Origin: Lysobacter sp. M2-1
GTDB taxonomy: Bacteria; Pseudomonadota; Gammaproteobacteria; Xanthomonadales; Xanthomonadaceae
Direction: 5' to 3'
Assembly (NCBI RefSeq): GCF_022662495.1
Contig: NZ_JAKPBU010000001.1
Span: 1,302,001-1,366,000, forward strand
DNA: 64,000 nucleotides
Shown here: piece after piece, positions 1-64,000 of the stretch
How positions within the stretch are numbered: the first letter of the stretch is position 1
Layout: the number at the start of each line of letters is the position of its first letter
Translations under genes and position numbers: made by a program
Notes under the pieces: generated by a model
Database searches by the model: none
Told to the model about the DNA's origin: nothing
Seen by the model: the letters and a program-made list of their open reading frames with translations, nothing else

Positions 1-1
1 C

Positions 2-82
2 GGCGTGGACATCAGCCCAGAGCAGAAGTACGGCCACGGCACCGCGATCTACGTGCCGAACCCGCCGCCGCCCCAGCCCTGA
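2..82 (+). CDS. C-terminal end of an unidentified protein (partial)
   Basis: An open frame enters from the left edge and stops at TGA 80-82, giving 26 residues that end in a proline-rich tail (PNPPPPQP) after the segment YGHGTAIYVP. No start is visible and no family can be named from so short a piece. It is on the same strand as the small exported protein that follows 163 bases later, so the two could be neighbours in a transcription unit, but nothing proves it. Confidence 0.45.
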   Translation, partial: GVDISPEQKYGHGTAIYVPNPPPPQP

Positions 83-245
83 TCCGGCCGCTCGCCGGCG
101 GTCACACGCCCCACGTCCGGGCGCGGTCCCGCGCGCCGCGCGGCGGCGTGAACTTCCGCGCGTTGCGCACGGACCGGTAACATGCGTGCCGGCAGCCGGG
201 ACGGGGAAAGGATTCCCGGCGCCTTCCATCGACACAGGGGACAAC

Positions 246-836
246 ATGATCAAAGTCATCAGCAGCGCGTTGCTGGCGTTCTGCCTTGCCGGCGTGGCAC
301 GGGCACAGGAGGCAACGCCGCCCGCCGAAGGCGCCATGAATGCGCCGGCGGCCGTTGCGCTCAATTCGTTCCAGCGTTTCGAAATGGCGCCGGTCGCCAT
401 GGGCGCTCCGTTTGCCGGCCAGAAGGGCAATGAAGCGGCGAAGACCATGCTGCAGGCCAACCTCGACGAGCGCGTCGGCACGGTGCTGGCGGAATGGAAC
501 GCGAAGGCAGGCGCAGGCGGCAGGACCCTGCGGATCCAGCCCGAGATCCGCTACGTGCGCTTCATCACCGGCGGCAAGCGGTTCTTCGCCGGCGGCCTGG
601 CCGGCGGTTCCTCGGTCATGGTCAAGGTCAGGCTGACGGATGCGGACACCGGCCAGCTGGTCGGCGAACCCGATTTCTACCAGCACGCCAATGCCATTGG
701 AGCCGCGTGGAGCTTCGGCGCGACCGACAAGACCATGCTGATCCGCATCGCCAGCATGCTGCGCGGCTACCTGCAGTCGAACTACGAGGCTCCCACGGCC
801 ATATCGATCAGTCAGGCCCCGGAAGTGCAGGACTGA
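246..836 (+). CDS. Small exported protein, DUF4410-like
   Basis: The 196-residue product begins with a signal peptide (MIKVISSALLAFCLAG, cleavage near ARA|QEA). The ATG at 246 follows a good ribosome site (AGGGGAC), so it is preferred over the longer frame from 186. The mature part has a conserved-looking central block, RFITGGKRFFAGGLAGGSS, followed by VKVRLTDADTGQLVGEP. That order (glycine-rich loop, then 'DADTGQLVGE') resembles DUF4410-type periplasmic proteins, but the assignment is by eye only. It faces convergently towards the pigment-type cluster and is probably not part of it. The function is unknown. Confidence 0.75.
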   Translation: MIKVISSALLAFCLAGVARAQEATPPAEGAMNAPAAVALNSFQRFEMAPVAMGAPFAGQKGNEAAKTMLQANLDERVGTVLAEWNAKAGAGGRTLRIQPEIRYVRFITGGKRFFAGGLAGGSSVMVKVRLTDADTGQLVGEPDFYQHANAIGAAWSFGATDKTMLIRIASMLRGYLQSNYEAPTAISISQAPEVQD

Positions 837-861
837 CGGCGACAGAAGCGAAACACAGGAC

Positions 862-890
862 GCGGCCCCACGCGCAGACACGCGGGCCGC
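862..890. other. GC hairpin between convergent genes
   Basis: A perfect 7-bp stem (GCGGCCC at 862-868 and GGGCCGC at 884-890) lies 26 bases past the stop of the DUF4410-like gene and before the convergent oxidoreductase. It has no T-run, so it is a possible but not a typical intrinsic terminator. Confidence 0.3.
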
Positions 891-982
891 GGCCCTGCAA
901 GCCGGGTGCCCTCAGGTACCGAACCGCCTACGGCGTAATCGTGTGGAGCAAAGCTCCTCGCACTGGTGCGCTGTAACGAGCC

Positions 983-2617
983 TCAGGCCGCCTCGGCGTA
1001 CCACTGCGACGACAGCGAGGGTCGTTGCGTGGCTTCACGAACGAGCAGGGCATCCAGGCCGTGGTCGCCGATCTGCGGGTGCGTGGCGCGCGCACGGGTC
1101 AGGATCTCGTTCGCCAGCCAATCCATGCGCGCCACGTTGTCGGCGATGCGCGCCTCGAAGGCCGCGTCGTCCAGGGTGTCGTTGAGTGCGCGGTTCATCT
1201 CGTGGAACCAGTCGATCCGGTACTGGTCGAGCATGCGCCCGTCGTGCACCGCTGCAGATACCATCCCGGCCGCGCGATTGCGTTCGCCCCATTCCCGCAG
1301 CAGCGGCTGCATCGCCAGGTTCAAGGCGCGCGCGGCATCGAACTTCGGCCGCAGCCGGCCCAGCATGGATACATCGGTGAGCTTTCCGGCGAAGAACAGC
1401 GGCGCCAGCAGCGCCCAGTAGAAGGTGTAGTCCCAGATCACCTTGACCGGCATCACCTGGGTATCGCCGAACAGCGGGTACTGATCCTGGTACAGGGTGA
1501 GCGTGTTCTCGTAGAACGAGAAGTACAGCTGCTGGTAGATCTCCGCATGCGAGCCGAACGGCTTGCCGGCACGCTCGCGCCCGATCAGATCGCAGATGTA
1601 GGTGTTGGCGATCCCGATGAAATCGGTGCCGGGCGAATAGAACGGATCCAGGAACAGACCGGCTTCCCCCGTCAGCGCCCAGCGCCGCGGCGAGAACACC
1701 TGCTTGCAGCCGTAGGAAAAGTGGCGCAGGAACAGGAAATCCTGCAGCGCGTGGCCAGGCCGCTCCAGCGATTCGGCAACCTGCGGCTGGTGCTCGCGCA
1801 GCCAGGACATCGCCTTCTCGTGCGTGTTCATGGTCTCGAGCGGGTGCATCCTTGCATCGCAGACGATGCCCAGCGAATGCGCGCCGGACGCCAGCGGGAT
1901 CAGCCAGAACCAGTAGCCCGGGCCGCACATGTGGTTGGTCGAGCGCCAACGGTCGGGTGGGATGCAGCGCGCCAGCCATTCAGGATCGTGGGACCACGCG
2001 TTGGGATCGACGATGCCGTCCACGCGCCACCACACCGCGTTGACGTCGTGCGCATTGTCCTGCGCCAGATCGAGCTTGCGCTTGAGCAATCCGGCGCGGC
2101 CGGAGGCGTCCACCAGCCAGCGCGACGACAGCTCGGCCTCGCCACCCGCGGACTCGTATCGCACCACGTGATCGCCGTCGTCGTCGGCCAGGGCGATCTC
2201 GCGCACGACCGAGCCGTCGAGGAAGCGCACGCCCAGGGCACGCGCGTGCTCGCCCAGGAAATTCTCGAACCGGCCGCGATCGATCTGCCAAGACGGCGTC
2301 GGCAGCAGTTCGCTCACCCCCAGTTCGGTGCAGCGGTCGATCGCACGGCTGCCTTCGGAGAAGAAGAAGCGGAAGCCGAACTTGCGGATCTGCCCGGTTT
2401 CCAGGTGTTCGCGCAGCCCCAGGACCTCGGCGAGATAATGCGCACCGATCTCGACCGTCGATTCGCCGACCTTGAAGGCCGCCTCGCGCACCGGGTGGCT
2501 GCGGCGCTCCAGGACCGTGATCGCGATCGCCGGCTGCTGTCGGCGCAGCTGGATCGCCAGGGTCAACCCCGCGAGCCCGCCGCCCAGGATCACCACGTCG
2601 CTGCGCGTTGTGTTCAT
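983..2617 (-). CDS. FAD-dependent oxidoreductase of the tryptophan-halogenase family
   Basis: The protein has 544 residues. The N-terminus carries the dinucleotide-binding signature ILGGGLAGLTLA (about residues 10-21). Further in are FKVGEST, corresponding to the lysine-bearing loop of flavin halogenases, and WFWLIP, matching their WxWxIP motif. Enzymes of this type occur in aryl-polyene and xanthomonadin clusters, where a related gene is linked to halogenation or flavin chemistry on the polyene. Whether this one halogenates cannot be told from the sequence. The ATG at 2617 overlaps the stop of the upstream glycosyltransferase (ATGA), so it is translationally coupled as the last gene of a four-gene unit. 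Confidence 0.85.
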   Translation of the reverse strand: MNTTRSDVVILGGGLAGLTLAIQLRRQQPAIAITVLERRSHPVREAAFKVGESTVEIGAHYLAEVLGLREHLETGQIRKFGFRFFFSEGSRAIDRCTELGVSELLPTPSWQIDRGRFENFLGEHARALGVRFLDGSVVREIALADDDGDHVVRYESAGGEAELSSRWLVDASGRAGLLKRKLDLAQDNAHDVNAVWWRVDGIVDPNAWSHDPEWLARCIPPDRWRSTNHMCGPGYWFWLIPLASGAHSLGIVCDARMHPLETMNTHEKAMSWLREHQPQVAESLERPGHALQDFLFLRHFSYGCKQVFSPRRWALTGEAGLFLDPFYSPGTDFIGIANTYICDLIGRERAGKPFGSHAEIYQQLYFSFYENTLTLYQDQYPLFGDTQVMPVKVIWDYTFYWALLAPLFFAGKLTDVSMLGRLRPKFDAARALNLAMQPLLREWGERNRAAGMVSAAVHDGRMLDQYRIDWFHEMNRALNDTLDDAAFEARIADNVARMDWLANEILTRARATHPQIGDHGLDALLVREATQRPSLSSQWYAEAA

Positions 2618-3435
2618 CCCCGCACCTGCGCCGGCGCAAACACGGTACCGAATTCGCCGTTGGCATCGTCGATCACCGGCGGGTGGGCATGCGAGCGCCG
2701 GCAGTAGGCGAGGGTGTTGCCGTAACGCAGGCCCTGCGCGACCACGTGCGAGGTGATCTTGTACAGGTCGCGGAACACGCGGAAATGGCTCTTGCGGAAC
2801 TGGTCGCCCGAATGCACGGTCTTGTATCGCGATTCGATCGGCACCGACACCACCCGCATGCCCAGTTCGCGTGCTGCAGACAGCAGCAGTTGCGCTTCGT
2901 AAACGAAATCCTCGCCCGGGATGTCGCCCAGCGAGCATAGCGCGGCCGGGTACAGACGCTGGCCGCACTGGGTGTCGCGGATCTGGAAGCCGCACACCAG
3001 GCTGATGCCCCAGTCGCCGAAATCGTTGCCGATCCGCCGGTACAACGGCTGCTGCGAGCGCTTGCGCAGGCGCGCGCCGTTGATCAGGCAGTGCGGGTGG
3101 CGGTTGGCCGCTGCGATCAGGCGCGGCACGTCCGCGCCCAGGTGCTGACCGTCGCCGTCCATGGTCACCACTGCGCGCATGCCGCGGCGCATCGCTTCGG
3201 CGAATCCGTCGCGCAGGCTCGCGCCCTTGCCCATGCGGTGCGGATGGCGCAGCAGCACGATCGGCAGGTCGGCGATCGCCTCGGATGTGCCGTCATCGGA
3301 ACCGTCGTCCACCACGATCACATGCGGACAGTACGCCAGCGCGTCCTGGACCACCTCGCGGATCCGCAGGACTTCATTGAGCGCCGGAATCAGCACCGCG
3401 ACGTTGTCGCGATGCAAGCCGTTGGGTTCAGTCAT
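2614..3435 (-). CDS. Family 2 glycosyltransferase
   Basis: The product has 273 residues with a GT-A fold: a start strand AVLIPALNE, the nucleotide-binding segment VIVVDDGSDDG (about residues 39-49) and the metal-binding DGDGQH. It resembles the dolichyl-phosphate-mannose-synthase-like GT2 proteins found in aryl-polyene clusters, where they may modify the polyene head group or attach it to a carrier; that role is inferred from the neighbours. No membrane segments are seen. The start overlaps the preceding chain-length factor by 8 bases, and the stop overlaps the oxidoreductase start, so the three genes are probably cotranslated. Confidence 0.88.
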   Translation of the reverse strand: MTEPNGLHRDNVAVLIPALNEVLRIREVVQDALAYCPHVIVVDDGSDDGTSEAIADLPIVLLRHPHRMGKGASLRDGFAEAMRRGMRAVVTMDGDGQHLGADVPRLIAAANRHPHCLINGARLRKRSQQPLYRRIGNDFGDWGISLVCGFQIRDTQCGQRLYPAALCSLGDIPGEDFVYEAQLLLSAARELGMRVVSVPIESRYKTVHSGDQFRKSHFRVFRDLYKITSHVVAQGLRYGNTLAYCRRSHAHPPVIDDANGEFGTVFAPAQVRG

Positions 3436-4207
3436 GCTGCAACTCTACCCGCAACACGCGGCCAGGCCCTGCATGCAGTATCGCGCCCGGGGCGTAAGCG
3501 GCCAGTGCATCGAACAGCGGCAGCATCGGCGCCATGGCATTGCCAGCGCCATGCGCGGCGAGCGGACCGGTAGCGGTGGACACCCTGCCTTCGCCCAGGG
3601 TCGCGGTCAGGCGCGGGCCGGCGCCGGTGCGAGCCAGGACCAGCGCTCCGCCGAGCAGCCCGGTGCTGGCCCAGAGCGTGGCCGCCGGGCCGACCGCGGT
3701 GGTGTCGTAGGCGGCCAGCAGCACCGCCTCCTCACCCGCGGCCAGCTGCGAGAGCGCCTCGAGCAGGCCCTGGGCGAAGCTGGCATCGAACGCGCTGATC
3801 GCGGTGGTGGCCGCGGTGCAGCCGTTGCCGATCGTCCAGTAGCCGGCGGCGGCGTTGTGCACGGAGTTGTGGAAGCGGGTGGGCGAGAGCGCCGCTGGAT
3901 CGGTAGCCAGCGTGGCGCACATGTAATCGGTGATCGCCAGGTCGCCATGGGTGGACGCGAATACGCTGGGCAGCGTCGCCGGATCCAGTTCTGCGTCCGT
4001 GCAGGCAGCCAGCGCGACCTCCAGCGCGACGGCCACCGATTCGGGCGCGCGACGGCGTTCGTTGGGCGCGAGCAGCTGCGGCTGGGGTTTCGCCGGCGGC
4101 TCGGAAGGCAGCGCTCGGTTGGCGACGAAGTCGCGCGCGGCCTGCCAGGACGGCAGCCCGTTGCACCAGAAGCCGATGCCGGCGATGCGGGCGTTGAGTG
4201 CGGTCAT
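3428..4207 (-). CDS. Beta-ketoacyl synthase chain-length factor
   Basis: The 259-residue protein is a short thiolase-fold protein of the kind paired with aryl-polyene ketosynthases (beta-ketoacyl-synthase-like N domain family). It begins ARIAGIGFWCNGLPSW, contains STHGDLAITDYMC and HNSVHNAAAGYWTIG, and lacks the cysteine-containing TACSSS active site of a true ketosynthase. In known aryl-polyene pathways such subunits form a heterodimer with the active enzyme and set polyene length. The ATG at 4207 is chosen because the reading then starts at the conserved ALNARIAGIGFW. A REP hairpin separates it from the ketosynthase upstream. Confidence 0.88.
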   Translation of the reverse strand: MTALNARIAGIGFWCNGLPSWQAARDFVANRALPSEPPAKPQPQLLAPNERRRAPESVAVALEVALAACTDAELDPATLPSVFASTHGDLAITDYMCATLATDPAALSPTRFHNSVHNAAAGYWTIGNGCTAATTAISAFDASFAQGLLEALSQLAAGEEAVLLAAYDTTAVGPAATLWASTGLLGGALVLARTGAGPRLTATLGEGRVSTATGPLAAHGAGNAMAPMLPLFDALAAYAPGAILHAGPGRVLRVELQHD

Positions 4208-4232
4208 GAGCGGCCTGCCCATGATCCCGTAT

Positions 4233-4310
4233 GTAGGAGCGGCGTAAGCCGCGCGCCTTTCGCCGAGCCTGCGTGGAAGATCAAGAGCTCGCGGCTTACG
4301 CCGCTCCTAC
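4233..4310. repeat. GTAG-type REP/SMAG-like inverted repeat
   Basis: Two perfect 21-base arms (4233-4253 and 4290-4310), each beginning GTAGGAGCGGCG when read inward, enclose 36 bases. The terminal GTAG and stem-loop layout match SMAG elements described in Stenotrophomonas. The element sits inside the pigment-type gene run, between the ketosynthase and the chain-length factor, where it could attenuate or stabilise the transcript. Related pairs occur at 10059 and 51051. Confidence 0.85.
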
Positions 4311-4331
4311 GGGGCGATGGTCTCGGCATCG

Positions 4332-5552
4332 TCATGCCCGTCCGAATACCAGCGAGCAGTTGTTGCCGCCGAAGCCGAACGAATTGTTCATGGCGTAGCG
4401 GATTTCGGCATGCGCATTGTCGAAGCGGATCTGCGGACCGTTGCCGGGGTCGGGAGCATCACCGCCGAGGATGCCGGGCAGCAGTCCGTGTTCCAGCGCC
4501 AGCAGGCTGAAGACCGATTCGACGATCCCGGCCGCACCGAGCGTGTGCCCGGTCCAGCCCTTGGTCGAACTCGCATGTAGCGTGTCCGGGAACAACGCCG
4601 CCACCGCGCGCGCCTCCACCGCATCGTTCGCCGGCGTGGCGGTGCCGTGCAGATTCAGGTAACCGACATCGCCGGCGTCGATGCCGGCACGCGCCAGCGC
4701 ATCGCGCATCGAGATGCGCGCGCCCAGGCCTTCGGGATGCGGTGCCGACATGTGGTGCGCATCGCTGGACTCGCCGTAGCCGCGCAGCTGCAGTCCGCCT
4801 TCGGCGTCCGCCTTCTCCAGGATCGCGAAGCCGCCGGCTTCGCCCAGGGACAGGCCGTCGCGGTGCGCGTCGAACGGGCGGCAGGGCGCTTCCGACACCA
4901 GTCCGAGCGAATTGAACCCGTACAGCACGCTGCCGCACAGGGTGTCCACGCCGCCGACCAGGGCGGCGTCGGCCTGGCCCGCCGCGATCAGGCGTGCTGC
5001 CTGGGCGAAGACCTTGGCGCTGGAGGAGCAGGCCGTGGCCACGGTCACGCACGGCCCACGCAGGCCGGTTGCGGCCTGCACGAAGCGGCCAGGCGAATGC
5101 GGGGTGTGCACGATCGGCCGCAACAGGTCCGCGGGAAGACAGGGATTGCCCTGTTCGTCGCGTTCGAGCCGGGCATAGCCTTCCTCGGTGGCGCCGATGC
5201 TCGAGGTCGAGGTGCCGATCACCACCGCCACCCGCTCCGCGCCGTAGCGTTCGCCCAGGGCGATCGCGTCGGCGAGCATCGCGTCCTGCTGCAGGGCAAG
5301 CCAGGCGAGGCGGTTGTTGCGGCACTCCCATGCGGCCAGGTCGTCGGGTAGCGCTGCCAGCTCCAGTCCATTCACGCGCCCGATCCACGTCGGCAGCAGG
5401 CTGCCATCGCTGCGCGCGGGGCCGAAGTCGTTGCGGCGCAGCCCGCTGCGCCGTTCGCGCAGCCCCGCCAGCTGGGCGGCGCGGCCGGGGCCGAGCGCGG
5501 TGGTGGCGGTGAAGTTCCTGATCCGGAGTGGGCGGATCGCCAGCGGCGGCAT
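4332..5552 (-). CDS. Beta-ketoacyl-ACP synthase (aryl-polyene/FabF type)
   Basis: A 406-residue condensing enzyme with the full Cys-His-His set: Cys175 in TACSSS, His302 in NLHGTATPAND and His336 in KGWTGHTLGAAG. These residues perform decarboxylative condensation of malonyl-ACP. The length is normal for FabF-type enzymes. The start at 5552 gives the opening MPPLAIRPLRIRNFTATTALG; an upstream extension lacks conserved sequence. It is the first gene of the minus-strand unit with chain-length factor, GT2 and flavin oxidoreductase, which points to the aryl-polyene/xanthomonadin pathway rather than to housekeeping fatty-acid synthesis. No ACP, reductase or dehydratase partners are in the window. 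Confidence 0.92.
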   Translation of the reverse strand: MPPLAIRPLRIRNFTATTALGPGRAAQLAGLRERRSGLRRNDFGPARSDGSLLPTWIGRVNGLELAALPDDLAAWECRNNRLAWLALQQDAMLADAIALGERYGAERVAVVIGTSTSSIGATEEGYARLERDEQGNPCLPADLLRPIVHTPHSPGRFVQAATGLRGPCVTVATACSSSAKVFAQAARLIAAGQADAALVGGVDTLCGSVLYGFNSLGLVSEAPCRPFDAHRDGLSLGEAGGFAILEKADAEGGLQLRGYGESSDAHHMSAPHPEGLGARISMRDALARAGIDAGDVGYLNLHGTATPANDAVEARAVAALFPDTLHASSTKGWTGHTLGAAGIVESVFSLLALEHGLLPGILGGDAPDPGNGPQIRFDNAHAEIRYAMNNSFGFGGNNCSLVFGRA

Positions 5553-5743
5553 TGCAGTTGGCGGGGACAACGGACGCTCTCTCGCGAAAGGGCGGCGAGT
5601 ATACCCAGCGCCCTGGGAGCGCCCGCTGACCGGACTGGCTTGCGGCCGGTCGGCGCAGTTCGGTCCACGCCGCAGGCTGAACAGGTTCACAGACGAGCTC
5701 GGATTCCTGCGCGCGCGTGCTCAGCGCGCGCCTTGGGCCAGTC

Positions 5744-7531
5744 TCAGCGCGCGCCTGCCTTGTGCGCTGGAATGAACTGCGTGCGTACCGCCTCGGCGAG
5801 CAGCTTCGGCGGCAGCCGGCCCTGGTCGAGCAGGAAATTGTTGAAGGCGAGCCGGTCGAAGCGCTCGCCAAGGGCGAGTTCGGTTTCCATACGCAGTTCC
5901 ATGATCCGGCTGTAGCCATAGAAATAGCTGCCGGCCTGGCCGGGGGAGCGGAACTGATAGCGGTCCAGTTCCTGGGTGGCCATGCCCTTGGACAGCACCA
6001 CGTCCTCCATCAGTACCTTCTCCGCGCGCGGGCGGTCGATCAGGCCCAGGTTGAGCATCGGGTCGAGCATCGCCCGCGCGGCGCGCATCAGGCGGAACTG
6101 CAGCGCGATCAGCTGTCCGTCGAGCGGCTCGTACGGCACCATCTCGGCCTCGGCATACAGCGCCCAGCCTTCGGAATTGACCGAGTTCCCGGCGAACAGC
6201 GCGCGCGCCAGCGACACGCCGCGCTCGATCATGCTGGCCGACTGCAGCTCGTGGCCCGGGCGGCCCTCGTGTGCGCTCAGGGTCCACGCCGCGGAGGGAT
6301 AGTTGAAGTCGTCGTACATCGCCTCCTTGCCCGCGGCCGGGTTGCCCAGCGGCAGCACGAACTGGCCCTGCTCGCCGGTGTTGCCGATCAGCTGCGCGCC
6401 GCGGAAATGCGGCGCCGGCTGGGCCGCGCTTTCGGCCGGCGTGCCCAGGCGCATGATCATCGGCCGCGTCGGCACGTCGACGATCTTCTCGCGGCGGATG
6501 ATCGGATCGATGGCATCGATCACCTTGCGGTATTCGGTTTCGAGCTGGTCATTGGGAATGGTGTCGCGCTTCAGCGCGCGGATCACCTCGCGGTAATCGC
6601 GGGCGTCAAGGTTCTTCTCCTTCGCCACCAACGGCGCCAGTTGCTGCATCGCCGCGCGCGTTTCCATGAAGGCGGCCTGCGCGCGCTGGATCAGCAGCTC
6701 CGGCGCGATGTCGATGCCCACCTGGCGCAGGTTGTAGGCATACAGCTCCGGCGGCAGCTTCGGATCGGTGCGCGAGACCGGCAGCACCTGCGCGCGCAGC
6801 CATTCGGCATAGGCCGTGGCCTGCTGTTCGAATGCGGCGAGCGCGGCATCCGAATCCGGCTGCGGATATTTCTGGTACAGCTTGCGCACGCCGTCGACAT
6901 AAGTCGCAGCATTGGCGATGGCTTGCTCCACTTCCAGCCGCGTGGGTTCGAGCTTGCCGGCACCCTTGCTGTCCTCATAGCGGGCGCGGGCCTGGTCGAA
7001 GATCGATGTGCTCTGCGGCCACAGACCGACGTAGCGCTGCAGCCGTTCGAGCGCCTTGGGCCGGCGCGCGGCCGCGATCTGTTCCTGCAGCAGCGCCTGC
7101 TCGCCGTCGAACACGCGCAGCGCGGCGTCGGTCCAGTTGCGCTCGTATTTCTGCGACAGGTCGATGCCTTCGATCCGGCGGTCCACCGCCTCGATCATGA
7201 TCTGCAGGTCCTGGCGCACGTTGGGATCGCGTTCGCGCGCAAGCCCGGCCTGCAGGTCCGCCTTGGCCTTGACCAGCGCCGCGCGCCGGCGCTGGTCGAC
7301 GTCTGGCCCGAGGTCCGCGGCCAGTCTGTCGAACTGCGTTAGCCCCCTTTCCGATACGCTTTCTGGATTGAACTGCGCTTCGGTTTCCAGCAGCGCGTTG
7401 GCGTAGCCATTGCTCGTGGCGACCCAGGCGGGGGTAGCGCGTTCGACGGTGGCGGTCGGCGCCGCCTCCTGCGCCCACAGCGGAGCGGGCAGCGCGAGCG
7501 CCAGGGCGATGGCGAGGGACAGGATTTTCAT
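5744..7531 (-). CDS. DUF885 family exported metallopeptidase-like protein
   Basis: The 595-residue protein starts with a signal peptide (MKILSLAIALALALPAPLWAQ). The body matches DUF885 proteins, largely helical M32/M2-like peptidases; the motif HEGRPGHELQ corresponds to their HExxxGH zinc-binding element, and a downstream NSEGWALYAE supplies the conserved glutamate. Length is usual for the family. It is probably periplasmic and may cleave small peptides, although substrates are not known. It is divergent from the S9 peptidase gene, sharing the 192-base intergenic region. Thirteen bases (TCAGCGCGCGCCT) are repeated at 5721 and 5744 around its stop codon. Confidence 0.88.
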   Translation of the reverse strand: MKILSLAIALALALPAPLWAQEAAPTATVERATPAWVATSNGYANALLETEAQFNPESVSERGLTQFDRLAADLGPDVDQRRRAALVKAKADLQAGLARERDPNVRQDLQIMIEAVDRRIEGIDLSQKYERNWTDAALRVFDGEQALLQEQIAAARRPKALERLQRYVGLWPQSTSIFDQARARYEDSKGAGKLEPTRLEVEQAIANAATYVDGVRKLYQKYPQPDSDAALAAFEQQATAYAEWLRAQVLPVSRTDPKLPPELYAYNLRQVGIDIAPELLIQRAQAAFMETRAAMQQLAPLVAKEKNLDARDYREVIRALKRDTIPNDQLETEYRKVIDAIDPIIRREKIVDVPTRPMIMRLGTPAESAAQPAPHFRGAQLIGNTGEQGQFVLPLGNPAAGKEAMYDDFNYPSAAWTLSAHEGRPGHELQSASMIERGVSLARALFAGNSVNSEGWALYAEAEMVPYEPLDGQLIALQFRLMRAARAMLDPMLNLGLIDRPRAEKVLMEDVVLSKGMATQELDRYQFRSPGQAGSYFYGYSRIMELRMETELALGERFDRLAFNNFLLDQGRLPPKLLAEAVRTQFIPAHKAGAR

Positions 7532-7723
7532 GGCGGGCTCGGGGTCGGGAAGCTGCCGACCCTAATCCGGGTGGCGGAGCGGCGCAATCTGCAACGCGCC
7601 ACCCATGCGCGCGGAGCCCGGGACCACTATCGCCTTATCGCGACGCGCCCCTGACCAAGGTCATGCGCCCCGAGCAGGGGCCGCACCTACAATGCCGCGG
7701 CAAACAACGATCGGGGAGTCCGG

Positions 7724-10030
7724 ATGACAGGCAGGGCGAGTTGGCAGGGATTGGCGCTGTTGCTGCTCGCGCCGATGGCATGGGCGCAAACGCCGCAGCT
7801 GACGCCAGCAGACTACGCGCGTGCCGAGTCGCGACTCGCGCACAAGGCCACGCCGCTGGTCGACAACGCGCTGTCGGGCATCACCTGGCTCGAGGACGGC
7901 AGTGTCTGGTTCAAGCGGCATGATGCGTCGGGCGACCATTTCGAGCGCTTCCAACCGCCTGCCGGCAAGACCGAGCCGCTGTTCGACCACGCCCTGCTCG
8001 CCGCTGCGCTGTCGAAAGCCGGTGGCAAGGCCGTCACTGCGGACAAGCTGCCCATTACCGAATATTCGGCCCGGGCCGATGGCGGTTTCACGATCAAGGC
8101 CGGCGACAAGCGGTATGCGTGCTCCATCGCGGAGAAGGTCGGTCGTTGCACCGAAGTAAAAGGCCCCGGGTCCGAGCCGGGCGTGCTTTCGCCGGACGGC
8201 AAGCGCGAGGCCTTCATCCGCAACTGGAACCTGTGGCTGCGAGATGCCGAAGGCGGCAACGAACGACAGCTCACCACCGACGGCGTCGTCGACTACGGCT
8301 ATGCCACCGACAACGCCGGTTGGGTGCACAGCGACCGCCCGATCCTGGTGTGGTCGCCCGACTCGCGCAAGATCGCCACGTTCCAGCAGGACCAGCGCAA
8401 GACCAGCACCATGACCTTGGTCGCCACCAACGTGGGCGCGCCCAGGGTCGAGCAGTGGAAGTATCCGTTCGTCGGCGACAAGGACATCACGATGATCGAA
8501 CGCGTGATCATCGACCTGACCGCCGAGGCGCCGAAGACGATCCGCCTGCAGATGCCGCCGGACCAGCACCGTTCCACGTTCTGCGACGACGTGAGCTGCA
8601 ACGGCGGCTGGGAAGACGTGCAGTGGGCGAAGGACGGCAACACCCTGGCGTTCGTCAGTACCGACCGCGGCCACAAGTCGGCGCAGCTGCGCATCGCCGA
8701 TGCCGCAACCGGCAAGGTCCGCGACGTCTACAAGGAAACCGTCAGGACCCATTACGAAAGCGGGCAGGGCGAGGCCAACTGGCGCTATCTGCCGGACAGC
8801 AACGAGTTCATCTGGTTCAGCGAGAAGTCCGACTGGGGGCATCTGTATCTGCACGACCTCGCCACCGGCAGGCGCAAGCGCCAGATCACCCAGGGCGAGT
8901 GGAACGTCACCCAGATCGCGCACGTCGATGAAGCTTCGCGCACCGTCTGGTTCCGCGGCGTGGGCCGCGAGCCCGGACGCGATCCGTACTACGTGCACTA
9001 CTACAAGGCGAGCCTGGACGGCGGCGGGGTGCAGCTGCTCACGCCCGAGGACGCGAACCACGCGATCACATTGTCGAAGGACGGCCGGCACTTCGTCGAC
9101 GTGCATTCGACCATCGGCACCGCGCCGGTCGCGCTGGTGCGCGACGCCGATGGCGCGCAACTCGCCGAGCTGGCGCGCGCAGACTTCACCCGGTTGAGGG
9201 CCAGCGGCTGGGTGCCGCCCGAGTCATTCACCGTGAAGGCGCGCGACGGCCGGACCACGCTGTACGGGCAGATGTTCAAGCCATCGGGCTTCGATCCGTC
9301 GAAGAAGTACCCGGTCATCACCTACATCTATCCCGGCCCGCAGGTCGGCTCGATCCGCTCGCGCAGCTTCCTGCCCGCGCACCTGGACCATCAGGCGCTC
9401 GCGGAACTGGGCTTCATCGTGATCGCAGTCGACGGGATGGGTACGCCGCTGCGCAGCAAGTCGTTCCACGACACGTGGTACGGCGACATGATCGACAACA
9501 CCCTGCCCGATCAGGTCGCCGCGCTGAAGCAACTGGCTGCGCGGCATGCATGGATCGACGCGAGCCGAGCGGGCATCTGGGGCCATTCGGGAGGCGGCAA
9601 CGCGACCGCGACGGCGATGTTCAAATACCCGGACGTGTACAAGGTCGGGATCGCCGAATCCGGCAACCACGACAACCTCAGCTATGAGGACGACTGGGGC
9701 GAGCGCTACCAGGGCCTGCTGGTGAAACGCAGGGACGGGAAGAACAACTACACCGGCCAGGACAACGCCACCTACGCGAAGCAGCTGAAGGGCAGGCTGT
9801 TCCTGATCCACGGCATGATGGACGACAACGTGCCGCCGCAGATGACCCTGCTGGTGGTCGATGCGCTGATCAAGGCCAACAAGGACTTCGACCTGCTGCT
9901 GCTGCCGCATGCGCGCCACGGCTACGGCAACGATGGGTATTACGTCATGCGCCGGCGCTGGGATTACTTCGTGCGGCACCTGCTCGGCGCCGAGCCGCCG
10001 GCCCAGTACCTGCTCAAGGCACCGGAATAA
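7724..10030 (+). CDS. S9 family prolyl oligopeptidase / dipeptidyl peptidase IV-like
   Basis: A 768-residue exported peptidase: signal peptide up to AWAQ, a beta-propeller domain from about residue 40 to 500, then an alpha/beta hydrolase domain. The triad is visible: Ser622 in GHSGG, Asp700 in MMDDNVPPQ and His732 in HARHGYG. The DPP IV subfamily trims X-Pro or X-Ala dipeptides from peptide N-termini in the periplasm, and xanthomonads carry several copies. GGGGAG precedes the start at 7724. A REP hairpin lies directly after it and may end or protect the message. A second, decayed S9 relic lies at 42.0 kb. Confidence 0.94.
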   Translation: MTGRASWQGLALLLLAPMAWAQTPQLTPADYARAESRLAHKATPLVDNALSGITWLEDGSVWFKRHDASGDHFERFQPPAGKTEPLFDHALLAAALSKAGGKAVTADKLPITEYSARADGGFTIKAGDKRYACSIAEKVGRCTEVKGPGSEPGVLSPDGKREAFIRNWNLWLRDAEGGNERQLTTDGVVDYGYATDNAGWVHSDRPILVWSPDSRKIATFQQDQRKTSTMTLVATNVGAPRVEQWKYPFVGDKDITMIERVIIDLTAEAPKTIRLQMPPDQHRSTFCDDVSCNGGWEDVQWAKDGNTLAFVSTDRGHKSAQLRIADAATGKVRDVYKETVRTHYESGQGEANWRYLPDSNEFIWFSEKSDWGHLYLHDLATGRRKRQITQGEWNVTQIAHVDEASRTVWFRGVGREPGRDPYYVHYYKASLDGGGVQLLTPEDANHAITLSKDGRHFVDVHSTIGTAPVALVRDADGAQLAELARADFTRLRASGWVPPESFTVKARDGRTTLYGQMFKPSGFDPSKKYPVITYIYPGPQVGSIRSRSFLPAHLDHQALAELGFIVIAVDGMGTPLRSKSFHDTWYGDMIDNTLPDQVAALKQLAARHAWIDASRAGIWGHSGGGNATATAMFKYPDVYKVGIAESGNHDNLSYEDDWGERYQGLLVKRRDGKNNYTGQDNATYAKQLKGRLFLIHGMMDDNVPPQMTLLVVDALIKANKDFDLLLLPHARHGYGNDGYYVMRRRWDYFVRHLLGAEPPAQYLLKAPE

Positions 10031-10058
10031 CCGACGCCTTCAACCAATCGGAGCGTCG

Positions 10059-10088
10059 GTAGGAGCGACGGTAGAGCGTCGCTCCTAC
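10059..10088. repeat. GTAG-type REP hairpin
   Basis: Arms GTAGGAGCGACG (10059-10070) and its exact complement (10077-10088) are separated by six bases. It sits between the convergent S9 peptidase and yfcG-like genes, a common place for REP hairpins, and probably acts as a transcript-end structure. It is the single-hairpin version of the longer repeats at 4233 and 51051. Confidence 0.85.
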
Positions 10089-10114
10089 AGCGGATTGGTC
10101 CGCATTTGGGCCGA

Positions 10115-10849
10115 TCAGCGCGCCCCCTGCCCGAACAGCAGTTTCCTTTCCTGGTCGCCCATCGGCTTGCCCGCGTCAGGATTGACCTGCTTGGCCAGGG
10201 CATACGCGCGCTGCGTCGCCGGGCGCTGCCGGATCGCCGCATGCCAGCGCCGCACATTGGCGAACGGCGTCAGGTCCAGCGGCGCCTTGTCGTAGGGATT
10301 GATCCACGGATAGCTGGCCATGTCGGCGATGCTGTACTCGTCGCCGGCGATGAAGGCGCGTCCAGCCAGGCGCTTGTCGAGCACGCCGAGCAGACGTTCG
10401 GCTTCGTTGCGGTAGCGGTCGCGTGCATACGCGATCGGCTCGGGGGCGTACACGTGGAAATGGCCGTACTGCCCGGTCATCGGCCCGAGCCCGCCCATCT
10501 GCCAGAACAGCCATTCGTTCACGGTGATGCGTGCGCGCAGCGCATCGCCGGCGTCGGCGCCCGGGGCGATGCCGAGGAACTGCCCGGTCTTGTTGGCCAG
10601 GTAGAGCAGGATCGCGCCCGATTCGAACACGCTGATCGGGGCGCCGCCGTCGACCGGGGCGTGGTCCACGATCGCGGGCATCTTGTTGTTGGGCGAGATC
10701 TTCAGGTAATCCGGCTCGAACTGCGCGCCCTTGCCGATGTCGACCGGCTTGATCGTGTAGGCCAGCCCCTGTCCCAGTTCGGCAAGCTCTTCCAGGAACA
10801 AGGTGATCTTGTGGCCGTTGGGAGTGGGCCAGTAATGCAGGTCGATCAT
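10115..10849 (-). CDS. yfcG: Glutathione-dependent disulfide-bond oxidoreductase (Nu-class GST)
   Basis: The 244-residue protein is a close match to E. coli YfcG: the opening IDLHYWPTPNGHKITLFLEE, the glutathione-contact segment ISPNNKMPAIVDH, then FESGAILLYLA and LFWQMGGLGPM follow in the family's order. YfcG-type enzymes bind two glutathiones and reduce small disulfides through the threonine/asparagine of the TPNG loop, with no active-site cysteine. It is slightly longer than YfcG because of an internal insertion after about residue 90 (GIAPGADAG) and a C-terminal tail. It stands alone on the minus strand. Function follows from family membership. Confidence 0.9.
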   Translation of the reverse strand: MIDLHYWPTPNGHKITLFLEELAELGQGLAYTIKPVDIGKGAQFEPDYLKISPNNKMPAIVDHAPVDGGAPISVFESGAILLYLANKTGQFLGIAPGADAGDALRARITVNEWLFWQMGGLGPMTGQYGHFHVYAPEPIAYARDRYRNEAERLLGVLDKRLAGRAFIAGDEYSIADMASYPWINPYDKAPLDLTPFANVRRWHAAIRQRPATQRAYALAKQVNPDAGKPMGDQERKLLFGQGAR

Positions 10850-11039
10850 GACGGCGTCCGCAAGCGAGTGGGGTGGAAGAGTCTAGGCGTCGGGCCCGCA
10901 TGCAGGTGGCGGGTGGATAAAACACTCAGTCCCGGCAATGTCGCCTCCGGTACCACGTTCCGGTTCGCACGCCGGAACGGCGCTTGGCAGTTGCGCGCGG
11001 GCTCGTTACCCTGCGCGCAGTTTTGCGCCCGCCGAGCAC

Positions 11040-11672
11040 ATGTCGAACCAACGCCCCGAACGCCTCAATCCGCTGCCCGCGCTGATCTTCTCCTCGCGCT
11101 GGCTGCAGCTGCCGCTGTACCTGGGCCTGATCGTGGCCCAGGGCGTGTACGTGATCCTGTTCCTGAAGGAGCTTTGGCACCTCGTCCACGGCGCCACCAC
11201 GCTCACCGAGCAGGACATCATGCTGCTGGTGCTGGGCCTGATCGACGTGGTGATGATCAGCAACCTGCTGATGATGGTGATCGTGGGCGGTTACGAGACC
11301 TTCGTCTCGCGCATGCGCCTGGAGCGTCATCCGGACCAGCCCGAATGGCTGAGCCACGTCAACGCCAGCGTGCTCAAGGTGAAGCTGGCGATGGCGATCA
11401 TCGGCATCTCCTCGATCCACCTGCTCAAGACCTTCATCGAAGCCGGCACCCTGGGCGCGCTGCCGGTGTGCGGCACTGCACAGGCCTTCGCCGGAGCGCA
11501 GGCGGCGGACCTGGTGGACTATCTGGGCAAGACCTGCACCACGGTGTCTCCAACCGGGGTGATGTGGCAGTCGATCATCCACGGCCTATTTATCCTGTCG
11601 GCCATCGGCATCGCCTATACCGACAAGGTGATGACTGGCAGCGCCGGCAAGCGCGAGCAGCTCGCACACTGA
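11040..11672 (+). CDS. yqhA: YqhA/UPF0114 inner-membrane protein
   Basis: The 210-residue membrane protein has four predicted spans, including LPLYLGLIVAQGVYVILFL, IMLLVLGLIDVVMISNLLM and IIHGLFILSAIGIAYTD near the end. The block MVIVGGYETFVSR and the segment SIHLLKTFIEA are family hallmarks. YqhA is an uncharacterised conserved membrane protein. The start at 11040 gives MSNQRPERLNPLPALIF, the usual N-terminus; a longer frame upstream has no conserved sequence. It converges with the gluzincin-like gene 19 bases downstream. Confidence 0.9.
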   Translation: MSNQRPERLNPLPALIFSSRWLQLPLYLGLIVAQGVYVILFLKELWHLVHGATTLTEQDIMLLVLGLIDVVMISNLLMMVIVGGYETFVSRMRLERHPDQPEWLSHVNASVLKVKLAMAIIGISSIHLLKTFIEAGTLGALPVCGTAQAFAGAQAADLVDYLGKTCTTVSPTGVMWQSIIHGLFILSAIGIAYTDKVMTGSAGKREQLAH

Positions 11673-11691
11673 GCCGGATCGAAGCGCGTGA

Positions 11692-12645
11692 TCAGCGCGC
11701 GCGCATGATCGTCGTGCGCAGGCGCGCAGCGGCATCACCCTGGCTGAAGCGCAGCGTTGTCCCATTTCCGGACAGCCCAAGCGCGCGGTAGGCGGCGGCG
11801 AGATCGGGAAACGCAGTTGCGGCCGCGTACTTGCGGTACAGGCGAACGAACATCCCATGCCCGTCGATGCGGTCCAGCGCCTGGGCGAAGCCCAGTGGCG
11901 TGGACTCGCTGCGATCCGACAGACAGCAGCGCGCGTAGGCCGAGAGCACCGTGTCCAGCGACGAGCCGCGCTCGCGCAATGCAAGATCCGCGTGCAGCCA
12001 GTACGCGGCTCCGGCCCAGTAGATACGCATGGTCGCGCCGCGTCCCTTTGCCGAGGACAGCGGCCTACCGGCCGGGGCACCCAGGCCGCGCCCGAAACCC
12101 GCATCGAGCCGGCGCCAGGCCTCATCCGGGGACATCAGGCCGGCGCGCGCGCGCAGCACGTTCTGGTAATAGCTGGCCAGGCCTTCGGCCATCCAACGCC
12201 CTTCGCGGCCCAGATACGGATGCATGAGGTGCGAGAACTCGTGCACTGCGGTCCAGTCGTCGCGCAGCTGCTCGAGCGTGGCATCGGGCCGCACGTAGAG
12301 CAGCACCGCAACGCCGTCCCTGCGCAGGGTCTGGCCCCAGGGCACCGGGCTGGGGTCGCGGCTGTCGGTCTCGCGCACCACTGCGCGAACGCGCGGGAGC
12401 GGGAAGCGGTCGGAAGCCGTCAACAGGGTCTTGGCAGCCTCTTCGGCCCATTGCTGCAGCATCGCCTCGCGCGCGGGATCGTCGATGCCGTTCACCACGA
12501 TCTCCAGCCGCCCGCTGCCCGCATGCAGGATGCGCTCGCCCGCGAACGCCTGCGTCATCGATGTGAACGCGAGCAGGCAGCCGAATGCCACCAGCGGGGA
12601 AGCAGGCCGCTGCCGGCGCGATGAAACCGGTTGGGACGCGCGCAT
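11692..12645 (-). CDS. Exported gluzincin-like peptidase (HExxH, peptidase MA-like)
   Basis: A 317-residue protein with a signal region ending near TQAFAGE. The zinc motif HEFSHLMH is followed after about 15 residues by EGLASYY, which supplies the third ligand, as in gluzincins of the peptidase-MA clan. The C-terminal half (YWLHADLALRER, then GFAQALDRIDG) is typical of these proteins. Substrate and role are unknown. It starts 18 bases from the uvrD start on the opposite strand, so each gene's promoter must overlap the other's beginning. Confidence 0.85.
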   Translation of the reverse strand: MRASQPVSSRRQRPASPLVAFGCLLAFTSMTQAFAGERILHAGSGRLEIVVNGIDDPAREAMLQQWAEEAAKTLLTASDRFPLPRVRAVVRETDSRDPSPVPWGQTLRRDGVAVLLYVRPDATLEQLRDDWTAVHEFSHLMHPYLGREGRWMAEGLASYYQNVLRARAGLMSPDEAWRRLDAGFGRGLGAPAGRPLSSAKGRGATMRIYWAGAAYWLHADLALRERGSSLDTVLSAYARCCLSDRSESTPLGFAQALDRIDGHGMFVRLYRKYAAATAFPDLAAAYRALGLSGNGTTLRFSQGDAAARLRTTIMRAR

Positions 12646-12663
12646 GACGCGTAAAATACGGCA

Positions 12664-14865
12664 ATGGATGTTTCGTACCTGCTCGACGACCTCAATTCCG
12701 CCCAGCGCGAGGCCGTCACCGCAGAATCCGGCCACTACCTGGTCCTGGCCGGCGCCGGATCCGGCAAGACCCGCGTGCTGACCCACCGCATCGCCTGGCT
12801 CAACCAGGTGCACGGCGTGCCGGTGCACGGGATCTTCGCCGTGACCTTCACCAACAAGGCCGCGGGCGAAATGCGCCACCGCGCCGACGCGCTGCTTCGG
12901 CACGGTTCGCGCGGCCTGTGGATCGGCACCTTCCACGGCCTGGCACACCGCCTGCTGCGCCTGCACTGGCAGGATGCGAAGCTGCCCGAAGGCTTCCAGG
13001 TGCTCGACAGCGACGACCAGCTGCGCCTGGTCAAGCGCGTGGTCCAGGCGCTGGAGATCGACGAGGCGCGGTTCCCGCCGCGCCAGATCGCGTGGTGGAT
13101 CAATGCGCAGAAGGACGAAGGCCGGCGCCCGCAGCACATCCAGTCCGATCGCGACGAATGGTCCGACGTGATGCTGCGCAGTTACGCGATGTACCAGGAA
13201 CGCTGCGACCGCGCGGGCCTGGTCGACTTCGCCGAGCTGCTGCTGCGCGCGCATGAAGTGCTGCGCGATACCCCGGCGCTGCTGGCCCACTATCGCCATC
13301 GTTTCGGCGAGCTGCTGATCGACGAGTTCCAGGACACCAACGCCATCCAGTACGGATTCGCGCGGTTGCTCGCCGGCGACACCGGCCGGGTGTTCGTGGT
13401 CGGCGACGACGACCAGGCCATCTACGGCTGGCGCGGGGCCAAGGTCGAGAACGTGCAGACCTTCCTGCGTGATTTCCCGGGCGCCAAGACCATCCGCCTG
13501 GAGCAGAACTACCGCTCCAGCGCCAACATCCTCAGCGCGGCCAATGCGGTCATCGCCCACAATCCCGATCGCCTGGGCAAGCAGCTGTGGACCGACAGCG
13601 GCGAGGGCGAGTCGATCGACCTGTACGCGTCCTACAACGAGATCGACGAGGCGCGCTTCGTGATCGAACGCATCCGGCTGTGGGTGCGCGATGGCGGCGG
13701 ATACGGCGAGACCGCGATCCTGTATCGCAGCAATGCGCAGTCGCGCGCGTTCGAGGAAGCGCTGCTGGCCCAGCAGATCCCGTACCGCGTGTACGGCGGC
13801 ATGCGCTTCTTCGAACGCGCCGAGATCAAGGACACCCTGGCCTACCTGCGCCTGGTCGCCTCGCGCGCCGACGATGCGGCGTTCGAACGGGCGGTCAACA
13901 CGCCCACCCGCGGCATCGGCGAGCGCACCCTGGACGAGGTGCGCAAGCGCGCGCGGCTCGATGGCGTGCCGCTGTGGGAAGCGGCGATCCGCATCGCCCG
14001 CGAAAGCATGCTCGCCGCGCGCGCGCGCAACGCCCTGGCCGGATTCCTGGCGCTGGTCGACGGCATCGCCGCGGAAACCGACGACCTGCCGCTCAAGGAC
14101 AAGATCGACCACGTGCTGTTGCGCTCCGGGCTGCGCGAACACTACGCCAACGAGTCGAAGGGATCGATCGATTCGCGCGTGGACAATCTCGACGAGCTGG
14201 TTTCGGTCGCCTCGCGCTTCGTGCGCGGCGACGACGAGGAAGCTGCGGCGCTGACCGAACTGGTGGCTTTCCTCTCCTACGCGGCGCTGGAAGCGGGCGA
14301 AGGCCAGGCCCAGGCCGGCGAGGACGGTGTCCAGCTGATGACCCTGCACAGCGCCAAGGGCCTGGAGTTTCCGCTGGTGTTCCTGGCCGGGCTGGAGGAA
14401 GGGCTGTTTCCGAACGCGCGCTCGATCGAGGAGCAGGGCCGGCTGGAGGAAGAGCGCCGCCTGGCCTATGTCGGCATCACCCGCGCGCGCCAGAAGCTGG
14501 TGCTCAGCTACGCCGAGGCGCGGCGCCTGCACGGCCAGGACATGTACGGCATCCCGTCACGGTTCCTGCGCGAGATTCCGAAAGAGTTGCTGCACGAGGT
14601 GCGTCCACGCATCCAGGTTTCGCGGCCTGGCTTCAAGGGACCGTTCATGCCCGGTTCGCGCCGCGACGCGGCGTTCAACCGCGGCCACGCCGCCATCGAA
14701 ACGCCGCAGATCGCGCTCGGCGCCAGCGTGCGCCATCCCAGCTTCGGCACCGGCACGGTGACCGACTACGAGGGCAGCGGTTCGCACGCGCGGGTGCAGG
14801 TGAATTTCGACGATGCGGGGAGCAAGTGGCTGGTGCTTGCCTACGCGAACCTGTCGCCGGCGTGA
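12664..14865 (+). CDS. uvrD: DNA helicase II, UvrD
   Basis: The 733-residue superfamily 1A 3'-5' helicase opens with MDVSYLLDDLN, as in E. coli UvrD. Motifs: AGAGSGKT (29-36, Walker A), VDFAELLLRA, DEFQDTN (from 220, Walker B), GDDDQAIYGWRG (from 247), LEQNYRS, TLHSAKGLEFP and VGITRAR (from 603, arginine finger). The C-terminal Tudor-like tail, VRHPSFGTGTV through KWLVLAYANL, is the RNA-polymerase-binding module. It unwinds DNA in nucleotide excision and mismatch repair. Length matches the family, and the extended homology distinguishes it from Rep. Confidence 0.98.
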   Translation: MDVSYLLDDLNSAQREAVTAESGHYLVLAGAGSGKTRVLTHRIAWLNQVHGVPVHGIFAVTFTNKAAGEMRHRADALLRHGSRGLWIGTFHGLAHRLLRLHWQDAKLPEGFQVLDSDDQLRLVKRVVQALEIDEARFPPRQIAWWINAQKDEGRRPQHIQSDRDEWSDVMLRSYAMYQERCDRAGLVDFAELLLRAHEVLRDTPALLAHYRHRFGELLIDEFQDTNAIQYGFARLLAGDTGRVFVVGDDDQAIYGWRGAKVENVQTFLRDFPGAKTIRLEQNYRSSANILSAANAVIAHNPDRLGKQLWTDSGEGESIDLYASYNEIDEARFVIERIRLWVRDGGGYGETAILYRSNAQSRAFEEALLAQQIPYRVYGGMRFFERAEIKDTLAYLRLVASRADDAAFERAVNTPTRGIGERTLDEVRKRARLDGVPLWEAAIRIARESMLAARARNALAGFLALVDGIAAETDDLPLKDKIDHVLLRSGLREHYANESKGSIDSRVDNLDELVSVASRFVRGDDEEAAALTELVAFLSYAALEAGEGQAQAGEDGVQLMTLHSAKGLEFPLVFLAGLEEGLFPNARSIEEQGRLEEERRLAYVGITRARQKLVLSYAEARRLHGQDMYGIPSRFLREIPKELLHEVRPRIQVSRPGFKGPFMPGSRRDAAFNRGHAAIETPQIALGASVRHPSFGTGTVTDYEGSGSHARVQVNFDDAGSKWLVLAYANLSPA

Positions 14866-15035
14866 CCGCGCGCTGAAGCGCAAGGATCAGCGCCTGCTGC
14901 GCCAAGGTGGATCGGACGGCGCTTGATCGCTCGCGGCGCGGTACGCGTGACAACGCATACGCAACGCCAGCACGACGGGGCTTTGACTTGCCTGCAGGTA
15001 CGGTCGCAGGTCCGTGTCCCACCAGGAGCCAGACC

Positions 15036-16019
15036 ATGGCCTCGCGCAAGCCCGCCAAAGCGTCCGCGACCGCCAGCCGCCAGCGCAGGATCCAGCAAGG
15101 CATCGACGCCAGGCCCGCGGCGAAGAAGAAGACAGCGAAGAAGAAGGCGGTGCAGGCCGGTGTACGCCGGCAGCCGGAAAACCCGATGCCCGCGCAGCAC
15201 CTGAAAAAGCCGGGCCGGGAAGCCGACCTGGACCTGCAGCCGCGCTACCTGGCGCCCGCCTATGTGGGTAGCGGCAAGCTCGAAGGGATGGCGGCGATCA
15301 TCACCGGCGGCGACTCGGGCATCGGTCGCGCGGTGGCCGTGCTGTTCGCGCGCGAAGGCGCGGACGTGGCCATCCTGTACCTGGACGAGCACGAGGACGC
15401 CAGGCAGACCAAGCGCGCGGTGGAGGAGGAAGGTCGCCGCTGCCTCGCGATCCCCGGCGACGTGCGCGACCCGGCCTTCTGCAAACACGCGGTCGACCGG
15501 GTGAAGAAGGCGTTCGGCCGGATCGACGTGCTGGTCAACAATGCCGCCTTCCAGCTGCATGCGCAGCGGATCGAGGACATCAGCGACGCGCATCTGCAGG
15601 AAACGCTGCAGACCAACATCGCCGGCTACTTCCACATGGCGCGCGCCGTGCTGCCGCACATGCAGCGCGGTGCCAGCATCGTCAACAACGGGTCGGAAAC
15701 CGGCCTGTTCGGCAGCAAGCACCTGCTCGACTACTCGGCGACCAAGGGCGCGATCCACGCCTTCACCAAGTCGCTGGCCAGCAACCTGCTGGAGCGCGGG
15801 ATCCGGGTCAACTGCGTGGCGCCGGGCCCGGTGTGGACCCCGCTCAACCCTGCCGACAAACCTGCGCAGGAAGTCGCGAAGTTCGGGCAGGATAGCGACA
15901 TGGGGCGCCCGGCGCAGCCGGAGGAGATCTCGCCGGCGTTCGTGTTCCTGGCCTCGCCGGTCACCGCCTCGTACATCAATGGCGTGATCCTGCCGGTGAT
16001 GGGCGGGCCGCGCGGCTAG
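15036..16019 (+). CDS. SDR-family oxidoreductase with lysine-rich N-terminus
   Basis: The 327-residue protein belongs to the YghA/YhdF-like branch of classical SDRs: Rossmann signature ITGGDSGIGRA, the NNAA motif, a catalytic Ser in the NGSETG segment, and YSATKG with catalytic Tyr and Lys. The first 45 residues are a basic, low-complexity extension with AAKKKTAKKK, unusual for the family. The start at 15036 follows AGGAG. Such enzymes are often linked to general stress, acting as NAD(P)-dependent dehydrogenases of unknown natural substrate. It stands just upstream of the ybhP-clsB-ybhN run with a 55-base gap, so it may share its transcript. Confidence 0.9.
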   Translation: MASRKPAKASATASRQRRIQQGIDARPAAKKKTAKKKAVQAGVRRQPENPMPAQHLKKPGREADLDLQPRYLAPAYVGSGKLEGMAAIITGGDSGIGRAVAVLFAREGADVAILYLDEHEDARQTKRAVEEEGRRCLAIPGDVRDPAFCKHAVDRVKKAFGRIDVLVNNAAFQLHAQRIEDISDAHLQETLQTNIAGYFHMARAVLPHMQRGASIVNNGSETGLFGSKHLLDYSATKGAIHAFTKSLASNLLERGIRVNCVAPGPVWTPLNPADKPAQEVAKFGQDSDMGRPAQPEEISPAFVFLASPVTASYINGVILPVMGGPRG

Positions 16020-16074
16020 TCACCCGGCGTTGCGGATGGCGAAAGGACAGGGTCGCAGAGGATCGGATACCCGG

Positions 16075-16869
16075 ATGATCGCGCTGAATCTGCTCACCGC
16101 CAACATCCACATGGGTTTCAGCTTCTCGCGCCGGCGCTTCGTGCTGCCGGAGCTGCGCGAGGCCATCCGCGAAGTCTCCGCCGACGTGGTGTTCCTGCAG
16201 GAAGTGCAGGGCGCCCACAGCGGCCACGCGCGCCGCCACGCACGGTGGCCGGATGTTCCGCACTACGAGTTCCTCGCCGACAGCCTGTGGCCGCAGTTCG
16301 CCTACGGCCAGAACGCGGCTTACCCGCACGGCCATCATGGCAATGCGCTGCTGTCGAAGTTTCCGATCGTGCAGCAACGCAACCTGGATGTATCCGTGGA
16401 CGGCCACGAGGGTCGCGGCCTGCTGCACTGCGTGCTGGAGATCCCTGGCAGCGCGGTGCGGTTGCATACGCTGTGCGTGCACCTGGGCCTGCGCGAGGCG
16501 CACCGCCGCCGGCAGCTGGACCTGCTGTGCCGGACCGTTGCCGAGCAGATTCCCGCCGATGCGCCGCTCGCGGTCGCCGGCGACTTCAACGACTGGCGCG
16601 GGCGCGGCCACGCGGCGCTGGCCCGCTGCGGATTGCGCGAGGCGTTCCTCGACGCACATGGGCGGCTGGCGCGCACCTTTCCCGCGCGCTGGCCGCTGCT
16701 GCCGCTGGACCGCATGTACCTGCGCAACGTGCAGGTGCATGAGGTGGCAGTACTGTCGTCGCGGCCGTGGTCGCACCTGTCCGACCACGCCACGCTGTTC
16801 GCGCGCGTGGGCATCGACGCGACGTCGATCGTTGCAGAAGGTCATGGGCGGCAACGATCCCTGGCGTGA
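16075..16869 (+). CDS. ybhP: YbhP-like endonuclease/exonuclease/phosphatase-fold protein
   Basis: The 264-residue protein shares the layout of E. coli YbhP: LTANIHMGFS, FLQEVQGAH (metal-binding Glu), HYEFLADSLWPQFAYG, GHHGNALLS, CVHLGLREAHRR, AGDFNDWR and HLSDHATL (catalytic His). The fold cleaves phosphodiesters or phosphate esters with Mg2+; the YbhP substrate is not known. Constant linkage with a cardiolipin synthase suggests a lipid role. The start is uncertain: ATG 16036 or TTG 16030 in the same frame would add 13-15 residues. The end overlaps clsB by 26 bases. Confidence 0.9.
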   Translation: MIALNLLTANIHMGFSFSRRRFVLPELREAIREVSADVVFLQEVQGAHSGHARRHARWPDVPHYEFLADSLWPQFAYGQNAAYPHGHHGNALLSKFPIVQQRNLDVSVDGHEGRGLLHCVLEIPGSAVRLHTLCVHLGLREAHRRRQLDLLCRTVAEQIPADAPLAVAGDFNDWRGRGHAALARCGLREAFLDAHGRLARTFPARWPLLPLDRMYLRNVQVHEVAVLSSRPWSHLSDHATLFARVGIDATSIVAEGHGRQRSLA

Positions 16870-18040
16870 AGGCAACCGCGTCGCGCTGCTCGAGAACGGC
16901 GAGGCGTTCTTTGCCCGCGCGTTCGCGGCGATCGCGCAGGCGCGCGAAGAAGTCCTGCTGGAGACGTTCATCCTGTTCGAGGACAAGGTCGGATGGGAAC
17001 TGCACCGGCAGCTGACCGCGGCGGCGCGGCGCGGCGTGCGGGTCGAGGTCATGGTCGACGGGTACGGCTCGCCGCGATTTTCGCCATCGTTCCTGGATGG
17101 GCTGGCCGAAACCGGCGTGATCCTGCGCGTCTTCGATCCCCATCGGACCCTGCTCGGCCTGCGCCTGCACATTTTCCGCCGCCTGCACCGCAAGCTGCTG
17201 GTGGTGGATGGCACGCGCGCCTTCGTCGGCGGCATCAACTACTCCGCCGACCATCTCGAGGATTTCGGACCGACTTCGAAACAGGACTACGCGGTCGAGC
17301 TGCAGGGTCCGGTGGTCGACGACATCCGCACGTTCGCGGCCGCGGCCATGCGCGGCAACGCGGAGTCGTGGCGACACCCACCGTCCGCCGCGACCGTACA
17401 TGCCGGCAACGGCAGGGTGCTGTTCGCGCTGCGCGACAACGCCGCACGGTCGACCGAGATCGAGCGGCAGTACCGCATCGCCATCCGCGCAGCGCGCGAC
17501 GAGATCGTGATCGCCAATGCCTACTTCTTTCCTGGCTACGGATTGCTGCGCGATCTGCGCCACGCGGCGCGCCGCGGCGTGCGGGTGTCGCTGATCGTCC
17601 AGGGCGAGCCCGACACGCCGCTGGCCCTGTTGGCGGCCAGGACCCTGTATCGGCACCTGATCGCCGCTGGCGTGTGCATCCATGAGTACTGCAGGCGTCC
17701 GTTCCACGGCAAGGTGGCACTCGTCGACGACACATGGTCGACCGTCGGCTCCAGCAATCTCGATCCGCTCAGCCTGTCGCTGAACCTGGAGGCCAACATC
17801 TTCGTTCGCGACCGCGGTTTCAATCGTGATCTGCACGCCCGGCTGGCGACGTTGCGGGAGCGCGACTGCCGGCCGGTCGATCCGGCCGGGCTGCCGGAGC
17901 GCCGGCTGTGGCCGCTGCCCTCGTCGCTGCTGTTCCACGTGCTGCGTCGCTTCCCCGCATGGGCTGGATTGCTGCCCGCGCATACGCCCAGCGTCGTTGA
18001 GCTGGCCCCGCGCGACGGCCCCCGGATGGAAAGCCGATGA
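16844..18040 (+). CDS. clsB: Cardiolipin synthase B
   Basis: The 398-residue phospholipase-D superfamily enzyme has two HKD motifs: HRKLLVVDG (from 115) followed by GGINYS, and HGKVALVDD (from 288) followed by GSSNLDPLS. There is no N-terminal membrane anchor, which fits ClsB rather than ClsA. ClsB joins phosphatidylglycerol or phosphatidylethanolamine head groups to form cardiolipin. The ATG at 16844 lies inside the end of ybhP; the long open frame further upstream is out of frame with conserved sequence. The end overlaps ybhN by ATGA. The gene order ybhP-clsB-ybhN is the same as in E. coli. Confidence 0.94.
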   Translation: MGGNDPWREGNRVALLENGEAFFARAFAAIAQAREEVLLETFILFEDKVGWELHRQLTAAARRGVRVEVMVDGYGSPRFSPSFLDGLAETGVILRVFDPHRTLLGLRLHIFRRLHRKLLVVDGTRAFVGGINYSADHLEDFGPTSKQDYAVELQGPVVDDIRTFAAAAMRGNAESWRHPPSAATVHAGNGRVLFALRDNAARSTEIERQYRIAIRAARDEIVIANAYFFPGYGLLRDLRHAARRGVRVSLIVQGEPDTPLALLAARTLYRHLIAAGVCIHEYCRRPFHGKVALVDDTWSTVGSSNLDPLSLSLNLEANIFVRDRGFNRDLHARLATLRERDCRPVDPAGLPERRLWPLPSSLLFHVLRRFPAWAGLLPAHTPSVVELAPRDGPRMESR

Positions 18041-18987
18041 CCGGGCGCCGGAGGCGTCGCGATCGCGCGATCCAGATCGTCACCCTGGCGATCACCGCGA
18101 TCGCGCTGGTGCTGCTGATCCGCCATGCGCGTTCGGTGGACTGGCCGCAGGTGTGGCAGGCGCTGGCAGGATACCGCCTGCATGAGGTGACGACCGCCGC
18201 GGCGCTGGCGGCACTGAGCTACCTGTTGTATTGCAGCTACGAACTCGGGGCGCGGCACTACGCGGGCCATGGCCTGTCGACGCGGCGGACCATGCTGATC
18301 GGCTTCACCTGCTACGCGTTCAGTCTCAACATCGGCGCGCTGATCGGCGGCGGTGGCTTCCGCCTGCGCCTGTACTCGCATTCGGGATTGCGCGCCGGGG
18401 CCATCGGCCGCATCGTCGCGTTCGCCGTGAGCACCAATTGGTCCGGCTATCTCGTGCTGGCCGGCGGCGTGCTGATCGCGCAACCGATCGTCTTGCCCCA
18501 AGGCGCTGCCAGCATCGCCGGGCGCGTGCTCGGTCTCGCGATGCTGGTGGTGGCGGCTGCCTATCTGTTCGCGTGCGCCCGCTGGCACGACCGCGCCTGG
18601 CATCTGCGCGGTCATGCGTTCAAGCTGCCGTCCCTGCGCATGGCATTGCTGCAGCTGGGTCTGTCCAGCGCAAACTGGCTGACGATCGCTGCGTTGCTGT
18701 TCGTGCTGCTGCAGCAGCGGATCGATTACCCCACGGTGCTCGGCGTGCTCCTGCTCGCGGCCGTTGCGGCGGCGGTCACCCACATCCCGGCCGGCCTGGG
18801 CGCGTTGGAAGCGATCTTCCTGGCGATGCTCGGCGAGCGGGTCGCGCAGCCGGAACTGCTCGCCGCGCTGCTGGCTTATCGGGCGATCTATTACCTTGGG
18901 CCGCTGTTGCTTGCTGCGATCGCGTACCTGGCGTTCGAGTCCGGGGCCGTGCGTAGACGCGGCCCACATCCGGATGATGTCGGATGA
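18037..18987 (+). CDS. ybhN: YbhN/UPF0104 inner-membrane protein
   Basis: The 316-residue integral membrane protein belongs to the lysylphosphatidylglycerol-synthase transmembrane family (UPF0104). About eight hydrophobic segments are visible, with hallmarks FSLNIGALIGGGGFRLRLYS, AVSTNWSGYL and THIPAGLGALEAIFL. Such proteins are proposed flippases or lipid-handling proteins; YbhN itself is uncharacterised. Translational coupling to clsB suggests that it handles the product or substrate of cardiolipin synthesis. It is the last gene before the large palindromic element. Confidence 0.9.
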   Translation: MTGRRRRRDRAIQIVTLAITAIALVLLIRHARSVDWPQVWQALAGYRLHEVTTAAALAALSYLLYCSYELGARHYAGHGLSTRRTMLIGFTCYAFSLNIGALIGGGGFRLRLYSHSGLRAGAIGRIVAFAVSTNWSGYLVLAGGVLIAQPIVLPQGAASIAGRVLGLAMLVVAAAYLFACARWHDRAWHLRGHAFKLPSLRMALLQLGLSSANWLTIAALLFVLLQQRIDYPTVLGVLLLAAVAAAVTHIPAGLGALEAIFLAMLGERVAQPELLAALLAYRAIYYLGPLLLAAIAYLAFESGAVRRRGPHPDDVG

Positions 18988-19013
18988 CGGGAAGGGTGAA
19001 GCACAGCACAGCT

Positions 19014-19560
19014 TTCGCTTGCCGGCGAGTTACTTTTCTTTGCTGGTGCACTGCGCCGAAGGCGCGAACGGCGAAGCCGGCCCGAAGGGCGAGCCACGTA
19101 GTGGCGAGTAAAGAAAAGTAACCAAAAGAAAGCACCCTTCTCGTGAGATCAAACCCGCTCAAGGGATGTGCGGTGTCGTTGCCATTTTCGCAGCGGACAT
19201 CCCTGTCCGCTCCGAAAACGGCCGGCATCCATGCCGGCCGCCCTCCGGGTGTCCGGATGCGGATCGCATGGCCCATGCCTTTGACTTTCCTGGTCCCGCA
19301 GTAGCTGTCAGCCCCCGGAAACCCCGAAGGGGCGGCGGCCATGGATGGCCGCCGTTTTCGGACCGAGCCATGGATGGCGAGTCCGAAAATTGCTTCGGCA
19401 TCCACATTCCTTGAGCGATGTGGATCCACTGAGGTGCTTTCTTTTGGTTACTTTTCTTTACTCGCCACTACGTGGCTCGCCCTTCGGGCCGGCTTCGCCG
19501 TTCGCGCCTTCGGCGCAGTGCACCAGCAAAGAAAGTAGCCCGCCGAAAGGCGGAAGCTCT
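19014..19560. repeat. Large palindromic intergenic element with perfect 102-bp arms
   Basis: The 629-base gap between ybhN and the metzincin gene holds a giant inverted repeat. Bases 19035-19136 and 19433-19534 are exact reverse complements; similarity continues outward to about 19014 and 19560, with a one-base slip in a T-run. The 296-base core (19137-19432) is itself an imperfect palindrome: CCGAAAACGGCCGGCATCC pairs with the complement of a copy near 19340-19360. Recognisable words are TACTTTTCTTT and AAGTAACCAAAAGAAAG. I see no transposase or coding potential. It reads as two head-to-head copies of a roughly 270-bp repeat unit. Confidence 0.9.
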
Positions 19561-19616
19561 AAGCCCTTAACGCGAAAACTCCCGTTTCCCGGATCAACGA
19601 CGCCAGGACGCCACCG

Positions 19617-21026
19617 TCATGGCTTGGTATAGGTGATCTCCAGCCGGTAGCTGCCTGCCGCATAGCCGCGCACCATGACGTGAATCTTGCTGCGGTTGCC
19701 CGGCACCTCGAGCTCGCAGGTTTCGTTGGCGTGGCTAAGGTAGGGACGGCAGTTCCAGCGGCTCGTGTCGGGCGGGCCGAGATAGCGCACGTACAGATCA
19801 GGATCGCCTGCATTTGCGCCGACGGCGGTCATGCGCACGGTCGCGATCGATCCGGGTTTCACGTCGAAGGCGCCGTACTGCTTCTTCTCGCCCTTGGCGA
19901 CGGCCTGGTTCTCGAAGACCTTGGTTTCCACGGTGCCGGTGGTCGGTGCGTCGGGGGCCTGGTAGACGCATTGCGCCAGATCCTCGGTATTGGCCGTGCC
20001 CTTGCCGTAGAGGCAGGCCGAACCGGCCTTGTCCAGCGCCGTCAGCTGCAGCGACCAGTCGCCGCCGCCGTTGCACTGCGGGTAGTGCATGACCGAGAAG
20101 CGGTCGTACTCGGTGATCGGAGTGAAATTGCTGTCCTCGAAGCAGGTGCCGGCTTCGGGCCGGGTATGTTCGTGGCGCAGCCCGAGCGCATGGCCCAGTT
20201 CGTGGCGCAGGATGCCGACCAGCGTCAGCGTGTCGTCCGGATCCATCTCGAACGATGAATTGTCGATCAGCACATTGCGGTCGGTGCGCGTGTCCGCGGG
20301 GAAGAAGGCGCGCGCCAGGTATTCGCCGTCCACGTCCACCGGGCGCACGTCGAACTCGACCTGGGGATTGCTGGCCGTGCAGCTGGCATCCTGAGCGGCG
20401 ACATGCACGAAGTCGACATCGGCCGCCTGTTCCCAGGCGTTGGTTGCCGCCACCATGTCGGCCACGACAGCGGCCTTGCGCGGGCCGAACTGATCGCTGA
20501 CGCAATAGTTCAGGCGCTTCCTGCGTGCGCTGGTCCAGATGTCGACGCCGCCGTCCACGCCCTGGGCCGCCGCGAGCGCGCGGACGGTGAGCTTGCCATG
20601 TGCGGTTTCGTCGTCCTCGCGCTGCAGGCTTTCGAAGAACTCCTGCAGGTGCTTGCGGTCGGCAATGGCCAGATCGCCGCTGACGATGTACTTGCCGTGT
20701 TCGCCCGGTTCCTTGAACACCGATGCCTCGAACTCCTCGAAGGTCTTGCCGCGCCACTTCTCGCGCGCGGCCTTGGCCGCGTCGGCGAGTTGTTGCTGCG
20801 CGGCTTCGATGGTCTGCTCGTTGGCTTCGACCGCACCGGTTGCGGGCCTGATGTCGTGGCTCGGCGGTCCTACCGGCTCCGCGGGAGGTGGGGTGGTGGT
20901 GGCCGACGGTGGCGTGGCGGGCGCGACAGGCTCGTCGCGCTTGCAGCCCGCAAGCGCGAAGGCGACGGCGACTACCAGCGCGAACGCCGGCATGGAGGAA
21001 TTTGACCGTAATGAGGGCAGGTTCAT
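19617..21026 (-). CDS. Lipoprotein metzincin zinc protease with PPC domain
   Basis: The 469-residue predicted lipoprotein has lipobox LAGC (Cys28), then a proline/threonine-rich tether (about residues 30-60). The catalytic domain carries the full metzincin motif HELGHALGLRHEH, with zinc ligands His275, His279 and His285, and the Met-turn candidate FSVMHYP. The C-terminal 110 residues resemble a bacterial pre-peptidase C-terminal domain (DPDLYVRYLGPP...YRLEITYTKP). It probably cuts proteins at or outside the envelope. Its ATG overlaps the stop of the proline-rich lipoprotein upstream, so the three genes from 23373 downward are coupled. Confidence 0.9.
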   Translation of the reverse strand: MNLPSLRSNSSMPAFALVVAVAFALAGCKRDEPVAPATPPSATTTPPPAEPVGPPSHDIRPATGAVEANEQTIEAAQQQLADAAKAAREKWRGKTFEEFEASVFKEPGEHGKYIVSGDLAIADRKHLQEFFESLQREDDETAHGKLTVRALAAAQGVDGGVDIWTSARRKRLNYCVSDQFGPRKAAVVADMVAATNAWEQAADVDFVHVAAQDASCTASNPQVEFDVRPVDVDGEYLARAFFPADTRTDRNVLIDNSSFEMDPDDTLTLVGILRHELGHALGLRHEHTRPEAGTCFEDSNFTPITEYDRFSVMHYPQCNGGGDWSLQLTALDKAGSACLYGKGTANTEDLAQCVYQAPDAPTTGTVETKVFENQAVAKGEKKQYGAFDVKPGSIATVRMTAVGANAGDPDLYVRYLGPPDTSRWNCRPYLSHANETCELEVPGNRSKIHVMVRGYAAGSYRLEITYTKP

Positions 21027-21655
21027 GGCTTGCTTTCCTTGGGGGACGGGCATGGCGCGTCGGAGACGTCGAGCAGCTCGACGCCCGCGGCGCGCTGGCG
21101 GATTTCGGACAGGGCGGCCTGCGCGTCCTTCGCGCTGCGGAATTCGGCGCACAGACGGGTTTCGCCTTCCAGGCCGATGCGCTGGGCGCGCAGATCGGTG
21201 ATGGCGTACGCGGAGCGCTGCTTGTCGAGCAGCGCGCGGATGTCGTTGTAGGCCGCGCGCGTGGCCTCGGGTACGCCCTTGCCGCGCGAGAGCATGGTGA
21301 CGGTAACCGTCGTCGGCGCCGTGTCGCCGGTTTGCGCAGCCGGGGGCGTCGGTTCCGGGGTGGTGGCCGGAGAGGGTGGCGGCGGCGGAGCGGGCGTCTG
21401 TGCCGGCGCTTCCGAAGAAGGCGTGGGCGATTCCGGCGGTGGTTTGGTTGCAGAAGGCGACGCAGACGTCGGCAATTCGCTTGTGGAAGGGGATGGCGGC
21501 TGTGGCGGCGAAGGCGCTGCCGCAGACGCATCCGCGGCGTCCTGCGCAGGCGCTTCGTCCGGGGGCGGCGGTGCCGGTGCGCTGCACGCCGCACCGATGC
21601 AGGCCGCGCCGAACACGGCCAGCGACAGGCTCGTCGGCTGGCGCGCTGCGTTCAC
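21023..21655 (-). CDS. Proline-rich lipoprotein of unknown function
   Basis: A 210-residue protein beginning with a GTG codon that overlaps the subtilisin stop (GTGA). It has a lipoprotein signal (GAACIGAACS), then about 90 residues composed mainly of Pro, Ala, Ser and Thr, then a compact C-terminal domain of about 95 residues starting near TTVTVTMLSRGKGVPEA. I cannot assign that domain. The long flexible linker would let it extend from the membrane. Coupling on both sides to protease genes suggests a structural, inhibitory or targeting partner of the proteases. Confidence 0.8.
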   Translation of the reverse strand: MNAARQPTSLSLAVFGAACIGAACSAPAPPPPDEAPAQDAADASAAAPSPPQPPSPSTSELPTSASPSATKPPPESPTPSSEAPAQTPAPPPPPSPATTPEPTPPAAQTGDTAPTTVTVTMLSRGKGVPEATRAAYNDIRALLDKQRSAYAITDLRAQRIGLEGETRLCAEFRSAKDAQAALSEIRQRAAGVELLDVSDAPCPSPKESKP

Positions 21656-23373
21656 GGCGTGGCCTGCAGCTTCGCGGCGAGCGCGCGCGAGGCCTTCGGC
21701 CGCAGGGTCGCAGCCGGCGCACGCAGCGCATCTGCACTGGGCGCATCGAGCGCCTGCCGGAAGGCATCCGGGTCGCGCATGGCCAGGTCGAGCAGTTCCG
21801 GCCCGAAGCGCCGTAGCGTCGCATCGAGCGTCCCCGGTTCCGCGGACAGCATGCGCTGCAGGCCCGATCGGACTTCAGCCGGATCGCGGTCGAGCGTACG
21901 CGAGAGCAGGTTCACCGTGTCGTCCTGCGGCGGCGCGCGCAGCTGGGTGCGCGGCGCGCCGAGCGGCTGCCGCAGCAGCGCGTCCAGGTCGAGGATGCCC
22001 GCGCCGAAGCGCGAGGTGTCGAAGCCGGCCGGCTTGCGCGCGCTGGCCTGCATCGCCTGGACGAACAGGTCGCGCCGGGTCAGGCTGCCCCGCGCCGCGT
22101 CGATGCGCGCGCGTCCGTGGAAGGCGAGCCAGTCCGCGGCTGCACCGGCGACCGCTGCGGTGGCGAATGAAGTGCCGTTGCCCGGGCTTGCGCGCGTGCC
22201 GGTCGTCCCCGCGACCGCATCGGCGACATACACGTCCTCTCCGGGAGCGGCGATGTCGACCGCGCGGCCCTTCGACGAGCCCTTCCATGGCTTGTCCTGC
22301 GCATTGGTCGCCGCCACCGCGATCGCGTTGTCGTAGGACGCCGGCGCCACCACCATGCCGATGCAGTTGCCGGCAGCGTTGACCACGATCGTGCCGCGAC
22401 GCACCGCGTCGTTGATCGCGCGCTCGAGGCCGAAGAACGCGCGCCCGCCCAGGCTCATCGAGATCACGTCGCACTGCGCGGTGGTCGCGTGCCGCACAGC
22501 GCGCGCGGTATTGCTGTCGAGCACCCGCACCACGCTGTTGAAGGTGCGGATCGGCACCAGCGTCGCCTTCGGCGCCAGGCCGACCACGGTGCCGGGCGCC
22601 GTGGTGCCGCTGGAGGCGCCGAAGCCGCCGTCGCTGACGATCACACTGCCGGTCTTGGTGCCGTGGCCGGGATTGCCCTGATAGCCGAGCGGATCGCGCG
22701 CGTCGCTGCCGCCCTCCATCAGGTTCAGCGACTGGCTGCGGTCGATGCGCGCGCCGTCGAGATCCACGTGGTCGGTCCATCCGCTGTCGGGATGGCATAC
22801 GCGCACGCCCTCGCCGAGCGTCTTGCCGCCAGCGGGCGGCGTCAGTCGGCGCGCCTGCGGCACGCGCATCGCAGCCAGCGACCAGGCCGGATCGGCAGGC
22901 GCCGGCACGCCGTCGTCGCCGAAACACGCGGTCACCGCACTGCGCTTCTGCGCCTCGACCAGGGTGTCCTCGGTATCGGGTTCGACGCGGACGAATCCGC
23001 CGCGCTCCTGCAGCGCGTAGGCCTGGTCCCAGGCGCCAGCGCCGCTGGTGACCGGATCGGCCACGCGCACGCGCCAGATGCGCGACAGGCCCTCGGGATC
23101 GTCGGCCGCATCGGCGTCGGGGAACAGGCGTTCGATCGAAACCACGTCGGCGAAGATGTCTTCGGCGGCGCTGCGCAGGTCGGCTTCGGTCTGCTGCGGT
23201 GCCAGTTCGACCGCATAGCCCTGGGCGTAGGCCGCGGGCGTCGCCGGCTCCGGCACGGGCGTGGAAGGTGGTGTCGGGGTCTGCGCGGGCGTCGGCTCTG
23301 CGGGCGGTGCGGCGCGGTTGCATGCGGTGGTCGACACGAGAAACAGGAGGCAGACGGCGAACACAGCGCGCAT
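21652..23373 (-). CDS. Lipoprotein subtilisin-like (S8) serine protease
   Basis: The 573-residue protein has a lipobox STTAC (Cys18), a proline-rich linker to about residue 45, a possible propeptide to about 165, and a catalytic S8 domain. The triad is Asp196 in PDSG, His237 in GHGTKTGSVI and Ser402 in GTSFATAAVAG, with oxyanion Asn336 in AAGN. After about residue 440 comes a helical tail (LLSRTLDRDPAEVRSGL...) not typical of S8 enzymes. It is expected to be an envelope-anchored endoprotease. It heads the coupled lipoprotein operon, and the trypsin-like gene lies 65 bases upstream on the same strand. Confidence 0.92.
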   Translation of the reverse strand: MRAVFAVCLLFLVSTTACNRAAPPAEPTPAQTPTPPSTPVPEPATPAAYAQGYAVELAPQQTEADLRSAAEDIFADVVSIERLFPDADAADDPEGLSRIWRVRVADPVTSGAGAWDQAYALQERGGFVRVEPDTEDTLVEAQKRSAVTACFGDDGVPAPADPAWSLAAMRVPQARRLTPPAGGKTLGEGVRVCHPDSGWTDHVDLDGARIDRSQSLNLMEGGSDARDPLGYQGNPGHGTKTGSVIVSDGGFGASSGTTAPGTVVGLAPKATLVPIRTFNSVVRVLDSNTARAVRHATTAQCDVISMSLGGRAFFGLERAINDAVRRGTIVVNAAGNCIGMVVAPASYDNAIAVAATNAQDKPWKGSSKGRAVDIAAPGEDVYVADAVAGTTGTRASPGNGTSFATAAVAGAAADWLAFHGRARIDAARGSLTRRDLFVQAMQASARKPAGFDTSRFGAGILDLDALLRQPLGAPRTQLRAPPQDDTVNLLSRTLDRDPAEVRSGLQRMLSAEPGTLDATLRRFGPELLDLAMRDPDAFRQALDAPSADALRAPAATLRPKASRALAAKLQATP

Positions 23374-23438
23374 GTGGATGACCCCGGACTGGCTTTGAAG
23401 GGAAGGGCGGATGAACGATCGGACGTGCGGGGGTTCCA

Positions 23439-24932
23439 TCACGTCCCCGGCTGCACGCATACGCGCGGATCGCTGCGCCATTCCGGGGCGGCGGCGTCCA
23501 GGCGTTCGATGACCTTGGCGATCGGCAGGACCGCCTCGTGCGAGCGCCAGCCCGGTGCCCAAGGCTGCGACAGGTCTTCCTGCCCGTCGAACAGCAGCCC
23601 CACGACCGCATGACTGCGGCGGTGGTAGACCGGCGAGCCGGAATTGCCGCGATAGGTATCGCTGTCCACGCCGATCGTGGGCTGCTGACCGAAGCGCACG
23701 CTGATGTACTCGTAGTACGGCGCGTCGCCGTCCTCGCGGCGCTGGTAGCTGTCGACGAATTCCTTGAGCTTGCCCTCGCGATAGGACTGTTCCTCGGCCG
23801 CGATCGAATCGAACTCCGCGCTGACCAGCAGCTTGAGTTCGATGTACTCGTCCTCGCTCAGCCGGAACGGGAAGTACACGAAGGTGTTGTCGTGCACGGT
23901 GCGTGGTTCGCCCAGCGGATAGCCGACCACGTACAGCGGCTCGTCGCGCAACACGCGTGCGGTCGACAGGCACTGCACCGGATACAGCGCGCCGGGCAGG
24001 GCGCCGGTTTCGTTCGCGCCCAGTTCGAGCAGGACGAAGTCGAGCTTGCCGCGCTCGTCCTCGTCGGTCAGGCGGATCGCATTCACGGGAAAGGTCTTGC
24101 GCGGCAGCTGGTTGCCAGCCAGGTCATCCTCGTAGTCGAACATCGCCTCGAATTCGTCCGGCGCCTCTTCGAAGATGCAATGGTTGTTGGTCAGGGCCAA
24201 CCGCTCTCCGATCAGCACCGCGCTGCAGCGCGGCTTATCCTCATTGCGCGAACGCAGGGCGAAGGCGCCGCGCGAGTTGGCGTAGATGCGCTCGTAGGTC
24301 TGCGGCGGATAGCGGTCGTCGCGGCCGTACAGCGATTTCTCCAGGCGGCGCAACTCTGCGTGCTGCTCGACCAGGGCGCGCTGTTCGCTGCGGTCGCCTT
24401 CCGGCAGCGTCTTGTAGGCCGCGACCACCTGTTGCTGCGCGACATCGGTCGCCTGCTTGAGCTGTCGCAGGTCGGCCTCGCTTGCGTCGGGCGCGAGCGC
24501 GCGTTCGGCGACCGCGTCCAGCCGCTGCTGCGCGACATCGACGTTGCGGTACTTCGCGCGCCAGGCCGGCGAGCGGTCGTTCCAGTTCTTGCTCGCCTGC
24601 AGCTGCACGTCCTGCACCTGCACCGCTTCGCCCGGCGCATCGCTGATCACGGCCTGCACCGGCATCTGCCGTACCTGCTGGGAGATGACATCGGGGTTGG
24701 CCACCGGCACCGCGCCGTCTGCGGTCTGCAGCACGGCGCGATCGCCCTGCTTGGTGATCTCCACCGGCACTGCCACGCCTTGCGGTCGGGACAGGACCCG
24801 TTCGCGCAGGGCATCGCTGCTGATGCGCTGCTTGGCGGGAGCATCCTGTGCGGAGGCCGCCGCCGCTGACAACGAAGCTGCGATCGCGCCGAGCACCAGC
24901 GCGTGGCGGACGTACCGAAATCGGGAACCCAT
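23439..24932 (-). CDS. Exported trypsin-like serine protease
   Basis: The 497-residue protein has a signal peptide (cleavage near AAASA|QDA), a charged alpha-helical N-terminal half (about 30-220) rich in Gln and Glu, and a chymotrypsin-fold domain. The triad is His251 in LTNNHCIF, Asp298 in KLDFVLLEL and Ser431 in GNSGSPVY. The helical half suggests a coiled-coil or partner-binding module. It is first in the row of three protease genes and could activate the downstream subtilisin, as in a zymogen cascade; this is inference from order only. Confidence 0.9.
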   Translation of the reverse strand: MGSRFRYVRHALVLGAIAASLSAAAASAQDAPAKQRISSDALRERVLSRPQGVAVPVEITKQGDRAVLQTADGAVPVANPDVISQQVRQMPVQAVISDAPGEAVQVQDVQLQASKNWNDRSPAWRAKYRNVDVAQQRLDAVAERALAPDASEADLRQLKQATDVAQQQVVAAYKTLPEGDRSEQRALVEQHAELRRLEKSLYGRDDRYPPQTYERIYANSRGAFALRSRNEDKPRCSAVLIGERLALTNNHCIFEEAPDEFEAMFDYEDDLAGNQLPRKTFPVNAIRLTDEDERGKLDFVLLELGANETGALPGALYPVQCLSTARVLRDEPLYVVGYPLGEPRTVHDNTFVYFPFRLSEDEYIELKLLVSAEFDSIAAEEQSYREGKLKEFVDSYQRREDGDAPYYEYISVRFGQQPTIGVDSDTYRGNSGSPVYHRRSHAVVGLLFDGQEDLSQPWAPGWRSHEAVLPIAKVIERLDAAAPEWRSDPRVCVQPGT

Positions 24933-25199
24933 GACTCCAACCTCCGGGGGAAGGTGTGTCGCACTGCGCATTGGCGCAGCTGATGGGGACAACGCCGTTT
25001 GTCGCGGGTGTGGGCCAACATTGCGGCCTTCACGCGTGCGCTCACACTTTTGCCGGGCAGCCGACACATTTTGGCTGCGGCTGTCCGCTGTGGGCGAAGG
25101 CCTGCGTTGTCGCCATGAAACGGCACCAGGCCGCGTCCGCCGTGCGACGCAGCCCTCGCGATGCTTCCCCACGCCCGCGCCCCCGCGCGAGGAGGTTTC

Positions 25200-26753
25200 A
25201 TGCACATCCGTCGTACGCGGCTCGCCATCGCCTTGCTGGCACCGCTCGCCCTGGCGACCTGCGCACGCGAGGACGTGCGCGATGCGGCGCCCGCCGCCGC
25301 AACCGGGACATCGGCGACCGCAGTCGCCAGGGAAGAAGCTGGCGATGCCGTCGATGCGCGCACCGCGCTGCTACCCGCCGCCAGTGACTGCGCGCCCGGC
25401 GCGCGCTGCCTGTCGGTCACCGGCACCGGGCGCCCACAGGCGAGCGGCAGCTTCGTCGCGCAGTGCCGCGGCAGGTTCGCCGACTTCATCGTGCCGAAGG
25501 CGACGTTGCCCAATGGCTACGACGGCCCATGGTTCCAGCCCAACCTGCTCGAGCAGGCGTCGACCGGCGTTCCGAGCGGCTCGCGACCATGGCGCGCATT
25601 CGATCCGCGCGATCCGGACGAACGCCTGGCCTACGCACTGGCGCTGCGCAATTACGCCTTCAGCAGCGCCGCCGCGCGCGCGCTGACGCCTAACCTCAGC
25701 GCCGATTCGCACTACTTCGACCCTGGTGGCGGCAGCGTGCCCGCGTCCCAGCGCAACCAGAAGTGGTATCCGGCGCCACGAATGTTCTACGGCCCGACCA
25801 ACGCGCCGGGCACGCGCGAAGCCGCGCACGGCATGACCCTGGAGCGCACCGTGCGCGTCGGCGAACTCGGCGACAACACGATCGCCTTCCAGAACTATGC
25901 GGTGGCCTACTACGATGCCCGCGGTGGGCGCATCTTCCAGCGCCTGTGGAACACGTCCGAGGACGGCGTCGACACGCCGCGCCTGAACCGCATGCGCTTT
26001 GCCGAGCACAGCTTCGTGTTCAAACTACTGTTCAGCGCCGCACCGGCGAATGCGTTCCCGCAGGACCTGCTCACCGGTGCGCTGCAGGTCGATATCCTGC
26101 CGAACCCCGATGCCGATCCGGTGCGGGTGCGGCTGATGCAGATCGACATCGCGGTGAAGGACAAGCGCGCCGGTGCCACCGGCTGGTACTTCGCCACCTA
26201 CGCCTACGACCGCAGCCTGCCCGGCACCTCGCCGTGGAAGAAGATGGCGCCGGTCGGACTGATGTGGGGCAACGATCCGGGCGGTCCGCCGATCGAACAG
26301 TCATGGATCAATCCCGACGCGCCGGCATACGCGCGTGCGCATCTGGGTGTCGACGACCGCCTCAACGGCCCGGTCGACAACCCGGCCTCTGCATGCATGA
26401 GCTGCCACAGCACCGCGCAGGCACCGGTGGTTGCGAGCATGCTGCCGAGCGGCGCGTGCGCGCAGACCCATCGCGACGACTGGTTCCGCAACCTGTCAGG
26501 CACGACCGCGTTCGGTCGCCGCCAGAACAGCGGCGGCAGTTGCCAGACGTCCGCCTCCGGCCTCGACCTCGCCGCCGCCGATTACTCGCTGCAGATGGCC
26601 GCGACCGTGGATCGCGCGCTCGACGGCGATACGTTCAACCCCTGCACGTGGGACGAGGACAACCCGCCCACCGCGCTGGTCGCGGCACCGGTGGATGCGC
26701 TCAGACGCGAGGACGTCGAACGGTTCGAGGTGACCCGCGATCCGCCGGAGTAG
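25200..26753 (+). CDS. Lipoprotein with a single c-type haem motif
   Basis: The 517-residue protein starts at ATG 25200 behind a strong site (GAGGAGG). It has a lipobox ALATC (Cys21) and one CxxCH haem site, CMSCH at 399-403, in a protein otherwise free of cytochrome-like repeats. The large central region (WYPAPRMFYGPTNAP, ...SWINPDAPAYARAHLG) belongs to a conserved but uncharacterised cytochrome-like family by my reading. It is probably a periplasmic electron carrier or redox enzyme subunit. It is divergent from the trypsin-like gene (267-base gap). Its TAG stop lies within a GTAG hairpin repeat. Confidence 0.8.
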   Translation: MHIRRTRLAIALLAPLALATCAREDVRDAAPAAATGTSATAVAREEAGDAVDARTALLPAASDCAPGARCLSVTGTGRPQASGSFVAQCRGRFADFIVPKATLPNGYDGPWFQPNLLEQASTGVPSGSRPWRAFDPRDPDERLAYALALRNYAFSSAAARALTPNLSADSHYFDPGGGSVPASQRNQKWYPAPRMFYGPTNAPGTREAAHGMTLERTVRVGELGDNTIAFQNYAVAYYDARGGRIFQRLWNTSEDGVDTPRLNRMRFAEHSFVFKLLFSAAPANAFPQDLLTGALQVDILPNPDADPVRVRLMQIDIAVKDKRAGATGWYFATYAYDRSLPGTSPWKKMAPVGLMWGNDPGGPPIEQSWINPDAPAYARAHLGVDDRLNGPVDNPASACMSCHSTAQAPVVASMLPSGACAQTHRDDWFRNLSGTTAFGRRQNSGGSCQTSASGLDLAAADYSLQMAATVDRALDGDTFNPCTWDEDNPPTALVAAPVDALRREDVERFEVTRDPPE

Positions 26754-26816
26754 GTCGGGCCTACGCGCCCGACGCGTGCGCCGGCCGTGATTCGTCGGGG
26801 ACCTAGCTCCGACCTA
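26750..26816. repeat. GTAGGTCGGG-type hairpin pair overlapping a stop codon
   Basis: A 25-base hairpin (26750-26774: GTAGGTCGGGCC ... CCCGACG) is followed by a degraded inverted copy (26793-26816). The TAG stop codon of the haem lipoprotein gene (26751-26753) is part of the hairpin's GTAG. The same family recurs at 50157, 52765 and 61475. Confidence 0.8.
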
Positions 26817-26852
26817 AGCGCATGAGGGAAGCCCCTGGCCGGCGGAAGCCGG

Positions 26853-27134
26853 TCACCACTTGAACAGTTCGTAGTAGGTCATCGGCGGATTGTCGCCGGC
26901 CTTGTCGACGAGGCCGTCGCCGTCGCGGTCGTACAGGTAATAGGTCGGGCCGCGCGCGGGCACGACTTTGACCACCCGCAGCTGGGTGCCGACGCGGTAC
27001 TCAGTGATCACATCGCCGTTGGCCTCGGTCCGCGTGTTCTCGACCGCGTTCTCCGGGATCTCCGGTCCCATGCCGCCGCTGGCGCAACCGGCCAGCGCGA
27101 TCGCAAGCAGGGCAGTGGCAAGTTCGGTCTTCAT
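26853..27134 (-). CDS. DUF2782 small lipoprotein
   Basis: The 93-residue protein has a lipoprotein signal (LAIALAGCASGG) and the DUF2782 layout: a basic strand-rich core (YRVGTQLRVVKVVP), then GPTYYLYDRDGDGLVDK with an acidic DxDxDG loop that may bind calcium, and an aromatic C-terminus (MTYYELFKW). In Pseudomonas and xanthomonads a DUF2782 gene is typically next to polA, as here (divergent, 99 bases apart). Function is unknown. Confidence 0.88.
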   Translation of the reverse strand: MKTELATALLAIALAGCASGGMGPEIPENAVENTRTEANGDVITEYRVGTQLRVVKVVPARGPTYYLYDRDGDGLVDKAGDNPPMTYYELFKW

Positions 27135-27233
27135 CGCGAGCTCCTCTTCACGCACTGCGCGGGCGCCGCGATTATGACGGGCGAGCGCGTTGGGCGGGTG
27201 TGAGCGCGACCGCGGCCTGCGTAGAATCGCGGG

Positions 27234-30032
27234 ATGAAGCGATTGGTCCTGATCGACGGCTCCAGTTATCTGTACCGGGCCTTCCACGCGCTGCCGCCGC
27301 TGAGCAACGCTGCCGGCGAGCCGACCGGCGCGCTGTTCGGCGTGGTCAACATGCTGCGCGCGCATCTGAAGGAACAGCCCGATTTCGCCGCCTTCGTGGT
27401 GGACGCGCCGGGCAAGACCTTCCGCGACGACCTGTATCCGCAGTACAAGGCCAATCGCCCGCCGATGCCGGACGACCTGCGGGCACAGGTGCAGCCGATG
27501 TGCGACATCGTGGCCGGGCTGGGAATGCCGATCCTGCGGATCGATGGAGTGGAGGCCGACGACGTGATCGGCACCCTGGCCCTGCAGGCCGCGGGCGAGG
27601 GTATCGACGTCACCATCTCCACCGGCGACAAGGACTTCGCCCAGCTGGTGCGCCCGGCCGAAGCCGGGCAGGGAGCGGTCGCCCTGGTCAACACGATGAG
27701 CGGCAGCCGGCTCGACAGCGTCGAGCGCGTGATCGAGAAGTTCGGCGTGCGGCCCGACCAGATCGTCGACATGCTGGCACTGATGGGCGACGCGATCGAC
27801 AACGTGCCCGGCGTGGACAAGTGCGGTCCCAAGACCGCCGCCAAGTGGCTGGGTGAATTCGACACCCTCGACGGCGTCATCGCCAACGCCGGTGCGATCA
27901 AGGGCAAGATCGGCGACAACCTGCGCGCCGCGCTCGATCGCCTGCCGCTCAACCGCACCCTGGTGACGATCAAGACCGATGTCGCGCTTGATCAGAGGCC
28001 GCAGACGCTGGTGCTGCGCGAGCGCGATGCCGAAACGCTGCGCGGCCTGTATTCGCGCTACGGCTTCAACCAGGCGCTGAAGGAGCTCGACGGCGGTGCG
28101 GCGCCCGCATCAATTGCCGAGAAGGAACCCGGCCGCGCGCGCGGGACCGGCTTCGTCGCGCCTTCAGCGCCGGTGGAGGCGGCGATCGATCCGGCGCTGT
28201 CGGCCAAGGGCGATTACGAATGCGTGCTCACCCAAGCGCAGCTGGACACATGGATCGCGGCGCTGCAGACGGCCGATGCGTTCGCGTTCGACACCGAGAC
28301 CGACAGCCTGGATCCGATGCGCGCGAATCTGGTCGGCATCAGCCTGGCGGTGGAACCGGGCCGCGCTGCCTACATTCCGCTGGCGCATGACTATCCGGGC
28401 GTGCCGGTGCAGCTCGACCGTAGCGCCGCGTTGCGCATGCTCGCGCCGCTGTTCGCCGACCCGCTCAAGCGCAAGATCGGCCAGCACGGCAAGTACGACC
28501 TGCACGTATTGCGCAGGCACGGCATCGACGTGGCCGGCTATGCCGAGGACACGATGCTTGAAAGCTTCGTGCTGAACTCAGGCAGCAGCCGGCACGACAT
28601 GGATTCGCTGGCCCAGCGTTTCCTGGGCTACGAGACGATCCGCTACGAGCAGGTCGCCGGCAAGGGCGCGAAGGCGATTCCGTTTTCGCATGTCGCGCTG
28701 GACGATGCCACCTGCTACGCCGCCGAAGATGCCGATATCACGCTGCGCCTGCATCGGGTGCTGTCGGAGAAGCTCGCCGCGGTGCCGAGCCTGCAGCGCG
28801 TCTATCGCGAGATCGAAATGCCACTGGTGCCGGTGCTCGAACGCATCGAGGCCAATGGCGTGCTGATCGACGGCGAAGAACTGCGCCGGCAGTCGGCCGA
28901 CCTGTCGCGGCGCATGCTCTCGCTGCAGCAGCAGGCGACCGAGCTGGCCGGGCGCACCTTCAGCATGGACTCGCCCAAGCAGCTGGGCGCGCTGTTGTTC
29001 GACGAGCTCAAGCTGCCGGCGATGGTGAAGACGCCCAGCGGCCAGCCCTCCACCAACGAGGAAGCGCTGGAAGCCATTGCCGATCAGCACCCGCTGCCGC
29101 GGGTGATCCTGGAATACCGCGGTCTGGCCAAGCTGCGCAGCACCTACACCGACAAGCTGTCTGAAATCGCAAATCCGGACACCGGGCGCGTGCACACCAG
29201 CTATCACCAGGCGGGCGCGGCCACCGGGCGGCTGGCGTCGAGCGATCCCAATCTGCAGAACATTCCGATCCGGACCGAGGACGGGCGCCGCATCCGCCGT
29301 GCGTTCATCGCTCCGCCCGGGCGCAGGCTGGTGGCCTGCGACTACTCGCAGATCGAGCTGCGGATCATGGCCCATCTGTCGGAGGATCCGGCGCTGCTGC
29401 GCGCGTTCGAATCCGGCGACGACGTGCACCGCGCCACCGCGGCGGAAGTCTTCGGCAAGGCCTCGCTCGATGAGGTCAGCGCCAACGAGCGCCGCGCCGC
29501 CAAGGCGATCAACTTCGGCCTGATGTACGGCATGAGCGCGTTCGGGCTGGCGCGCCAGCTCGGCATTGCCCGTGGTGAGGCCCAGGATTACATCGCGCTG
29601 TACTTCAGCCGCTATCCGGGCGTGCGCGATTACATGGAGCGCACCCGGCAACAGGCGCGCGAACAGGGTTATGTCGAAACCGTGTTCGGCCGCCGGCTGT
29701 ACCTGGACTACATCCACAAGGGCAACCAGGCCCAGCGCGCGGGGGCCGAACGCGCGGCGATCAACGCGCCGATGCAGGGCACCGCTGCGGACATCATCAA
29801 GCGGGCAATGGTCTCGGTGGACGGCTGGCTGGCGGACCATCGCCACGACGCCGGAAAAAGCCCCGCGCTGATGATCCTGCAGGTGCACGACGAGCTGGTA
29901 TTCGAATGCGACGAGGCCTTCGTCGGCACGCTGGTGGGCGAGGTCGGGCGGCGGATGGCCGCGGCCGCCGAGCTGCGCGTGCCGTTGGTGGTGGACAGCG
30001 GCACCGGGCTCAACTGGGACGAGGCCCACTAG
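27234..30032 (+). CDS. polA: DNA polymerase I
   Basis: The 932-residue enzyme has all three domains: a 5'-3' exonuclease (1-300, with EADDVIGTLA and STGDKDFAQLV), a 3'-5' exonuclease with an intact DTETD motif (Asp353, Glu355) and an A-family polymerase. Polymerase motifs are DYSQIELRIMAHLS (from 703), RRAAKAINFGLMYGMSAFG, and QVHDELVFE (from 883). It fills gaps after excision repair and replaces Okazaki primers. Length equals the E. coli enzyme. The small RNA that follows shows the same order as in Xanthomonas. Confidence 0.98.
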   Translation: MKRLVLIDGSSYLYRAFHALPPLSNAAGEPTGALFGVVNMLRAHLKEQPDFAAFVVDAPGKTFRDDLYPQYKANRPPMPDDLRAQVQPMCDIVAGLGMPILRIDGVEADDVIGTLALQAAGEGIDVTISTGDKDFAQLVRPAEAGQGAVALVNTMSGSRLDSVERVIEKFGVRPDQIVDMLALMGDAIDNVPGVDKCGPKTAAKWLGEFDTLDGVIANAGAIKGKIGDNLRAALDRLPLNRTLVTIKTDVALDQRPQTLVLRERDAETLRGLYSRYGFNQALKELDGGAAPASIAEKEPGRARGTGFVAPSAPVEAAIDPALSAKGDYECVLTQAQLDTWIAALQTADAFAFDTETDSLDPMRANLVGISLAVEPGRAAYIPLAHDYPGVPVQLDRSAALRMLAPLFADPLKRKIGQHGKYDLHVLRRHGIDVAGYAEDTMLESFVLNSGSSRHDMDSLAQRFLGYETIRYEQVAGKGAKAIPFSHVALDDATCYAAEDADITLRLHRVLSEKLAAVPSLQRVYREIEMPLVPVLERIEANGVLIDGEELRRQSADLSRRMLSLQQQATELAGRTFSMDSPKQLGALLFDELKLPAMVKTPSGQPSTNEEALEAIADQHPLPRVILEYRGLAKLRSTYTDKLSEIANPDTGRVHTSYHQAGAATGRLASSDPNLQNIPIRTEDGRRIRRAFIAPPGRRLVACDYSQIELRIMAHLSEDPALLRAFESGDDVHRATAAEVFGKASLDEVSANERRAAKAINFGLMYGMSAFGLARQLGIARGEAQDYIALYFSRYPGVRDYMERTRQQAREQGYVETVFGRRLYLDYIHKGNQAQRAGAERAAINAPMQGTAADIIKRAMVSVDGWLADHRHDAGKSPALMILQVHDELVFECDEAFVGTLVGEVGRRMAAAAELRVPLVVDSGTGLNWDEAH

Positions 30033-30149
30033 GCGTATTCAGTGGCCGGACGTGACCCGGATTGCAGGTAAACCCCGGCTGAACCCAACAAATTCTTAAC
30101 CTACGCCTTCACGAACTATCAATCCGCGGGGTGGTCAGATATGCCGCGA

Positions 30150-30267
30150 CGGATGCAACGTTCGTCGCTGATCTCTCCCTCCCCTGGAGTGATCCCGGAA
30201 CGGCAAGCCCCTCCCCAGGCTCCGTTCCCCGAGCCCCGCCGGCCCCCCCTGCCAGCGGGGCTTTTTA
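30150..30267 (+). ncRNA. sX13-like small regulatory RNA
   Basis: About 118 bases after polA can fold into three stem-loops with C-rich loops: stem 30170-30178/30186-30194 with loop CTCCCCT; stem 30197-30203 plus 30206-30209 paired with 30218-30228 and loop CCTCCCCA; and an intrinsic terminator stem with loop containing CCCCCC. Xanthomonas sX13, a roughly 115-nt virulence regulator, sits in the same place downstream of polA and has C-rich loops that bind G-rich mRNA leaders. The match is by structure and synteny; the 5' end is estimated from sX13 length and a possible -10 (AGATAT near 30137). Confidence 0.62.
30232..30267 (+). terminator. Intrinsic terminator of the sX13-like RNA
   Basis: An eight-pair stem, AGCCCCGC (30232-30239) with GCGGGGCT (30255-30262), is followed directly by TTTTT (30262-30266). 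This is a textbook rho-independent terminator for a plus-strand transcript beginning after polA. Confidence 0.88.
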
Positions 30268-30584
30268 TTGGGCTACGCCCAATAAAAACCCAAGGTTTGC
30301 GTTGCAAACCTTGGGCCCCGCTATGTGCTTCCAATCCCCGCGCCTTCGGCGCGCCCCCTTACTAAGGGGGCTCTTCTCCTTGATGCGCAGGGAGAACACG
30401 GTAGCTGCGCTCACCTCGTGTCCCGCATCGCTTCCAATTCCTCGACGCTGTCGCCGTGCCCTTGCTAAGAGGGCTCTCAACAATGCCGTCATCCCCGCGC
30501 AAGCGGGGATCCAGGGACGCTAGCCCTTCAAAAATCGGATGCCCTTGGGGTTACCGTTGGCGCAATCCCCGCCGAGGATGGGCC
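30268..30584. repeat. Hairpin-rich spacer before the DUF421 gene
   Basis: This stretch has no convincing gene. It contains a cluster of palindromes: ATTGGGC/GCCCAAT (30267-30283), a perfect 12-bp stem CCCAAGGTTTGC (30289-30315), GCGCC/GGCGC and CCCCCTT/AAGGGGG pairs around 30330-30372, and a copy of the widespread GTCATCCCCGCGCAAGCGGG type repeat at 30488-30514. Together they look like an accumulation of REP-like elements. They may block readthrough between the small RNA and the downstream gene. Confidence 0.7.
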
Positions 30585-31088
30585 ATGTCCGATCTGTTCC
30601 AGCTTTCCGCGCCGTGGTGGCACTTCGTGCTGCGCGCAGTGGCGGTGTATCTGATGGTGATGGTGCTGATGCGGGTGTCGGGCAAGCGCGCGGTGGGGCA
30701 GTTCACGCCGTTCGATCTGGTGCTGCTGATCCTGATCGGGAACGCGGTGCAGAACGGAATCAATGGCGGCGACAATTCGCTGACCGGCGCGTTTGTGATG
30801 GCTGGCACGCTGATCGCGCTGAACTACGCGGTGGCGTTCGCCACATCGCGCAGCCGGCGCGCGGAACAGATCATCGAGGGCGTGCCGGTGGTGGTGGCGC
30901 GCGACGGCAAACTGTTCGAACAGGTGCTGCGGCGCGAGCTGGTCAGCCGCGACGACTTCGACGAGGCCTTGCGCACCAGCGGCGTGCGCCATCTGCACCA
31001 GGTCGGGATCGCGCTGCTCGAGACCAACGGCCGGATCAGCGTGGTGCAGAAGGAAGCGAGCGCCGGCGACGCGCAACCGGCCCGCTAG
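30585..31088 (+). CDS. DUF421/YetF-like membrane protein
   Basis: The 167-residue protein has three N-terminal membrane segments (HFVLRAVAVYLMVMVLMRV, FDLVLLILIGNAVQNGI, GTLIALNYAVAFA) with the DUF421 signature GKRAVGQFTPFDLV, then a cytoplasmic domain containing EQIIEGVPVVVARDGK and EVLRRELVSRDDF-like sequence. YetF-type proteins are uncharacterised membrane proteins. The ATG at 30585 follows GAGGATGGGCC. It stands alone between the small RNA and the oxidase-assembly genes. Confidence 0.88.
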   Translation: MSDLFQLSAPWWHFVLRAVAVYLMVMVLMRVSGKRAVGQFTPFDLVLLILIGNAVQNGINGGDNSLTGAFVMAGTLIALNYAVAFATSRSRRAEQIIEGVPVVVARDGKLFEQVLRRELVSRDDFDEALRTSGVRHLHQVGIALLETNGRISVVQKEASAGDAQPAR

Positions 31089-31097
31089 AATGGCGTG

Positions 31098-31316
31098 CTA
31101 ACGACCCACGCCGTGTGGCGTGATCCATCCCATCCAGATCGACAGGACCACCATCAGGATCAGGGCCACCGACAGGCCGATGCGGCGGGTGAGCGCGTTG
31201 ACCGTGCGTTTGGTCTGGCCCTTGTCGACCAGCATGTAATACAGGCCGGCGCCCAGGTTCCACAGGATCAGCAACAGGAACGCGATGATCAGCAGCGTCT
31301 TCAGCGAGTCGCTCAT
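31098..31316 (-). CDS. Twin-transmembrane protein (DUF2909 type)
   Basis: The 72-residue protein is little more than two membrane helices (LLIIAFLLLILWNLGAGLYYML and SVALILMVVLSIWMGWI) joined by a basic loop KGQTKRTVNALTRRIG. This matches the DUF2909 'twin transmembrane' proteins that accompany cytochrome oxidase genes in Pseudomonas and xanthomonads. It is on the opposite strand, divergent from SURF1 by 83 bases. The structural oxidase genes usually beside it are not in this window. Confidence 0.88.
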   Translation of the reverse strand: MSDSLKTLLIIAFLLLILWNLGAGLYYMLVDKGQTKRTVNALTRRIGLSVALILMVVLSIWMGWITPHGVGR

Positions 31317-31399
31317 GTCTGGCTCCGGCGAGCGGGTCGAATGACGCCATTATCCGCGCAATCTGGCCCATCCTGCCGTGCGGTGGCCGGGGACCGGGC

Positions 31400-32122
31400 G
31401 TGAGCCGCCGCCGCACCCTGGCGGCCGGATGGTCGCTCGCCGTGCTGGCGATCGCGGCGTTCGCCTCTCTGGGACGCTGGCAGCTGGCGCGCATGCACGA
31501 GAAGCAGGCAATGCTGGACGCCGTGCAGCACGTGCTCGATGCGCGCCGCGCGCAGCCGCTCGCGAGCGCGGGCGACACGCAGCGTGCGCGCGACTACGAC
31601 TGGGCCGAAGGCGAGGGCACCTTTGCGGCCGCGCCGCCGGTGCTGCTCGACAACCAGTCGCGCGACCAGCGCCCCGGCGTGCGCGCCTATCGCCTGTTCC
31701 TCGCGCGGGATGGGTCGCGCCTGCTGGTGGAGCTGGGCTGGCTGCCGCTCGCCGGCGACCGGCGCATGCCGGCGGTGGCAGCGGTACCCGGCCCGAGGCG
31801 CATCCGCGGCCTGCTGATGCCGCCCCCGTCGCCCGGGCTGGCGGCTGCGGTCGCCGCCCGCCAGGCCGATGGCACAATAGTCACCACCGCCGTGGACGCG
31901 GACGACGTTGCGGCCCTGCTCGGGACGCCCGCGTTGCCGCCGCGGGTACTGCGGCTGGATCCCGCGCTCCCGCTTGGTTACGCCCGCGACCTCGACATCC
32001 TTCCCAACACCCTGCCGCCGCAGCGGCACCTCGGTTATGCGGTGCAGTGGTTTGCGCTGGCCGCTGCGGTGCTCGCCACCGCGCTGCTGCTGACCTTCCG
32101 CAAGCCACGCCCAACCCGATGA
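31400..32122 (+). CDS. SURF1-family cytochrome oxidase assembly protein
   Basis: The 240-residue protein has two membrane anchors, one at each end (LAVLAIAAFASLGRWQLAR and YAVQWFALAAAVLATALLLTF), and a periplasmic domain with YDWAEGEGTF, VLLDNQSRDQRPGVRAY and LVELGWLPL, all SURF1 landmarks. SURF1 helps to insert haem A into subunit I of aa3 oxidase. A GTG at 31400 is the best start; no upstream ATG preserves the short N-terminus. Its stop overlaps the next start (ATGA). Confidence 0.93.
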   Translation: MSRRRTLAAGWSLAVLAIAAFASLGRWQLARMHEKQAMLDAVQHVLDARRAQPLASAGDTQRARDYDWAEGEGTFAAAPPVLLDNQSRDQRPGVRAYRLFLARDGSRLLVELGWLPLAGDRRMPAVAAVPGPRRIRGLLMPPPSPGLAAAVAARQADGTIVTTAVDADDVAALLGTPALPPRVLRLDPALPLGYARDLDILPNTLPPQRHLGYAVQWFALAAAVLATALLLTFRKPRPTR

Positions 32123-32685
32123 CCCAGCCCGTTCCGGAACTTCGCCGTCGCAACCGCAGGATGCTGCTGGCGCTCGCCGTGCTGTTCTTCGGCAGCTTCC
32201 TCGTCGCCGGCGCGCTGCGCTTTTCCGGCTGGCGCCCGGCCCAGCTGAAGAACCGGGGCGAGCTGCTGCAGCCGTATGGCGATCTGCGCAACGTGGTGCC
32301 ACGGCTCGAGCGGGGCGGCGATTACGCGTGGGATCCGAAGGCGCGGCTGTGGCGCATTGCCGTGGCACCGCCGGAGCGCTGCGGCGCGCCCTGCGTGGAA
32401 CTGGCGGGGCAGCTGGAGACGGTATGGCAGCTGTTTGGCCGCGATGCCGACCGGGTGCATCTGCTGTGGATCGGCGCGGCGCCGGACAGCGCCCGCAACC
32501 ATCCCGCCGCCCGACTGCTGCAGGACGACCCAGCCCTGCGCGCGCAGCTGCCGCGCCTGCGCGATCCGGCCGGCGTGCCGGTGTACGTGATCGATCCCAA
32601 TGGCTTCGTCATCCTGCGTTACGCGCCCGGCTTCGATCCGGCCGACCTGCGCACCGACGTGGCGCGGCTGCTCAAGCTGAGATGA
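32119..32685 (+). CDS. SCO-like oxidase assembly protein
   Basis: The 188-residue protein has one N-terminal anchor (MLLALAVLFFGSFLVAGAL) and a thioredoxin-like domain. The segment ERCGAPCVELAGQ retains a CxxxC pair as in SCO1 copper chaperones, and the end VYVIDPNGFVILRYAPGFDPADL is typical of the fold. The canonical distal SCO histidine is not obvious, so copper delivery is uncertain. Coupled to SURF1 upstream and separated by one base from ctaA downstream, it is clearly part of the oxidase maturation operon. Confidence 0.8.
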   Translation: MTQPVPELRRRNRRMLLALAVLFFGSFLVAGALRFSGWRPAQLKNRGELLQPYGDLRNVVPRLERGGDYAWDPKARLWRIAVAPPERCGAPCVELAGQLETVWQLFGRDADRVHLLWIGAAPDSARNHPAARLLQDDPALRAQLPRLRDPAGVPVYVIDPNGFVILRYAPGFDPADLRTDVARLLKLR

Positions 32686-32686
32686 C

Positions 32687-33895
32687 ATGGCGCGCATGAT
32701 CCGATCCGCCCCGCAGCGGGTTCGCCCTTATCGCCACTTCCACCGCATCGCCTGGCTTGCGGTCGCGCTGGCCCTGGGGGTGATCGTGTTCGGCGCCTTC
32801 GTGCGCCTGTCCAACGCCGGCCTGAGCTGCCCCGACTGGCCGACCTGCTACGGGCGTGCCGCCTGGCCAACGGCCGCGGCGCAGGCCGCCGACCATGCGG
32901 CGACCGCGATCCGCCCGGTGGAACCGCACAAGGCCTGGCGCGAACAGGTGCACCGGCACCTGGCTGCTACTTTGGGCCTGCTGGTCCTGGTGCTGGCCCT
33001 GCTGGCTGCGCGCCGGCAGCGCTTCGGCGTCGCCTGGATTCTCGGCGCGACGCTGCCGATCGCGCTCGGTATTCCGCTGTACATGCACGGACAACACGTG
33101 TTGGCCTTCGCACTGGCGGCCTTGGGCGAAAGCCTGCTGCTGGCGGCCGCGCTGCGCTGGTCGATCCCCGCGCCGGATGCGGCACAGGCCCCGTTGCCCG
33201 CCCCGAACACGGGCGAGGGCCTGGCGCCGGTGGCCGCACTGATCCTGATGGTGATCGTGTTCCAGGCCCTGCTCGGTATGTGGACGGTGACCTGGCTGCT
33301 CAAACCGGTGGTGGTTATGGGCCACCTACTAGGCGGGCTGCTCACGTTCGCTCTGCTCACCTGGATGGCGTGGCGCGCGACCGACGCGCCGATCCGCCTG
33401 GCCGAGGCGGTCGCACTGCGGCGCTGGGCGCTGGTGGTGCTGGCGCTGCTCGGGCTGCAGATCGCGCTGGGCGGCTGGACCAGCGCCAACTACGCCGCGC
33501 TGGCCTGCGGCAACGACTTCCCGCGCTGCGTGGGCCAGTGGTGGCCGCGCCACGATTTCCGCGAGGCTTTTGTGCTGTGGCGGGGCATCGGCGTGGACTA
33601 CGAAGGCGGCGTGCTGGACGGCGAATCGCGCATCGCCATCCAGCTTGCGCACCGGATGATGGCGGTGGTCGCATTCGCCGCGCTGCTGGCCTTCGCCGTG
33701 CGGCTGTGGCGCAGCGCGGGCATGCGCGGCTGGGCGGCATTGCTGGCGCTGCTGGCCTGCGCCCAGGTCGCGCTGGGCATCGCCAACGTCAAGCTGCAGT
33801 TGCCGCTGACGATCGCGGTACTGCACAACGCCGGTGCGGCGGCGTTGCTGTTCGTGCTGGTCACGCTGCTGGCGCGCGTGCGCCGGCCGACGTGA
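32687..33895 (+). CDS. ctaA: Haem A synthase (COX15/CtaA)
   Basis: The 402-residue protein has about eight membrane helices. Conserved elements are FGAFVRLSNAGLSCPDWPTCYG, then haem-ligand histidines in EQVHRHLAATLG, MGHLLGGL, LAHRMMAVV and VLHNAGAAA. The enzyme oxidises the haem O methyl to formyl. The cysteine pair between helices (LACGNDFPRC) occurs in many type-1 enzymes. One base separates it from the SCO-like gene, and cyoE follows after a duplicated spacer. Confidence 0.95.
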   Translation: MARMIRSAPQRVRPYRHFHRIAWLAVALALGVIVFGAFVRLSNAGLSCPDWPTCYGRAAWPTAAAQAADHAATAIRPVEPHKAWREQVHRHLAATLGLLVLVLALLAARRQRFGVAWILGATLPIALGIPLYMHGQHVLAFALAALGESLLLAAALRWSIPAPDAAQAPLPAPNTGEGLAPVAALILMVIVFQALLGMWTVTWLLKPVVVMGHLLGGLLTFALLTWMAWRATDAPIRLAEAVALRRWALVVLALLGLQIALGGWTSANYAALACGNDFPRCVGQWWPRHDFREAFVLWRGIGVDYEGGVLDGESRIAIQLAHRMMAVVAFAALLAFAVRLWRSAGMRGWAALLALLACAQVALGIANVKLQLPLTIAVLHNAGAAALLFVLVTLLARVRRPT

Positions 33896-33911
33896 GCATG
33901 TTTCGCAATAG

Positions 33912-34105
33912 GGTGCGCCCAGGCGCACCGCATCGCGGAGTCCGCACGGGCGGTGCGCCAGGGCGCACCCAGTGTTTGCCAAGGGGCGCGACAAGCCCCT
34001 GACCACAGCCCGCCCGAAGTGGGGGGGCCGCGGGCCCCCGCCTCGGGGGGGTGCGGGGGGGGGGGGGCCCCCCCCCCCCACCCTGTGTTGGCCATGGGGC
34101 GCGAC
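33912..34105. repeat. Hairpins, homopolymer palindrome and duplicated cyoE 5' end
   Basis: Three things are stacked in the ctaA-cyoE spacer. There are two GGTGCGC/GCGCACC hairpins (33912-33929 and 33952-33969). A run of 13 G followed by 12 C lies at 34055-34079. There is also an imperfect direct duplication: bases about 33974-34020 (GGGGCGCGACAAGCCCCTG...GCCCGCCCGAAG) repeat the beginning of cyoE at about 34085-34132. The first copy is not in frame with cyoE. The homopolymer could be real or an assembly defect. Confidence 0.8.
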
Positions 34106-35050
34106 ATGCCAGTGACCACTGCCCGCCCGAAGTCGATGCCGCTGCGCAGCTACTGGGCGCTCACCAAGCCGCGCGTCGTCGCGCTGATCGTGTTCACCGC
34201 ACTGGTGGGCATGTTCCTGGCGGTGCCGGGGTTGCCGCCATTGCGGCAGACGCTGTTCGGCCTGCTCGGCATCTGGCTGGCGGCCGCATCGGCCGCGGCG
34301 ATCAACCATCTGATCGACCAGCGCATCGACAAGCTCATGGTGCGCACCGCCGACCGTCCGCTGGCGACCGGCTCGCTGCGGCCGGCACAGGTGCTGGCGT
34401 TCGCGGTGCTGTTGGGTGTGGCTTCGATGACGGTGCTGATCGCGCTGGTGAATCCGCTTACCGCCGCGCTCACTTTCGCCTCGCTGATCGGCTACGCGAT
34501 CGTCTATACCGCCTGGCTCAAGCGCGCCACCCCGCAGAACATCGTGATCGGCGGCATCGCCGGCGCTGCGCCGCCGCTGCTGGGCTGGGCGGCGGTAACC
34601 GGCATGCACGGCGAATGGGATTGGGCGCATGCATTGCTGCTGGTGCTGATCGTGTTCGTGTGGACCCCACCGCATTTCTGGGCGCTGGCCATCTTCCGCC
34701 GCGAGGACTACGCGCGCGCGCTGGTGCCGATGCTGCCGGTCACCCACGGCGTGGAGTACACGCGCTGGCAGATCCTGCTGTACACCGTGCTGCTGATGGC
34801 GGCGACCGTGCTGCCATGGGCCACCGGCATGAGCGGCCTGTTCTATCTCGGCGGCGCATTGGTGCTCGGCGCGGTGTTCGTCTGGTACGCATGGAAACTG
34901 CTCGACCCGCCGGACGAACTGTTCGCGATGAAGGTCTTCAACTACTCCATCGTCTACCTGATGGCGCTGTTCGCCTTCCTGCTGCTCGACCACTGGCTGC
35001 TGCCATGGCTGCAGCCGACGCCGGTGTTCGAGTTGCGGGCGGCTGGCTAG
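34106..35050 (+). CDS. cyoE: Protoheme IX farnesyltransferase (haem O synthase)
   Basis: The 314-residue UbiA-superfamily prenyltransferase has about eight helices. The two allylic-diphosphate sites are visible: [19 protein letters not shown] and a later acidic segment near [19 protein letters not shown]. It adds the farnesyl tail to haem B, making haem O for CtaA. ATG 34106 is chosen ([19 protein letters not shown]); ATG 34094 in frame is possible. The open frame continues upstream to 33953 only because the G/C run lacks stops. Confidence 0.95.
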
Positions 35051-35088
35051 CGACGTCACGGCGCTGATCTTCAAACGAGAATGTTTTG

Positions 35089-35110
35089 CATTTGAGAATG
35101 GTTCGCAATA
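35089..35110 (+). promoter_or_regulatory. Probable Fur box
   Basis: The sequence CATTTGAGAATGGTTCGCAA fits the gamma-proteobacterial Fur pattern (hexamers of the GAGAAT/ATTCGC kind). An overlapping half site, GAGAATGTTTTG, lies just before it at 35077. It is about 62 bases before the siderophore receptor start, so iron repression is expected. Confidence 0.72.
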
Positions 35111-35172
35111 AGATGCGCGCTCCGCGCCGGCGCTGAGCCGCTGCGCGGTTCTCGCTCCTGTAACGGACCATC

Positions 35173-37290
35173 ATGGAACACCCACTCAAAGCGACGCCCC
35201 TGGCGTGCGCGATCCTCCTGGTGACTGGCCTGCCGATCGCCGCGCTGGCCGACGAAGCCGCCGCACCTGCAACCGACCTCGACCGCATCGTGGTCAGTGA
35301 AACCCGACCTACGGGATACGCACCGCCGCCCAGCTTCACCGGCACCGGCCTGACGCTGAGTCCGCGCCAGACCCCGCAGTCGGTCAGCGTGCTGACCCGC
35401 GAGCAGCTCGACGACTTCGGCCTGGACAACCTCAACGACGCGCTGGAGTCCACCACCGGCATCGGCGTGGAGCGGGTCGAGACCAGCCGCACCTACTACA
35501 CCGCACGCGGCTTCGATATCACCAATTTCCAGTTCGATGGCATTGGCGTGCCGCTGCCCTATGGCATCCAGAATGGCGACATCGACACCACAGCCTTCGA
35601 GCGCATCGAGGTGCTGCGCGGTGCCAATGGGCTGATGTCGGGCACAGGCAATCCTTCGGCCACGATCAATTTCGTGCGCAAGCGACCCGGCGATGATTTC
35701 GCCGGCTCGGTCATGGCGACGTTCGGCAGCTGGGACCGCAAGCGTATCGAAGCGGATGTGTCATCGCCCCTCGGTAGCGGCGACGTGCGCGCACGCGCGG
35801 CGGCGGCATACGAGGACAGCGACAGCTATCTCGATCGCTACGCGCTGGAAAAGTCCGTCGCCTACGGCGTGGTCGAGGCAGACCTGGGCGAACGCACGCT
35901 GCTGACGGTGGGCGTCTCGTACCAGGACAACAACGCCGACAGCCCGCTGTGGGGCGCGCTGCCGCTGTACTACACCGATGGCACGCCGACCGACTACGAC
36001 CGCAGCACCAGCACCGCGAGCGACTGGTCGTATTGGGACACGCGCGAGACGCGCGCCTTCGCCGAGCTGGCTCACGATTTTGGTAACGGCTGGACCCTTG
36101 AGGGCACGCTGACCCACCAAGACAAACGCGAGGACGCGGAAATCTTCTACGTCTATGGCACGCCGGATCGCGCGACCGGGCTGGGCCTGTTCTCGTATCC
36201 GTCGTCCTACGACAACAACGTGCGCTTCCTGTATGGCGATGTGCGCGCCAGCGGGATGTTCGCGATCGGCGGGCGGCGGCACGAGCTGGTATTCGGAGCG
36301 AGTTCCGCCGACGGCAACGTCCGCGAACTGTCTGGCTACGGCACCGACATCGGCACGCCGCTGCCGCCGCTGGAGCAATTCGACGGAGGTTATCCGAAGC
36401 CGTCGTTCGATGCGTTCTCCGATGGATCGGACTTCGACTTCCGCCGCGAGACGCTCTACGCCACCGCGCGCTGGAACCTGGCGGACGCGTTCAAGCTGAT
36501 CACCGGCGCGAACCATGCCCGCGTGCGCATGGACGGCAGCGGCTACGGCACGCCCAAGGCCACCGAAACCTCGCGCACCACGCCGTTCGTGGGCGCGGTG
36601 TGGGACTTCGCACAGAGCTACTCGCTGTATGCGAGCCATGGCGGGATCTTCGCCCAGCAGACCGAGCTGGACGCGAACGGTGCGCCGCTGGATCCGATCG
36701 AAGGCACCAACACCGAGGCCGGCATCAAGGGCGAGTGGTTCGGCGGGCGCCTCAACGCGTCCGCATCGGCATTCCGCGTCGAGCAGGACCACCTGGCGCT
36801 GTACGCGGGCTTCGATCCGGAAACCGGGCGCTCGATCTACGAAGGGCAGGATGCGCGATCGAGCGGGTTCGAGCTGGACGTGGCCGGCCAGCTCGGCAGT
36901 ATCTGGTCGCTGGCCGCCGGCTGGACCCGGCTCGACATCGAGGATGGCGACGGCAACGCGTCGCGCACCTATGTGCCGCGTTCGATGCTGCGTGCCTCGG
37001 CGGTGGCCCAGGTCGCGGTGGTGCCGGGCCTGCGCGTCGGCGGTTCGTTGCGCTGGCAGGACGGCATTCACCGCGAGGCCTTCCTGGCGGACGGTGCGGC
37101 GACCACGATACGCCAGGACAGCTATGCGATCGTCGGGCTGATGGCCGGCTATCGCGCGTCGAACGGCTGGGAAACCACGCTCAACCTCGACAATGTCACC
37201 GATGAGAAATACCTGCCGAGCCTGTACTGGGAGCAGGGCTATTACGCGGCACCACGCAACGTCTCACTGACGGTGGGCTATCGGTTCTGA
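35173..37290 (+). CDS. TonB-dependent siderophore receptor (FhuE/FpvA-like)
   Basis: The 705-residue outer-membrane receptor has a signal peptide (to ALADEA) and a TonB-box region near DRIVVSE. The plug domain shows TPQSVSVLTREQLDD, TTGIGVERVETSRTYYTARGFDI and EVLRGANGLMSGTGNPSATINFVRKRP, which characterises ferric hydroxamate/mixed siderophore receptors. It ends LNLDNVTDEKYLPS...VSLTVGYRF with a terminal Phe. The Fur box upstream supports iron control. No siderophore synthesis or ABC uptake genes are adjacent, so it probably scavenges siderophores made by others. Confidence 0.94.
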   Translation: MEHPLKATPLACAILLVTGLPIAALADEAAAPATDLDRIVVSETRPTGYAPPPSFTGTGLTLSPRQTPQSVSVLTREQLDDFGLDNLNDALESTTGIGVERVETSRTYYTARGFDITNFQFDGIGVPLPYGIQNGDIDTTAFERIEVLRGANGLMSGTGNPSATINFVRKRPGDDFAGSVMATFGSWDRKRIEADVSSPLGSGDVRARAAAAYEDSDSYLDRYALEKSVAYGVVEADLGERTLLTVGVSYQDNNADSPLWGALPLYYTDGTPTDYDRSTSTASDWSYWDTRETRAFAELAHDFGNGWTLEGTLTHQDKREDAEIFYVYGTPDRATGLGLFSYPSSYDNNVRFLYGDVRASGMFAIGGRRHELVFGASSADGNVRELSGYGTDIGTPLPPLEQFDGGYPKPSFDAFSDGSDFDFRRETLYATARWNLADAFKLITGANHARVRMDGSGYGTPKATETSRTTPFVGAVWDFAQSYSLYASHGGIFAQQTELDANGAPLDPIEGTNTEAGIKGEWFGGRLNASASAFRVEQDHLALYAGFDPETGRSIYEGQDARSSGFELDVAGQLGSIWSLAAGWTRLDIEDGDGNASRTYVPRSMLRASAVAQVAVVPGLRVGGSLRWQDGIHREAFLADGAATTIRQDSYAIVGLMAGYRASNGWETTLNLDNVTDEKYLPSLYWEQGYYAAPRNVSLTVGYRF

Positions 37291-37400
37291 TGCGATTTCT
37301 CGCCCGCGTCGCAAGCGTATGTCCCGACCTCGCGACGCGCAGCGTAGCTGAGGACCACGTGCAAGCGGCGAGCGTCGCGTTGCAACTGAAACGAGGTGGC

Positions 37401-37850
37401 TCACTCCGTCCTTGACGGCCGGGCACGCTCGGCCACCTCGTTCAGCGTGTCGGACGCGATATCCCAGCGCTCGGGCCTGTCGTACTCGAATTCGGCATGC
37501 AGCTTGCGGGTGTCGCGGCGGATGCGGAATACGCAGGCATCCCACGGCGCCTTGTCCGCGATACGTGTTGCCTCGCGCAGTGCGTCGAGTGCCGGCCCCA
37601 GTGCTTCGGTTCGCGGAGTGGCGGCTTCAAAGCCGCCATCGTCGAGGTAGCGAAAGCCGCTGATCCGTCGGGCCAGGTCCGGTTCGCCATAGCGCACGAT
37701 CAGGGCATAGCCGTCCCAGGGAGCTGCGTCGACGGCGGGGTCGCCCACCAGCAGCATCCCGATGCGGTCGATCAGCGCGTTCTTGTCCAATGCCGCTTTC
37801 CTGGTCGCGCCGGCCCGCAGTGCGTTGCTCGCGAGTGTGCCGTCAGGCAT
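37401..37850 (-). CDS. YezG/DUF600-like immunity protein
   Basis: The 149-residue acidic protein contains the features of YezG-type immunity proteins: an N-terminal helix (LIDRIGMLLV), WDGYALIVRYGE, an internal FRYLDDGGFEA, ALREATRIADKAPWDACVFRIRR and the final HAEFEYDRPERWDI. YezG neutralises LXG toxins with the same nuclease domain as the neighbour here. Its start (37850) lies inside the end of the toxin gene, an 8-base overlap that couples their synthesis. The match is by eye; alternative Met starts further in would shorten it. Confidence 0.75.
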   Translation of the reverse strand: MPDGTLASNALRAGATRKAALDKNALIDRIGMLLVGDPAVDAAPWDGYALIVRYGEPDLARRISGFRYLDDGGFEAATPRTEALGPALDALREATRIADKAPWDACVFRIRRDTRKLHAEFEYDRPERWDIASDTLNEVAERARPSRTE

Positions 37851-39090
37851 TGGCGGTGTCGATCATTTCCTCCATCCGCGATTCGGCGATCGCATCGAAT
37901 GCCTGTCCGCCGCGGTTCTCGAACACGATCAGCGACGGGTCGTAGACCACGTTGCCGGTGGCGGGATCGATCACCTCGTAGTCGACCTGCACCTCGTCGG
38001 GGCGCCGCACGTCGTTGGGCGTCAGGTCGACGTCGATCCGCACTTCCATGCCGTTGGCCAGCCAGTCGCTCCATTCCTGTTCCATGCGCGCGTAGACGCG
38101 CTGGTTGAGGTTGCTTTCCTGCGGGAACATGTTGACCGCGCCGTGGCCGTTGACGAAGCGGTAGGCGATGATGTGGCCGACGTCGTCGCCGCTGCCCTTC
38201 ATGTCGTTGTCGCTGCGGAACCGGCTTTGCGCGTTGGCCTCGATGCGGTCGGACTCGCGGCCGCCGCTGCCCGGCTCCCAGGTCAGCGTGGCTTCGGCCT
38301 CGGTCGGCCGGCCTTCGCCATCCAGAGTCCAGATCACGTCGTTGACCTCGCCCGAGCCGGATTCGGTCACGGTGCCGCGGATGCTGTCGCCTTCGACGTC
38401 CTCGACCGTGCCCACGGTGCCGTCGAGGAAGGTCCCGTGCAGCAGCATCGCGCTGTAGCCGGCCCGGTCGGCCCCGGCGGGGTCGGCCAGCATCACAGTG
38501 TGGCGGCTGAAATCCTCGCGATCGCCCGGAAGCGAGGACGGCCCGTGCTCGCGTGGCGCGTCGAACAGTGCGTTCGAACCGGTCATCACCCGTAGTTCGC
38601 CGTCCTCGGTCATTTCCAGCGACAAGCGCAGGTCGTCGATCGAGGCCAGGCCGTTGGCGTCGGCGAGCGCGCGGAAGCTTTCCTCCAGCGGCGTGCCGGC
38701 GTAGTCGCGGCCGTAGACCTCGATCCGCGTGCGCTCGGGAATGGTGGCAGGATCGAACGGGTTCACCGCGCGCATCTGCGCCGGCGTGGCGTTCTCGTTG
38801 CGCAGGGTCACATCAAACCTGACCGGTACGGTGGTGGTGCCCGTGCCGGGTGCGGACAGCTGCATCTCACCGCTGGCGGTGTAGCGGGTGTTCCACTGGT
38901 CTTCATGCTCGCCGGTGATGCGGACCGACTGCGCATCCAGATCGAAGTCGACTTCACCGGGATCCGCCTGCAGCAGGCCAGGCGACAGACCCTCGCTGGC
39001 GGGCTGCGCGAACAGATCGCGGAGCGGAGACGGCAGCTCGGCGTAAGGTGCAATCGGCGGCGGAAGGATATGGAACGCTTCGAAAGTCAT
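37843..39090 (-). CDS. Nuclease toxin with C-terminal DNA/RNA non-specific endonuclease domain
   Basis: The 415-residue protein has an unassigned N-terminal region (1-240), with no signal peptide and no LXG, PAAR, Hcp or RHS sequence. It ends in a domain of the Endonuclea_NS_2 type: RFRSDNDMKGSGDDVGHIIA with candidate catalytic His306, VNMFPQESNLNQ (Asn for metal binding), ARMEQEWSDWLANG and a strand-rich end. In Bacillus this domain is the tip of LXG toxins guarded by YezG. Here the immunity gene follows with 8 bases of overlap. The delivery route is unknown; T6SS or another contact system elsewhere in the genome is possible. Confidence 0.78.
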   Translation of the reverse strand: MTFEAFHILPPPIAPYAELPSPLRDLFAQPASEGLSPGLLQADPGEVDFDLDAQSVRITGEHEDQWNTRYTASGEMQLSAPGTGTTTVPVRFDVTLRNENATPAQMRAVNPFDPATIPERTRIEVYGRDYAGTPLEESFRALADANGLASIDDLRLSLEMTEDGELRVMTGSNALFDAPREHGPSSLPGDREDFSRHTVMLADPAGADRAGYSAMLLHGTFLDGTVGTVEDVEGDSIRGTVTESGSGEVNDVIWTLDGEGRPTEAEATLTWEPGSGGRESDRIEANAQSRFRSDNDMKGSGDDVGHIIAYRFVNGHGAVNMFPQESNLNQRVYARMEQEWSDWLANGMEVRIDVDLTPNDVRRPDEVQVDYEVIDPATGNVVYDPSLIVFENRGGQAFDAIAESRMEEMIDTANA

Positions 39091-39393
39091 CGCGGCGCGT
39101 CGGAGGCGGTGTCTGAAGCCGTGCGCACCAAACTACAGGGCAGGGAGCGTCGGTGACATCTAGGACGAACCCGAGGTCAAGGGGAAATTTGGATGGCGAT
39201 GCACGGCGATTGCCTGCGCTCGCCATCGCAACGCGTTGGAAGCTAGGGCAGGTTGTGGCGGGGTTTTTCTTGAAGCCGAACGCTTCGCCGACCGCAACAC
39301 CGTGCTGTGCAACCCTCGGTCGACGTGCCGCCATTCAGTGAACGGTACCGTGCCCCGTCGCCGGGATCGTGGCCGCAGCGACCGGCCTTCACC
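39091..39393. other. 303-base spacer with no recognised gene
   Basis: This stretch lies upstream of the toxin gene and downstream of the outer-membrane protein gene, both on the minus strand. I see no coding frame with conserved sequence, no strong terminator and no repeat family member. It must hold the toxin-immunity promoter. Confidence 0.5.
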
Positions 39394-40293
39394 TCAGTTC
39401 GCTTCGTAGCGCAGATGCAGACGCACGCTGGTGAGCGGATCGTTCTCCGTGGAGCGGTCGGGGTCGCGCTGTACCTGCAACGGCACGTAGACCACTTCCG
39501 CGCCCCAGCGCCAGCGCCTGCCGAAACCGCGTGTCGTGCCGAACGCAATGGCGGGCAGCACGTCCTTGGCGGTCAGGCGGGAGAGGTCATGCACGCCGTA
39601 GGTCAGAGCATCCACCTGCACCTCGGTTTCGACCCGCACGGCGGCCAGGCTGGCGTGCCATTGCCAGGCGCCGTGGCGCAGGGCCGGGGTCAGCTCGAGG
39701 CCGTAATAGTTGAGCCGAAGCCGGTCGTCCGACGGCGCCTGGCAGCCGTAGGGGTTGATGGTGCCGTCTTCGACGCCCGCCAGTTCGGCGGGGCAGGTGA
39801 TGTCGCCGCTCACCGACCCGTGCTGGCCGAACAATCGGGCCGACAGCGAGAAATCGCCGCGCTCAAGCAGGAGCCGACCGATCGCCGCCGCGACCAGGGC
39901 GCGTGGGCGCGCGCCGTCGATTTCCACCGGCGGCGTATAGCCCAGTTCGGCGACCCAGCCGCCAGGCAACCCCAGCAGCCCGCGCAGGCGACCGATCACC
40001 GGCGACTTGTTGAGATCCTCGGACTTGGAGCCGCTGAACCCGACCCGCTGCTGCTGGTCGTTGAGGCTCGGGACATGTCCCAGTTCGACCGCAGCCGCCC
40101 ATTGCCCGGGACGCAGCGTTGGGGTCTGTCCGAATCCCGTCATGAAACTGGTGGCGGTAAAGTAGTGCATCGCCCATGCCTCCGGGCGATCGGGATCCAG
40201 CTGTTCATTGCCGCGATGGATCGTCTGGGCACTCGCGATCGTGCTCACGCCAGACAGCAGTAGGGCCGACAGCAGGAAGGATCGTCCGCGCAT
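39394..40293 (-). CDS. Outer-membrane beta-barrel protein of unknown function
   Basis: The 299-residue protein has a signal peptide (cleavage at ASA|QTI) and alternating hydrophobic/polar strands, ending in LTSVRLHLRYEAN. Segments such as QWAAAVELGHVPSL, WVAELGYTPP, RLRLNYYGLELTPALRHG and WRWGAEVVYVPLQVQRD are typical barrel strands. Two cysteines (ITCPAE and YGCQAP) could bridge a loop. The start follows GGAAC. I cannot assign a family, and no obvious functional partner is next to it. Confidence 0.78.
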   Translation of the reverse strand: MRGRSFLLSALLLSGVSTIASAQTIHRGNEQLDPDRPEAWAMHYFTATSFMTGFGQTPTLRPGQWAAAVELGHVPSLNDQQQRVGFSGSKSEDLNKSPVIGRLRGLLGLPGGWVAELGYTPPVEIDGARPRALVAAAIGRLLLERGDFSLSARLFGQHGSVSGDITCPAELAGVEDGTINPYGCQAPSDDRLRLNYYGLELTPALRHGAWQWHASLAAVRVETEVQVDALTYGVHDLSRLTAKDVLPAIAFGTTRGFGRRWRWGAEVVYVPLQVQRDPDRSTENDPLTSVRLHLRYEAN

Positions 40294-40531
40294 TCCAGTT
40301 CCTTCTCCGTGGGCCGTGGCGATGATGCTACGGTCCGGCCCCTCCGTGCGCAGGTGCCACGGGCACTGGTCCCCCGCGCATAGGACCGTCGGTCAGATGA
40401 ATGGCATGGCGGGCTGGCGGTGATATCCGGCGCGCGGCGACCGGCGTAAAGTCGGCAAATGGTGTCGACAATCGTGGCACCCAGCTGTGGCAGACGCGGT
40501 TCCAAACCCAATAACCGCTCCGAGGTGTGCC

Positions 40532-41944
40532 ATGCGAATGACTGAGACGGTTTGCCCTCGTCTTCCTGCTGGCGATCGAGCGAAGCCAATGGCGACTGCC
40601 CTATCGCCGTCCGGTGCTGATAGCGATCATCGAGCTGACGAAAACGATCGCATCATTTGCCGTCGAGCCGGCCGTCGCCGCATAGGTGTCAGATTGTCGA
40701 TCGCGGTCCTCGGGCTGTTGTTCCAGGCGGCGGCGTTCGCCGCGAATCACACCGTGACCGCGCGTTCCGACCTGACCTTTTCGCCGAGCAGCCTGACCAT
40801 CACGGCGGGCGATACGGTCACTTTCCGGAATGGCGGCGGATTCCATAACGTGGTTTCCGATCCCGGATCGGTGACTTCATTTCGTTGTGCCAACGGCTGC
40901 GATGGTGCCGGTGGAAACGGGAATCTGAGCAGCCAGTCATGGTCGGCAACCGTGGCCTTCCCAACGGCAGGAGCCGTCGGTTATTTCTGTGAGGCGCATG
41001 GGTCGGCCGGTGGCGTGGGCATGTCTGGCAGGATCACCATCCAAGCCGCGCCAGTTACCACGCATTGGAGCGACTTCAACGGTGATTTCGATGCCGATGG
41101 TCGCTCGGACATCCTGTGGCGCAATGGCAGCACCGGGGCGAACGCGATCTGGCGCTCGGCCAACTCGACGACGCAGCAAGCGGTGCCCGTCGTGTCGACG
41201 AGCTGGCGGGCGGTGGGTTCGGGCGACTACAACGGCGACGGCCGTGCGGACATCCTGTGGCGCAATTTCAGCACCGGCGCCAACGTAATCTGGCGTTCGG
41301 CCAACCAGGCCACGCCCCAGGCGGTAACGGCGGTGGCCAACCAGGCGTGGGCCGTCGTCGCTTCGGGCGACTACAACGGCGACGGCCGCTCGGACATCCT
41401 GTGGCGCAATGGCAGCACCGGTGCAAACACGATCTGGCGCTCCGCCAATTCGGCGACACCACAGACGGTGCCTACCGTGTCAACGAACTGGCATGTGGTC
41501 GGTTCTGGCGACTACAACGGTGACGGTCGCTCGGACATCCTCTGGCGCAATTTCAGCACTGGGGTCAACGCGATCTGGCGTTCGGCCAACCAGACCACGC
41601 CGCAGGCGATAACGGCGGTGACCAGTCAGGCGTGGGCCGTCGTCGGCTCTGGCGACTACAACGGTGACGGTCGCTCGGACATCCTGTGGCGCAATGGCAG
41701 CACCGGCGCGAACACGATCTGGCGCTCGGCCAATTCGGCGACGCAGCAGACGGTGCCCGTCGTGTCGACGAACTGGCGGGTGGTCGGTTCGGGCGACTAC
41801 AACGGTGACGGTCGCTCGGACATCCTTTGGCGTAGTTTCAGCACTGGCGCTAACGCGATCTGGCGTTCGGCCAATCAGGCAACGCCGCAGGCGGTGACGG
41901 CGGTGACCAACCAGGCGTGGGCGGTCATGGGCGCCGCGAACTAG
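40532..41944 (+). CDS. Exported cupredoxin / FG-GAP repeat protein
   Basis: The protein has up to 470 residues. After a hydrophobic signal (SIAVLGLLFQAAAFA, ending near residue 70) comes a plastocyanin-like domain of about 95 residues with a full type-1 copper set: His105, Cys153, His156 and Met164 (YFCEAHGSAGGVGMSG). The rest is six FG-GAP/VCBS-type units of the form DYNGDGRSDILWRN. The start is uncertain: ATG 40532 has a good site (GAGGTG) but gives a long pre-signal region; ATG 40589 or TTG 40694 also fit. It is probably secreted or surface-bound. Copper-domain plus propeller is an unusual pairing, and the role is unknown. Confidence 0.8.
   Translation: MRMTETVCPRLPAGDRAKPMATALSPSGADSDHRADENDRIICRRAGRRRIGVRLSIAVLGLLFQAAAFAANHTVTARSDLTFSPSSLTITAGDTVTFRNGGGFHNVVSDPGSVTSFRCANGCDGAGGNGNLSSQSWSATVAFPTAGAVGYFCEAHGSAGGVGMSGRITIQAAPVTTHWSDFNGDFDADGRSDILWRNGSTGANAIWRSANSTTQQAVPVVSTSWRAVGSGDYNGDGRADILWRNFSTGANVIWRSANQATPQAVTAVANQAWAVVASGDYNGDGRSDILWRNGSTGANTIWRSANSATPQTVPTVSTNWHVVGSGDYNGDGRSDILWRNFSTGVNAIWRSANQTTPQAITAVTSQAWAVVGSGDYNGDGRSDILWRNGSTGANTIWRSANSATQQTVPVVSTNWRVVGSGDYNGDGRSDILWRSFSTGANAIWRSANQATPQAVTAVTNQAWAVMGAAN
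41087..41937 (+). repeat. Coding tandem repeat with dimeric period (144 + 141 bp)
   Basis: The FG-GAP units begin with GACTACAACGGYGACGG at 41225, 41369, 41510, 41654 and 41795, preceded by a diverged first unit near 41087. Spacing alternates 144, 141, 144, 141 bases, because units with WRNGSTGAN (47 aa) alternate with units with WRNFSTGAN (48 aa). The true repeat is a 285-bp dimer, so the array grew by duplication of two-unit blocks. DNA identity is high enough to allow further slippage or recombination. Confidence 0.9.
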
Positions 41945-42030
41945 CGTCCTCACGAACCGGACGCCATGATCCGGCGGGCGCTGCCCGCCGGATTGCGTGC
42001 CGTTCGCCGCTACGGCGCGAGCAGATGCCG

Positions 42031-42250
42031 CTACCAGAACAGGATGCTCGCCGAGTCGAACAGCTCGGCATTGCTCTTCTTGCGGAAGCCGTGGGTTTGG
42101 TCGTCGAACATCAGGAAACACAGGCTCACCGGGACCGCGCACGGCCTGCACGATCTGTTCGCCTTGGGTGTAAGACACGCGGGGAGCGACGTTCTGTAGC
42201 CGCGAAATGCGGTCGAACACCGCCTTAACTTCTAGGCACGCTCGTCGTCG
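42031..42250 (-). pseudogene. Decayed C-terminus of an S9 prolyl oligopeptidase
   Basis: The 507-base gap between the repeat protein and the dipeptidase contains a minus-strand relic. One frame reads YTQGEQIVQAVRGPGEP; after a frameshift near 42130 another reads LMFDDQTHGFRKKSNAELF ending at a TAG at 42031-42033. These are the 'EQIV..LR..G' helix and the 'DEGHGF' catalytic-histidine strand that close S9 peptidases. Upstream of about 42250 similarity is lost. The gene is truncated and frameshifted, so not functional. Nothing else is seen in the gap. Confidence 0.65.
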
Positions 42251-42451
42251 TAAAGGACACGGTGCAGATTCCGGCGATAGTGCCCGCTTGGTCAGAAAGG
42301 GGGTGAAGTCGGAGATGCCGACCGCGTCGACGCCAGCGTTGATCCGCCGACCCCCGGCGACGGAATGGCGGCTAGCGCGGCCTCCCGCATGCGTTGCCGG
42401 GACGGCATGCGCTAGAGTCCGCCGTCGGGCGAGACCGGATCGGGGAAGCGC

Positions 42452-43588
42452 ATGACGAGTCGACGCGCATTCGTGCAGGGAACAGGATGGGCCGCGCTGG
42501 CCGCGTTCACCGGCGTGCCGGCGATGGCCGCTGCCGCGCCGCGCTGGGCGCCGTATCGCGACACGATCTCGATCGACGCGCTGTCGGGCTCCGAGCTGTT
42601 CTATCTGCCCGAGGGCGACCCGGGCGTGCCCGCGGCGCTGCAGGCGCTGCGCGACAGCGGCATGACCGCGCTGATGGTCGCGCCCGCGCCGCAGGGCCAG
42701 TTCTGGTACACCGACGCCGCGTTCGAGAAGACCAAGCGCGAGATGGAAGCCTGGAAGGCGGTGGTCGCTCGCCATCCGGACGTGCTGACGCTCATCGGGG
42801 AGCATGGCGACCTGGAGCGCGCGCGCCGCGAACGCAAGGTCGGCGTGATCTTCACCTTCCAGGGCACCGAGCCGCTGGGCGAGGATCCCGACCGCATCCC
42901 GATGTTCCGCGCCATGGGTCTGCGCGTGCTGCAGCTGACCCACAACCGCCGCAACCTCATTGGCGATGGCTGCATGGAGCCGGGCAACGCCGGCCTGAGC
43001 AACCTGGGCCACCAGGTGGTGGAGCGGTTGAACGCGGAGAAGGTCGTGATCGACCTGGCGCACGGCTCGCAGCGCACCATCCGCGAGGCGATCCTGGCCT
43101 CGAAGGCGCCGGTGCTGATCGGGCACACCGGCTGTCGCGCGCTGGTGGACGTGCCGCGCCTGGTCCATGACGCGGAGCTGAAACTGATGGCCGACCGCGG
43201 CGGCGTGGCCGGCATCATCTTCTGGCCGTACCTGCGCGAACAGGGCCAGCAGACCGCGGCCGACGTGATCAGGCACATCGAACACGCGCTCAAGGTCTGC
43301 GGCGAGGACCACGTGGGCATCGGCACCGATATCAACCTGACCCCGGTCGACGTGACCCCGAACTACGCGCGCGAGAACACCGAGATGCTTAAGGGCATGA
43401 TCGCCGACGGCATCTTCGAGAAAGGGCGCGATCCGAACCTGCTGCTGTTCGTGCCCGACCTCAATATGGCCAACCGCTTCGAGGTGCTCGCCGGCCTGCT
43501 CTCGGCGCGCGGGCATAGCGATGCGCGCATCGCCAAGATCCTGGGCGGCAACTTCGCACGGGTGATGGGCGAGGTCTGGGGCGGCTAG
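42452..43588 (+). CDS. Exported M19 membrane dipeptidase
   Basis: The 378-residue enzyme has a Tat-like leader (SRRAFVQG, hydrophobic stretch to AMAAAAP) and the M19 renal-dipeptidase barrel: IDALSG with a metal site variant, FTFQGTEPLGED, LRVLQLTHNRRN, VVIDLAHGSQRTI, IGHTGCRAL and HVGIGTDIN. M19 enzymes hydrolyse dipeptides with two zinc ions. In most relatives the first motif is HxD; here it reads SIDAL, so the first metal site may be altered. It is on its own transcript and convergent with dnaG. Confidence 0.9.
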   Translation: MTSRRAFVQGTGWAALAAFTGVPAMAAAAPRWAPYRDTISIDALSGSELFYLPEGDPGVPAALQALRDSGMTALMVAPAPQGQFWYTDAAFEKTKREMEAWKAVVARHPDVLTLIGEHGDLERARRERKVGVIFTFQGTEPLGEDPDRIPMFRAMGLRVLQLTHNRRNLIGDGCMEPGNAGLSNLGHQVVERLNAEKVVIDLAHGSQRTIREAILASKAPVLIGHTGCRALVDVPRLVHDAELKLMADRGGVAGIIFWPYLREQGQQTAADVIRHIEHALKVCGEDHVGIGTDINLTPVDVTPNYARENTEMLKGMIADGIFEKGRDPNLLLFVPDLNMANRFEVLAGLLSARGHSDARIAKILGGNFARVMGEVWGG

Positions 43589-43665
43589 AGGCGGATCGGG
43601 CGTTCCGGACGCCATCGTCGAGGTTCTAAACGGCCCCGCCGACGTTCCGGCGCGTTGGATGCGGA

Positions 43666-45384
43666 CTAGTGGCTGCGGCTGCTCAGCAGCGCGCGCAGCT
43701 CCTGCTTCTCGGCGTCGCTCAGTTCGGCCAGGCGCGACTGCAGTTCCTCGCGCCGCTGCTGCAGGGTCTGTGCATCGAGCTGCTCGATCGCGCCGAGCAG
43801 ATCGGCGCGCCAACCCGCTTCATCGCCCGGGATCGCTTGGCTCGCCAGCTTCTGCAGCGCGGCGCTTTCTTCGCGTTCGGCGAAATGCTCGAGCAGCGCG
43901 CCGGTGGCGATGTCGGGGCGTGCATGGATGGTGTCGAGCATCTCCACCAGCAGTTCGACGCCCGGCTGACGCAGCTGCGCGAACGCGAACGGCGGGGTCA
44001 CGGCCAGGCCGATCGCCGGACGCTGCAACAGCAGCGCGATGGCGCTGCGCACCAGGCTGCGGCGCGGGGTCCCCGAGGCCGCCTGCGACGGCCGCTGCGC
44101 CGGCACATGGGTCTGCGGCGCCGCGTTGCGTGCGCCCACGCCGGTCAGCTCGGTCAGGCGCTGCTGCATCAGGTCGCCGAAGGCGCCGTCGGGAATCTGC
44201 GCCAGCAGCGGCCTGGCCCGCTCGGCCAGGCGCGCCTTGCCGTCGAGCGTGGCCAGGTTGACGTCGCTGGAGAGTTCGTCGAAGAAGAACTGCGACAGCG
44301 GCGTGGCCTGCTGCAGGCGCGCATCGAAACCGGCGGCGCCTTCGTGGCGGACGATGGTGTCGGGGTCCTCGCCTTCGGGCAGGAACAGGAAGAACGCCTG
44401 GCGACCGTCGCGCATGCGCGGCAGCACCGATTCCATCGCCTTGCTCGCGGCGCGGCGGCCGGCGTTGTCGCCATCGAAGCAGAAGTACACGTCCGGTGCG
44501 TTGCGGAACAGCAGCTCGGCATGGTCGGGCGTGGTGGCGGTGCCGAGGGTGGCCACCGCTTCCAGGATGCCGTGCTGGGCCAGCGCGACCACGTCCATAT
44601 AGCCCTCGACCACGATCAGCCGCGGGATCCTGGTATGCGTCTGCCGCACCTGCCACAGGCCATACAGTTCGCGGCCCTTGTGGAACAGTTCGGTTTCGGG
44701 CGAGTTGAGGTACTTGGGCGAATCTTCCGCATCCAGCACCCGCCCGCCGAAGGCGATCACCCGCCCGCGCCGGTCGTGGATCGGAAACATCACCCGGTCG
44801 CGGAACTTGTCGTAGGTGTTGCCCTTGTCGTTTTTCGAGAATAGGCCGGCGCGCTCAAGCAGCGACACCCGGCGCGCGTCGGTACCCAGCGCATCGCGCA
44901 GCGCGGAGAAGCTGTCGGGCGCGTAGCCGATCGCGAAGCGCTCGCGCGTGGCCGCGTCCACTTCGCGCCGGTCCAGGTAGGCGCGCGCCTTGTCGCTGGC
45001 GGTGAGCTGCTTGACGAAGAAGCGCGCGGCGGCTTCGAGCGCGGCGTAGAGGTCGCGGCTGTCGTTGTTCTCGTTGTGCTGGCGCGTATCGCGCGGCACT
45101 TCCAGGCCGGCACGCTTGGCCAGCTCCTCCACCGCATCGAGGAATTCCATGCGGTCGTAATTCATCAGGAAGCTGATCGCGGTGCCGTGCGCCCCGCAGC
45201 CGAAGCAGTGGTAGAACTGCTTGGTCGGCGAGACCGTGAACGAAGGCGATCGCTCGTCGTGGAACGGGCAGCGCGCCGAATATTCGCGGCCCTGTTTTTT
45301 CAGCGGGACGCGCGCGCCCACCACCTCGACGATGTCGCTGCGTGCGAGCAGTTCGTCGATGAAAGCGTCGGGAATGCGGGCCAT
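43666..45384 (-). CDS. dnaG: DNA primase
   Basis: The 572-residue primase has the N-terminal CHC2 zinc ribbon (Cys39, His42, Cys60 and Cys63 in CPFHDERSPSF and YHCFGCGAHG), the RNA-polymerase core with VVEGYMDVVALAQHG (TOPRIM Glu) and FDGDNAGRRAA (Asp pair), and a C-terminal DnaB-binding helical domain. It makes RNA primers at the fork. In many gammaproteobacteria dnaG lies between rpsU and rpoD. Here a convergent gene separates it from the rpsU side, and rpoD does not follow, so it needs its own promoter in 45385-45511. Confidence 0.97.
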   Translation of the reverse strand: MARIPDAFIDELLARSDIVEVVGARVPLKKQGREYSARCPFHDERSPSFTVSPTKQFYHCFGCGAHGTAISFLMNYDRMEFLDAVEELAKRAGLEVPRDTRQHNENNDSRDLYAALEAAARFFVKQLTASDKARAYLDRREVDAATRERFAIGYAPDSFSALRDALGTDARRVSLLERAGLFSKNDKGNTYDKFRDRVMFPIHDRRGRVIAFGGRVLDAEDSPKYLNSPETELFHKGRELYGLWQVRQTHTRIPRLIVVEGYMDVVALAQHGILEAVATLGTATTPDHAELLFRNAPDVYFCFDGDNAGRRAASKAMESVLPRMRDGRQAFFLFLPEGEDPDTIVRHEGAAGFDARLQQATPLSQFFFDELSSDVNLATLDGKARLAERARPLLAQIPDGAFGDLMQQRLTELTGVGARNAAPQTHVPAQRPSQAASGTPRRSLVRSAIALLLQRPAIGLAVTPPFAFAQLRQPGVELLVEMLDTIHARPDIATGALLEHFAEREESAALQKLASQAIPGDEAGWRADLLGAIEQLDAQTLQQRREELQSRLAELSDAEKQELRALLSSRSH

Positions 45385-45511
45385 GCCGACATGATCGCAT
45401 CCGCTGCGTATTCATGCGGGTTGCCGCACGGGCCGACCTAGGGTCCTCCCGGATACAGCGGCGCGGAACCCGGCGCTAGCATCCGGCCATCCTCGCGTAC
45501 CGGGAGTCGCT

Positions 45512-46399
45512 ATGTCCGTCGCCCTCGATCCGGTCGGCTCCACCACCCCGGCCGCGCCCGCCGTCGACGACTTGTCGGCGCCGTACTGCCTGGGCCCGGC
45601 CCAGCAACAGGCACTGGCCGAACGCTACGCCCCGGTCCTGTACTTCCATCCGGACGAAGGCAATTTCCTGCAAGACCCCAATACCTTCCTCGAGCAGTCG
45701 ACGCTGCGCCAGGAGCGCGATTTCTGGGGCGACAAGGAGCTGCACGGACTGGGCGATATTCCCGCCGACGAACTGCCGGAGATCGGCCCGGACAACGCCG
45801 ATGCCGACGGCCAGATCTTCCTCGACCACCGCGAGGAGGATCTGGGCGATGGCGTGCGCGATGGCGACCTGGCCAACAGCCGCAACCTGTTCCTGTACGA
45901 CTCCGGCACCAACACGCTCACCTACTACTTCTTCTACGCCTACAACGACGGTCCGCCGGGCCTGGGCGACGTGCAAAACCACGAGGGCGACTGGGAGCGG
46001 ATCACGATCCAGCTGGATTCGGATTTCCAGCCGGTCGAAGTGCGCTACGGCGCGCACAACGGGCTGAACATCTCGCGCAGCTGGGCCGATGCGCCGCAGG
46101 AAGACGGGCGTCCGGTGGTCTATGTGGGCCAGGGCTCGCATGCCAGCTACCCCGAGCCCGGCGAATGGACCACCAACTTCCCGGGCGTGAACGACCAGGC
46201 CTCAAGCGATGGCATCCGCTTCGATCTCGCCGACCGGCCCACGGTGAACGTGACCAGCGAACCCTACTTCGGCAGCCACGTGCTCTGGGGCGAGCGCGGC
46301 AGCGCGCAGGAATTCGGGATCGGCGACACCAGCGGACCGACCGGGCCGTCGTGGGAGAAGGGGCCGATCACGGACGCCGACCCGCGCGAACCCGAATGA
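45512..46399 (+). CDS. Vps62-related protein
   Basis: The 295-residue protein shows the Vps62/DUF946 pattern known from fungi, plants and scattered bacteria: LAERYAPVLYFHPDEGNFLQDP, LTYYFFYAYNDGPPG, NHEGDWERITIQLD, VYVGQGSHASYPEPGEW and FGSHVLWGERG. There is no signal peptide. Bacterial members have no defined role, and some are suspected to be secreted. It is inserted on the opposite strand between dnaG and yihY, with 3 bases separating its end from yihY. Confidence 0.85.
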   Translation: MSVALDPVGSTTPAAPAVDDLSAPYCLGPAQQQALAERYAPVLYFHPDEGNFLQDPNTFLEQSTLRQERDFWGDKELHGLGDIPADELPEIGPDNADADGQIFLDHREEDLGDGVRDGDLANSRNLFLYDSGTNTLTYYFFYAYNDGPPGLGDVQNHEGDWERITIQLDSDFQPVEVRYGAHNGLNISRSWADAPQEDGRPVVYVGQGSHASYPEPGEWTTNFPGVNDQASSDGIRFDLADRPTVNVTSEPYFGSHVLWGERGSAQEFGIGDTSGPTGPSWEKGPITDADPREPE

Positions 46400-46402
46400 G
46401 GT

Positions 46403-47323
46403 TCAGCCCGACGGCGCGGCCGGAGGCGCCGCATTGGCCTGCGCGATCCGCCGTGCCCGCGCGCGCTCGTCGATCACCGCGGTGATCAGCGCGCCGCCGA
46501 AGAACACCACGGCGGCGTAATACATCCACACCAGCAGCAGCACCATCGCGCCCATCGAGCCGTAGGCGCTGCCGGGCGCGGCGCTGGCCAGGTAGATTCC
46601 GATCGCCCAGCGTCCCAGCACGAACAGGCCGGCGGTGATCAGTCCGCCGAACAGCGCCTGGCGCCAGCGCACGCGGCGATCCGGCAGGAAGTGGTAGAGC
46701 AGGGCGAAGGACAGCGCGTACAGGGCCAGCGACGCGAGCGAGCCGAACACCGGCAGCAGTGAGGGCATGCCCGCCAGGATCAGCTGCAGCAGGGTGCTGA
46801 CCGCGGTCGCGACCAGCAGCAGGAAGCCCAGCGCCAGCACAACGCCGAAGGACAGTACGCGCTTGCGGATCCAGGCGCGGAGCCCCGGCAGGCGGGCGGC
46901 ATCGGTGCGGAAGATCAGGTTGAGCGCGTCCTGCAGCCGGGCGAATACGGCGGTGGCGCCGACGAACAGCAGCAGGGTGCTCCACAGGCCGGCTATCGAA
47001 CCGATCCCCGGCCGCTGGTCGGCATTGGCGATCACGGTGTCGGCCACCGACGCCGCCTCACGCCCGGCGAGCTCGCCCACCTGGTCCACGATCGCCTCCT
47101 GCGCCGAGCCGTAGAGCGAGGCGGTCAACCACAGCAGCAGCACCAGCAGCGGCGCCAGCGAGAGCAGCGCGTAGAACGCGAGCGAGGCGGCGTGGGTCAG
47201 GATGTCGAGTTCGATGAAGCGCCTGGCCAAGGCCACCGGCAGCGAGCCCTTGAGCCGGGCCAAGCGTCGTTCGCGACGCTGCGCGCGTTGGCGTTCCCGG
47301 GTCGGGGGCGGGACACCGGACAA
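46403..47323 (-). CDS. yihY: YihY/BrkB-family inner-membrane protein
   Basis: The 306-residue protein has six or more membrane spans and a basic N-terminus. Landmarks are ILTHAASLAFYALLSLAPLLVLLLWL, LQDALNLIFRTD, FGSLASLALYALSFALLYHFLPD and YGSMGAMVLLLVWMYYAAVVFFGGALITAVI. The family (once called RNase BN in error) has no proven activity and may be a transporter. The only start that keeps the conserved first helix is TTG 47323 (a later GTG is possible); it lies 7 bases after yqeY, so the pair is probably cotranscribed. Confidence 0.9.
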   Translation of the reverse strand: MSGVPPPTRERQRAQRRERRLARLKGSLPVALARRFIELDILTHAASLAFYALLSLAPLLVLLLWLTASLYGSAQEAIVDQVGELAGREAASVADTVIANADQRPGIGSIAGLWSTLLLFVGATAVFARLQDALNLIFRTDAARLPGLRAWIRKRVLSFGVVLALGFLLLVATAVSTLLQLILAGMPSLLPVFGSLASLALYALSFALLYHFLPDRRVRWRQALFGGLITAGLFVLGRWAIGIYLASAAPGSAYGSMGAMVLLLVWMYYAAVVFFGGALITAVIDERARARRIAQANAAPPAAPSG

Positions 47324-47330
47324 GCAGCGC

Positions 47331-47777
47331 TCAGCCCGAGAGCTTCTGCTTGACCAGGGCCGAGACCTGGCCCATGTCGGCCTGGCCGGCGAGCTTGGGC
47401 TTGAGCGCTGCCATCAGCTTGCCCATGTCAGCCGGGCCGCTCGCACCGGTCTCGCCGATGGCCGCGTCGATGGCGGCCAGGATTTCGGCTTCGCCCAGCT
47501 TGGCCGGCAGGTAGCGTTCGATCACGCCGATCTCGGCGCGCTCGATCGCGGCCAGGTCCTCGCGATTGGCCTTCTCATACTGGTCCACCGAGTCCTTGCG
47601 CTGCTTGACCATCTTGTCCAGCACCGCGATCACCTGGGTGTCGTCCAGCTGGATGCGTTCGTCGACTTCCTTCTGCTTGATCGCGGCGTTGACCAGGCGG
47701 ATCACACCCAGCGAGTCCTTGTCGCCGGACTTCATCGCGGCCTTCATGTCGTCGGTGAGGCGTTGCTTGAGGCTCAT
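47331..47777 (-). CDS. yqeY: GatB/YqeY domain protein
   Basis: The 148-residue protein is a helical GatB/YqeY protein: MSLKQRLTDDMKAAMKSGDKDSL, RLVNAAIKQKEVDER, VIAVLDKMVKQRKDS and the tail DMGKLMAALKPKLAGQADM. It resembles the tRNA-binding tail of GatB and may influence tRNA-dependent amidation or translation; the true role is unknown. GGAGAT precedes the ATG. In xanthomonads and pseudomonads it lies after rpsU, as here, with a terminator between them. Confidence 0.95.
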   Translation of the reverse strand: MSLKQRLTDDMKAAMKSGDKDSLGVIRLVNAAIKQKEVDERIQLDDTQVIAVLDKMVKQRKDSVDQYEKANREDLAAIERAEIGVIERYLPAKLGEAEILAAIDAAIGETGASGPADMGKLMAALKPKLAGQADMGQVSALVKQKLSG

Positions 47778-47911
47778 GGGATCTCCGTCACGTGGAAGGG
47801 ATTCGTCCAACCCTCGTCGCCACGGGCGCGGCGGGACCGCGCGAAGGTCGGGAGGACAATCTGGGACCCGCAGGTTGCGCAGCAAACCACAGGCCTGTCA
47901 TGCGCAGCATG

Positions 47912-47945
47912 AAAAAAGCCGGCAACGCTCGCGCGTGCCGGCTTT
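47912..47945 (-). terminator. Intrinsic terminator after rpsU
   Basis: Read on the minus strand, GCCGGC...GCCGGC (47918-47942, with an inner GCACGCGCGAGCGTT loop) is followed by TTTTTT (47917-47912). It lies 35 bases past the rpsU stop and separates rpsU from yqeY. Confidence 0.9.
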
Positions 47946-47979
47946 CCGGATCGTCAGGTCGGGCCTGGGCCCGTCGCGA

Positions 47980-48195
47980 TCAGTACAGGCGCTGGCGCTT
48001 GGTGACGTCGCGCGAACTGCGGCGCGCCTGGCGCTTCACCGCGGCGGCGGCCTTGCGCTTGCGCTCCTGGGTCGGCTTCTCGTAGAACTCGCGCTTGCGG
48101 GTTTCGGCCAGCACGCCGGCCTTCTCGCAGGTGCGCTTGAAGCGGCGCAGGGCAAACTCGAAGGGCTCGTTTTCGCGGACTTTGACGCTGGGCAT
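47980..48195 (-). CDS. rpsU: 30S ribosomal protein S21
   Basis: The 71-residue basic protein is canonical S21: [38 protein letters not shown], ending KRQRLY. It sits on the 30S platform near the anti-Shine-Dalgarno. It is divergent from tsaD, the usual gammaproteobacterial arrangement, with an intrinsic terminator just after it. Confidence 0.98.
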
Positions 48196-48341
48196 AGGAA
48201 TCTCGGGTGGGTCGGAACAACCGGGCCTGGCCCGGCGAGCCGCGTATGATAACGGGGCGTCCTGTACAGGCGCAACCTGGCGGGCCGTCGCCTGCGGGCC
48301 CGGCTCTTTTCCCAGCCCCTAGCCTCCCCCGTATTGCGGTC

Positions 48342-49400
48342 ATGAAAGTCCTCGGCATCGAAACCAGCTGCGACGAAACCGGCGTGGCCGTCTACGACAC
48401 GTCCCGCAAGGGGGCCGACGGGCTGCTTGCGCATGCCGTCTACAGCCAGATCGCCCTGCACGCCGAGTACGGCGGGGTGGTGCCGGAGCTGGCCAGCCGC
48501 GACCACGTGCGCAAGCTGCTGCCCCTGATCCGCCAGACCCTGGGCGAGGCCGGCCTGGGCGTGGCGGACCTCGACGGCGTGGCCTATACCGCCGGGCCGG
48601 GCCTGGTCGGGGCGCTGCTGGTGGGGGCCGGGGTTGCCCGTTCCCTGGCCTGGGCCCTGGACGTGCCCGCGATCGGCGTGCACCACATGGAAGGGCATCT
48701 GCTGGCGCCGTTAATGGAGGACGATCCGCTGCGCGGGCCGCCCGAACCGCCGTTCGTGGCCCTGCTGGTCTCCGGCGGGCATACCCAGCTGGTCGCGGTG
48801 GAGGCCATCGGCCGCTACCGCCTGCTGGGCGAGACTCTGGACGACGCGGCCGGCGAGGCCTTCGACAAGACCGCCAAGCTGATGGGCCTGCCCTATCCGG
48901 GCGGTCCGCAGCTGGCCGCACTGGCGGAGCAGTCCGACAAGGCGCCGGGCCAGCCCGGCGCGTTCAGGTTCTCGCGGCCGATGACCGATCGGCCCGGCCT
49001 GGACTTCAGCTTCAGCGGGCTCAAGACCCAGGTGCTGCTGGCCTGGCGCGACAGCGACCAGAGCGAGACGACCAAGGCCGACATCGCGCGCGGTTTCGAG
49101 GACGCGGTGATCGACACCCTGGCGATCAAATGCGAGCGCGCGCTCGACGCCGCGGCTTGCGACGTGCTGGTGGTGGCCGGCGGCGTTGGCGCCAACCGGC
49201 GTCTGCGCGCAAAGCTCCAGCTCATGGCCGAACGCCGTGGCGGGCGCGTGTGCTTCCCGCGCCCGGCGTTGTGCACCGACAACGGCGCGATGATCGCCTT
49301 CGCCGGTGCGCTGCGCCTGCAGGCTGGGCAGCACGACGATGCCGCGGTGCACGTGACCCCGCGTTGGGACATGGCGAGCCTGCCGGCGGTCGCCGCCTAG
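48342..49400 (+). CDS. tsaD: tRNA threonylcarbamoyladenosine transferase TsaD
   Basis: The 352-residue ASKHA-fold enzyme opens [19 protein letters not shown] and has [23 protein letters not shown] (shown in parts), the metal-binding [26 protein letters not shown] and the closing [12 protein letters not shown]. With TsaB and TsaE it transfers threonylcarbamoyl to A37 of ANN-decoding tRNAs. ATG 48342 is chosen because the conserved sequence starts there. folB begins directly after its stop, so the two are cotranscribed. Confidence 0.97.
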
Positions 49401-49763
49401 ATGGATCGGGTCTTGATCGAAGGCCTGCAGGTCGAAGCGCTGATCGGCGTGTATGCGCACGAGCGCGGCGCCGTGCAGCCGCTGCTGCTCGATATCGAAC
49501 TGGGCTACGACAACCGCAAGCCGGCGGCCAGCGACGACGTCGCCGATACGCTCGACTATGCCGCGGTGTGCGCGCGCGTGCGCCAGCTGGTCGCGGAGCG
49601 CGAGCCGCAGTTGCTTGAAACCCTGGCCGAGGCGCTGGCCGCGGATTTGTTGCGCTCGTTCAACGCGATCACGGCGAAGGTGCGCATTCGCAAGCCGCTC
49701 GCGGCGGCGGCCCTGGGCGCGGCGTCGGTCGGAGTGGAGATCGTGCGTGACGCCGGCGACTAG
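49401..49763 (+). CDS. folB: Dihydroneopterin aldolase
   Basis: The 120-residue protein matches FolB: DRVLIEGLQVEALIGVYAHER (N-terminal strand and the catalytic region), DTLDYAAVCARV, QLLETLAEALAADLL and VRIRKPLAAAA. It cleaves 7,8-dihydroneopterin in folate synthesis. The start abuts the tsaD stop with no spacer. Its end overlaps the folK-like gene by 17 bases, so the folate genes are coupled. Confidence 0.94.
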   Translation: MDRVLIEGLQVEALIGVYAHERGAVQPLLLDIELGYDNRKPAASDDVADTLDYAAVCARVRQLVAEREPQLLETLAEALAADLLRSFNAITAKVRIRKPLAAAALGAASVGVEIVRDAGD

Positions 49764-50160
49764 CGGCGCGGAAGACACCGGCGCTGCAGAGCATGCGCTG
49801 GTGATCGGGTCCAATCGGCGCCGGGCCGCCAATATGCGCCATGCCCGGCGGCGGCTGCAGGAGCATTTCGAAGTCATGGACTGCGCCCCGGCGCGGCGCA
49901 CGCGTGATGGCGACGGGGCGCGTTACCTCAATGCCGCGGTGCGCGTCCGTTCGGCCCTGCCGCCAACGGCGCTGCGAACGATCCTGCATGCGATCGAGGA
50001 TGAAACCGGCCGCGCGCGCGGCGATGCCGCAGTGACCCTGGATATCGACCTGGTCGCCAGTCGCGATGCGCAGGGTCGGGTACAGGCGCACAAGCCGGAC
50101 GACCTGCAGCGCGACTACGTGCGGGAACTGCTGGCGCAGATCGGCTTCGACCCGATGTAG
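49747..50160 (+). CDS. Short, divergent HPPK (FolK)-like protein
   Basis: The 137-residue protein starts at GTG 49747 inside folB. Features of 6-hydroxymethyl-dihydropterin pyrophosphokinase are present: ALVIGSNRRRAANMRHA (GSN loop and helix), RYLNAAVRVRS and VTLDIDLV with the metal-binding DxD. The usual RxGPRxLDLDIL signature is altered (GRARGDAAVTLDIDL) and the protein is about 20 residues shorter than typical FolK. Activity is therefore uncertain. The stop TAG is supplied by a GTAG hairpin. Confidence 0.75.
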   Translation: MTPATSGAEDTGAAEHALVIGSNRRRAANMRHARRRLQEHFEVMDCAPARRTRDGDGARYLNAAVRVRSALPPTALRTILHAIEDETGRARGDAAVTLDIDLVASRDAQGRVQAHKPDDLQRDYVRELLAQIGFDPM

Positions 50161-50239
50161 GTCGGGCTACGGCCCCGACGAAGGGCATGCATTGCATGGA
50201 TCGGGTGCGACAACCGCGTCGTGCGCGCAGGCCCGACTT
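50157..50239. repeat. GTAGGTCGGG-type hairpin pair overlapping a stop codon
   Basis: A 24-base hairpin (50157-50180, GTAGGTCGGGCTA...CCCCGACG) includes the TAG stop of the folK-like gene; a worn inverted copy lies at 50217-50239. Same family as 26750, 52765 and 61475. Confidence 0.75.
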
Positions 50240-50280
50240 GCGGCGTTACCCGATACGCGTAGAGCGGGAAGATCGCCGAT

Positions 50281-51021
50281 TCAGATCGACAGGTTGCGGC
50301 CGCCATCCACGGCCAGCACCTGACCGGTCACGTAGGGCGCTGCGGTCAGCAGCCAGAGCACGGTGCCGGCGATATCGTCGGGCTCGCCCTGGCGCGCGAG
50401 CGCGGTGCGTTTTTGCACCGTGTCCAGTGTTTCCGCCTTCACCGGATTGTCCGACCACAGGATGTTGCCGGGCGCCACCGCGTTGACGCGCACGTCCGGG
50501 CCCAGCTCCACGGCCAGCGCCTTGGTGGCCATCACCAGCGCGGCCTTGGCCATGCAGTAGACGCTGTGGCCGCGCAGCGGGCGGTCGGCATAGATGTCGG
50601 CGATGTTGACGATCGCGCCGCGCGCGGCCTGCAGGTGCGGCGCCGCCGCCTGGGCCAGGAAATAGGGCGCACGCGCGTTACTCGCGAACAGCGCGTCCCA
50701 TTGCTGTGGCGTCGCGCTGCCAAACGGCGTGGAAAAGTAGGTCGAAGCATTGTTCACCAGCGCATCCAGCCGGCCGAAGCGACCGACCGTCCGGGCCACC
50801 AGTTCCGGCAGGCGATCGAATTCGGCGAGCTCGGCCTGCAGCGCGATGACGCTGTCCGCGCGCGCCGATTCCAGTTCGCGCACCAGCGCGTCCATCTCGG
50901 TCTGCGAACTGCGGTAGTGCAGCGCCAGGTGGTACCCATGCGCGTGCAGGCGCCTGGCGATCTGCGCACCGATGCGCTTGGCGGCGCCGGTGACCAGGGC
51001 GACGGGGCGGGCGGAATCCAT
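50281..51021 (-). CDS. Pteridine reductase-like SDR
   Basis: The 246-residue SDR has the arginine-containing nucleotide motif TGAAKRIG (TGxxxRxG), which marks pteridine reductases such as FolM and PTR1, followed by NNASTYFSTPFG, the DxxxYxxxK-like pair (DIYADRPLRGHSVYCMAKA) and VNAVAPGNILW. It probably reduces dihydro- or biopterins with NADPH. Position beside folB and the folK-like gene (convergent) supports a pterin role. ATG 51021 is preferred; ATG 51036 would add five residues. Confidence 0.88.
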   Translation of the reverse strand: MDSARPVALVTGAAKRIGAQIARRLHAHGYHLALHYRSSQTEMDALVRELESARADSVIALQAELAEFDRLPELVARTVGRFGRLDALVNNASTYFSTPFGSATPQQWDALFASNARAPYFLAQAAAPHLQAARGAIVNIADIYADRPLRGHSVYCMAKAALVMATKALAVELGPDVRVNAVAPGNILWSDNPVKAETLDTVQKRTALARQGEPDDIAGTVLWLLTAAPYVTGQVLAVDGGRNLSI

Positions 51022-51050
51022 GGCCCATGTTCGCATGCCCCGCCATCGCC

Positions 51051-51127
51051 GTAGGAGCGATGTGAGTCGCGAGCTTTTTGCTTCTGTACGATCGGGGCAA
51101 GCGCTTCGCGACTCACGTCGCTCCTAC
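51051..51127. repeat. GTAG-type REP/SMAG-like inverted repeat in a divergent promoter
   Basis: Perfect 12-base outer and near-perfect 22-base full arms (51051-51072 and 51106-51127), starting GTAGGAGCGA and ending TCGCTCCTAC, enclose 33 bases. The element fills the region between two divergent genes and ends one base before the methyltransferase ATG. Confidence 0.82.
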
Positions 51128-51128
51128 A

Positions 51129-52349
51129 ATGGGTGCCTGTGCCGCGTGCCTGCCGGAGCTTCGCCTGAGTACATTGCCGCCCCCCGATGCCGACGCGCTG
51201 GCGCATAGCGAGCGCCTGGGTGCGCTGATCCGGCACGAGATCGTCGCGGGCGGCGGGGCGATCCCGTTCCATCGCTTCATGGAGCTGTGCCTGTACTCGC
51301 CCGGACTGGGCTACTACAGCGCCGGCGCGGCCAAGTTCGGCGAGGCCGGCGACTTCGTCACCGCGCCGGAACTGGGGCCGCTGTTCGCCGCCTGCGTGGC
51401 CGATGCGGTGGCGCCGGTGTTGCAGCAGCTCGGCCCGCAGGCGCAGGTTCTGGAGCTGGGCGGCGGCAGCGGCGCCTTTGCCGAAACCGCGCTCAAGCGG
51501 CTGCTGGCGCTGGATGCCGTGCCCGATCGTTACGCGATCCTGGAACCGAGCGCCGACCTGCGCGCACGCCAGCAGCTGCGGCTGCGCGAGCGCCTCAACC
51601 CGCTGCTGTTCGATCTGGTGGAATGGTTGGACGCGCCGCCACCGCAGCGCTGGAACGGGGTGCTGTTCGCGAACGAGGTGATCGATGCGCTGCCCACGCC
51701 GCGCTTCACCCTGCGCGAGGGGGAAGTGTTCGAGGAACACGTCGTACTGGCGCCGGATGGCGGCTTCGTGCGCGAGGACCGCCCGGCCGATCCGCTGCTG
51801 GCCGCGGCGGTGCGTCACGTCGAACGTTCGCTGGACGAGCGCTTCGCCGACGGCTACCGGTCCGAGCTGCTGCCGCAGCTGCCTTACTGGGTGCAGGCAG
51901 TGGCCGGCGGCCTGGACGCGGGCGCGATGCTGTTCGTGGATTACGGCTATCCGCGTCGCGAGTACTATCAGCCCCAGCGCAGCGAAGGCACCCTGCGCGC
52001 ATTCCGGCGCCACCACGTGGTCGCCGACGTATTCGCCGCACCGGGGCTGCAGGACATCACCGCCTCGGTGGACTTCACCGCCTTGGCCGAGGCTGGCACC
52101 CAGGCCGGCTTCGACCTGGCCGGTTACTGCACGCAGGCGAGTTTTCTCATCGGCAATGGTCTGGAACAGCGCCTGCAGGAAGCCGAATCCCGCGCCCGCG
52201 GCGAGGCCGCGCTGCAGCGGCTGCGCCAGCAGGCCCGGACGCTGACCATGCCCGATCAGATGGGCGAACGCTTCCAGGCGATGGGGTTCGCGCGCGATGT
52301 GGAATTCGGCGCTGCGTTCCTGGCCGGCGACCTGAGCTGGCGGCTGTGA
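51129..52349 (+). CDS. MidA/NDUFAF7-like SAM-dependent methyltransferase
   Basis: The 406-residue protein is of the COG1565/DUF185 family: IPFHRFMELCLYSPGLGYYSAG, GDFVTAPELGPLFA, the SAM loop VLELGGGSGAFAETAL, FANEVIDALP and FVDYGYPRREYY. Eukaryotic NDUFAF7 dimethylates an arginine of complex I; the bacterial substrate is not established. The frame's first ATG (51129) follows a REP hairpin with no room for a ribosome site, so translation may begin slightly downstream. Its stop overlaps the vanZ-like start (GTGA). Confidence 0.9.
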   Translation: MGACAACLPELRLSTLPPPDADALAHSERLGALIRHEIVAGGGAIPFHRFMELCLYSPGLGYYSAGAAKFGEAGDFVTAPELGPLFAACVADAVAPVLQQLGPQAQVLELGGGSGAFAETALKRLLALDAVPDRYAILEPSADLRARQQLRLRERLNPLLFDLVEWLDAPPPQRWNGVLFANEVIDALPTPRFTLREGEVFEEHVVLAPDGGFVREDRPADPLLAAAVRHVERSLDERFADGYRSELLPQLPYWVQAVAGGLDAGAMLFVDYGYPRREYYQPQRSEGTLRAFRRHHVVADVFAAPGLQDITASVDFTALAEAGTQAGFDLAGYCTQASFLIGNGLEQRLQEAESRARGEAALQRLRQQARTLTMPDQMGERFQAMGFARDVEFGAAFLAGDLSWRL

Positions 52350-52768
52350 ACGGTTCCGCGCCGCGGTTTGCCGCCGGCCGTTCGCTCAAGCCGTTCCGGC
52401 GTCCCTGGCTGTGGGCGGGTCTGTGGACCGCGGCGGTCGCGGCGGTGTGCGTGGCTTCGCTGGTGCCGCCATCCAGCCTGCCCTCGGTGCCGGCGGGCAC
52501 CGACAAGCTCGAACACCTCGTCGGCTACGCGTTGCTGGCGGCCGGCGCGGTGCAGCTGTTCGGACGCCGGCTCTCGCTGCTCTCGGCCTGCGTGGCGCTG
52601 GCGCTGATGGGCATCGGCCTGGAATATCTGCAGGGCCAGATGGGCCTGGGCCGCGCGATGGACACGCGCGATGCGCTGGCCAACACGCTCGGAGTGCTGG
52701 CCGGACTGGCGACCCAGTTCACCCGCTGGCGCGATGCGCTGCTGCGTTTCGACAACAGGCGACCGTAG
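52346..52768 (+). CDS. VanZ-family membrane protein
   Basis: The 140-residue protein begins at GTG 52346, overlapping the previous stop. It has three to four hydrophobic segments: LWAGLWTAAVAAVCVASLVP, HLVGYALLAAGAVQLFG, LLSACVALALMGIGLEYLQG and a final helix. The VanZ signature DKLEHLVGYALLA and later MDTRDALANTLGVLAG are present. VanZ-like proteins in Gram-negatives are uncharacterised. The TAG stop lies within the next GTAG repeat. Confidence 0.88.
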   Translation: MNGSAPRFAAGRSLKPFRRPWLWAGLWTAAVAAVCVASLVPPSSLPSVPAGTDKLEHLVGYALLAAGAVQLFGRRLSLLSACVALALMGIGLEYLQGQMGLGRAMDTRDALANTLGVLAGLATQFTRWRDALLRFDNRRP

Positions 52769-52836
52769 CTCGGGGCTACCGCCCCGACGCGCATCTTCCA
52801 GCGCAAGCAGGGGCAGGCGCGTAGCCCGACCTGTAC
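52765..52836. repeat. GTAG-type hairpin pair overlapping a stop codon
   Basis: A hairpin at 52765-52789 (GTAGCTCGGGGCTACC...CCCCGACG) holds the TAG stop (52766-52768) of the VanZ-family gene. An inverted relative (52816-52836, complement of GTACAGGTCGGGCTACG) follows. Same family as 26750, 50157 and 61475. Confidence 0.78.
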
Positions 52837-52890
52837 GAATGCATGAGACGCGAGAGGTGTCCGGGAAACGAGTCCTTTCGCGTCTATCGG

Positions 52891-52925
52891 AAAACGCAAG
52901 GGCCCGGCCGAAGCCAGGCCCTTGC
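52891..52925 (-). terminator. Intrinsic terminator of the TonB receptor gene
   Basis: On the minus strand GCAAGGGCC (52925-52917) pairs with GGCCCTTGC (52904-52896), followed by GTTTTCC (52895-52889). It lies 24 bases past the receptor's stop. Confidence 0.82.
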
Positions 52926-52948
52926 ATGGGAGCGCGGGATGGCTGCGC

Positions 52949-55714
52949 TCAGAACTTGAAACGCAGACTCAGGTAGTACTGGCGCCCGTTCTCGTAAAAC
53001 GCGTACGGCAGCTTGCGACCCTCGCCGTTGACCTGGCTGTAGTACTCCAGCTTCGGATCGTTGAGGTTGAGCGCATCGAGCGAGATGCTCATCCAGTCGG
53101 TCGCCTTGTATCCCAGCGATGCCGACAGGTTGCCGACGCCGGCCTGGAAGAAGTCGTCCGTCCTGGCCACGCCGGCATAGAAATCGGAACGGTAGGTGTA
53201 GCTCAGGCGCGCATTGAACAGATCGTTCTCGAAGTAGCCCGACAGGTTGTAGGTATTCTTCGACGTGCCATACACCGGCTTGGCCCCGTCCGAATCGCTG
53301 TCGGCATAGGTGTAGTTGGCGGCGATGCCGAAGTGCTCGCCGATCGGCTGCTCGTAGGTCACCTCGACGCCGCGCACCTGCGCATCGGTATTGGTCGGGC
53401 TCGATACGGCGTAGTCCGACACCACCAGCTGACCGGCTGCGGCGCTGGCTGCCTGGTCGATGAACTGCTGGGTGGTGGTGCCGAAGGTCACGTAGTCCTT
53501 CATATCCATCGAGTACAGACTCACCGCCAGCAGCGCGCGCGGGGCGAAATACCATTCCAGCGAGGCGTCGAAGTTGGTCGACACGATCGGGTCGAGGTTC
53601 GGGTTGCCGCCGCTGCCGGTGTGGGTCAGGTCATCCAGCGACACCGATCCGGCCAGGGCCGAAAAGTCCGGCCGGGTCAGGGTCTTCGATGCGGCCAGGC
53701 GTCCGACCAGGGTGTCGCTGAAGTCGTACTTGAAATTTGCGCTCGGCAGCAGTTCGGAATAAGTCTTGCGCACCGGCGTGGGTAGGTAGGGCCCGAACGC
53801 GGACCCGTTGATCGTGCCTTCCGGCTGCTGGTCGAGCGGCAGGGTCGGGTTGACCGCCACGTTGCTCACCGTGAGCTGGTTGGTGCGCACGTAACGCAAG
53901 CCCAGGTTGCCGCTCCAGCGTTCGCCCTGGAAGTTGGCCTGCACATAGCCCGCGCCGCTCTTTTCGTTCACCCGGTACAGGTCCGGCCAGTAGAAGCGCT
54001 CGACCGGGTTGCGGTTGGCGAATCGCTCGTTGAGCTCGGCCAGCTGTTCCGGCGTCCAGTACCAGATGCCGCCTGGTGCGTTGCCGCCGATGCCGCTGCC
54101 GTGGTCGCCCGGATAGTTCTGGAAATCACCCAGCGGATAGTTGGCCGAGTTGGTCCAGTCGGTGGCCCAGTTCGGTCCCTGCGCCACTTCAAACAGGTTC
54201 TCGCGGGTGTGGTCGGAATAACGCACGCCGAAGTCGAGCGAGGCGAGCGCGCCTTCGACGAAGGTGAACTCGCCGTCGGCCTGCGCCCACTCCTCTTCGT
54301 CGAGCGCGTCGATGCCCTGGCCGCCGAAAATCCACCCGGACCCAAGCAGCACTCCCGCGGGCGAAGTGTTGTCGCCGCCGAGGGTCCAGTCCGCAGGCGA
54401 ATGCGCGCCGTGCATGGTCCAGCTGGCGCCGGCGTTGCCGGCGGTGCCGGTCTCGATCACGTCCTGTGTCGGACTGCGACCATGGCCTTCGGTGTCGCCA
54501 CCCTTGAACTTGAGATTGAAGTTGTCGGTCACACGCCAGTCGGCGCTGAAGGTGATGTATTTGGATTCGGAGCTGGCGTTCGGCCGCGAGATCATGTCGT
54601 ACACGCCGTACGGGCGCACCGTGGTCGACGTTTCCGGGCCGTACTCGGCGTGGGTCAGCACGCCATCTTCGATGGTGTAGCCGGGCAACGGGGCCACGTT
54701 CGGCACGAACTGGCTTGCCCACATCATGTAGTTGCGGTTGTAGTTGTCCGCTTCCAGCCTCGAATAGAACGCGTTGACGCCAAAGGTGACGTTTTCGCTG
54801 GGCTTGACCTGCATGTCCAGCACGCCGCCCTTGCGAGTGCGCTCCTGCTCGAACAGAACGGCACCCATCAGGTTGGGGAACAGCACACCCGCCAGGTCGG
54901 GATTGGTCGCGACTACGGGCGCGTCGTCGGCGATCGTCTGGAACCCGCCCACGATCTCCTGGCCGTCGCGGCGCAGGCTGCGCTTTTCGTAGAACGCCTG
55001 CACCATCACGCCCAGGGTGCTGTCTGCGTTGCGCCAGTTGAACAGGCCGTTGAACTGAGGATCGGTCTCGCCCGGCAGGTCCGCGTACACGCCGCCGATC
55101 ATCGCCTCGGCGGTGATCTCATCGGCGAACTGCAGCGGCCGCCGGGTGATGATGTCGACCGAACCGGCGCTGCCGCCTTCGGTGAGTTTGGCCTGGGACG
55201 ACTTGTGCACCACCACCTGGCTGACGATCTCCGAAGGCAACAGCGAATAGCTGACGCTGCGGCCAACCGTCTGCACCTGGCTGAGCACGAACCAGTCGCC
55301 GGTGCCGACGGTATGTCCGTTGACCAGGGTCTGGGTCAGGCTGGGGCTGGTGCCGCGCAGGCTGATCCGGTCGCTCTCATCGAACCCACCTTCGGTCGCG
55401 CTCGATGAGCTGATGTTCACGCCCGGCAGGCGTTGCAGGGTGTCGGCGACGTTCTTGGCCGGCAGCTTGCCGATGTCCTCGGCGGTCACCACTTCCACGT
55501 GCGAATCGGCATTGCGCTTGCTGTCGAGCGATTTCTCCACGCTGCCGCGGATGCCCACCACGGTGATCGCGTCGAGTTCCTCGACATCTTGCTCGTCTGC
55601 GGTTTGCGCGTCGCCGGCGACGGGCTGCGCTGCGCTCTCCTGCGCCCGCACCGGTGTGGACAGGCCCAGGCAGGCGACGATCGCTGCGGACAGGACGGAA
55701 GTGCGGTACGTCAT
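52949..55714 (-). CDS. TonB-dependent receptor of a carbohydrate locus
   Basis: The 921-residue receptor has a signal peptide (to VRAQE), TonB-box/plug features AITVVGIRGSVEKSL, VTAEDIGKLPAKNVADTLQRLPG and ISLRGTSPSLTQTLVNGHTV, and closes with QYYLSLRFKF. This plug type is common among large xanthomonad sugar receptors. ATG 55714 follows GAGGAGA. Neighbours are a glucokinase-family kinase, LacI regulator and NagX-like protein, as in the N-acetylglucosamine locus where NagP is the receptor; the substrate here is inferred. No operator is seen in the 88 bases before it, so it may depend on the kinase promoter. Confidence 0.92.
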   Translation of the reverse strand: MTYRTSVLSAAIVACLGLSTPVRAQESAAQPVAGDAQTADEQDVEELDAITVVGIRGSVEKSLDSKRNADSHVEVVTAEDIGKLPAKNVADTLQRLPGVNISSSSATEGGFDESDRISLRGTSPSLTQTLVNGHTVGTGDWFVLSQVQTVGRSVSYSLLPSEIVSQVVVHKSSQAKLTEGGSAGSVDIITRRPLQFADEITAEAMIGGVYADLPGETDPQFNGLFNWRNADSTLGVMVQAFYEKRSLRRDGQEIVGGFQTIADDAPVVATNPDLAGVLFPNLMGAVLFEQERTRKGGVLDMQVKPSENVTFGVNAFYSRLEADNYNRNYMMWASQFVPNVAPLPGYTIEDGVLTHAEYGPETSTTVRPYGVYDMISRPNASSESKYITFSADWRVTDNFNLKFKGGDTEGHGRSPTQDVIETGTAGNAGASWTMHGAHSPADWTLGGDNTSPAGVLLGSGWIFGGQGIDALDEEEWAQADGEFTFVEGALASLDFGVRYSDHTRENLFEVAQGPNWATDWTNSANYPLGDFQNYPGDHGSGIGGNAPGGIWYWTPEQLAELNERFANRNPVERFYWPDLYRVNEKSGAGYVQANFQGERWSGNLGLRYVRTNQLTVSNVAVNPTLPLDQQPEGTINGSAFGPYLPTPVRKTYSELLPSANFKYDFSDTLVGRLAASKTLTRPDFSALAGSVSLDDLTHTGSGGNPNLDPIVSTNFDASLEWYFAPRALLAVSLYSMDMKDYVTFGTTTQQFIDQAASAAAGQLVVSDYAVSSPTNTDAQVRGVEVTYEQPIGEHFGIAANYTYADSDSDGAKPVYGTSKNTYNLSGYFENDLFNARLSYTYRSDFYAGVARTDDFFQAGVGNLSASLGYKATDWMSISLDALNLNDPKLEYYSQVNGEGRKLPYAFYENGRQYYLSLRFKF

Positions 55715-55802
55715 GGCGGGTTCTCCTCGTGGATTGGGTGCGATCCGTCGCTTGGTTGTCGTGGTCATCGCATCCGTCGCGGCGCGGCGGATGCGAGTGG
55801 AA

Positions 55803-56822
55803 TCAGGAGGGGCCGGACTGGCCCAGGTACCAACTGGCGGCGCCGAGCACCCCGAGGCGGCCGTGCTCGACCAGCTTTACCGGGATGCGTTCGAGCGCCT
55901 CGCGCATCAGGCCCTTGTCCAGGAACCGCTCGACGAACCGGCTGCGCACCAGGAACTCGCGGATGCCCGGCAGGATCCCGCCGGCCAGGTACACGCCGCC
56001 CTGCGCCCCGTAGGTCAGCGCCAGATCCCCGGCGGTGCTGCCGAGCAGGCCGCAGAACACGGACAGGCTTTCGACCGCACGCGCTTCGCGTCCGGTGATG
56101 CCGGCGTCGCTCACCTCGCGCGGCGTGGTGCAGACCGGCGCCTCGCCGTGCAGCGCGCATAGCGCCACATACAGGTTCAGCAGGCCCGGTCCTGACAGCA
56201 GGTGCTCGACCGGCAGGTGCGAGCGCGTGCGCAGCAGTTCCTGCAGCAGGGCGATCTCGAGATCGGTGCCCACCGCCAATGCGGCCTGGCCCGCCTCGGT
56301 TGCCAGCACCGCCGGGCCCGCGGCGGAGGGGATCCACAGGGCTGAGCCGAAGCCGGTGCCCGGGCCCAGTACCAAAACCGGGCCGGAGACCGCATGCGCC
56401 GGACCTGCCAGATGCAGGACTTCACTGGTGTCGAAATAGGGCGCGGCGTGCGCGACGGCCTCGAAATCGTTCACCAGCCGCAGATCGCCCAGGCCCGGCA
56501 TTGCGCGCAGCTGCGCGAGCTGGACGACCCAGGGCAGGTTGGCCGAAATCAGGCGTCCGTCTTCCAACTGGTACCCGGCGCTGGCGACGACGCCGCCGCT
56601 GACTGCGGCCTCGCCGCCCGTTCCGAGAAAATCCGCGATGACCGGTTCCAGTCCGTCGTAGTCCGCGCAGACGTAGGTGCGGTAGTCGAGGACGGTGATC
56701 GGCTGCGCTGGGTCGCCGCTTGCGCACACCCGCCCGAGCCGCACGTGGGTTCCCCCGACATCGGCTGCCAGGAACGGCTGGCGGCGGGTCCGATCCGCTG
56801 GCGGGGCATGCGCAAGGCTCAC
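55803..56822 (-). CDS. Glucokinase-family sugar kinase (NagK-II-like)
   Basis: The 339-residue kinase of the Glk (not ROK) family has the phosphate loop DVGGTHVRLG (from 21), the sugar-binding RLVNDFEAVAHA (catalytic Asp), LGPGTGFGSALW and a TEAGQAAL stretch. In xanthomonad amino-sugar loci Glk-like enzymes phosphorylate N-acetylglucosamine. Start is GTG 56822 with GAGGAA upstream; no nearby ATG. It is transcribed away from the LacI gene, and an operator lies 45 bases before its start. Confidence 0.9.
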   Translation of the reverse strand: MSLAHAPPADRTRRQPFLAADVGGTHVRLGRVCASGDPAQPITVLDYRTYVCADYDGLEPVIADFLGTGGEAAVSGGVVASAGYQLEDGRLISANLPWVVQLAQLRAMPGLGDLRLVNDFEAVAHAAPYFDTSEVLHLAGPAHAVSGPVLVLGPGTGFGSALWIPSAAGPAVLATEAGQAALAVGTDLEIALLQELLRTRSHLPVEHLLSGPGLLNLYVALCALHGEAPVCTTPREVSDAGITGREARAVESLSVFCGLLGSTAGDLALTYGAQGGVYLAGGILPGIREFLVRSRFVERFLDKGLMREALERIPVKLVEHGRLGVLGAASWYLGQSGPS

Positions 56823-56866
56823 GGGGTTCCTCGATCGGACGGTCGAGCGGAGTCTCGGCAGGTAAA

Positions 56867-56878
56867 GACAACGTTGTC
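56867..56878. promoter_or_regulatory. LacI-type operator, perfect palindrome
   Basis: GACAACGTTGTC is a perfect 12-base palindrome with the central CG favoured by LacI-family repressors, located 45 bases upstream of the kinase start. A near-copy at 57110 supports a regulatory role. Confidence 0.75.
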
Positions 56879-57109
56879 AAGACCTGGCCACGAAGCATGG
56901 TCCGGCGCATGGCATCCCTTGGCGCCGGAGGGCGGCTGGATCCGGAAGCTCTGCGCCAGTTGTCTGAATAAGTCTTTGAATCTTATGGAATTTCAGCTAT
57001 TGCGTGGACCAACCCAGCTCGAAAATGGCGCGACTTGGAGGGTCGTCGAAAAATGCTGCAGTGCACCGTGAGTCTGCGCGGAAATCGTTGACCATTCCTT
57101 GGATGATGT

Positions 57110-57121
57110 GACAACGTTGAC
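57110..57121. promoter_or_regulatory. Second LacI-type operator
   Basis: GACAACGTTGAC differs from the 56867 palindrome by one base (11 of 12). It is 137 bases before the LacI start. Two sites 243 bases apart between divergent genes fit autoregulation and possible looping. The rest of the 435-base region shows an AT-rich patch near 56970-57000 as likely promoter. Confidence 0.7.
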
Positions 57122-57257
57122 AGCACCTGTTCCGCAGAGGCGCCCTTGGCGAACCCAACGTGGCTCACCACCGCAGCCGATACCGCCGCCCGTGCAGCCG
57201 CGTCGCCGAACGCGACGTGCAGGAGGTCCCGATGAGCCAACGCCGGGTTTGTACGAA

Positions 57258-58349
57258 ATGAGCGGATCCGAAACCAGCTCGCGGGCACCGCGTCGGGCGA
57301 CCATCAAGGACGTCGCCGAGCGCGCGAAGGTGTCGCTCAAGACCGTTTCGCGGGTGATCAACAACGAGCCGTCGGTGATGCAGGCCACGCGCACCCGTGT
57401 CCTGCATGCGATCGACGAACTCGACTACGAACCCGATTCGTCCGCGCGCAACCTGCGCAGCGCGACCTCGTTCGTGATCGGGCTGGTGTACGACAACCCC
57501 AACGCGTACCACATCATCGGCATCCAGAACGGCGTGCTCTCGGCGTGCCGGGAAACGGGCTACGACCTGCAGATCCATCCCTGCGATGCGAGCTCGCCGC
57601 TGCTCGCCGACGAGTTGACCGAATGGGCCAGACGGTCGCGGCTGGCCGGCCTGGTACTGACCGCACCGATGGCCGAATCGCTCGAACTGGTGAAGACCCT
57701 GGCCGCGCGTGGATTGCGGCTGGTCCGGATCATGGCCGCCACTGAGGATCCTGGCGACGGGTTTCCCTGCGTGTATGTGGACGACCGCGATGCGGCCTAC
57801 GAAATCACCGAGCACCTGATCCAGCTGGGCCACGAACGGATCGGCTTCCTGTGGGGCGGGTCCGCGCACCGTTCGAGTTCCGAGCGTTACCTGGGCTACG
57901 AGCAGGCGTTGAAGGATTACGGCATCACCCTGGACAAGCATCTGGTGGTGCCGGGCGACTACACCTTCGATGATGGCTTCCGCGGTGCCCGCCGGCTGCT
58001 GGCCCTGCGTGATCCGCCGACCGCAATCTTCGGCTGCAATGACGAAATCGCTGCCGGCGTGCTCGCGGCCGCGCGCTCGGCCGGCATGAACGTGCCCTAC
58101 GATCTGTCGATCGCCGGCTTCGAGGACAGTCCGTTCTCGCGCCAGTCCTGGCCGGCTCTGACCACGGCCAAGCAGGCGACCGAGGACATCGCGCGGCATG
58201 CCGCGCGGCTGCTGATCAGCGGGCTGCGCGAGGACGCCTACGACGACCATCCGATGCCCGTGCTCAACCAGGGCTTCGTTCCGCAGCTGGTCGTGCGCGG
58301 TTCGACGGCGCCGATGCGCCCGCGCAGCGTCCCGCACGGGGATGGTTGA
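57258..58349 (+). CDS. LacI-family transcriptional regulator
   Basis: The 363-residue repressor has an N-terminal helix-turn-helix (about 15-36: TIKDVAERAKVSLKTVSRVI) followed by the hinge LDYEPDSSARNLRS and a sugar-binding domain ending in IAGFEDSPFSRQSWPALTT. It corresponds in position to NagQ of Xanthomonas amino-sugar loci. It is divergent from the kinase and overlaps the NagX-like gene by 8 bases. It probably binds the GACAACGTTGTC sites and is released by an amino-sugar inducer. Confidence 0.93.
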   Translation: MSGSETSSRAPRRATIKDVAERAKVSLKTVSRVINNEPSVMQATRTRVLHAIDELDYEPDSSARNLRSATSFVIGLVYDNPNAYHIIGIQNGVLSACRETGYDLQIHPCDASSPLLADELTEWARRSRLAGLVLTAPMAESLELVKTLAARGLRLVRIMAATEDPGDGFPCVYVDDRDAAYEITEHLIQLGHERIGFLWGGSAHRSSSERYLGYEQALKDYGITLDKHLVVPGDYTFDDGFRGARRLLALRDPPTAIFGCNDEIAAGVLAAARSAGMNVPYDLSIAGFEDSPFSRQSWPALTTAKQATEDIARHAARLLISGLREDAYDDHPMPVLNQGFVPQLVVRGSTAPMRPRSVPHGDG

Positions 58350-59424
58350 GCCGGGCGATCGGCCGCGCCGATTCGCATCGGTCGACGCGCTGCGTGGCAT
58401 CACCGTCGCGGCGATGCTGCTGGTCAACAATCCCGGCGACTGGGCGCATGTCTACCCATGGCTGCGGCATGCCCCGTGGCATGGATTCACACCGACCGAT
58501 CTGGTGTTCCCGCTCTTCCTGTTCGTGGTCGGCGCGTCGATCTCCCTGGGCCTGGCGCCGCGGGCCGATGCGGGCATGCAGACGGCGGAGTTACGCCGGG
58601 CTGTGCTGCTGCGGGCGGTCCGGATCGTCGCGCTGGGTCTGGTGCTGCACGCGCTGGCGTATTGGCTGCTGCCGCGCGGTGACTTCCGCCCGTGGGGCGT
58701 GCTGCAGCGCATCGGCATCTGTTATGGCGTGGCGGGCCTGCTGGCCCTGCATGCCACGGCGCGCACGCAGTGGGCGGCGATCGCGGCACTGCTGCTGGGT
58801 TACTGGGTCTTGCTTGCCAGTTACGGCGGATTCGAACCCGAGGTCAACCTCGCCAGCCGGGTGGACACGGCCCTGCTCGGGTCGATGGTCTACCAGTTCG
58901 ATCCCGCCAGCGGCCGCGGGCACGAGCCCGAAGGCCTGCTCAGTACGTTTCCGGCCATCGCCACCACGCTCCTGGGCGTGCGTGCGGGCGAATGGCTGCG
59001 GCATGCGCGCACGTTGCGCCTCTGGGCCATGGGCGCTGCGTTGTTGTTGCTGGGCGGGTTGTGGAGTCTTCTGCTTCCGCTCAACAAGAACCTGTGGACG
59101 CCCTCCTATGTACTGTGGAGCGGCGGCTGGGCCGCACTGGCCCTGGCGACGTGCCATGCGCTGATCGACCGCCGGCACTGGCCCGCGCTCGGGCGCCGCT
59201 TCGGGGCCAATGCGATCACCGCCTATGCCGGCTCGGCGGCGATGGTCTACGCCCTGTCGGCAGCCGGATGTTGGGAACCGCTCTATCGCGTCGGATTCGC
59301 GCAATGGATGACGCCACGTTGGGGGCCGCATCTGCCGTCGTTGGCCTTCGCCACGACGTTCGTGCTGACGTGGTGGGTCATCGTGTACGCCATGGATCGA
59401 CGCGGGCTCCGTCTGCGCATCTGA
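58342..59424 (+). CDS. nagX: NagX-like (DUF5009/HGSNAT family) membrane protein
   Basis: The 360-residue protein has about ten membrane segments and the family's motifs: RFASVDALRGITVAAMLLVNNPG, FTPTDLVFPLFLFVVGASI, RPWGVLQRIGICYG and KNLWTPSYVLWSGG (shown in part). It is related to the heparan-glucosaminide N-acetyltransferase family; NagX in Xanthomonas is proposed to move or modify N-acetylglucosamine at the inner membrane. Overlap with the LacI gene shows cotranscription. Confidence 0.88.
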   Translation: MVEPGDRPRRFASVDALRGITVAAMLLVNNPGDWAHVYPWLRHAPWHGFTPTDLVFPLFLFVVGASISLGLAPRADAGMQTAELRRAVLLRAVRIVALGLVLHALAYWLLPRGDFRPWGVLQRIGICYGVAGLLALHATARTQWAAIAALLLGYWVLLASYGGFEPEVNLASRVDTALLGSMVYQFDPASGRGHEPEGLLSTFPAIATTLLGVRAGEWLRHARTLRLWAMGAALLLLGGLWSLLLPLNKNLWTPSYVLWSGGWAALALATCHALIDRRHWPALGRRFGANAITAYAGSAAMVYALSAAGCWEPLYRVGFAQWMTPRWGPHLPSLAFATTFVLTWWVIVYAMDRRGLRLRI

Positions 59425-59538
59425 TGTCGGCCAGAGGCGCCCCGCACCGGTGAGTTCGGCGTTCGGAGCGGCGTGACCGTTGCCGCGGTGGCGTCGCGTT
59501 GGGCCTGGTGCGGGATCGTCCGCGCGCGGAGCATGCCC

Positions 59539-59811
59539 ATGCCCAGATTCATCATCGAACGCGAGATTCCCGGCGCCGGGGCGCTGCCGCCGGAGGAACT
59601 GCGCGGCATCTCGCAGAAGTCCTGCGACGTGCTGCGGGAGATGGGACCGCAGGTGCAATGGGTGCGCAGCCACGTCACCGCAAACAAGGTCTATTGCGAA
59701 TACATCGCCCCCAGCGAAGCCGAGATCCTCGAGCACGCGCAGCGCGGCGGCTTCCCGGCCAACGCCGTGAACCGGGTCACCGCCACCATCGACCCGACCA
59801 GCGCGGAATAA
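59539..59811 (+). CDS. DUF4242 (SCO4226-type) small protein
   Basis: The 90-residue protein has a ferredoxin-like pattern: PRFIIEREIPGAGALPPEEL, VQWVRSHVTANKVYCEYIAPSEA and HAQRGGFPANAVNRVTATI. SCO4226 of Streptomyces binds nickel; this protein keeps a His in RSHV and a Cys in VYCEY, but metal binding is unproved. ATG 59539 has a properly spaced GGAG; ATG 59533 is too close to it. Confidence 0.85.
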   Translation: MPRFIIEREIPGAGALPPEELRGISQKSCDVLREMGPQVQWVRSHVTANKVYCEYIAPSEAEILEHAQRGGFPANAVNRVTATIDPTSAE

Positions 59812-59820
59812 CGTCGGGCT

Positions 59821-61041
59821 TCACGCGCGCGCGGCGCGAATGGCGGCGATACGCGCCTTGCGCAGGGCCTCGCCGAAGGCCGGGCCCTGCAGATCTTCGG
59901 CGCCGATGTCATCGCTGCGCACCGCCAGGGCAGCGGCATGCAGACGTACCAGTTCGGCCGCCTGCGGATATGCATGGTCCTGCAGTCCGGCACGTCCGCG
60001 CTTGTCGGCTTCGCAGGCGACGGCCAGCTGGGCGATCCGCGCAGGCTTGCGGAATGCATCGCAGCGCACCAGCAGGTCGTGCACGGTGCTGTCCTTGAGC
60101 TCGAGCAGGCGGTGCACATTGAGGTGTTCGCGGCAGGCCATTTCGGCCAGCTGGCGGTGTTCGCTCGGCACCCGCAGTCGGTCGCACAGCGCGCGCAGCG
60201 GCGCCAGGCCGCGGTGTTCGTGCATCAGGTGCCTGGGCAGTTCCTGCGCGGGCGTGAGCGCCTTGCCCAGGTCGTGGGTCAGCGCGGCGAAGCCGATCAC
60301 GGCATCGCCGGGCGCCAGCGTCGCGGCCATGTCGCAGACCAGCTCGACGTGCACGCCGGTATCGACTTCCGGATGGTATTCGGCTCGTTGCGGCACGCCG
60401 TAGAGCGCATCCGCCTCCGGCAGGACCACCGCCAGCGCACCGGCATCACGCAGCGTGCGCAGAAATGCAGATGGCTGCCGGGCCGCGAGGCCGCGCACCA
60501 GCTCCTGCCAGACGCGCTCGGGGGTGAGTGCATCCAGTTCGCCGCCTTCGACCATCCTGCGCATCAGGGCCATGGTTTCGTCGGCGATGCGGAAGCCGAG
60601 CGGCGCCAGCCTGGCCATGAAGCGCGCCGCGCGCAGCACCCGCAGGGGATCCTCGACGAATGCCGGGCCGACATGGCGCAGCACCCGCGCATCGATGTCG
60701 CGCACGCCGCCGAACGGATCGATCAGGTCGCCTTCCTCGCTCTGGGCGATCGCATTGATGGTGAAATCGCGCCGCGCCAGATCCTGCTCGAGCGTCACCG
60801 AGGGATCGGCGTGCACCACGAAGCCGGTGTGGCCGCGCGCGGACTTGCGCTCGGTGCGCGCCAGCGCGTATTCCTCGGCGGTTTGCGGATGCAGGAACAC
60901 CGGGAAGTCGCGCCCGACCTGTTTGAATCCGGCCGCCAGCATCGACTCGACGCTTTCGCCCACCACGACGTGGTCGCGGTCGCCGCCTTCGATGCCGAGC
61001 AGGCGATCGCGGACCGCGCCGCCGACGAGATAGCTCTGCAT
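59821..61041 (-). CDS. cca: CCA-adding tRNA nucleotidyltransferase
   Basis: The 406-residue class II enzyme opens [24 protein letters not shown] (GG motif and catalytic DxD region), followed by [17 protein letters not shown], and [12 protein letters not shown]. The second half contains an HD phosphohydrolase-like domain ([10 protein letters not shown]), as in E. coli Cca. It builds or repairs the CCA end of tRNAs. The length is typical for the HD-containing type. The PH-domain gene is 22 bases upstream on the same strand. Confidence 0.96.
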
Positions 61042-61063
61042 GCGGACAGCCTTGCCGGAGCCG

Positions 61064-61441
61064 CTATTTCGACGTGTTCTGCGCCAGCACCGCCATGATC
61101 TGCGCGGCACCGCCGCCGCGTTCCAGATGCAGGTCCAGCGGCGCGGCCTGGCCGTTGATCCAGATCCGCAGGTCGGTCTCCAGTTCGAAGTGGCCCGCGG
61201 TTTCGAGCGCGAACATGTTGATGGCGCGGTAGGGAATGCTGCGGTATTCCACCTTCTTCGCGGTCACGCCCTGCTTGTTGACCAGGATCATGCGCCGGTC
61301 GGTGAACACAACCAGATCGCGGACCATAGCGAAGGCGCGCTGCAGGGTTTCGCCCGGCGCCAGCAGCGGCGCGAATTCCTCCGCGATGGCGTCGATCGGG
61401 GTCTCGCCAGCGTGGCCGAGGAGGGTGTCGATCAGGCCCAT
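61064..61441 (-). CDS. Bacterial PH-domain protein
   Basis: The 125-residue protein is mostly one bacterial pleckstrin-homology-like fold: [53 protein letters not shown]. These signatures match the YyaB/YokE-like PH family, small cytosolic proteins of unknown role. The ATG is just before a GTAG repeat region, and the gene may be cotranscribed with cca. Confidence 0.9.
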
Positions 61442-61474
61442 GTGTCTGACTCCGATATAGACAGCGACAGTATT

Positions 61475-61544
61475 GTAGGTCGGCCCTACGCGGCCGACGC
61501 TCGGTAGATTCGGCTCAAGCGCACGTCGCGTCGCCCCGACCTAC
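61475..61544. repeat. GTAGGTCGG-type hairpin pair overlapping a stop codon
   Basis: Two inverted copies face each other: 61475-61499 (GTAGGTCGGCCCTACG...CCGACG) and 61524-61544 (complement of GTAGGTCGGGGCGACG). The second copy's GTAG supplies the TAG stop (61543-61541) of the minus-strand transglycosylase gene. Confidence 0.8.
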
Positions 61545-63544
61545 CTCGCCAGCGGGCAGGTGAACTTCTTGCGCGGGCCGCTGCGCCCATGCATGCGGTC
61601 GGTCAGGCGCAGGGCATCGCCCTCGCGCTTGTCCGAAGCGCTCATGCGCCAGTCGTAGACGGTGGAGAAGGACAGCACCCGCGCCACGTAGTCGCGGGTT
61701 TCCTTGTAGCTGATGGTCTCGATCCAGATGTCCGGATCCATGCCGGGGCGTTGGGTCTTCCAGCGGGCGAGCGGCGCGGGCCCGGCGTTGTATGCGGCGA
61801 TCACTTCATAGGGCTTGCCTTCGTATTTGTCGAGCAGCTGGCGCAGATACGTGGTGCCGAGGACGATATTGGTGTCCGCGTCGTACAGGCTCTGCGCGCC
61901 GCCCCAGGGCAGCCCGGCCTTGCGCGCGACTTCGGCGCCGGTGCCGGGCAGCACCTGCATCAGGCCCATCGCATTGGCGGGCGAGCGCGCACGCGGATCG
62001 AACACGCTCTCGGCGCGGATCTCGGCGGCCACCCAGGCCGGATCCAGCCGATGCTTCGCGGCCTCGCGCCGGATCGTATCGGCGTGGTGAATCGGAAAGC
62101 GCAGCTGGTACAGGCGCGTTTCTTCGGGATAATTTTTGCCGCCGACGTTGACCAGGCCGAACACGCCGCGGTCGAACCAGCCGCCTTCCTGGGCCACGGC
62201 GACGGCCAGCCGGCGCTGGGCCTGGTCGAAGCGCGATAGCGCGTCCTCCCACTCCTTTTGCGCCCAGGCCTTGCGCTCGGCGCGGAACAGGGAAATCGCG
62301 CGGACCAGGGCGGGATCGCGCGCGACGGCGGCTTTCGCTGCCGCGCTGTCGTCCGGTAGCCACGGGCATAGCGCATAGGGCTGATCGAGGCGGTCGGCGG
62401 CGAGGAAGCCGTGGAAATCGGATTTCTGCGCCGCCTTGCGATACAGCGCCTGCGCGCCGGCCTTGTCGCCGGTGAGTTCCGCGGTGCGGGCCTCGAACCA
62501 GGTCCAGCGCGAATCGCTGCGCTGCTTGTCGCCCATCCGCCGGATGGCCTCCAGCGCTGCGCGCCAGTCGCTGCGCGCCAGGGCTTCGCGCACCCGCCAT
62601 TCGTGCAGGCGCTCGTCGTAGGCGGAAGCAGGCACCGCGGCCAGGCGACGCGCCGATTCGGGTTCGTACGAGGCCACCGTCCACAGCGCGATCTGGTACA
62701 GCACGCGAGCGCGGTCTTCTTCGGTGAAGCCCAGCGCCTGCGCGTACTTCGGCAGTTGCGCTTCGGCGGTGCCCGGCACCGACTTGCCTAGGCGGGCCAG
62801 CCCATGCGAGGCGATCAGCCGGCTGCGCGCGGTCTTGGGCCAGTTCAGTGCGCGCGGGTGGATGGCCTGGACGAAGGCGGCGTAGTCGTTGGCGAGCGCG
62901 GCTTCGTCGGCGGGCAAGCCCGCGGCGGCGCTGCGCATCACTTCCGGGTCCCATTCGGCTGCGGCTTTCTCCAGGCGTTCCCAGCGCAGCGCCGGGGTCA
63001 GGCCGCCGCGCATGGCCAGCGCCGCGAATGGCTCGCCGCATTCGCTGGGGAAAGCCTTGGCACTGCTGCGCCACAGCGCCTGGGCATCGCTCGTCCACTG
63101 CGCGTCCGCCGCACCGGCGGCCAGGCGTGCGTTGAGTTCCGCGCAGCGCAGCGACGTGCTCCGCACCTGGGGCGACCAGGCTGCGCGGAAGCCTGCCCAG
63201 TCCTTCACCCGAGAACGCGAGGCCAGCCAATCGGCCCGGAAGGCCTCGGCCACGGGCTGGTCGCGATAACGGCCCAGGAATGCCTGGGCCTGCGCGGGCA
63301 GCATCAGGTCCATGTTCCGCCGCAGCGCGGCGTATTCCACCCAGCCGTAGGCAGGATGCGCGGCGATGCCGGGATACTGCGCGGCGTCGAAGCGGCCCGC
63401 TTCGGCCGCGGCGATCGCGGTGCCAAGGACGCTGTCGTCGGGCGGGCGTTGCCCAAACACGGGCGAAGCGATGCCGCACAGCAACAGGGTCAGTGTCGGC
63501 AAACGTCGGGCAATCAAGGATTTAGCGGGGGATCGGGCAGGCAT
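61541..63544 (-). CDS. slt: Soluble lytic murein transglycosylase
   Basis: The 667-residue exported protein (signal peptide to SPVFGQ) has the Slt70 design: a long alpha-helical superhelix (about 40-480) and a lysozyme-like C-terminal domain. Catalytic Glu512 is in AEIRAESVFDPRARS, followed by NAMGLMQVLPGT and YNAGPAPLARW. It cleaves peptidoglycan with formation of 1,6-anhydromuropeptides in the periplasm. ATG 63544 is chosen as the first codon before the signal peptide; the frame upstream lacks conserved sequence. Confidence 0.94.
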   Translation of the reverse strand: MPARSPAKSLIARRLPTLTLLLCGIASPVFGQRPPDDSVLGTAIAAAEAGRFDAAQYPGIAAHPAYGWVEYAALRRNMDLMLPAQAQAFLGRYRDQPVAEAFRADWLASRSRVKDWAGFRAAWSPQVRSTSLRCAELNARLAAGAADAQWTSDAQALWRSSAKAFPSECGEPFAALAMRGGLTPALRWERLEKAAAEWDPEVMRSAAAGLPADEAALANDYAAFVQAIHPRALNWPKTARSRLIASHGLARLGKSVPGTAEAQLPKYAQALGFTEEDRARVLYQIALWTVASYEPESARRLAAVPASAYDERLHEWRVREALARSDWRAALEAIRRMGDKQRSDSRWTWFEARTAELTGDKAGAQALYRKAAQKSDFHGFLAADRLDQPYALCPWLPDDSAAAKAAVARDPALVRAISLFRAERKAWAQKEWEDALSRFDQAQRRLAVAVAQEGGWFDRGVFGLVNVGGKNYPEETRLYQLRFPIHHADTIRREAAKHRLDPAWVAAEIRAESVFDPRARSPANAMGLMQVLPGTGAEVARKAGLPWGGAQSLYDADTNIVLGTTYLRQLLDKYEGKPYEVIAAYNAGPAPLARWKTQRPGMDPDIWIETISYKETRDYVARVLSFSTVYDWRMSASDKREGDALRLTDRMHGRSGPRKKFTCPLAR

Positions 63545-63721
63545 CGGGCGACTATAGCCGAGCGATGTGCAGGCGATGCCGACGCTGCGTTGGCTGCCGC
63601 CATGACGGCACGTGGTCGGTTCAGCAAATGGATGCGCTCCGTGCGCGCGCCTGCAACGTACGCGGCGGAGGTTGGCGCCGCGATGACACACTGCACGGCA
63701 TCCGTCCTGGGTTGCCAACGC

Positions 63722-64000
63722 ATGGAATACGTCGCCTACCTCGTCCTCGGCGCGATCGCCGGCACGCTCGCCGGCCTGCTCGGGATCGGCGGCGGTCTGG
63801 TGCTGGTGGCGGCGCTGGCCTGGATCCTGCCGCTGCTGGGCGTGCCCGCCGAGGCTGCCATGCACGCCGCGCTGGCGAGTTCGATGGCCAGCATCGTCCT
63901 GACGGCCGCGTCCTCGGCGCGTGCCCACCACCTTCGCGGCAGCGTGTTATGGCCCACTGCCGCCTGGATGGTGCCCGGCGTGCTGGTGGGGGGCTGGTTG
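63722..64000 (+). CDS. TauE/SafE-family permease (partial, N-terminus)
   Basis: 93 residues are visible before the window ends. They contain the family opening YLVLGAIAGTLAGLLGIGGGL and the second segment AAMHAALASSMASIVLTAASS, HLRGSVLWPTAAWMVPG. TSUP permeases export or import sulfite, sulfoacetate and similar anions; substrate cannot be told. It is divergent from slt with 177 bases between. Confidence 0.9.
   Translation, partial: MEYVAYLVLGAIAGTLAGLLGIGGGLVLVAALAWILPLLGVPAEAAMHAALASSMASIVLTAASSARAHHLRGSVLWPTAAWMVPGVLVGGWL

Follow-up and report, generated by a model that had tools for sequence, protein, structure and literature searches.

A conserved gene row in Lysobacteraceae combines proteases of three classes with a small ferredoxin-like partner protein

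The window, a 64,000-nucleotide stretch of the Lysobacter sp. M2-1 genome, contains four co-directional genes, here called P1 to P4 (Table 1). An initial annotation had placed three unrelated proteases in series here, and Pfam indeed assigns the products on this one strand to the S1, S8 and metzincin classes. As that annotation had also stated, the active sites are intact: reading the translations by eye, we found complete catalytic motifs in P1 (NNHC, LDFV and GNSGSP), P2 (DSG, GHGT and GTSFAT) and P4 (HELGHALGLRHEH and SVMHY). The last three products were correctly taken for predicted lipoproteins, with lipobox-like signals (again by eye) of STTAC in P2, IGAAC in P3 and LAGC in P4; P1 has a Sec-type signal and no lipobox. 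P1 and P2 are spaced by 65 nt. The coupling proposed for the last three genes is seen at both junctions, the stop of P2 and the GTG start of P3 sharing 4 nt (GTGA) and the stop of P3 and the ATG start of P4 likewise (ATGA). Seven of the eight loci tested in Lysobacteraceae offer a start at -4 nt at the S8/P3 junction, and the candidate P4 starts include an ATG at -4 in six of nine distinct Lysobacteraceae relatives; two of the nine have the start at +5, and the sole listed start in L032 is a TTG at +35. The acidobacterial locus L049 likewise has the P4 ATG at -4. Scans of the row returned no promoter-like sites and two terminator-like sites, against 3.3 in shuffled sequences.

Table 1. Features of the gene row and its surroundings (window positions)
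Feature	Coordinates	Strand	Basis
P1, trypsin-like S1 (Trypsin_2) protease, 497 aa	23439..24932	minus	translation, Pfam
P2, subtilisin-like S8 lipoprotein (predicted), 573 aa	21652..23373	minus	translation, Pfam
P3, lipoprotein (predicted) with Pro-rich tether, 210 aa, GTG start	21023..21655	minus	translation, alignment
P3 conserved domain	21026..21331	minus	alignment A1 of 32 sequences, AF2
P4, metzincin zinc-protease lipoprotein (predicted; MMP/astacin-like), 469 aa	19617..21026	minus	translation, Pfam, structure model
P4 putative aspartate-switch segment GKYIVSGDLAIA, residues 111-122, Asp118	20661..20696	minus	coordinates from translation
Divergent gene, lipoprotein-like, CxxCH motif; possible accessory member	25161..26753	plus	

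P1 scores 46.2 bits against Trypsin_2 (cut-off 27.6) and carries an extension of about 200 residues before the protease domain; the P1 neighbours in four other Lysobacteraceae genomes are 66-71% identical. P2 scores 107.2 bits against Peptidase_S8 (cut-off 21.8) and has a Pro-rich stretch after its lipobox as well as an N-terminal pro-region; the source genome has 12 S8 genes. In lipoprotein sorting, an Asp at position +2, directly after the lipobox Cys, is an inner-membrane retention signal. In loci L028 and L035 the residue next to the lipobox Cys of P2 is Asp, so a fixed outer-membrane site is disfavoured.

P4 consists of a lipobox followed by a Pro-rich stretch, a pro-segment, the catalytic domain and a C-terminal PPC-like domain. 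The full HExxHxxGxxH zinc motif is present in 84 of 85 P4 loci (L091 has HELGHTLAFRH) and a Met-turn S[VTAI]MHY in all 85, which places P4, as far as its sequence indicates, in the metzincin clan (M10/M12A). Glu286, which follows the third His, is invariant in 32 aligned rows, and together with the SxMHY turn and an Astacin (PF01400) score of 25.4 bits (cut-off 22.5) it would also admit P4 to family M12A; we leave the choice open because the M10 cut-off is passed by more (Matrixin, 43.0 bits, cut-off 24). The best structural match of the AF2 model, tied with karilysin, is myroilysin (5zjk; Z 13.3, rmsd 3.4, 164 residues). Against the karilysin pro-peptide plus catalytic domain (4r3v; Z 12.6, rmsd 3.0, 160 residues) the alignment begins at model residue 117, equivalent to chain residue 25; the switch residue of karilysin is Asp25. 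The top Foldseek matches are the astacin zymogens 8a28 and 4gwm, at TM 0.2-0.3 and rmsd >20 Å. A simple pattern finds the P4 lipobox in 13 of 15 loci of Nitrospirota and eight of nine distinct relatives from Lysobacteraceae but in none of nine alphaproteobacterial loci; the envelope anchoring proposed initially is thus not general.

Astacin pro-peptides are described as carrying an FXGDI motif that acts as an aspartate switch (PMC9629494, PMC9848320). The P4 pro-segment contains a resembling xGD motif, in which GD is kept and the F and I positions differ; the Asp is present in 83 of 84 readable loci and is replaced by His in L105. The stretch from this putative switch to the catalytic domain, which we delimited by an arbitrary rule, contains Lys or Arg in all Lysobacteraceae rows and in none of the S1-carrying loci L056, L068, L069, L086 and L103; on this mixed result we rejected the idea that a trypsin site lies in the linker throughout. 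Within the same stretch, residues 139-146 and 151-158 of the P4 model have low confidence. The activation cascade suggested by the initial annotation is plausible because P4 bears an aspartate-switch-like pro-segment; the Lys/Arg linker test of it gave the mixed result above.

P3 has a lipobox-like signal and, after it, a Pro-rich tether of about 85 residues. Its conserved part is the C-terminal domain of about 95 residues, predicted to be ferredoxin-like (beta-alpha-beta-beta-alpha-beta; AF2 mean pLDDT 90.1). Alignment A1 of 32 sequences has ten invariant columns in this domain, including residues of the stretches LSRGKGVP and GLEGE and two Cys; the rows of A1, as of A2, are selected relatives. 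The lipobox pattern of P3 is found in most Lysobacteraceae and in a minority of the remaining loci, and the Pro-rich stretch is particular to Lysobacteraceae. In the proline-rich partner of the initial annotation, it is the C-terminal domain and not the tether that is conserved. Pfam gave no family above the cut-off for P3 and no convincing one for the 32 members (21 families at E up to 1). Weak gasdermin matches in four of the 32 were rejected, the three examined scoring 20.3-22 bits against a cut-off of 25 over about 56 residues; these matches are much shorter than the Pfam model. The best profile match was to part of a glycosyltransferase (E 0.0009). Structure search returned generic ferredoxin-like PDB entries (best VIA Z 8.7), so a specific relative was dropped; the fold is very common. 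Descent from an I9 propeptide would be compatible with the fold type and finds no support in sequence: Inhibitor_I9 is absent from the 21 Pfam families, and hhalign gives a probability of 0.4% for P3 against the P2 pro-region. Propeptide structures are likewise absent from the VIA match list, which does not by itself exclude such descent.

Among 119 Lysobacteraceae genomes, P3 was found in five and P1 and P4 each in at least five, all in the same genomes, at least four of which also have P2 (for P1, P2 and P4 a limited number of first-look candidates was scored per genome, so misses are possible). Conservation of gene order had been set beforehand as a check on the initial annotation. The order is identical in all five carriers, one of which has no subtilisin, and the same in six named Lysobacteraceae loci, so the outcome that would have refuted that annotation, an order kept in no relative, did not occur; enzymes of these protease types also surround P4 in other bacterial classes and phyla. 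The four-gene row is thus supported as a conserved unit. The divergent CxxCH gene occurs in three of the 119 genomes, all of them cassette carriers, and is missing from two of the five. In the samples searched, with a limited number of first-look candidates scored per genome, the P3 domain was seen only in P4-bearing genomes. A plasmid-borne cassette was rejected: 72,556 plasmid records yielded two partial matches to P4 (53% and 49% of the query, <60% identity) and none to the P3 domain.

Beyond the family, we examined the best 80 of 281 P4 relatives in the genome contig collection; L029 (G098) was left out as the same place as L036. The P3 domain adjoins P4 in 34 of 85 distinct loci from four phyla, upstream in 33 and downstream in L103. 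S8 genes lie beside P4 in 20 of the 85 loci, S1 genes in 25 and both in 19; every S8 or S1 match at E <= 1e-3 shares the strand of P4 and is no more than about 5 kb away. Separate totals for the flanks cover 83 loci. Because the S8 profile was built from six proteins adjoining P4 plus eight from the source genome, and the S1 profile from proteins adjoining P4 only, S8 and above all S1 may be under-counted elsewhere in the flanks. Outside Lysobacteraceae these neighbours are found in Alphaproteobacteria, Woeseia, Desulfobulbales/Chromatiales and an acidobacterium, in differing gene orders; in L103 Trypsin_2 and S8 are fused. Papain-like C1 proteases lie near P4 in L060 and L109. P3 is undetected in eight of the 19 loci having both S8 and S1. 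Fourteen Nitrospirota loci, several on short contigs, have P3-P4 with no S1 or S8 beside P4, and 36 of the 85 loci, mostly myxococcal, have P4 alone, so P4 can do without these partners.

In the P4 tree, which includes seven of the 35 readable P4-only rows (mostly Myxococcota) and omits L091, Lysobacteraceae are sister to two betaproteobacterial P3-P4 pairs lacking S1 and S8 (92/91); further clades consist of Alphaproteobacteria plus Woeseia (99/97) and of a group of Desulfobulbales (100/98). In the S8 tree Lysobacteraceae (100/100) are separate from Alphaproteobacteria plus Woeseia (94/94), and the S8 of the acidobacterium falls among ordinary subtilases from the source genome (84/90). The differing gene orders and separate S8 lineages indicate that S1 and S8 probably became associated with P4 on more than one occasion. 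This argument does not draw on the S1 tree, in which resolution is poor. A single early gain of S1 followed by losses is possible because the P4 clades hang on an unresolved fork.

A literature search found no published description of three proteases together with P3, in agreement with the initial annotation; the nearest is a predicted conflict system of mostly Alphaproteobacteria (System 3), described as a trypsin-like peptidase with a NucA endonuclease and sometimes an S8 domain, for which a proteolytic cascade has been proposed (PMC7159879). Trypsin-like and S8 domains occur together there, sometimes in one polypeptide as in L103, but neither a metzincin nor a P3-like protein is named in that description (PMC7159879). 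Identity with System 3 was rejected, no NucA lying beside P4 in the 19 genomes searched; PF01223 exceeds its cut-off in three of these (G031 and those of L086 and L103), each time off the P4 contig. In the KLIKK proteases of Tannerella forsythia, including MMP-like karilysin, a small lipoprotein gene is described as directly preceding that of the exported protease, and these potempins are reported as specific inhibitors of the protease with which they are co-expressed (PMC7296668, PMC4404884). P3 upstream of P4 may resemble this arrangement, at least where P3 has a lipobox pattern, but the cassette has three protease classes and one partner in one row, and none of the P1-P4 translations ends in a KLIKK C-terminal motif. 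Potempin A has a TIMP-like fold, which would differ from the predicted fold of P3. For the enzymes themselves, P4 resembles astacins in HExxHxxGxxHE, SxMHY and the pro-segment xGD, but differs in scoring higher for M10 and in the flanks of FXGDI; of its structural matches, karilysin is described as having an aspartate switch and myroilysin a cysteine switch in place of the FXGDI motif (PMC9629494). The PADLOC library of anti-phage defence systems gave no strong match: P2, P3 and P4 have no match at E 0.01, and P1 weakly matches the RT-Protease_XI and LmuA models (E 0.0009-0.003).

The recurrence of similar combinations in distant bacterial groups suggests that the proteases and their partner cooperate outside the cytoplasm. 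The module is well supported, and we infer for it a mechanism centred on latent P4, a reading that we favour tentatively. P4 would be exported as a zymogen, possibly to the cell surface, in which Asp118 blocks the catalytic zinc. P3, made together with P4 from overlapping genes, would bind it as a cognate inhibitor or chaperone, much as potempins act in KLIKK pairs, and the recruited S1 and S8 proteases may cleave the pro-segment, P3 or both, or help to degrade the same substrates. The stricter version, a zymogen cascade with its own inhibitor, in which an aspartate-switch metzincin is kept latent by an undescribed family of ferredoxin-like inhibitors and freed by S1 and S8 enzymes that several lineages had independently recruited, is possible but doubtful. 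Its logic would be comparable to that of animal protease cascades.

P3 may instead be an assembly or stability subunit of one multi-enzyme envelope complex, which we consider unlikely. The dentilisin operon of Treponema denticola (prcB-prcA-prtP) likewise encodes lipoproteins, among them an S8 protease and the small subunit PrcB that PrtP needs, with one protease only as described (PMC8167434); the gene overlaps would fit subunit assembly, and two invariant stretches of P3 are as expected of an interface. P3, however, goes with the metzincin rather than the subtilisin, being present in 22 of 65 loci without detected S8, and P2 is not PrtP itself (NCBIfam 41.4 bits, cut-off 300). Equally improbable in our estimate is an ordinary nutrient-scavenging cluster of exported proteases under one promoter, acting in broad degradation with no cascade or mutual regulation. 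The export signals on all four proteins and the abundance of S8 genes in the source genome agree with it, as do the C1 proteases near P4, on which account protease class may matter little; it leaves unexplained the P3 domain with its restriction to P4-bearing genomes in the samples searched, the overlaps and the conserved switch motif. That P3 is a substrate, from which the proteases release a peptide or domain as signal or effector, is very improbable: it is small, exported, long-tethered in Lysobacteraceae and retained next to a protease gene in 34 of 85 loci, but its conserved part is well folded (pLDDT 90) and it is undetected in the eight alphaproteobacterial P4-S8-S1 loci other than L103.

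If the mechanism centred on latent P4 is correct, it would add a bacterial metzincin zymogen family extending across several phyla and a new candidate inhibitor family, in which P3 could be a small protein of a new kind that inhibits enzymes of the MMP/astacin type. Three protease classes would have been united probably more than once, and the row would offer a concrete and testable example of a bacterial protease cascade outside pathogens.

The gene row proposed by the initial annotation was confirmed at its positions, with all four reading frames open throughout. In Pfam searches P1, P2 and P4 matched Trypsin_2, Peptidase_S8 and Matrixin plus Astacin, respectively, each above cut-off, and P3 matched no family over cut-off. 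The close coupling claimed for the last three genes corresponds to overlaps of 4 nt each (P2/P3 and P3/P4), and their products carry the predicted lipobox-like signals and Pro-rich tethers, unlike P1, whose signal is of the ordinary type. The genome contains 12 S8 genes (13 matches, two within one open frame; as a rough yardstick, ~0.03 per 10 kb), and P1 is one of its three Trypsin_2 matches above cut-off. Just downstream of P4 lies a perfect 102-nt inverted repeat that encloses two shorter ones; its arm recurs elsewhere in the genome, four times almost in full (91-94% identity) and once in part, and two of these copies sit at contig ends. The divergently transcribed CxxCH gene matched no Pfam family over cut-off and occurs in 3/119 family genomes, all three cassette carriers, adjoining the cassette in L033-L037.

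Features of the cassette and of related loci (L-numbers, P4-bearing loci in other genomes)
Feature	Sequence	Position	Strand
P1, trypsin-like S1 protease	window	23439-24932	minus
P2, subtilisin (S8)	window	21652-23373	minus
P3, small partner lipoprotein, C-terminal ferredoxin-like domain	window	21023-21655	minus
P4, metzincin	window	19617-21026	minus
Inverted-repeat element	window	19035-19534	
Arms of the repeat	window	19035-19136, 19433-19534	
Lipoprotein-like gene, 530 aa, CxxCH motif	window	25161-26753	divergent from cassette
RoxA-like cytochrome c gene, Hoeflea halophila	L062	4510-6459	
Amidohydrolase-type gene	L066	7011-8693	
Papain-like (C1) protease gene	L060	4574-6751	
Papain-like (C1) protease gene	L109	493-1266	
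Lipoprotein-like gene, ~419 aa	L040	3974-5230	
Myxococcal P4 relative	L071	9001-10359	

Among 119 Lysobacteraceae genomes, including that of the window, the P3 domain was found in 5; P1 and P4 each had matches in at least 5, and P2 in at least 4. Gene order, which the annotation had put forward as a check, is conserved: among the matches listed, the same set of genomes carries P1-P4 side by side in a single arrangement, except that genome G061 keeps P1-P3-P4 with no P2 match. The distribution is patchy, with 4 of 54 genera represented among those matches. Across 398 genomes drawn from the whole phylum, the window's genome counted, P3 was present in at least one and P4 in at least two; in the class of genome G200 (190 genomes), G200 alone had P4 among the matches listed.

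A genome_contigs scan returned 281 P4 relatives; the best 80 of these, together with the window, G031, G061, G077 and G200, gave 85 distinct loci. Beside P4, all-frame profile searches identified the P3 domain in 34 loci, S8 in 20, S1 in 25, and both serine proteases in 19; neighbour identities were confirmed by Pfam in a sample of loci. The full set is present in 11 loci (nine Lysobacteraceae, Woeseia L056 and Bradyrhizobium L103), P3 plus S1 in three (L031, L052, L053), P3 plus S8 in the acidobacterial L049, and P3 alone in 19, 14 of them from Nitrospirota. Eight alphaproteobacterial loci have S8 and S1 without P3, three (L057, L060, L075) have S1 alone, and 40 have no partner (36 mostly from Myxococcota, plus L039, L064, L109 and L110); contig ends cut the relevant flank in L039, L064 and L075. 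Gene order varies: the window has S1-S8-P3-P4, Alphaproteobacteria have P4-S8-S1, Woeseia has P3-P4-S8-S1, L052 and L053 have P3-P4-S1, the acidobacterium has S8-P3-P4, and Bradyrhizobium has [S1+S8 fusion]-S1-P4-P3. Every S8 or S1 match at E <= 1e-3 lies on the P4 strand within about 5 kb. Over 83 loci, the flanks comprise 758 kb up to a distance of 5.5 kb and 385 kb farther out; the latter yielded no S8 or S1 matches, which is weak evidence for confinement to the near flank because sequence of that length should hold only ~1 S8 and the S1 profile is tilted towards P4-adjacent proteins.

Other genes recur at these loci. The cytochrome c gene upstream of the Hoeflea cluster may parallel the CxxCH gene of the window. 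Homologues of the L066 amidohydrolase-type gene (Pfam assignment on L066 only) occur in seven alphaproteobacterial loci; where order was read (L066, L068, L073, L086), these frames directly precede P4. The C1 protease gene is immediately upstream of P4 in L060 and one gene farther in L109, both loci without P3. The L040 gene, upstream of P3-P4 and with no Pfam match, has homologues in eight Nitrospirota loci. The myxococcal P4 relatives (L071 and others among L061-L111) are solitary, and in many of them the C-terminal domain is duplicated.

P4 blends MMP and astacin features; the best structural matches to its model (mean pLDDT 77.8) are myroilysin, with Z 13.3 and rmsd 3.4, and karilysin, with Z 13.3 and rmsd 2.6-2.8. 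A conserved xGD segment precedes the catalytic domain, and its Asp (Asp118 of P4) is found in 83 of 84 readable loci; L105 has His, and L075 is cut off and unreadable. The FXGDI motif of animal astacins is described as carrying the aspartate switch, a feature missing from bacterial myroilysin, and karilysin likewise relies on an Asp (PMC9629494, PMC9848320). The karilysin pro-form 4r3v aligns with the P4 model from residue 117, adjoining Asp118. P4 is likely kept latent through this Asp.

The P3 domain alignment (n=32) has 10 invariant columns; two of them are Cys, and others fall in the LSRGKGVP and GLEGE stretches. AlphaFold predicts with confidence (mean pLDDT 90.1) a beta-alpha-beta-beta-alpha-beta fold, for which fold searches returned generic ferredoxin-like proteins; such a fold would be expected to bring the two stretches together at one end. 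The description of P3 as proline-rich holds for Lysobacteraceae, with 15-32 Pro in the tether, but not for the 23 other rows, with 0-4. Of the proposed roles of scaffold or inhibitor, we favour that of a cognate inhibitor of P4, with S1 and S8 acting as its activators or co-workers, because a small lipoprotein gene followed by a protease gene is also how potempins are encoded with the KLIKK proteases, and potempins are described as inhibitors of the protease expressed with them (PMC7296668). The main rival precedent is dentilisin, whose PrcB is reported to be required for the protease and to be no inhibitor (PMC8167434); by this analogy P3 would be needed by P4. Two observations count against a strict activation cascade: Lys or Arg occurs in the would-be cut stretch of all Lysobacteraceae rows but not at every S1-bearing locus, and many P4-bearing lineages lack S1 and S8. 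The envelope anchoring also proposed agrees with the signals of P2-P4 in the window, but P4 of nine alphaproteobacterial loci has no lipobox pattern, and an Asp after the lipobox Cys in P2 of L028 and L035 counts against a fixed outer-membrane site.

In the P4 tree, two betaproteobacterial P3-P4 pairs that lack serine proteases form the sister group of the Lysobacteraceae clade (92/91); Alphaproteobacteria with Woeseia (99/97) and a Desulfobulbales group (100/98) form separate clades, whose joining fork is poorly supported. In the S8 tree, the proteins of Lysobacteraceae (100/100) are distinct from those of Alphaproteobacteria and Woeseia (94/94), and the acidobacterial S8 clusters with subtilases of the ordinary type from the window's genome (84/90). 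Gene loss could produce the pattern in place of repeated gain, but the separate S8 lineages point rather to recruitment on more than one occasion.

Literature searches in open papers turned up no described system of this composition, as the initial annotation had held; PMC6790972, on proteases of a sponge archaeon, concerns an unrelated subject. A predicted trypsin/NucA system, sometimes with S8 and mostly in Alphaproteobacteria, for which a cascade of proteolysis was proposed (PMC7159879), was rejected as a match, no NucA gene adjoining P4 in 19 genomes; the section that sets it out also names no metzincin. Individually the components of the cassette resemble known kinds; their combination appears to be new, and so does the P3 family.
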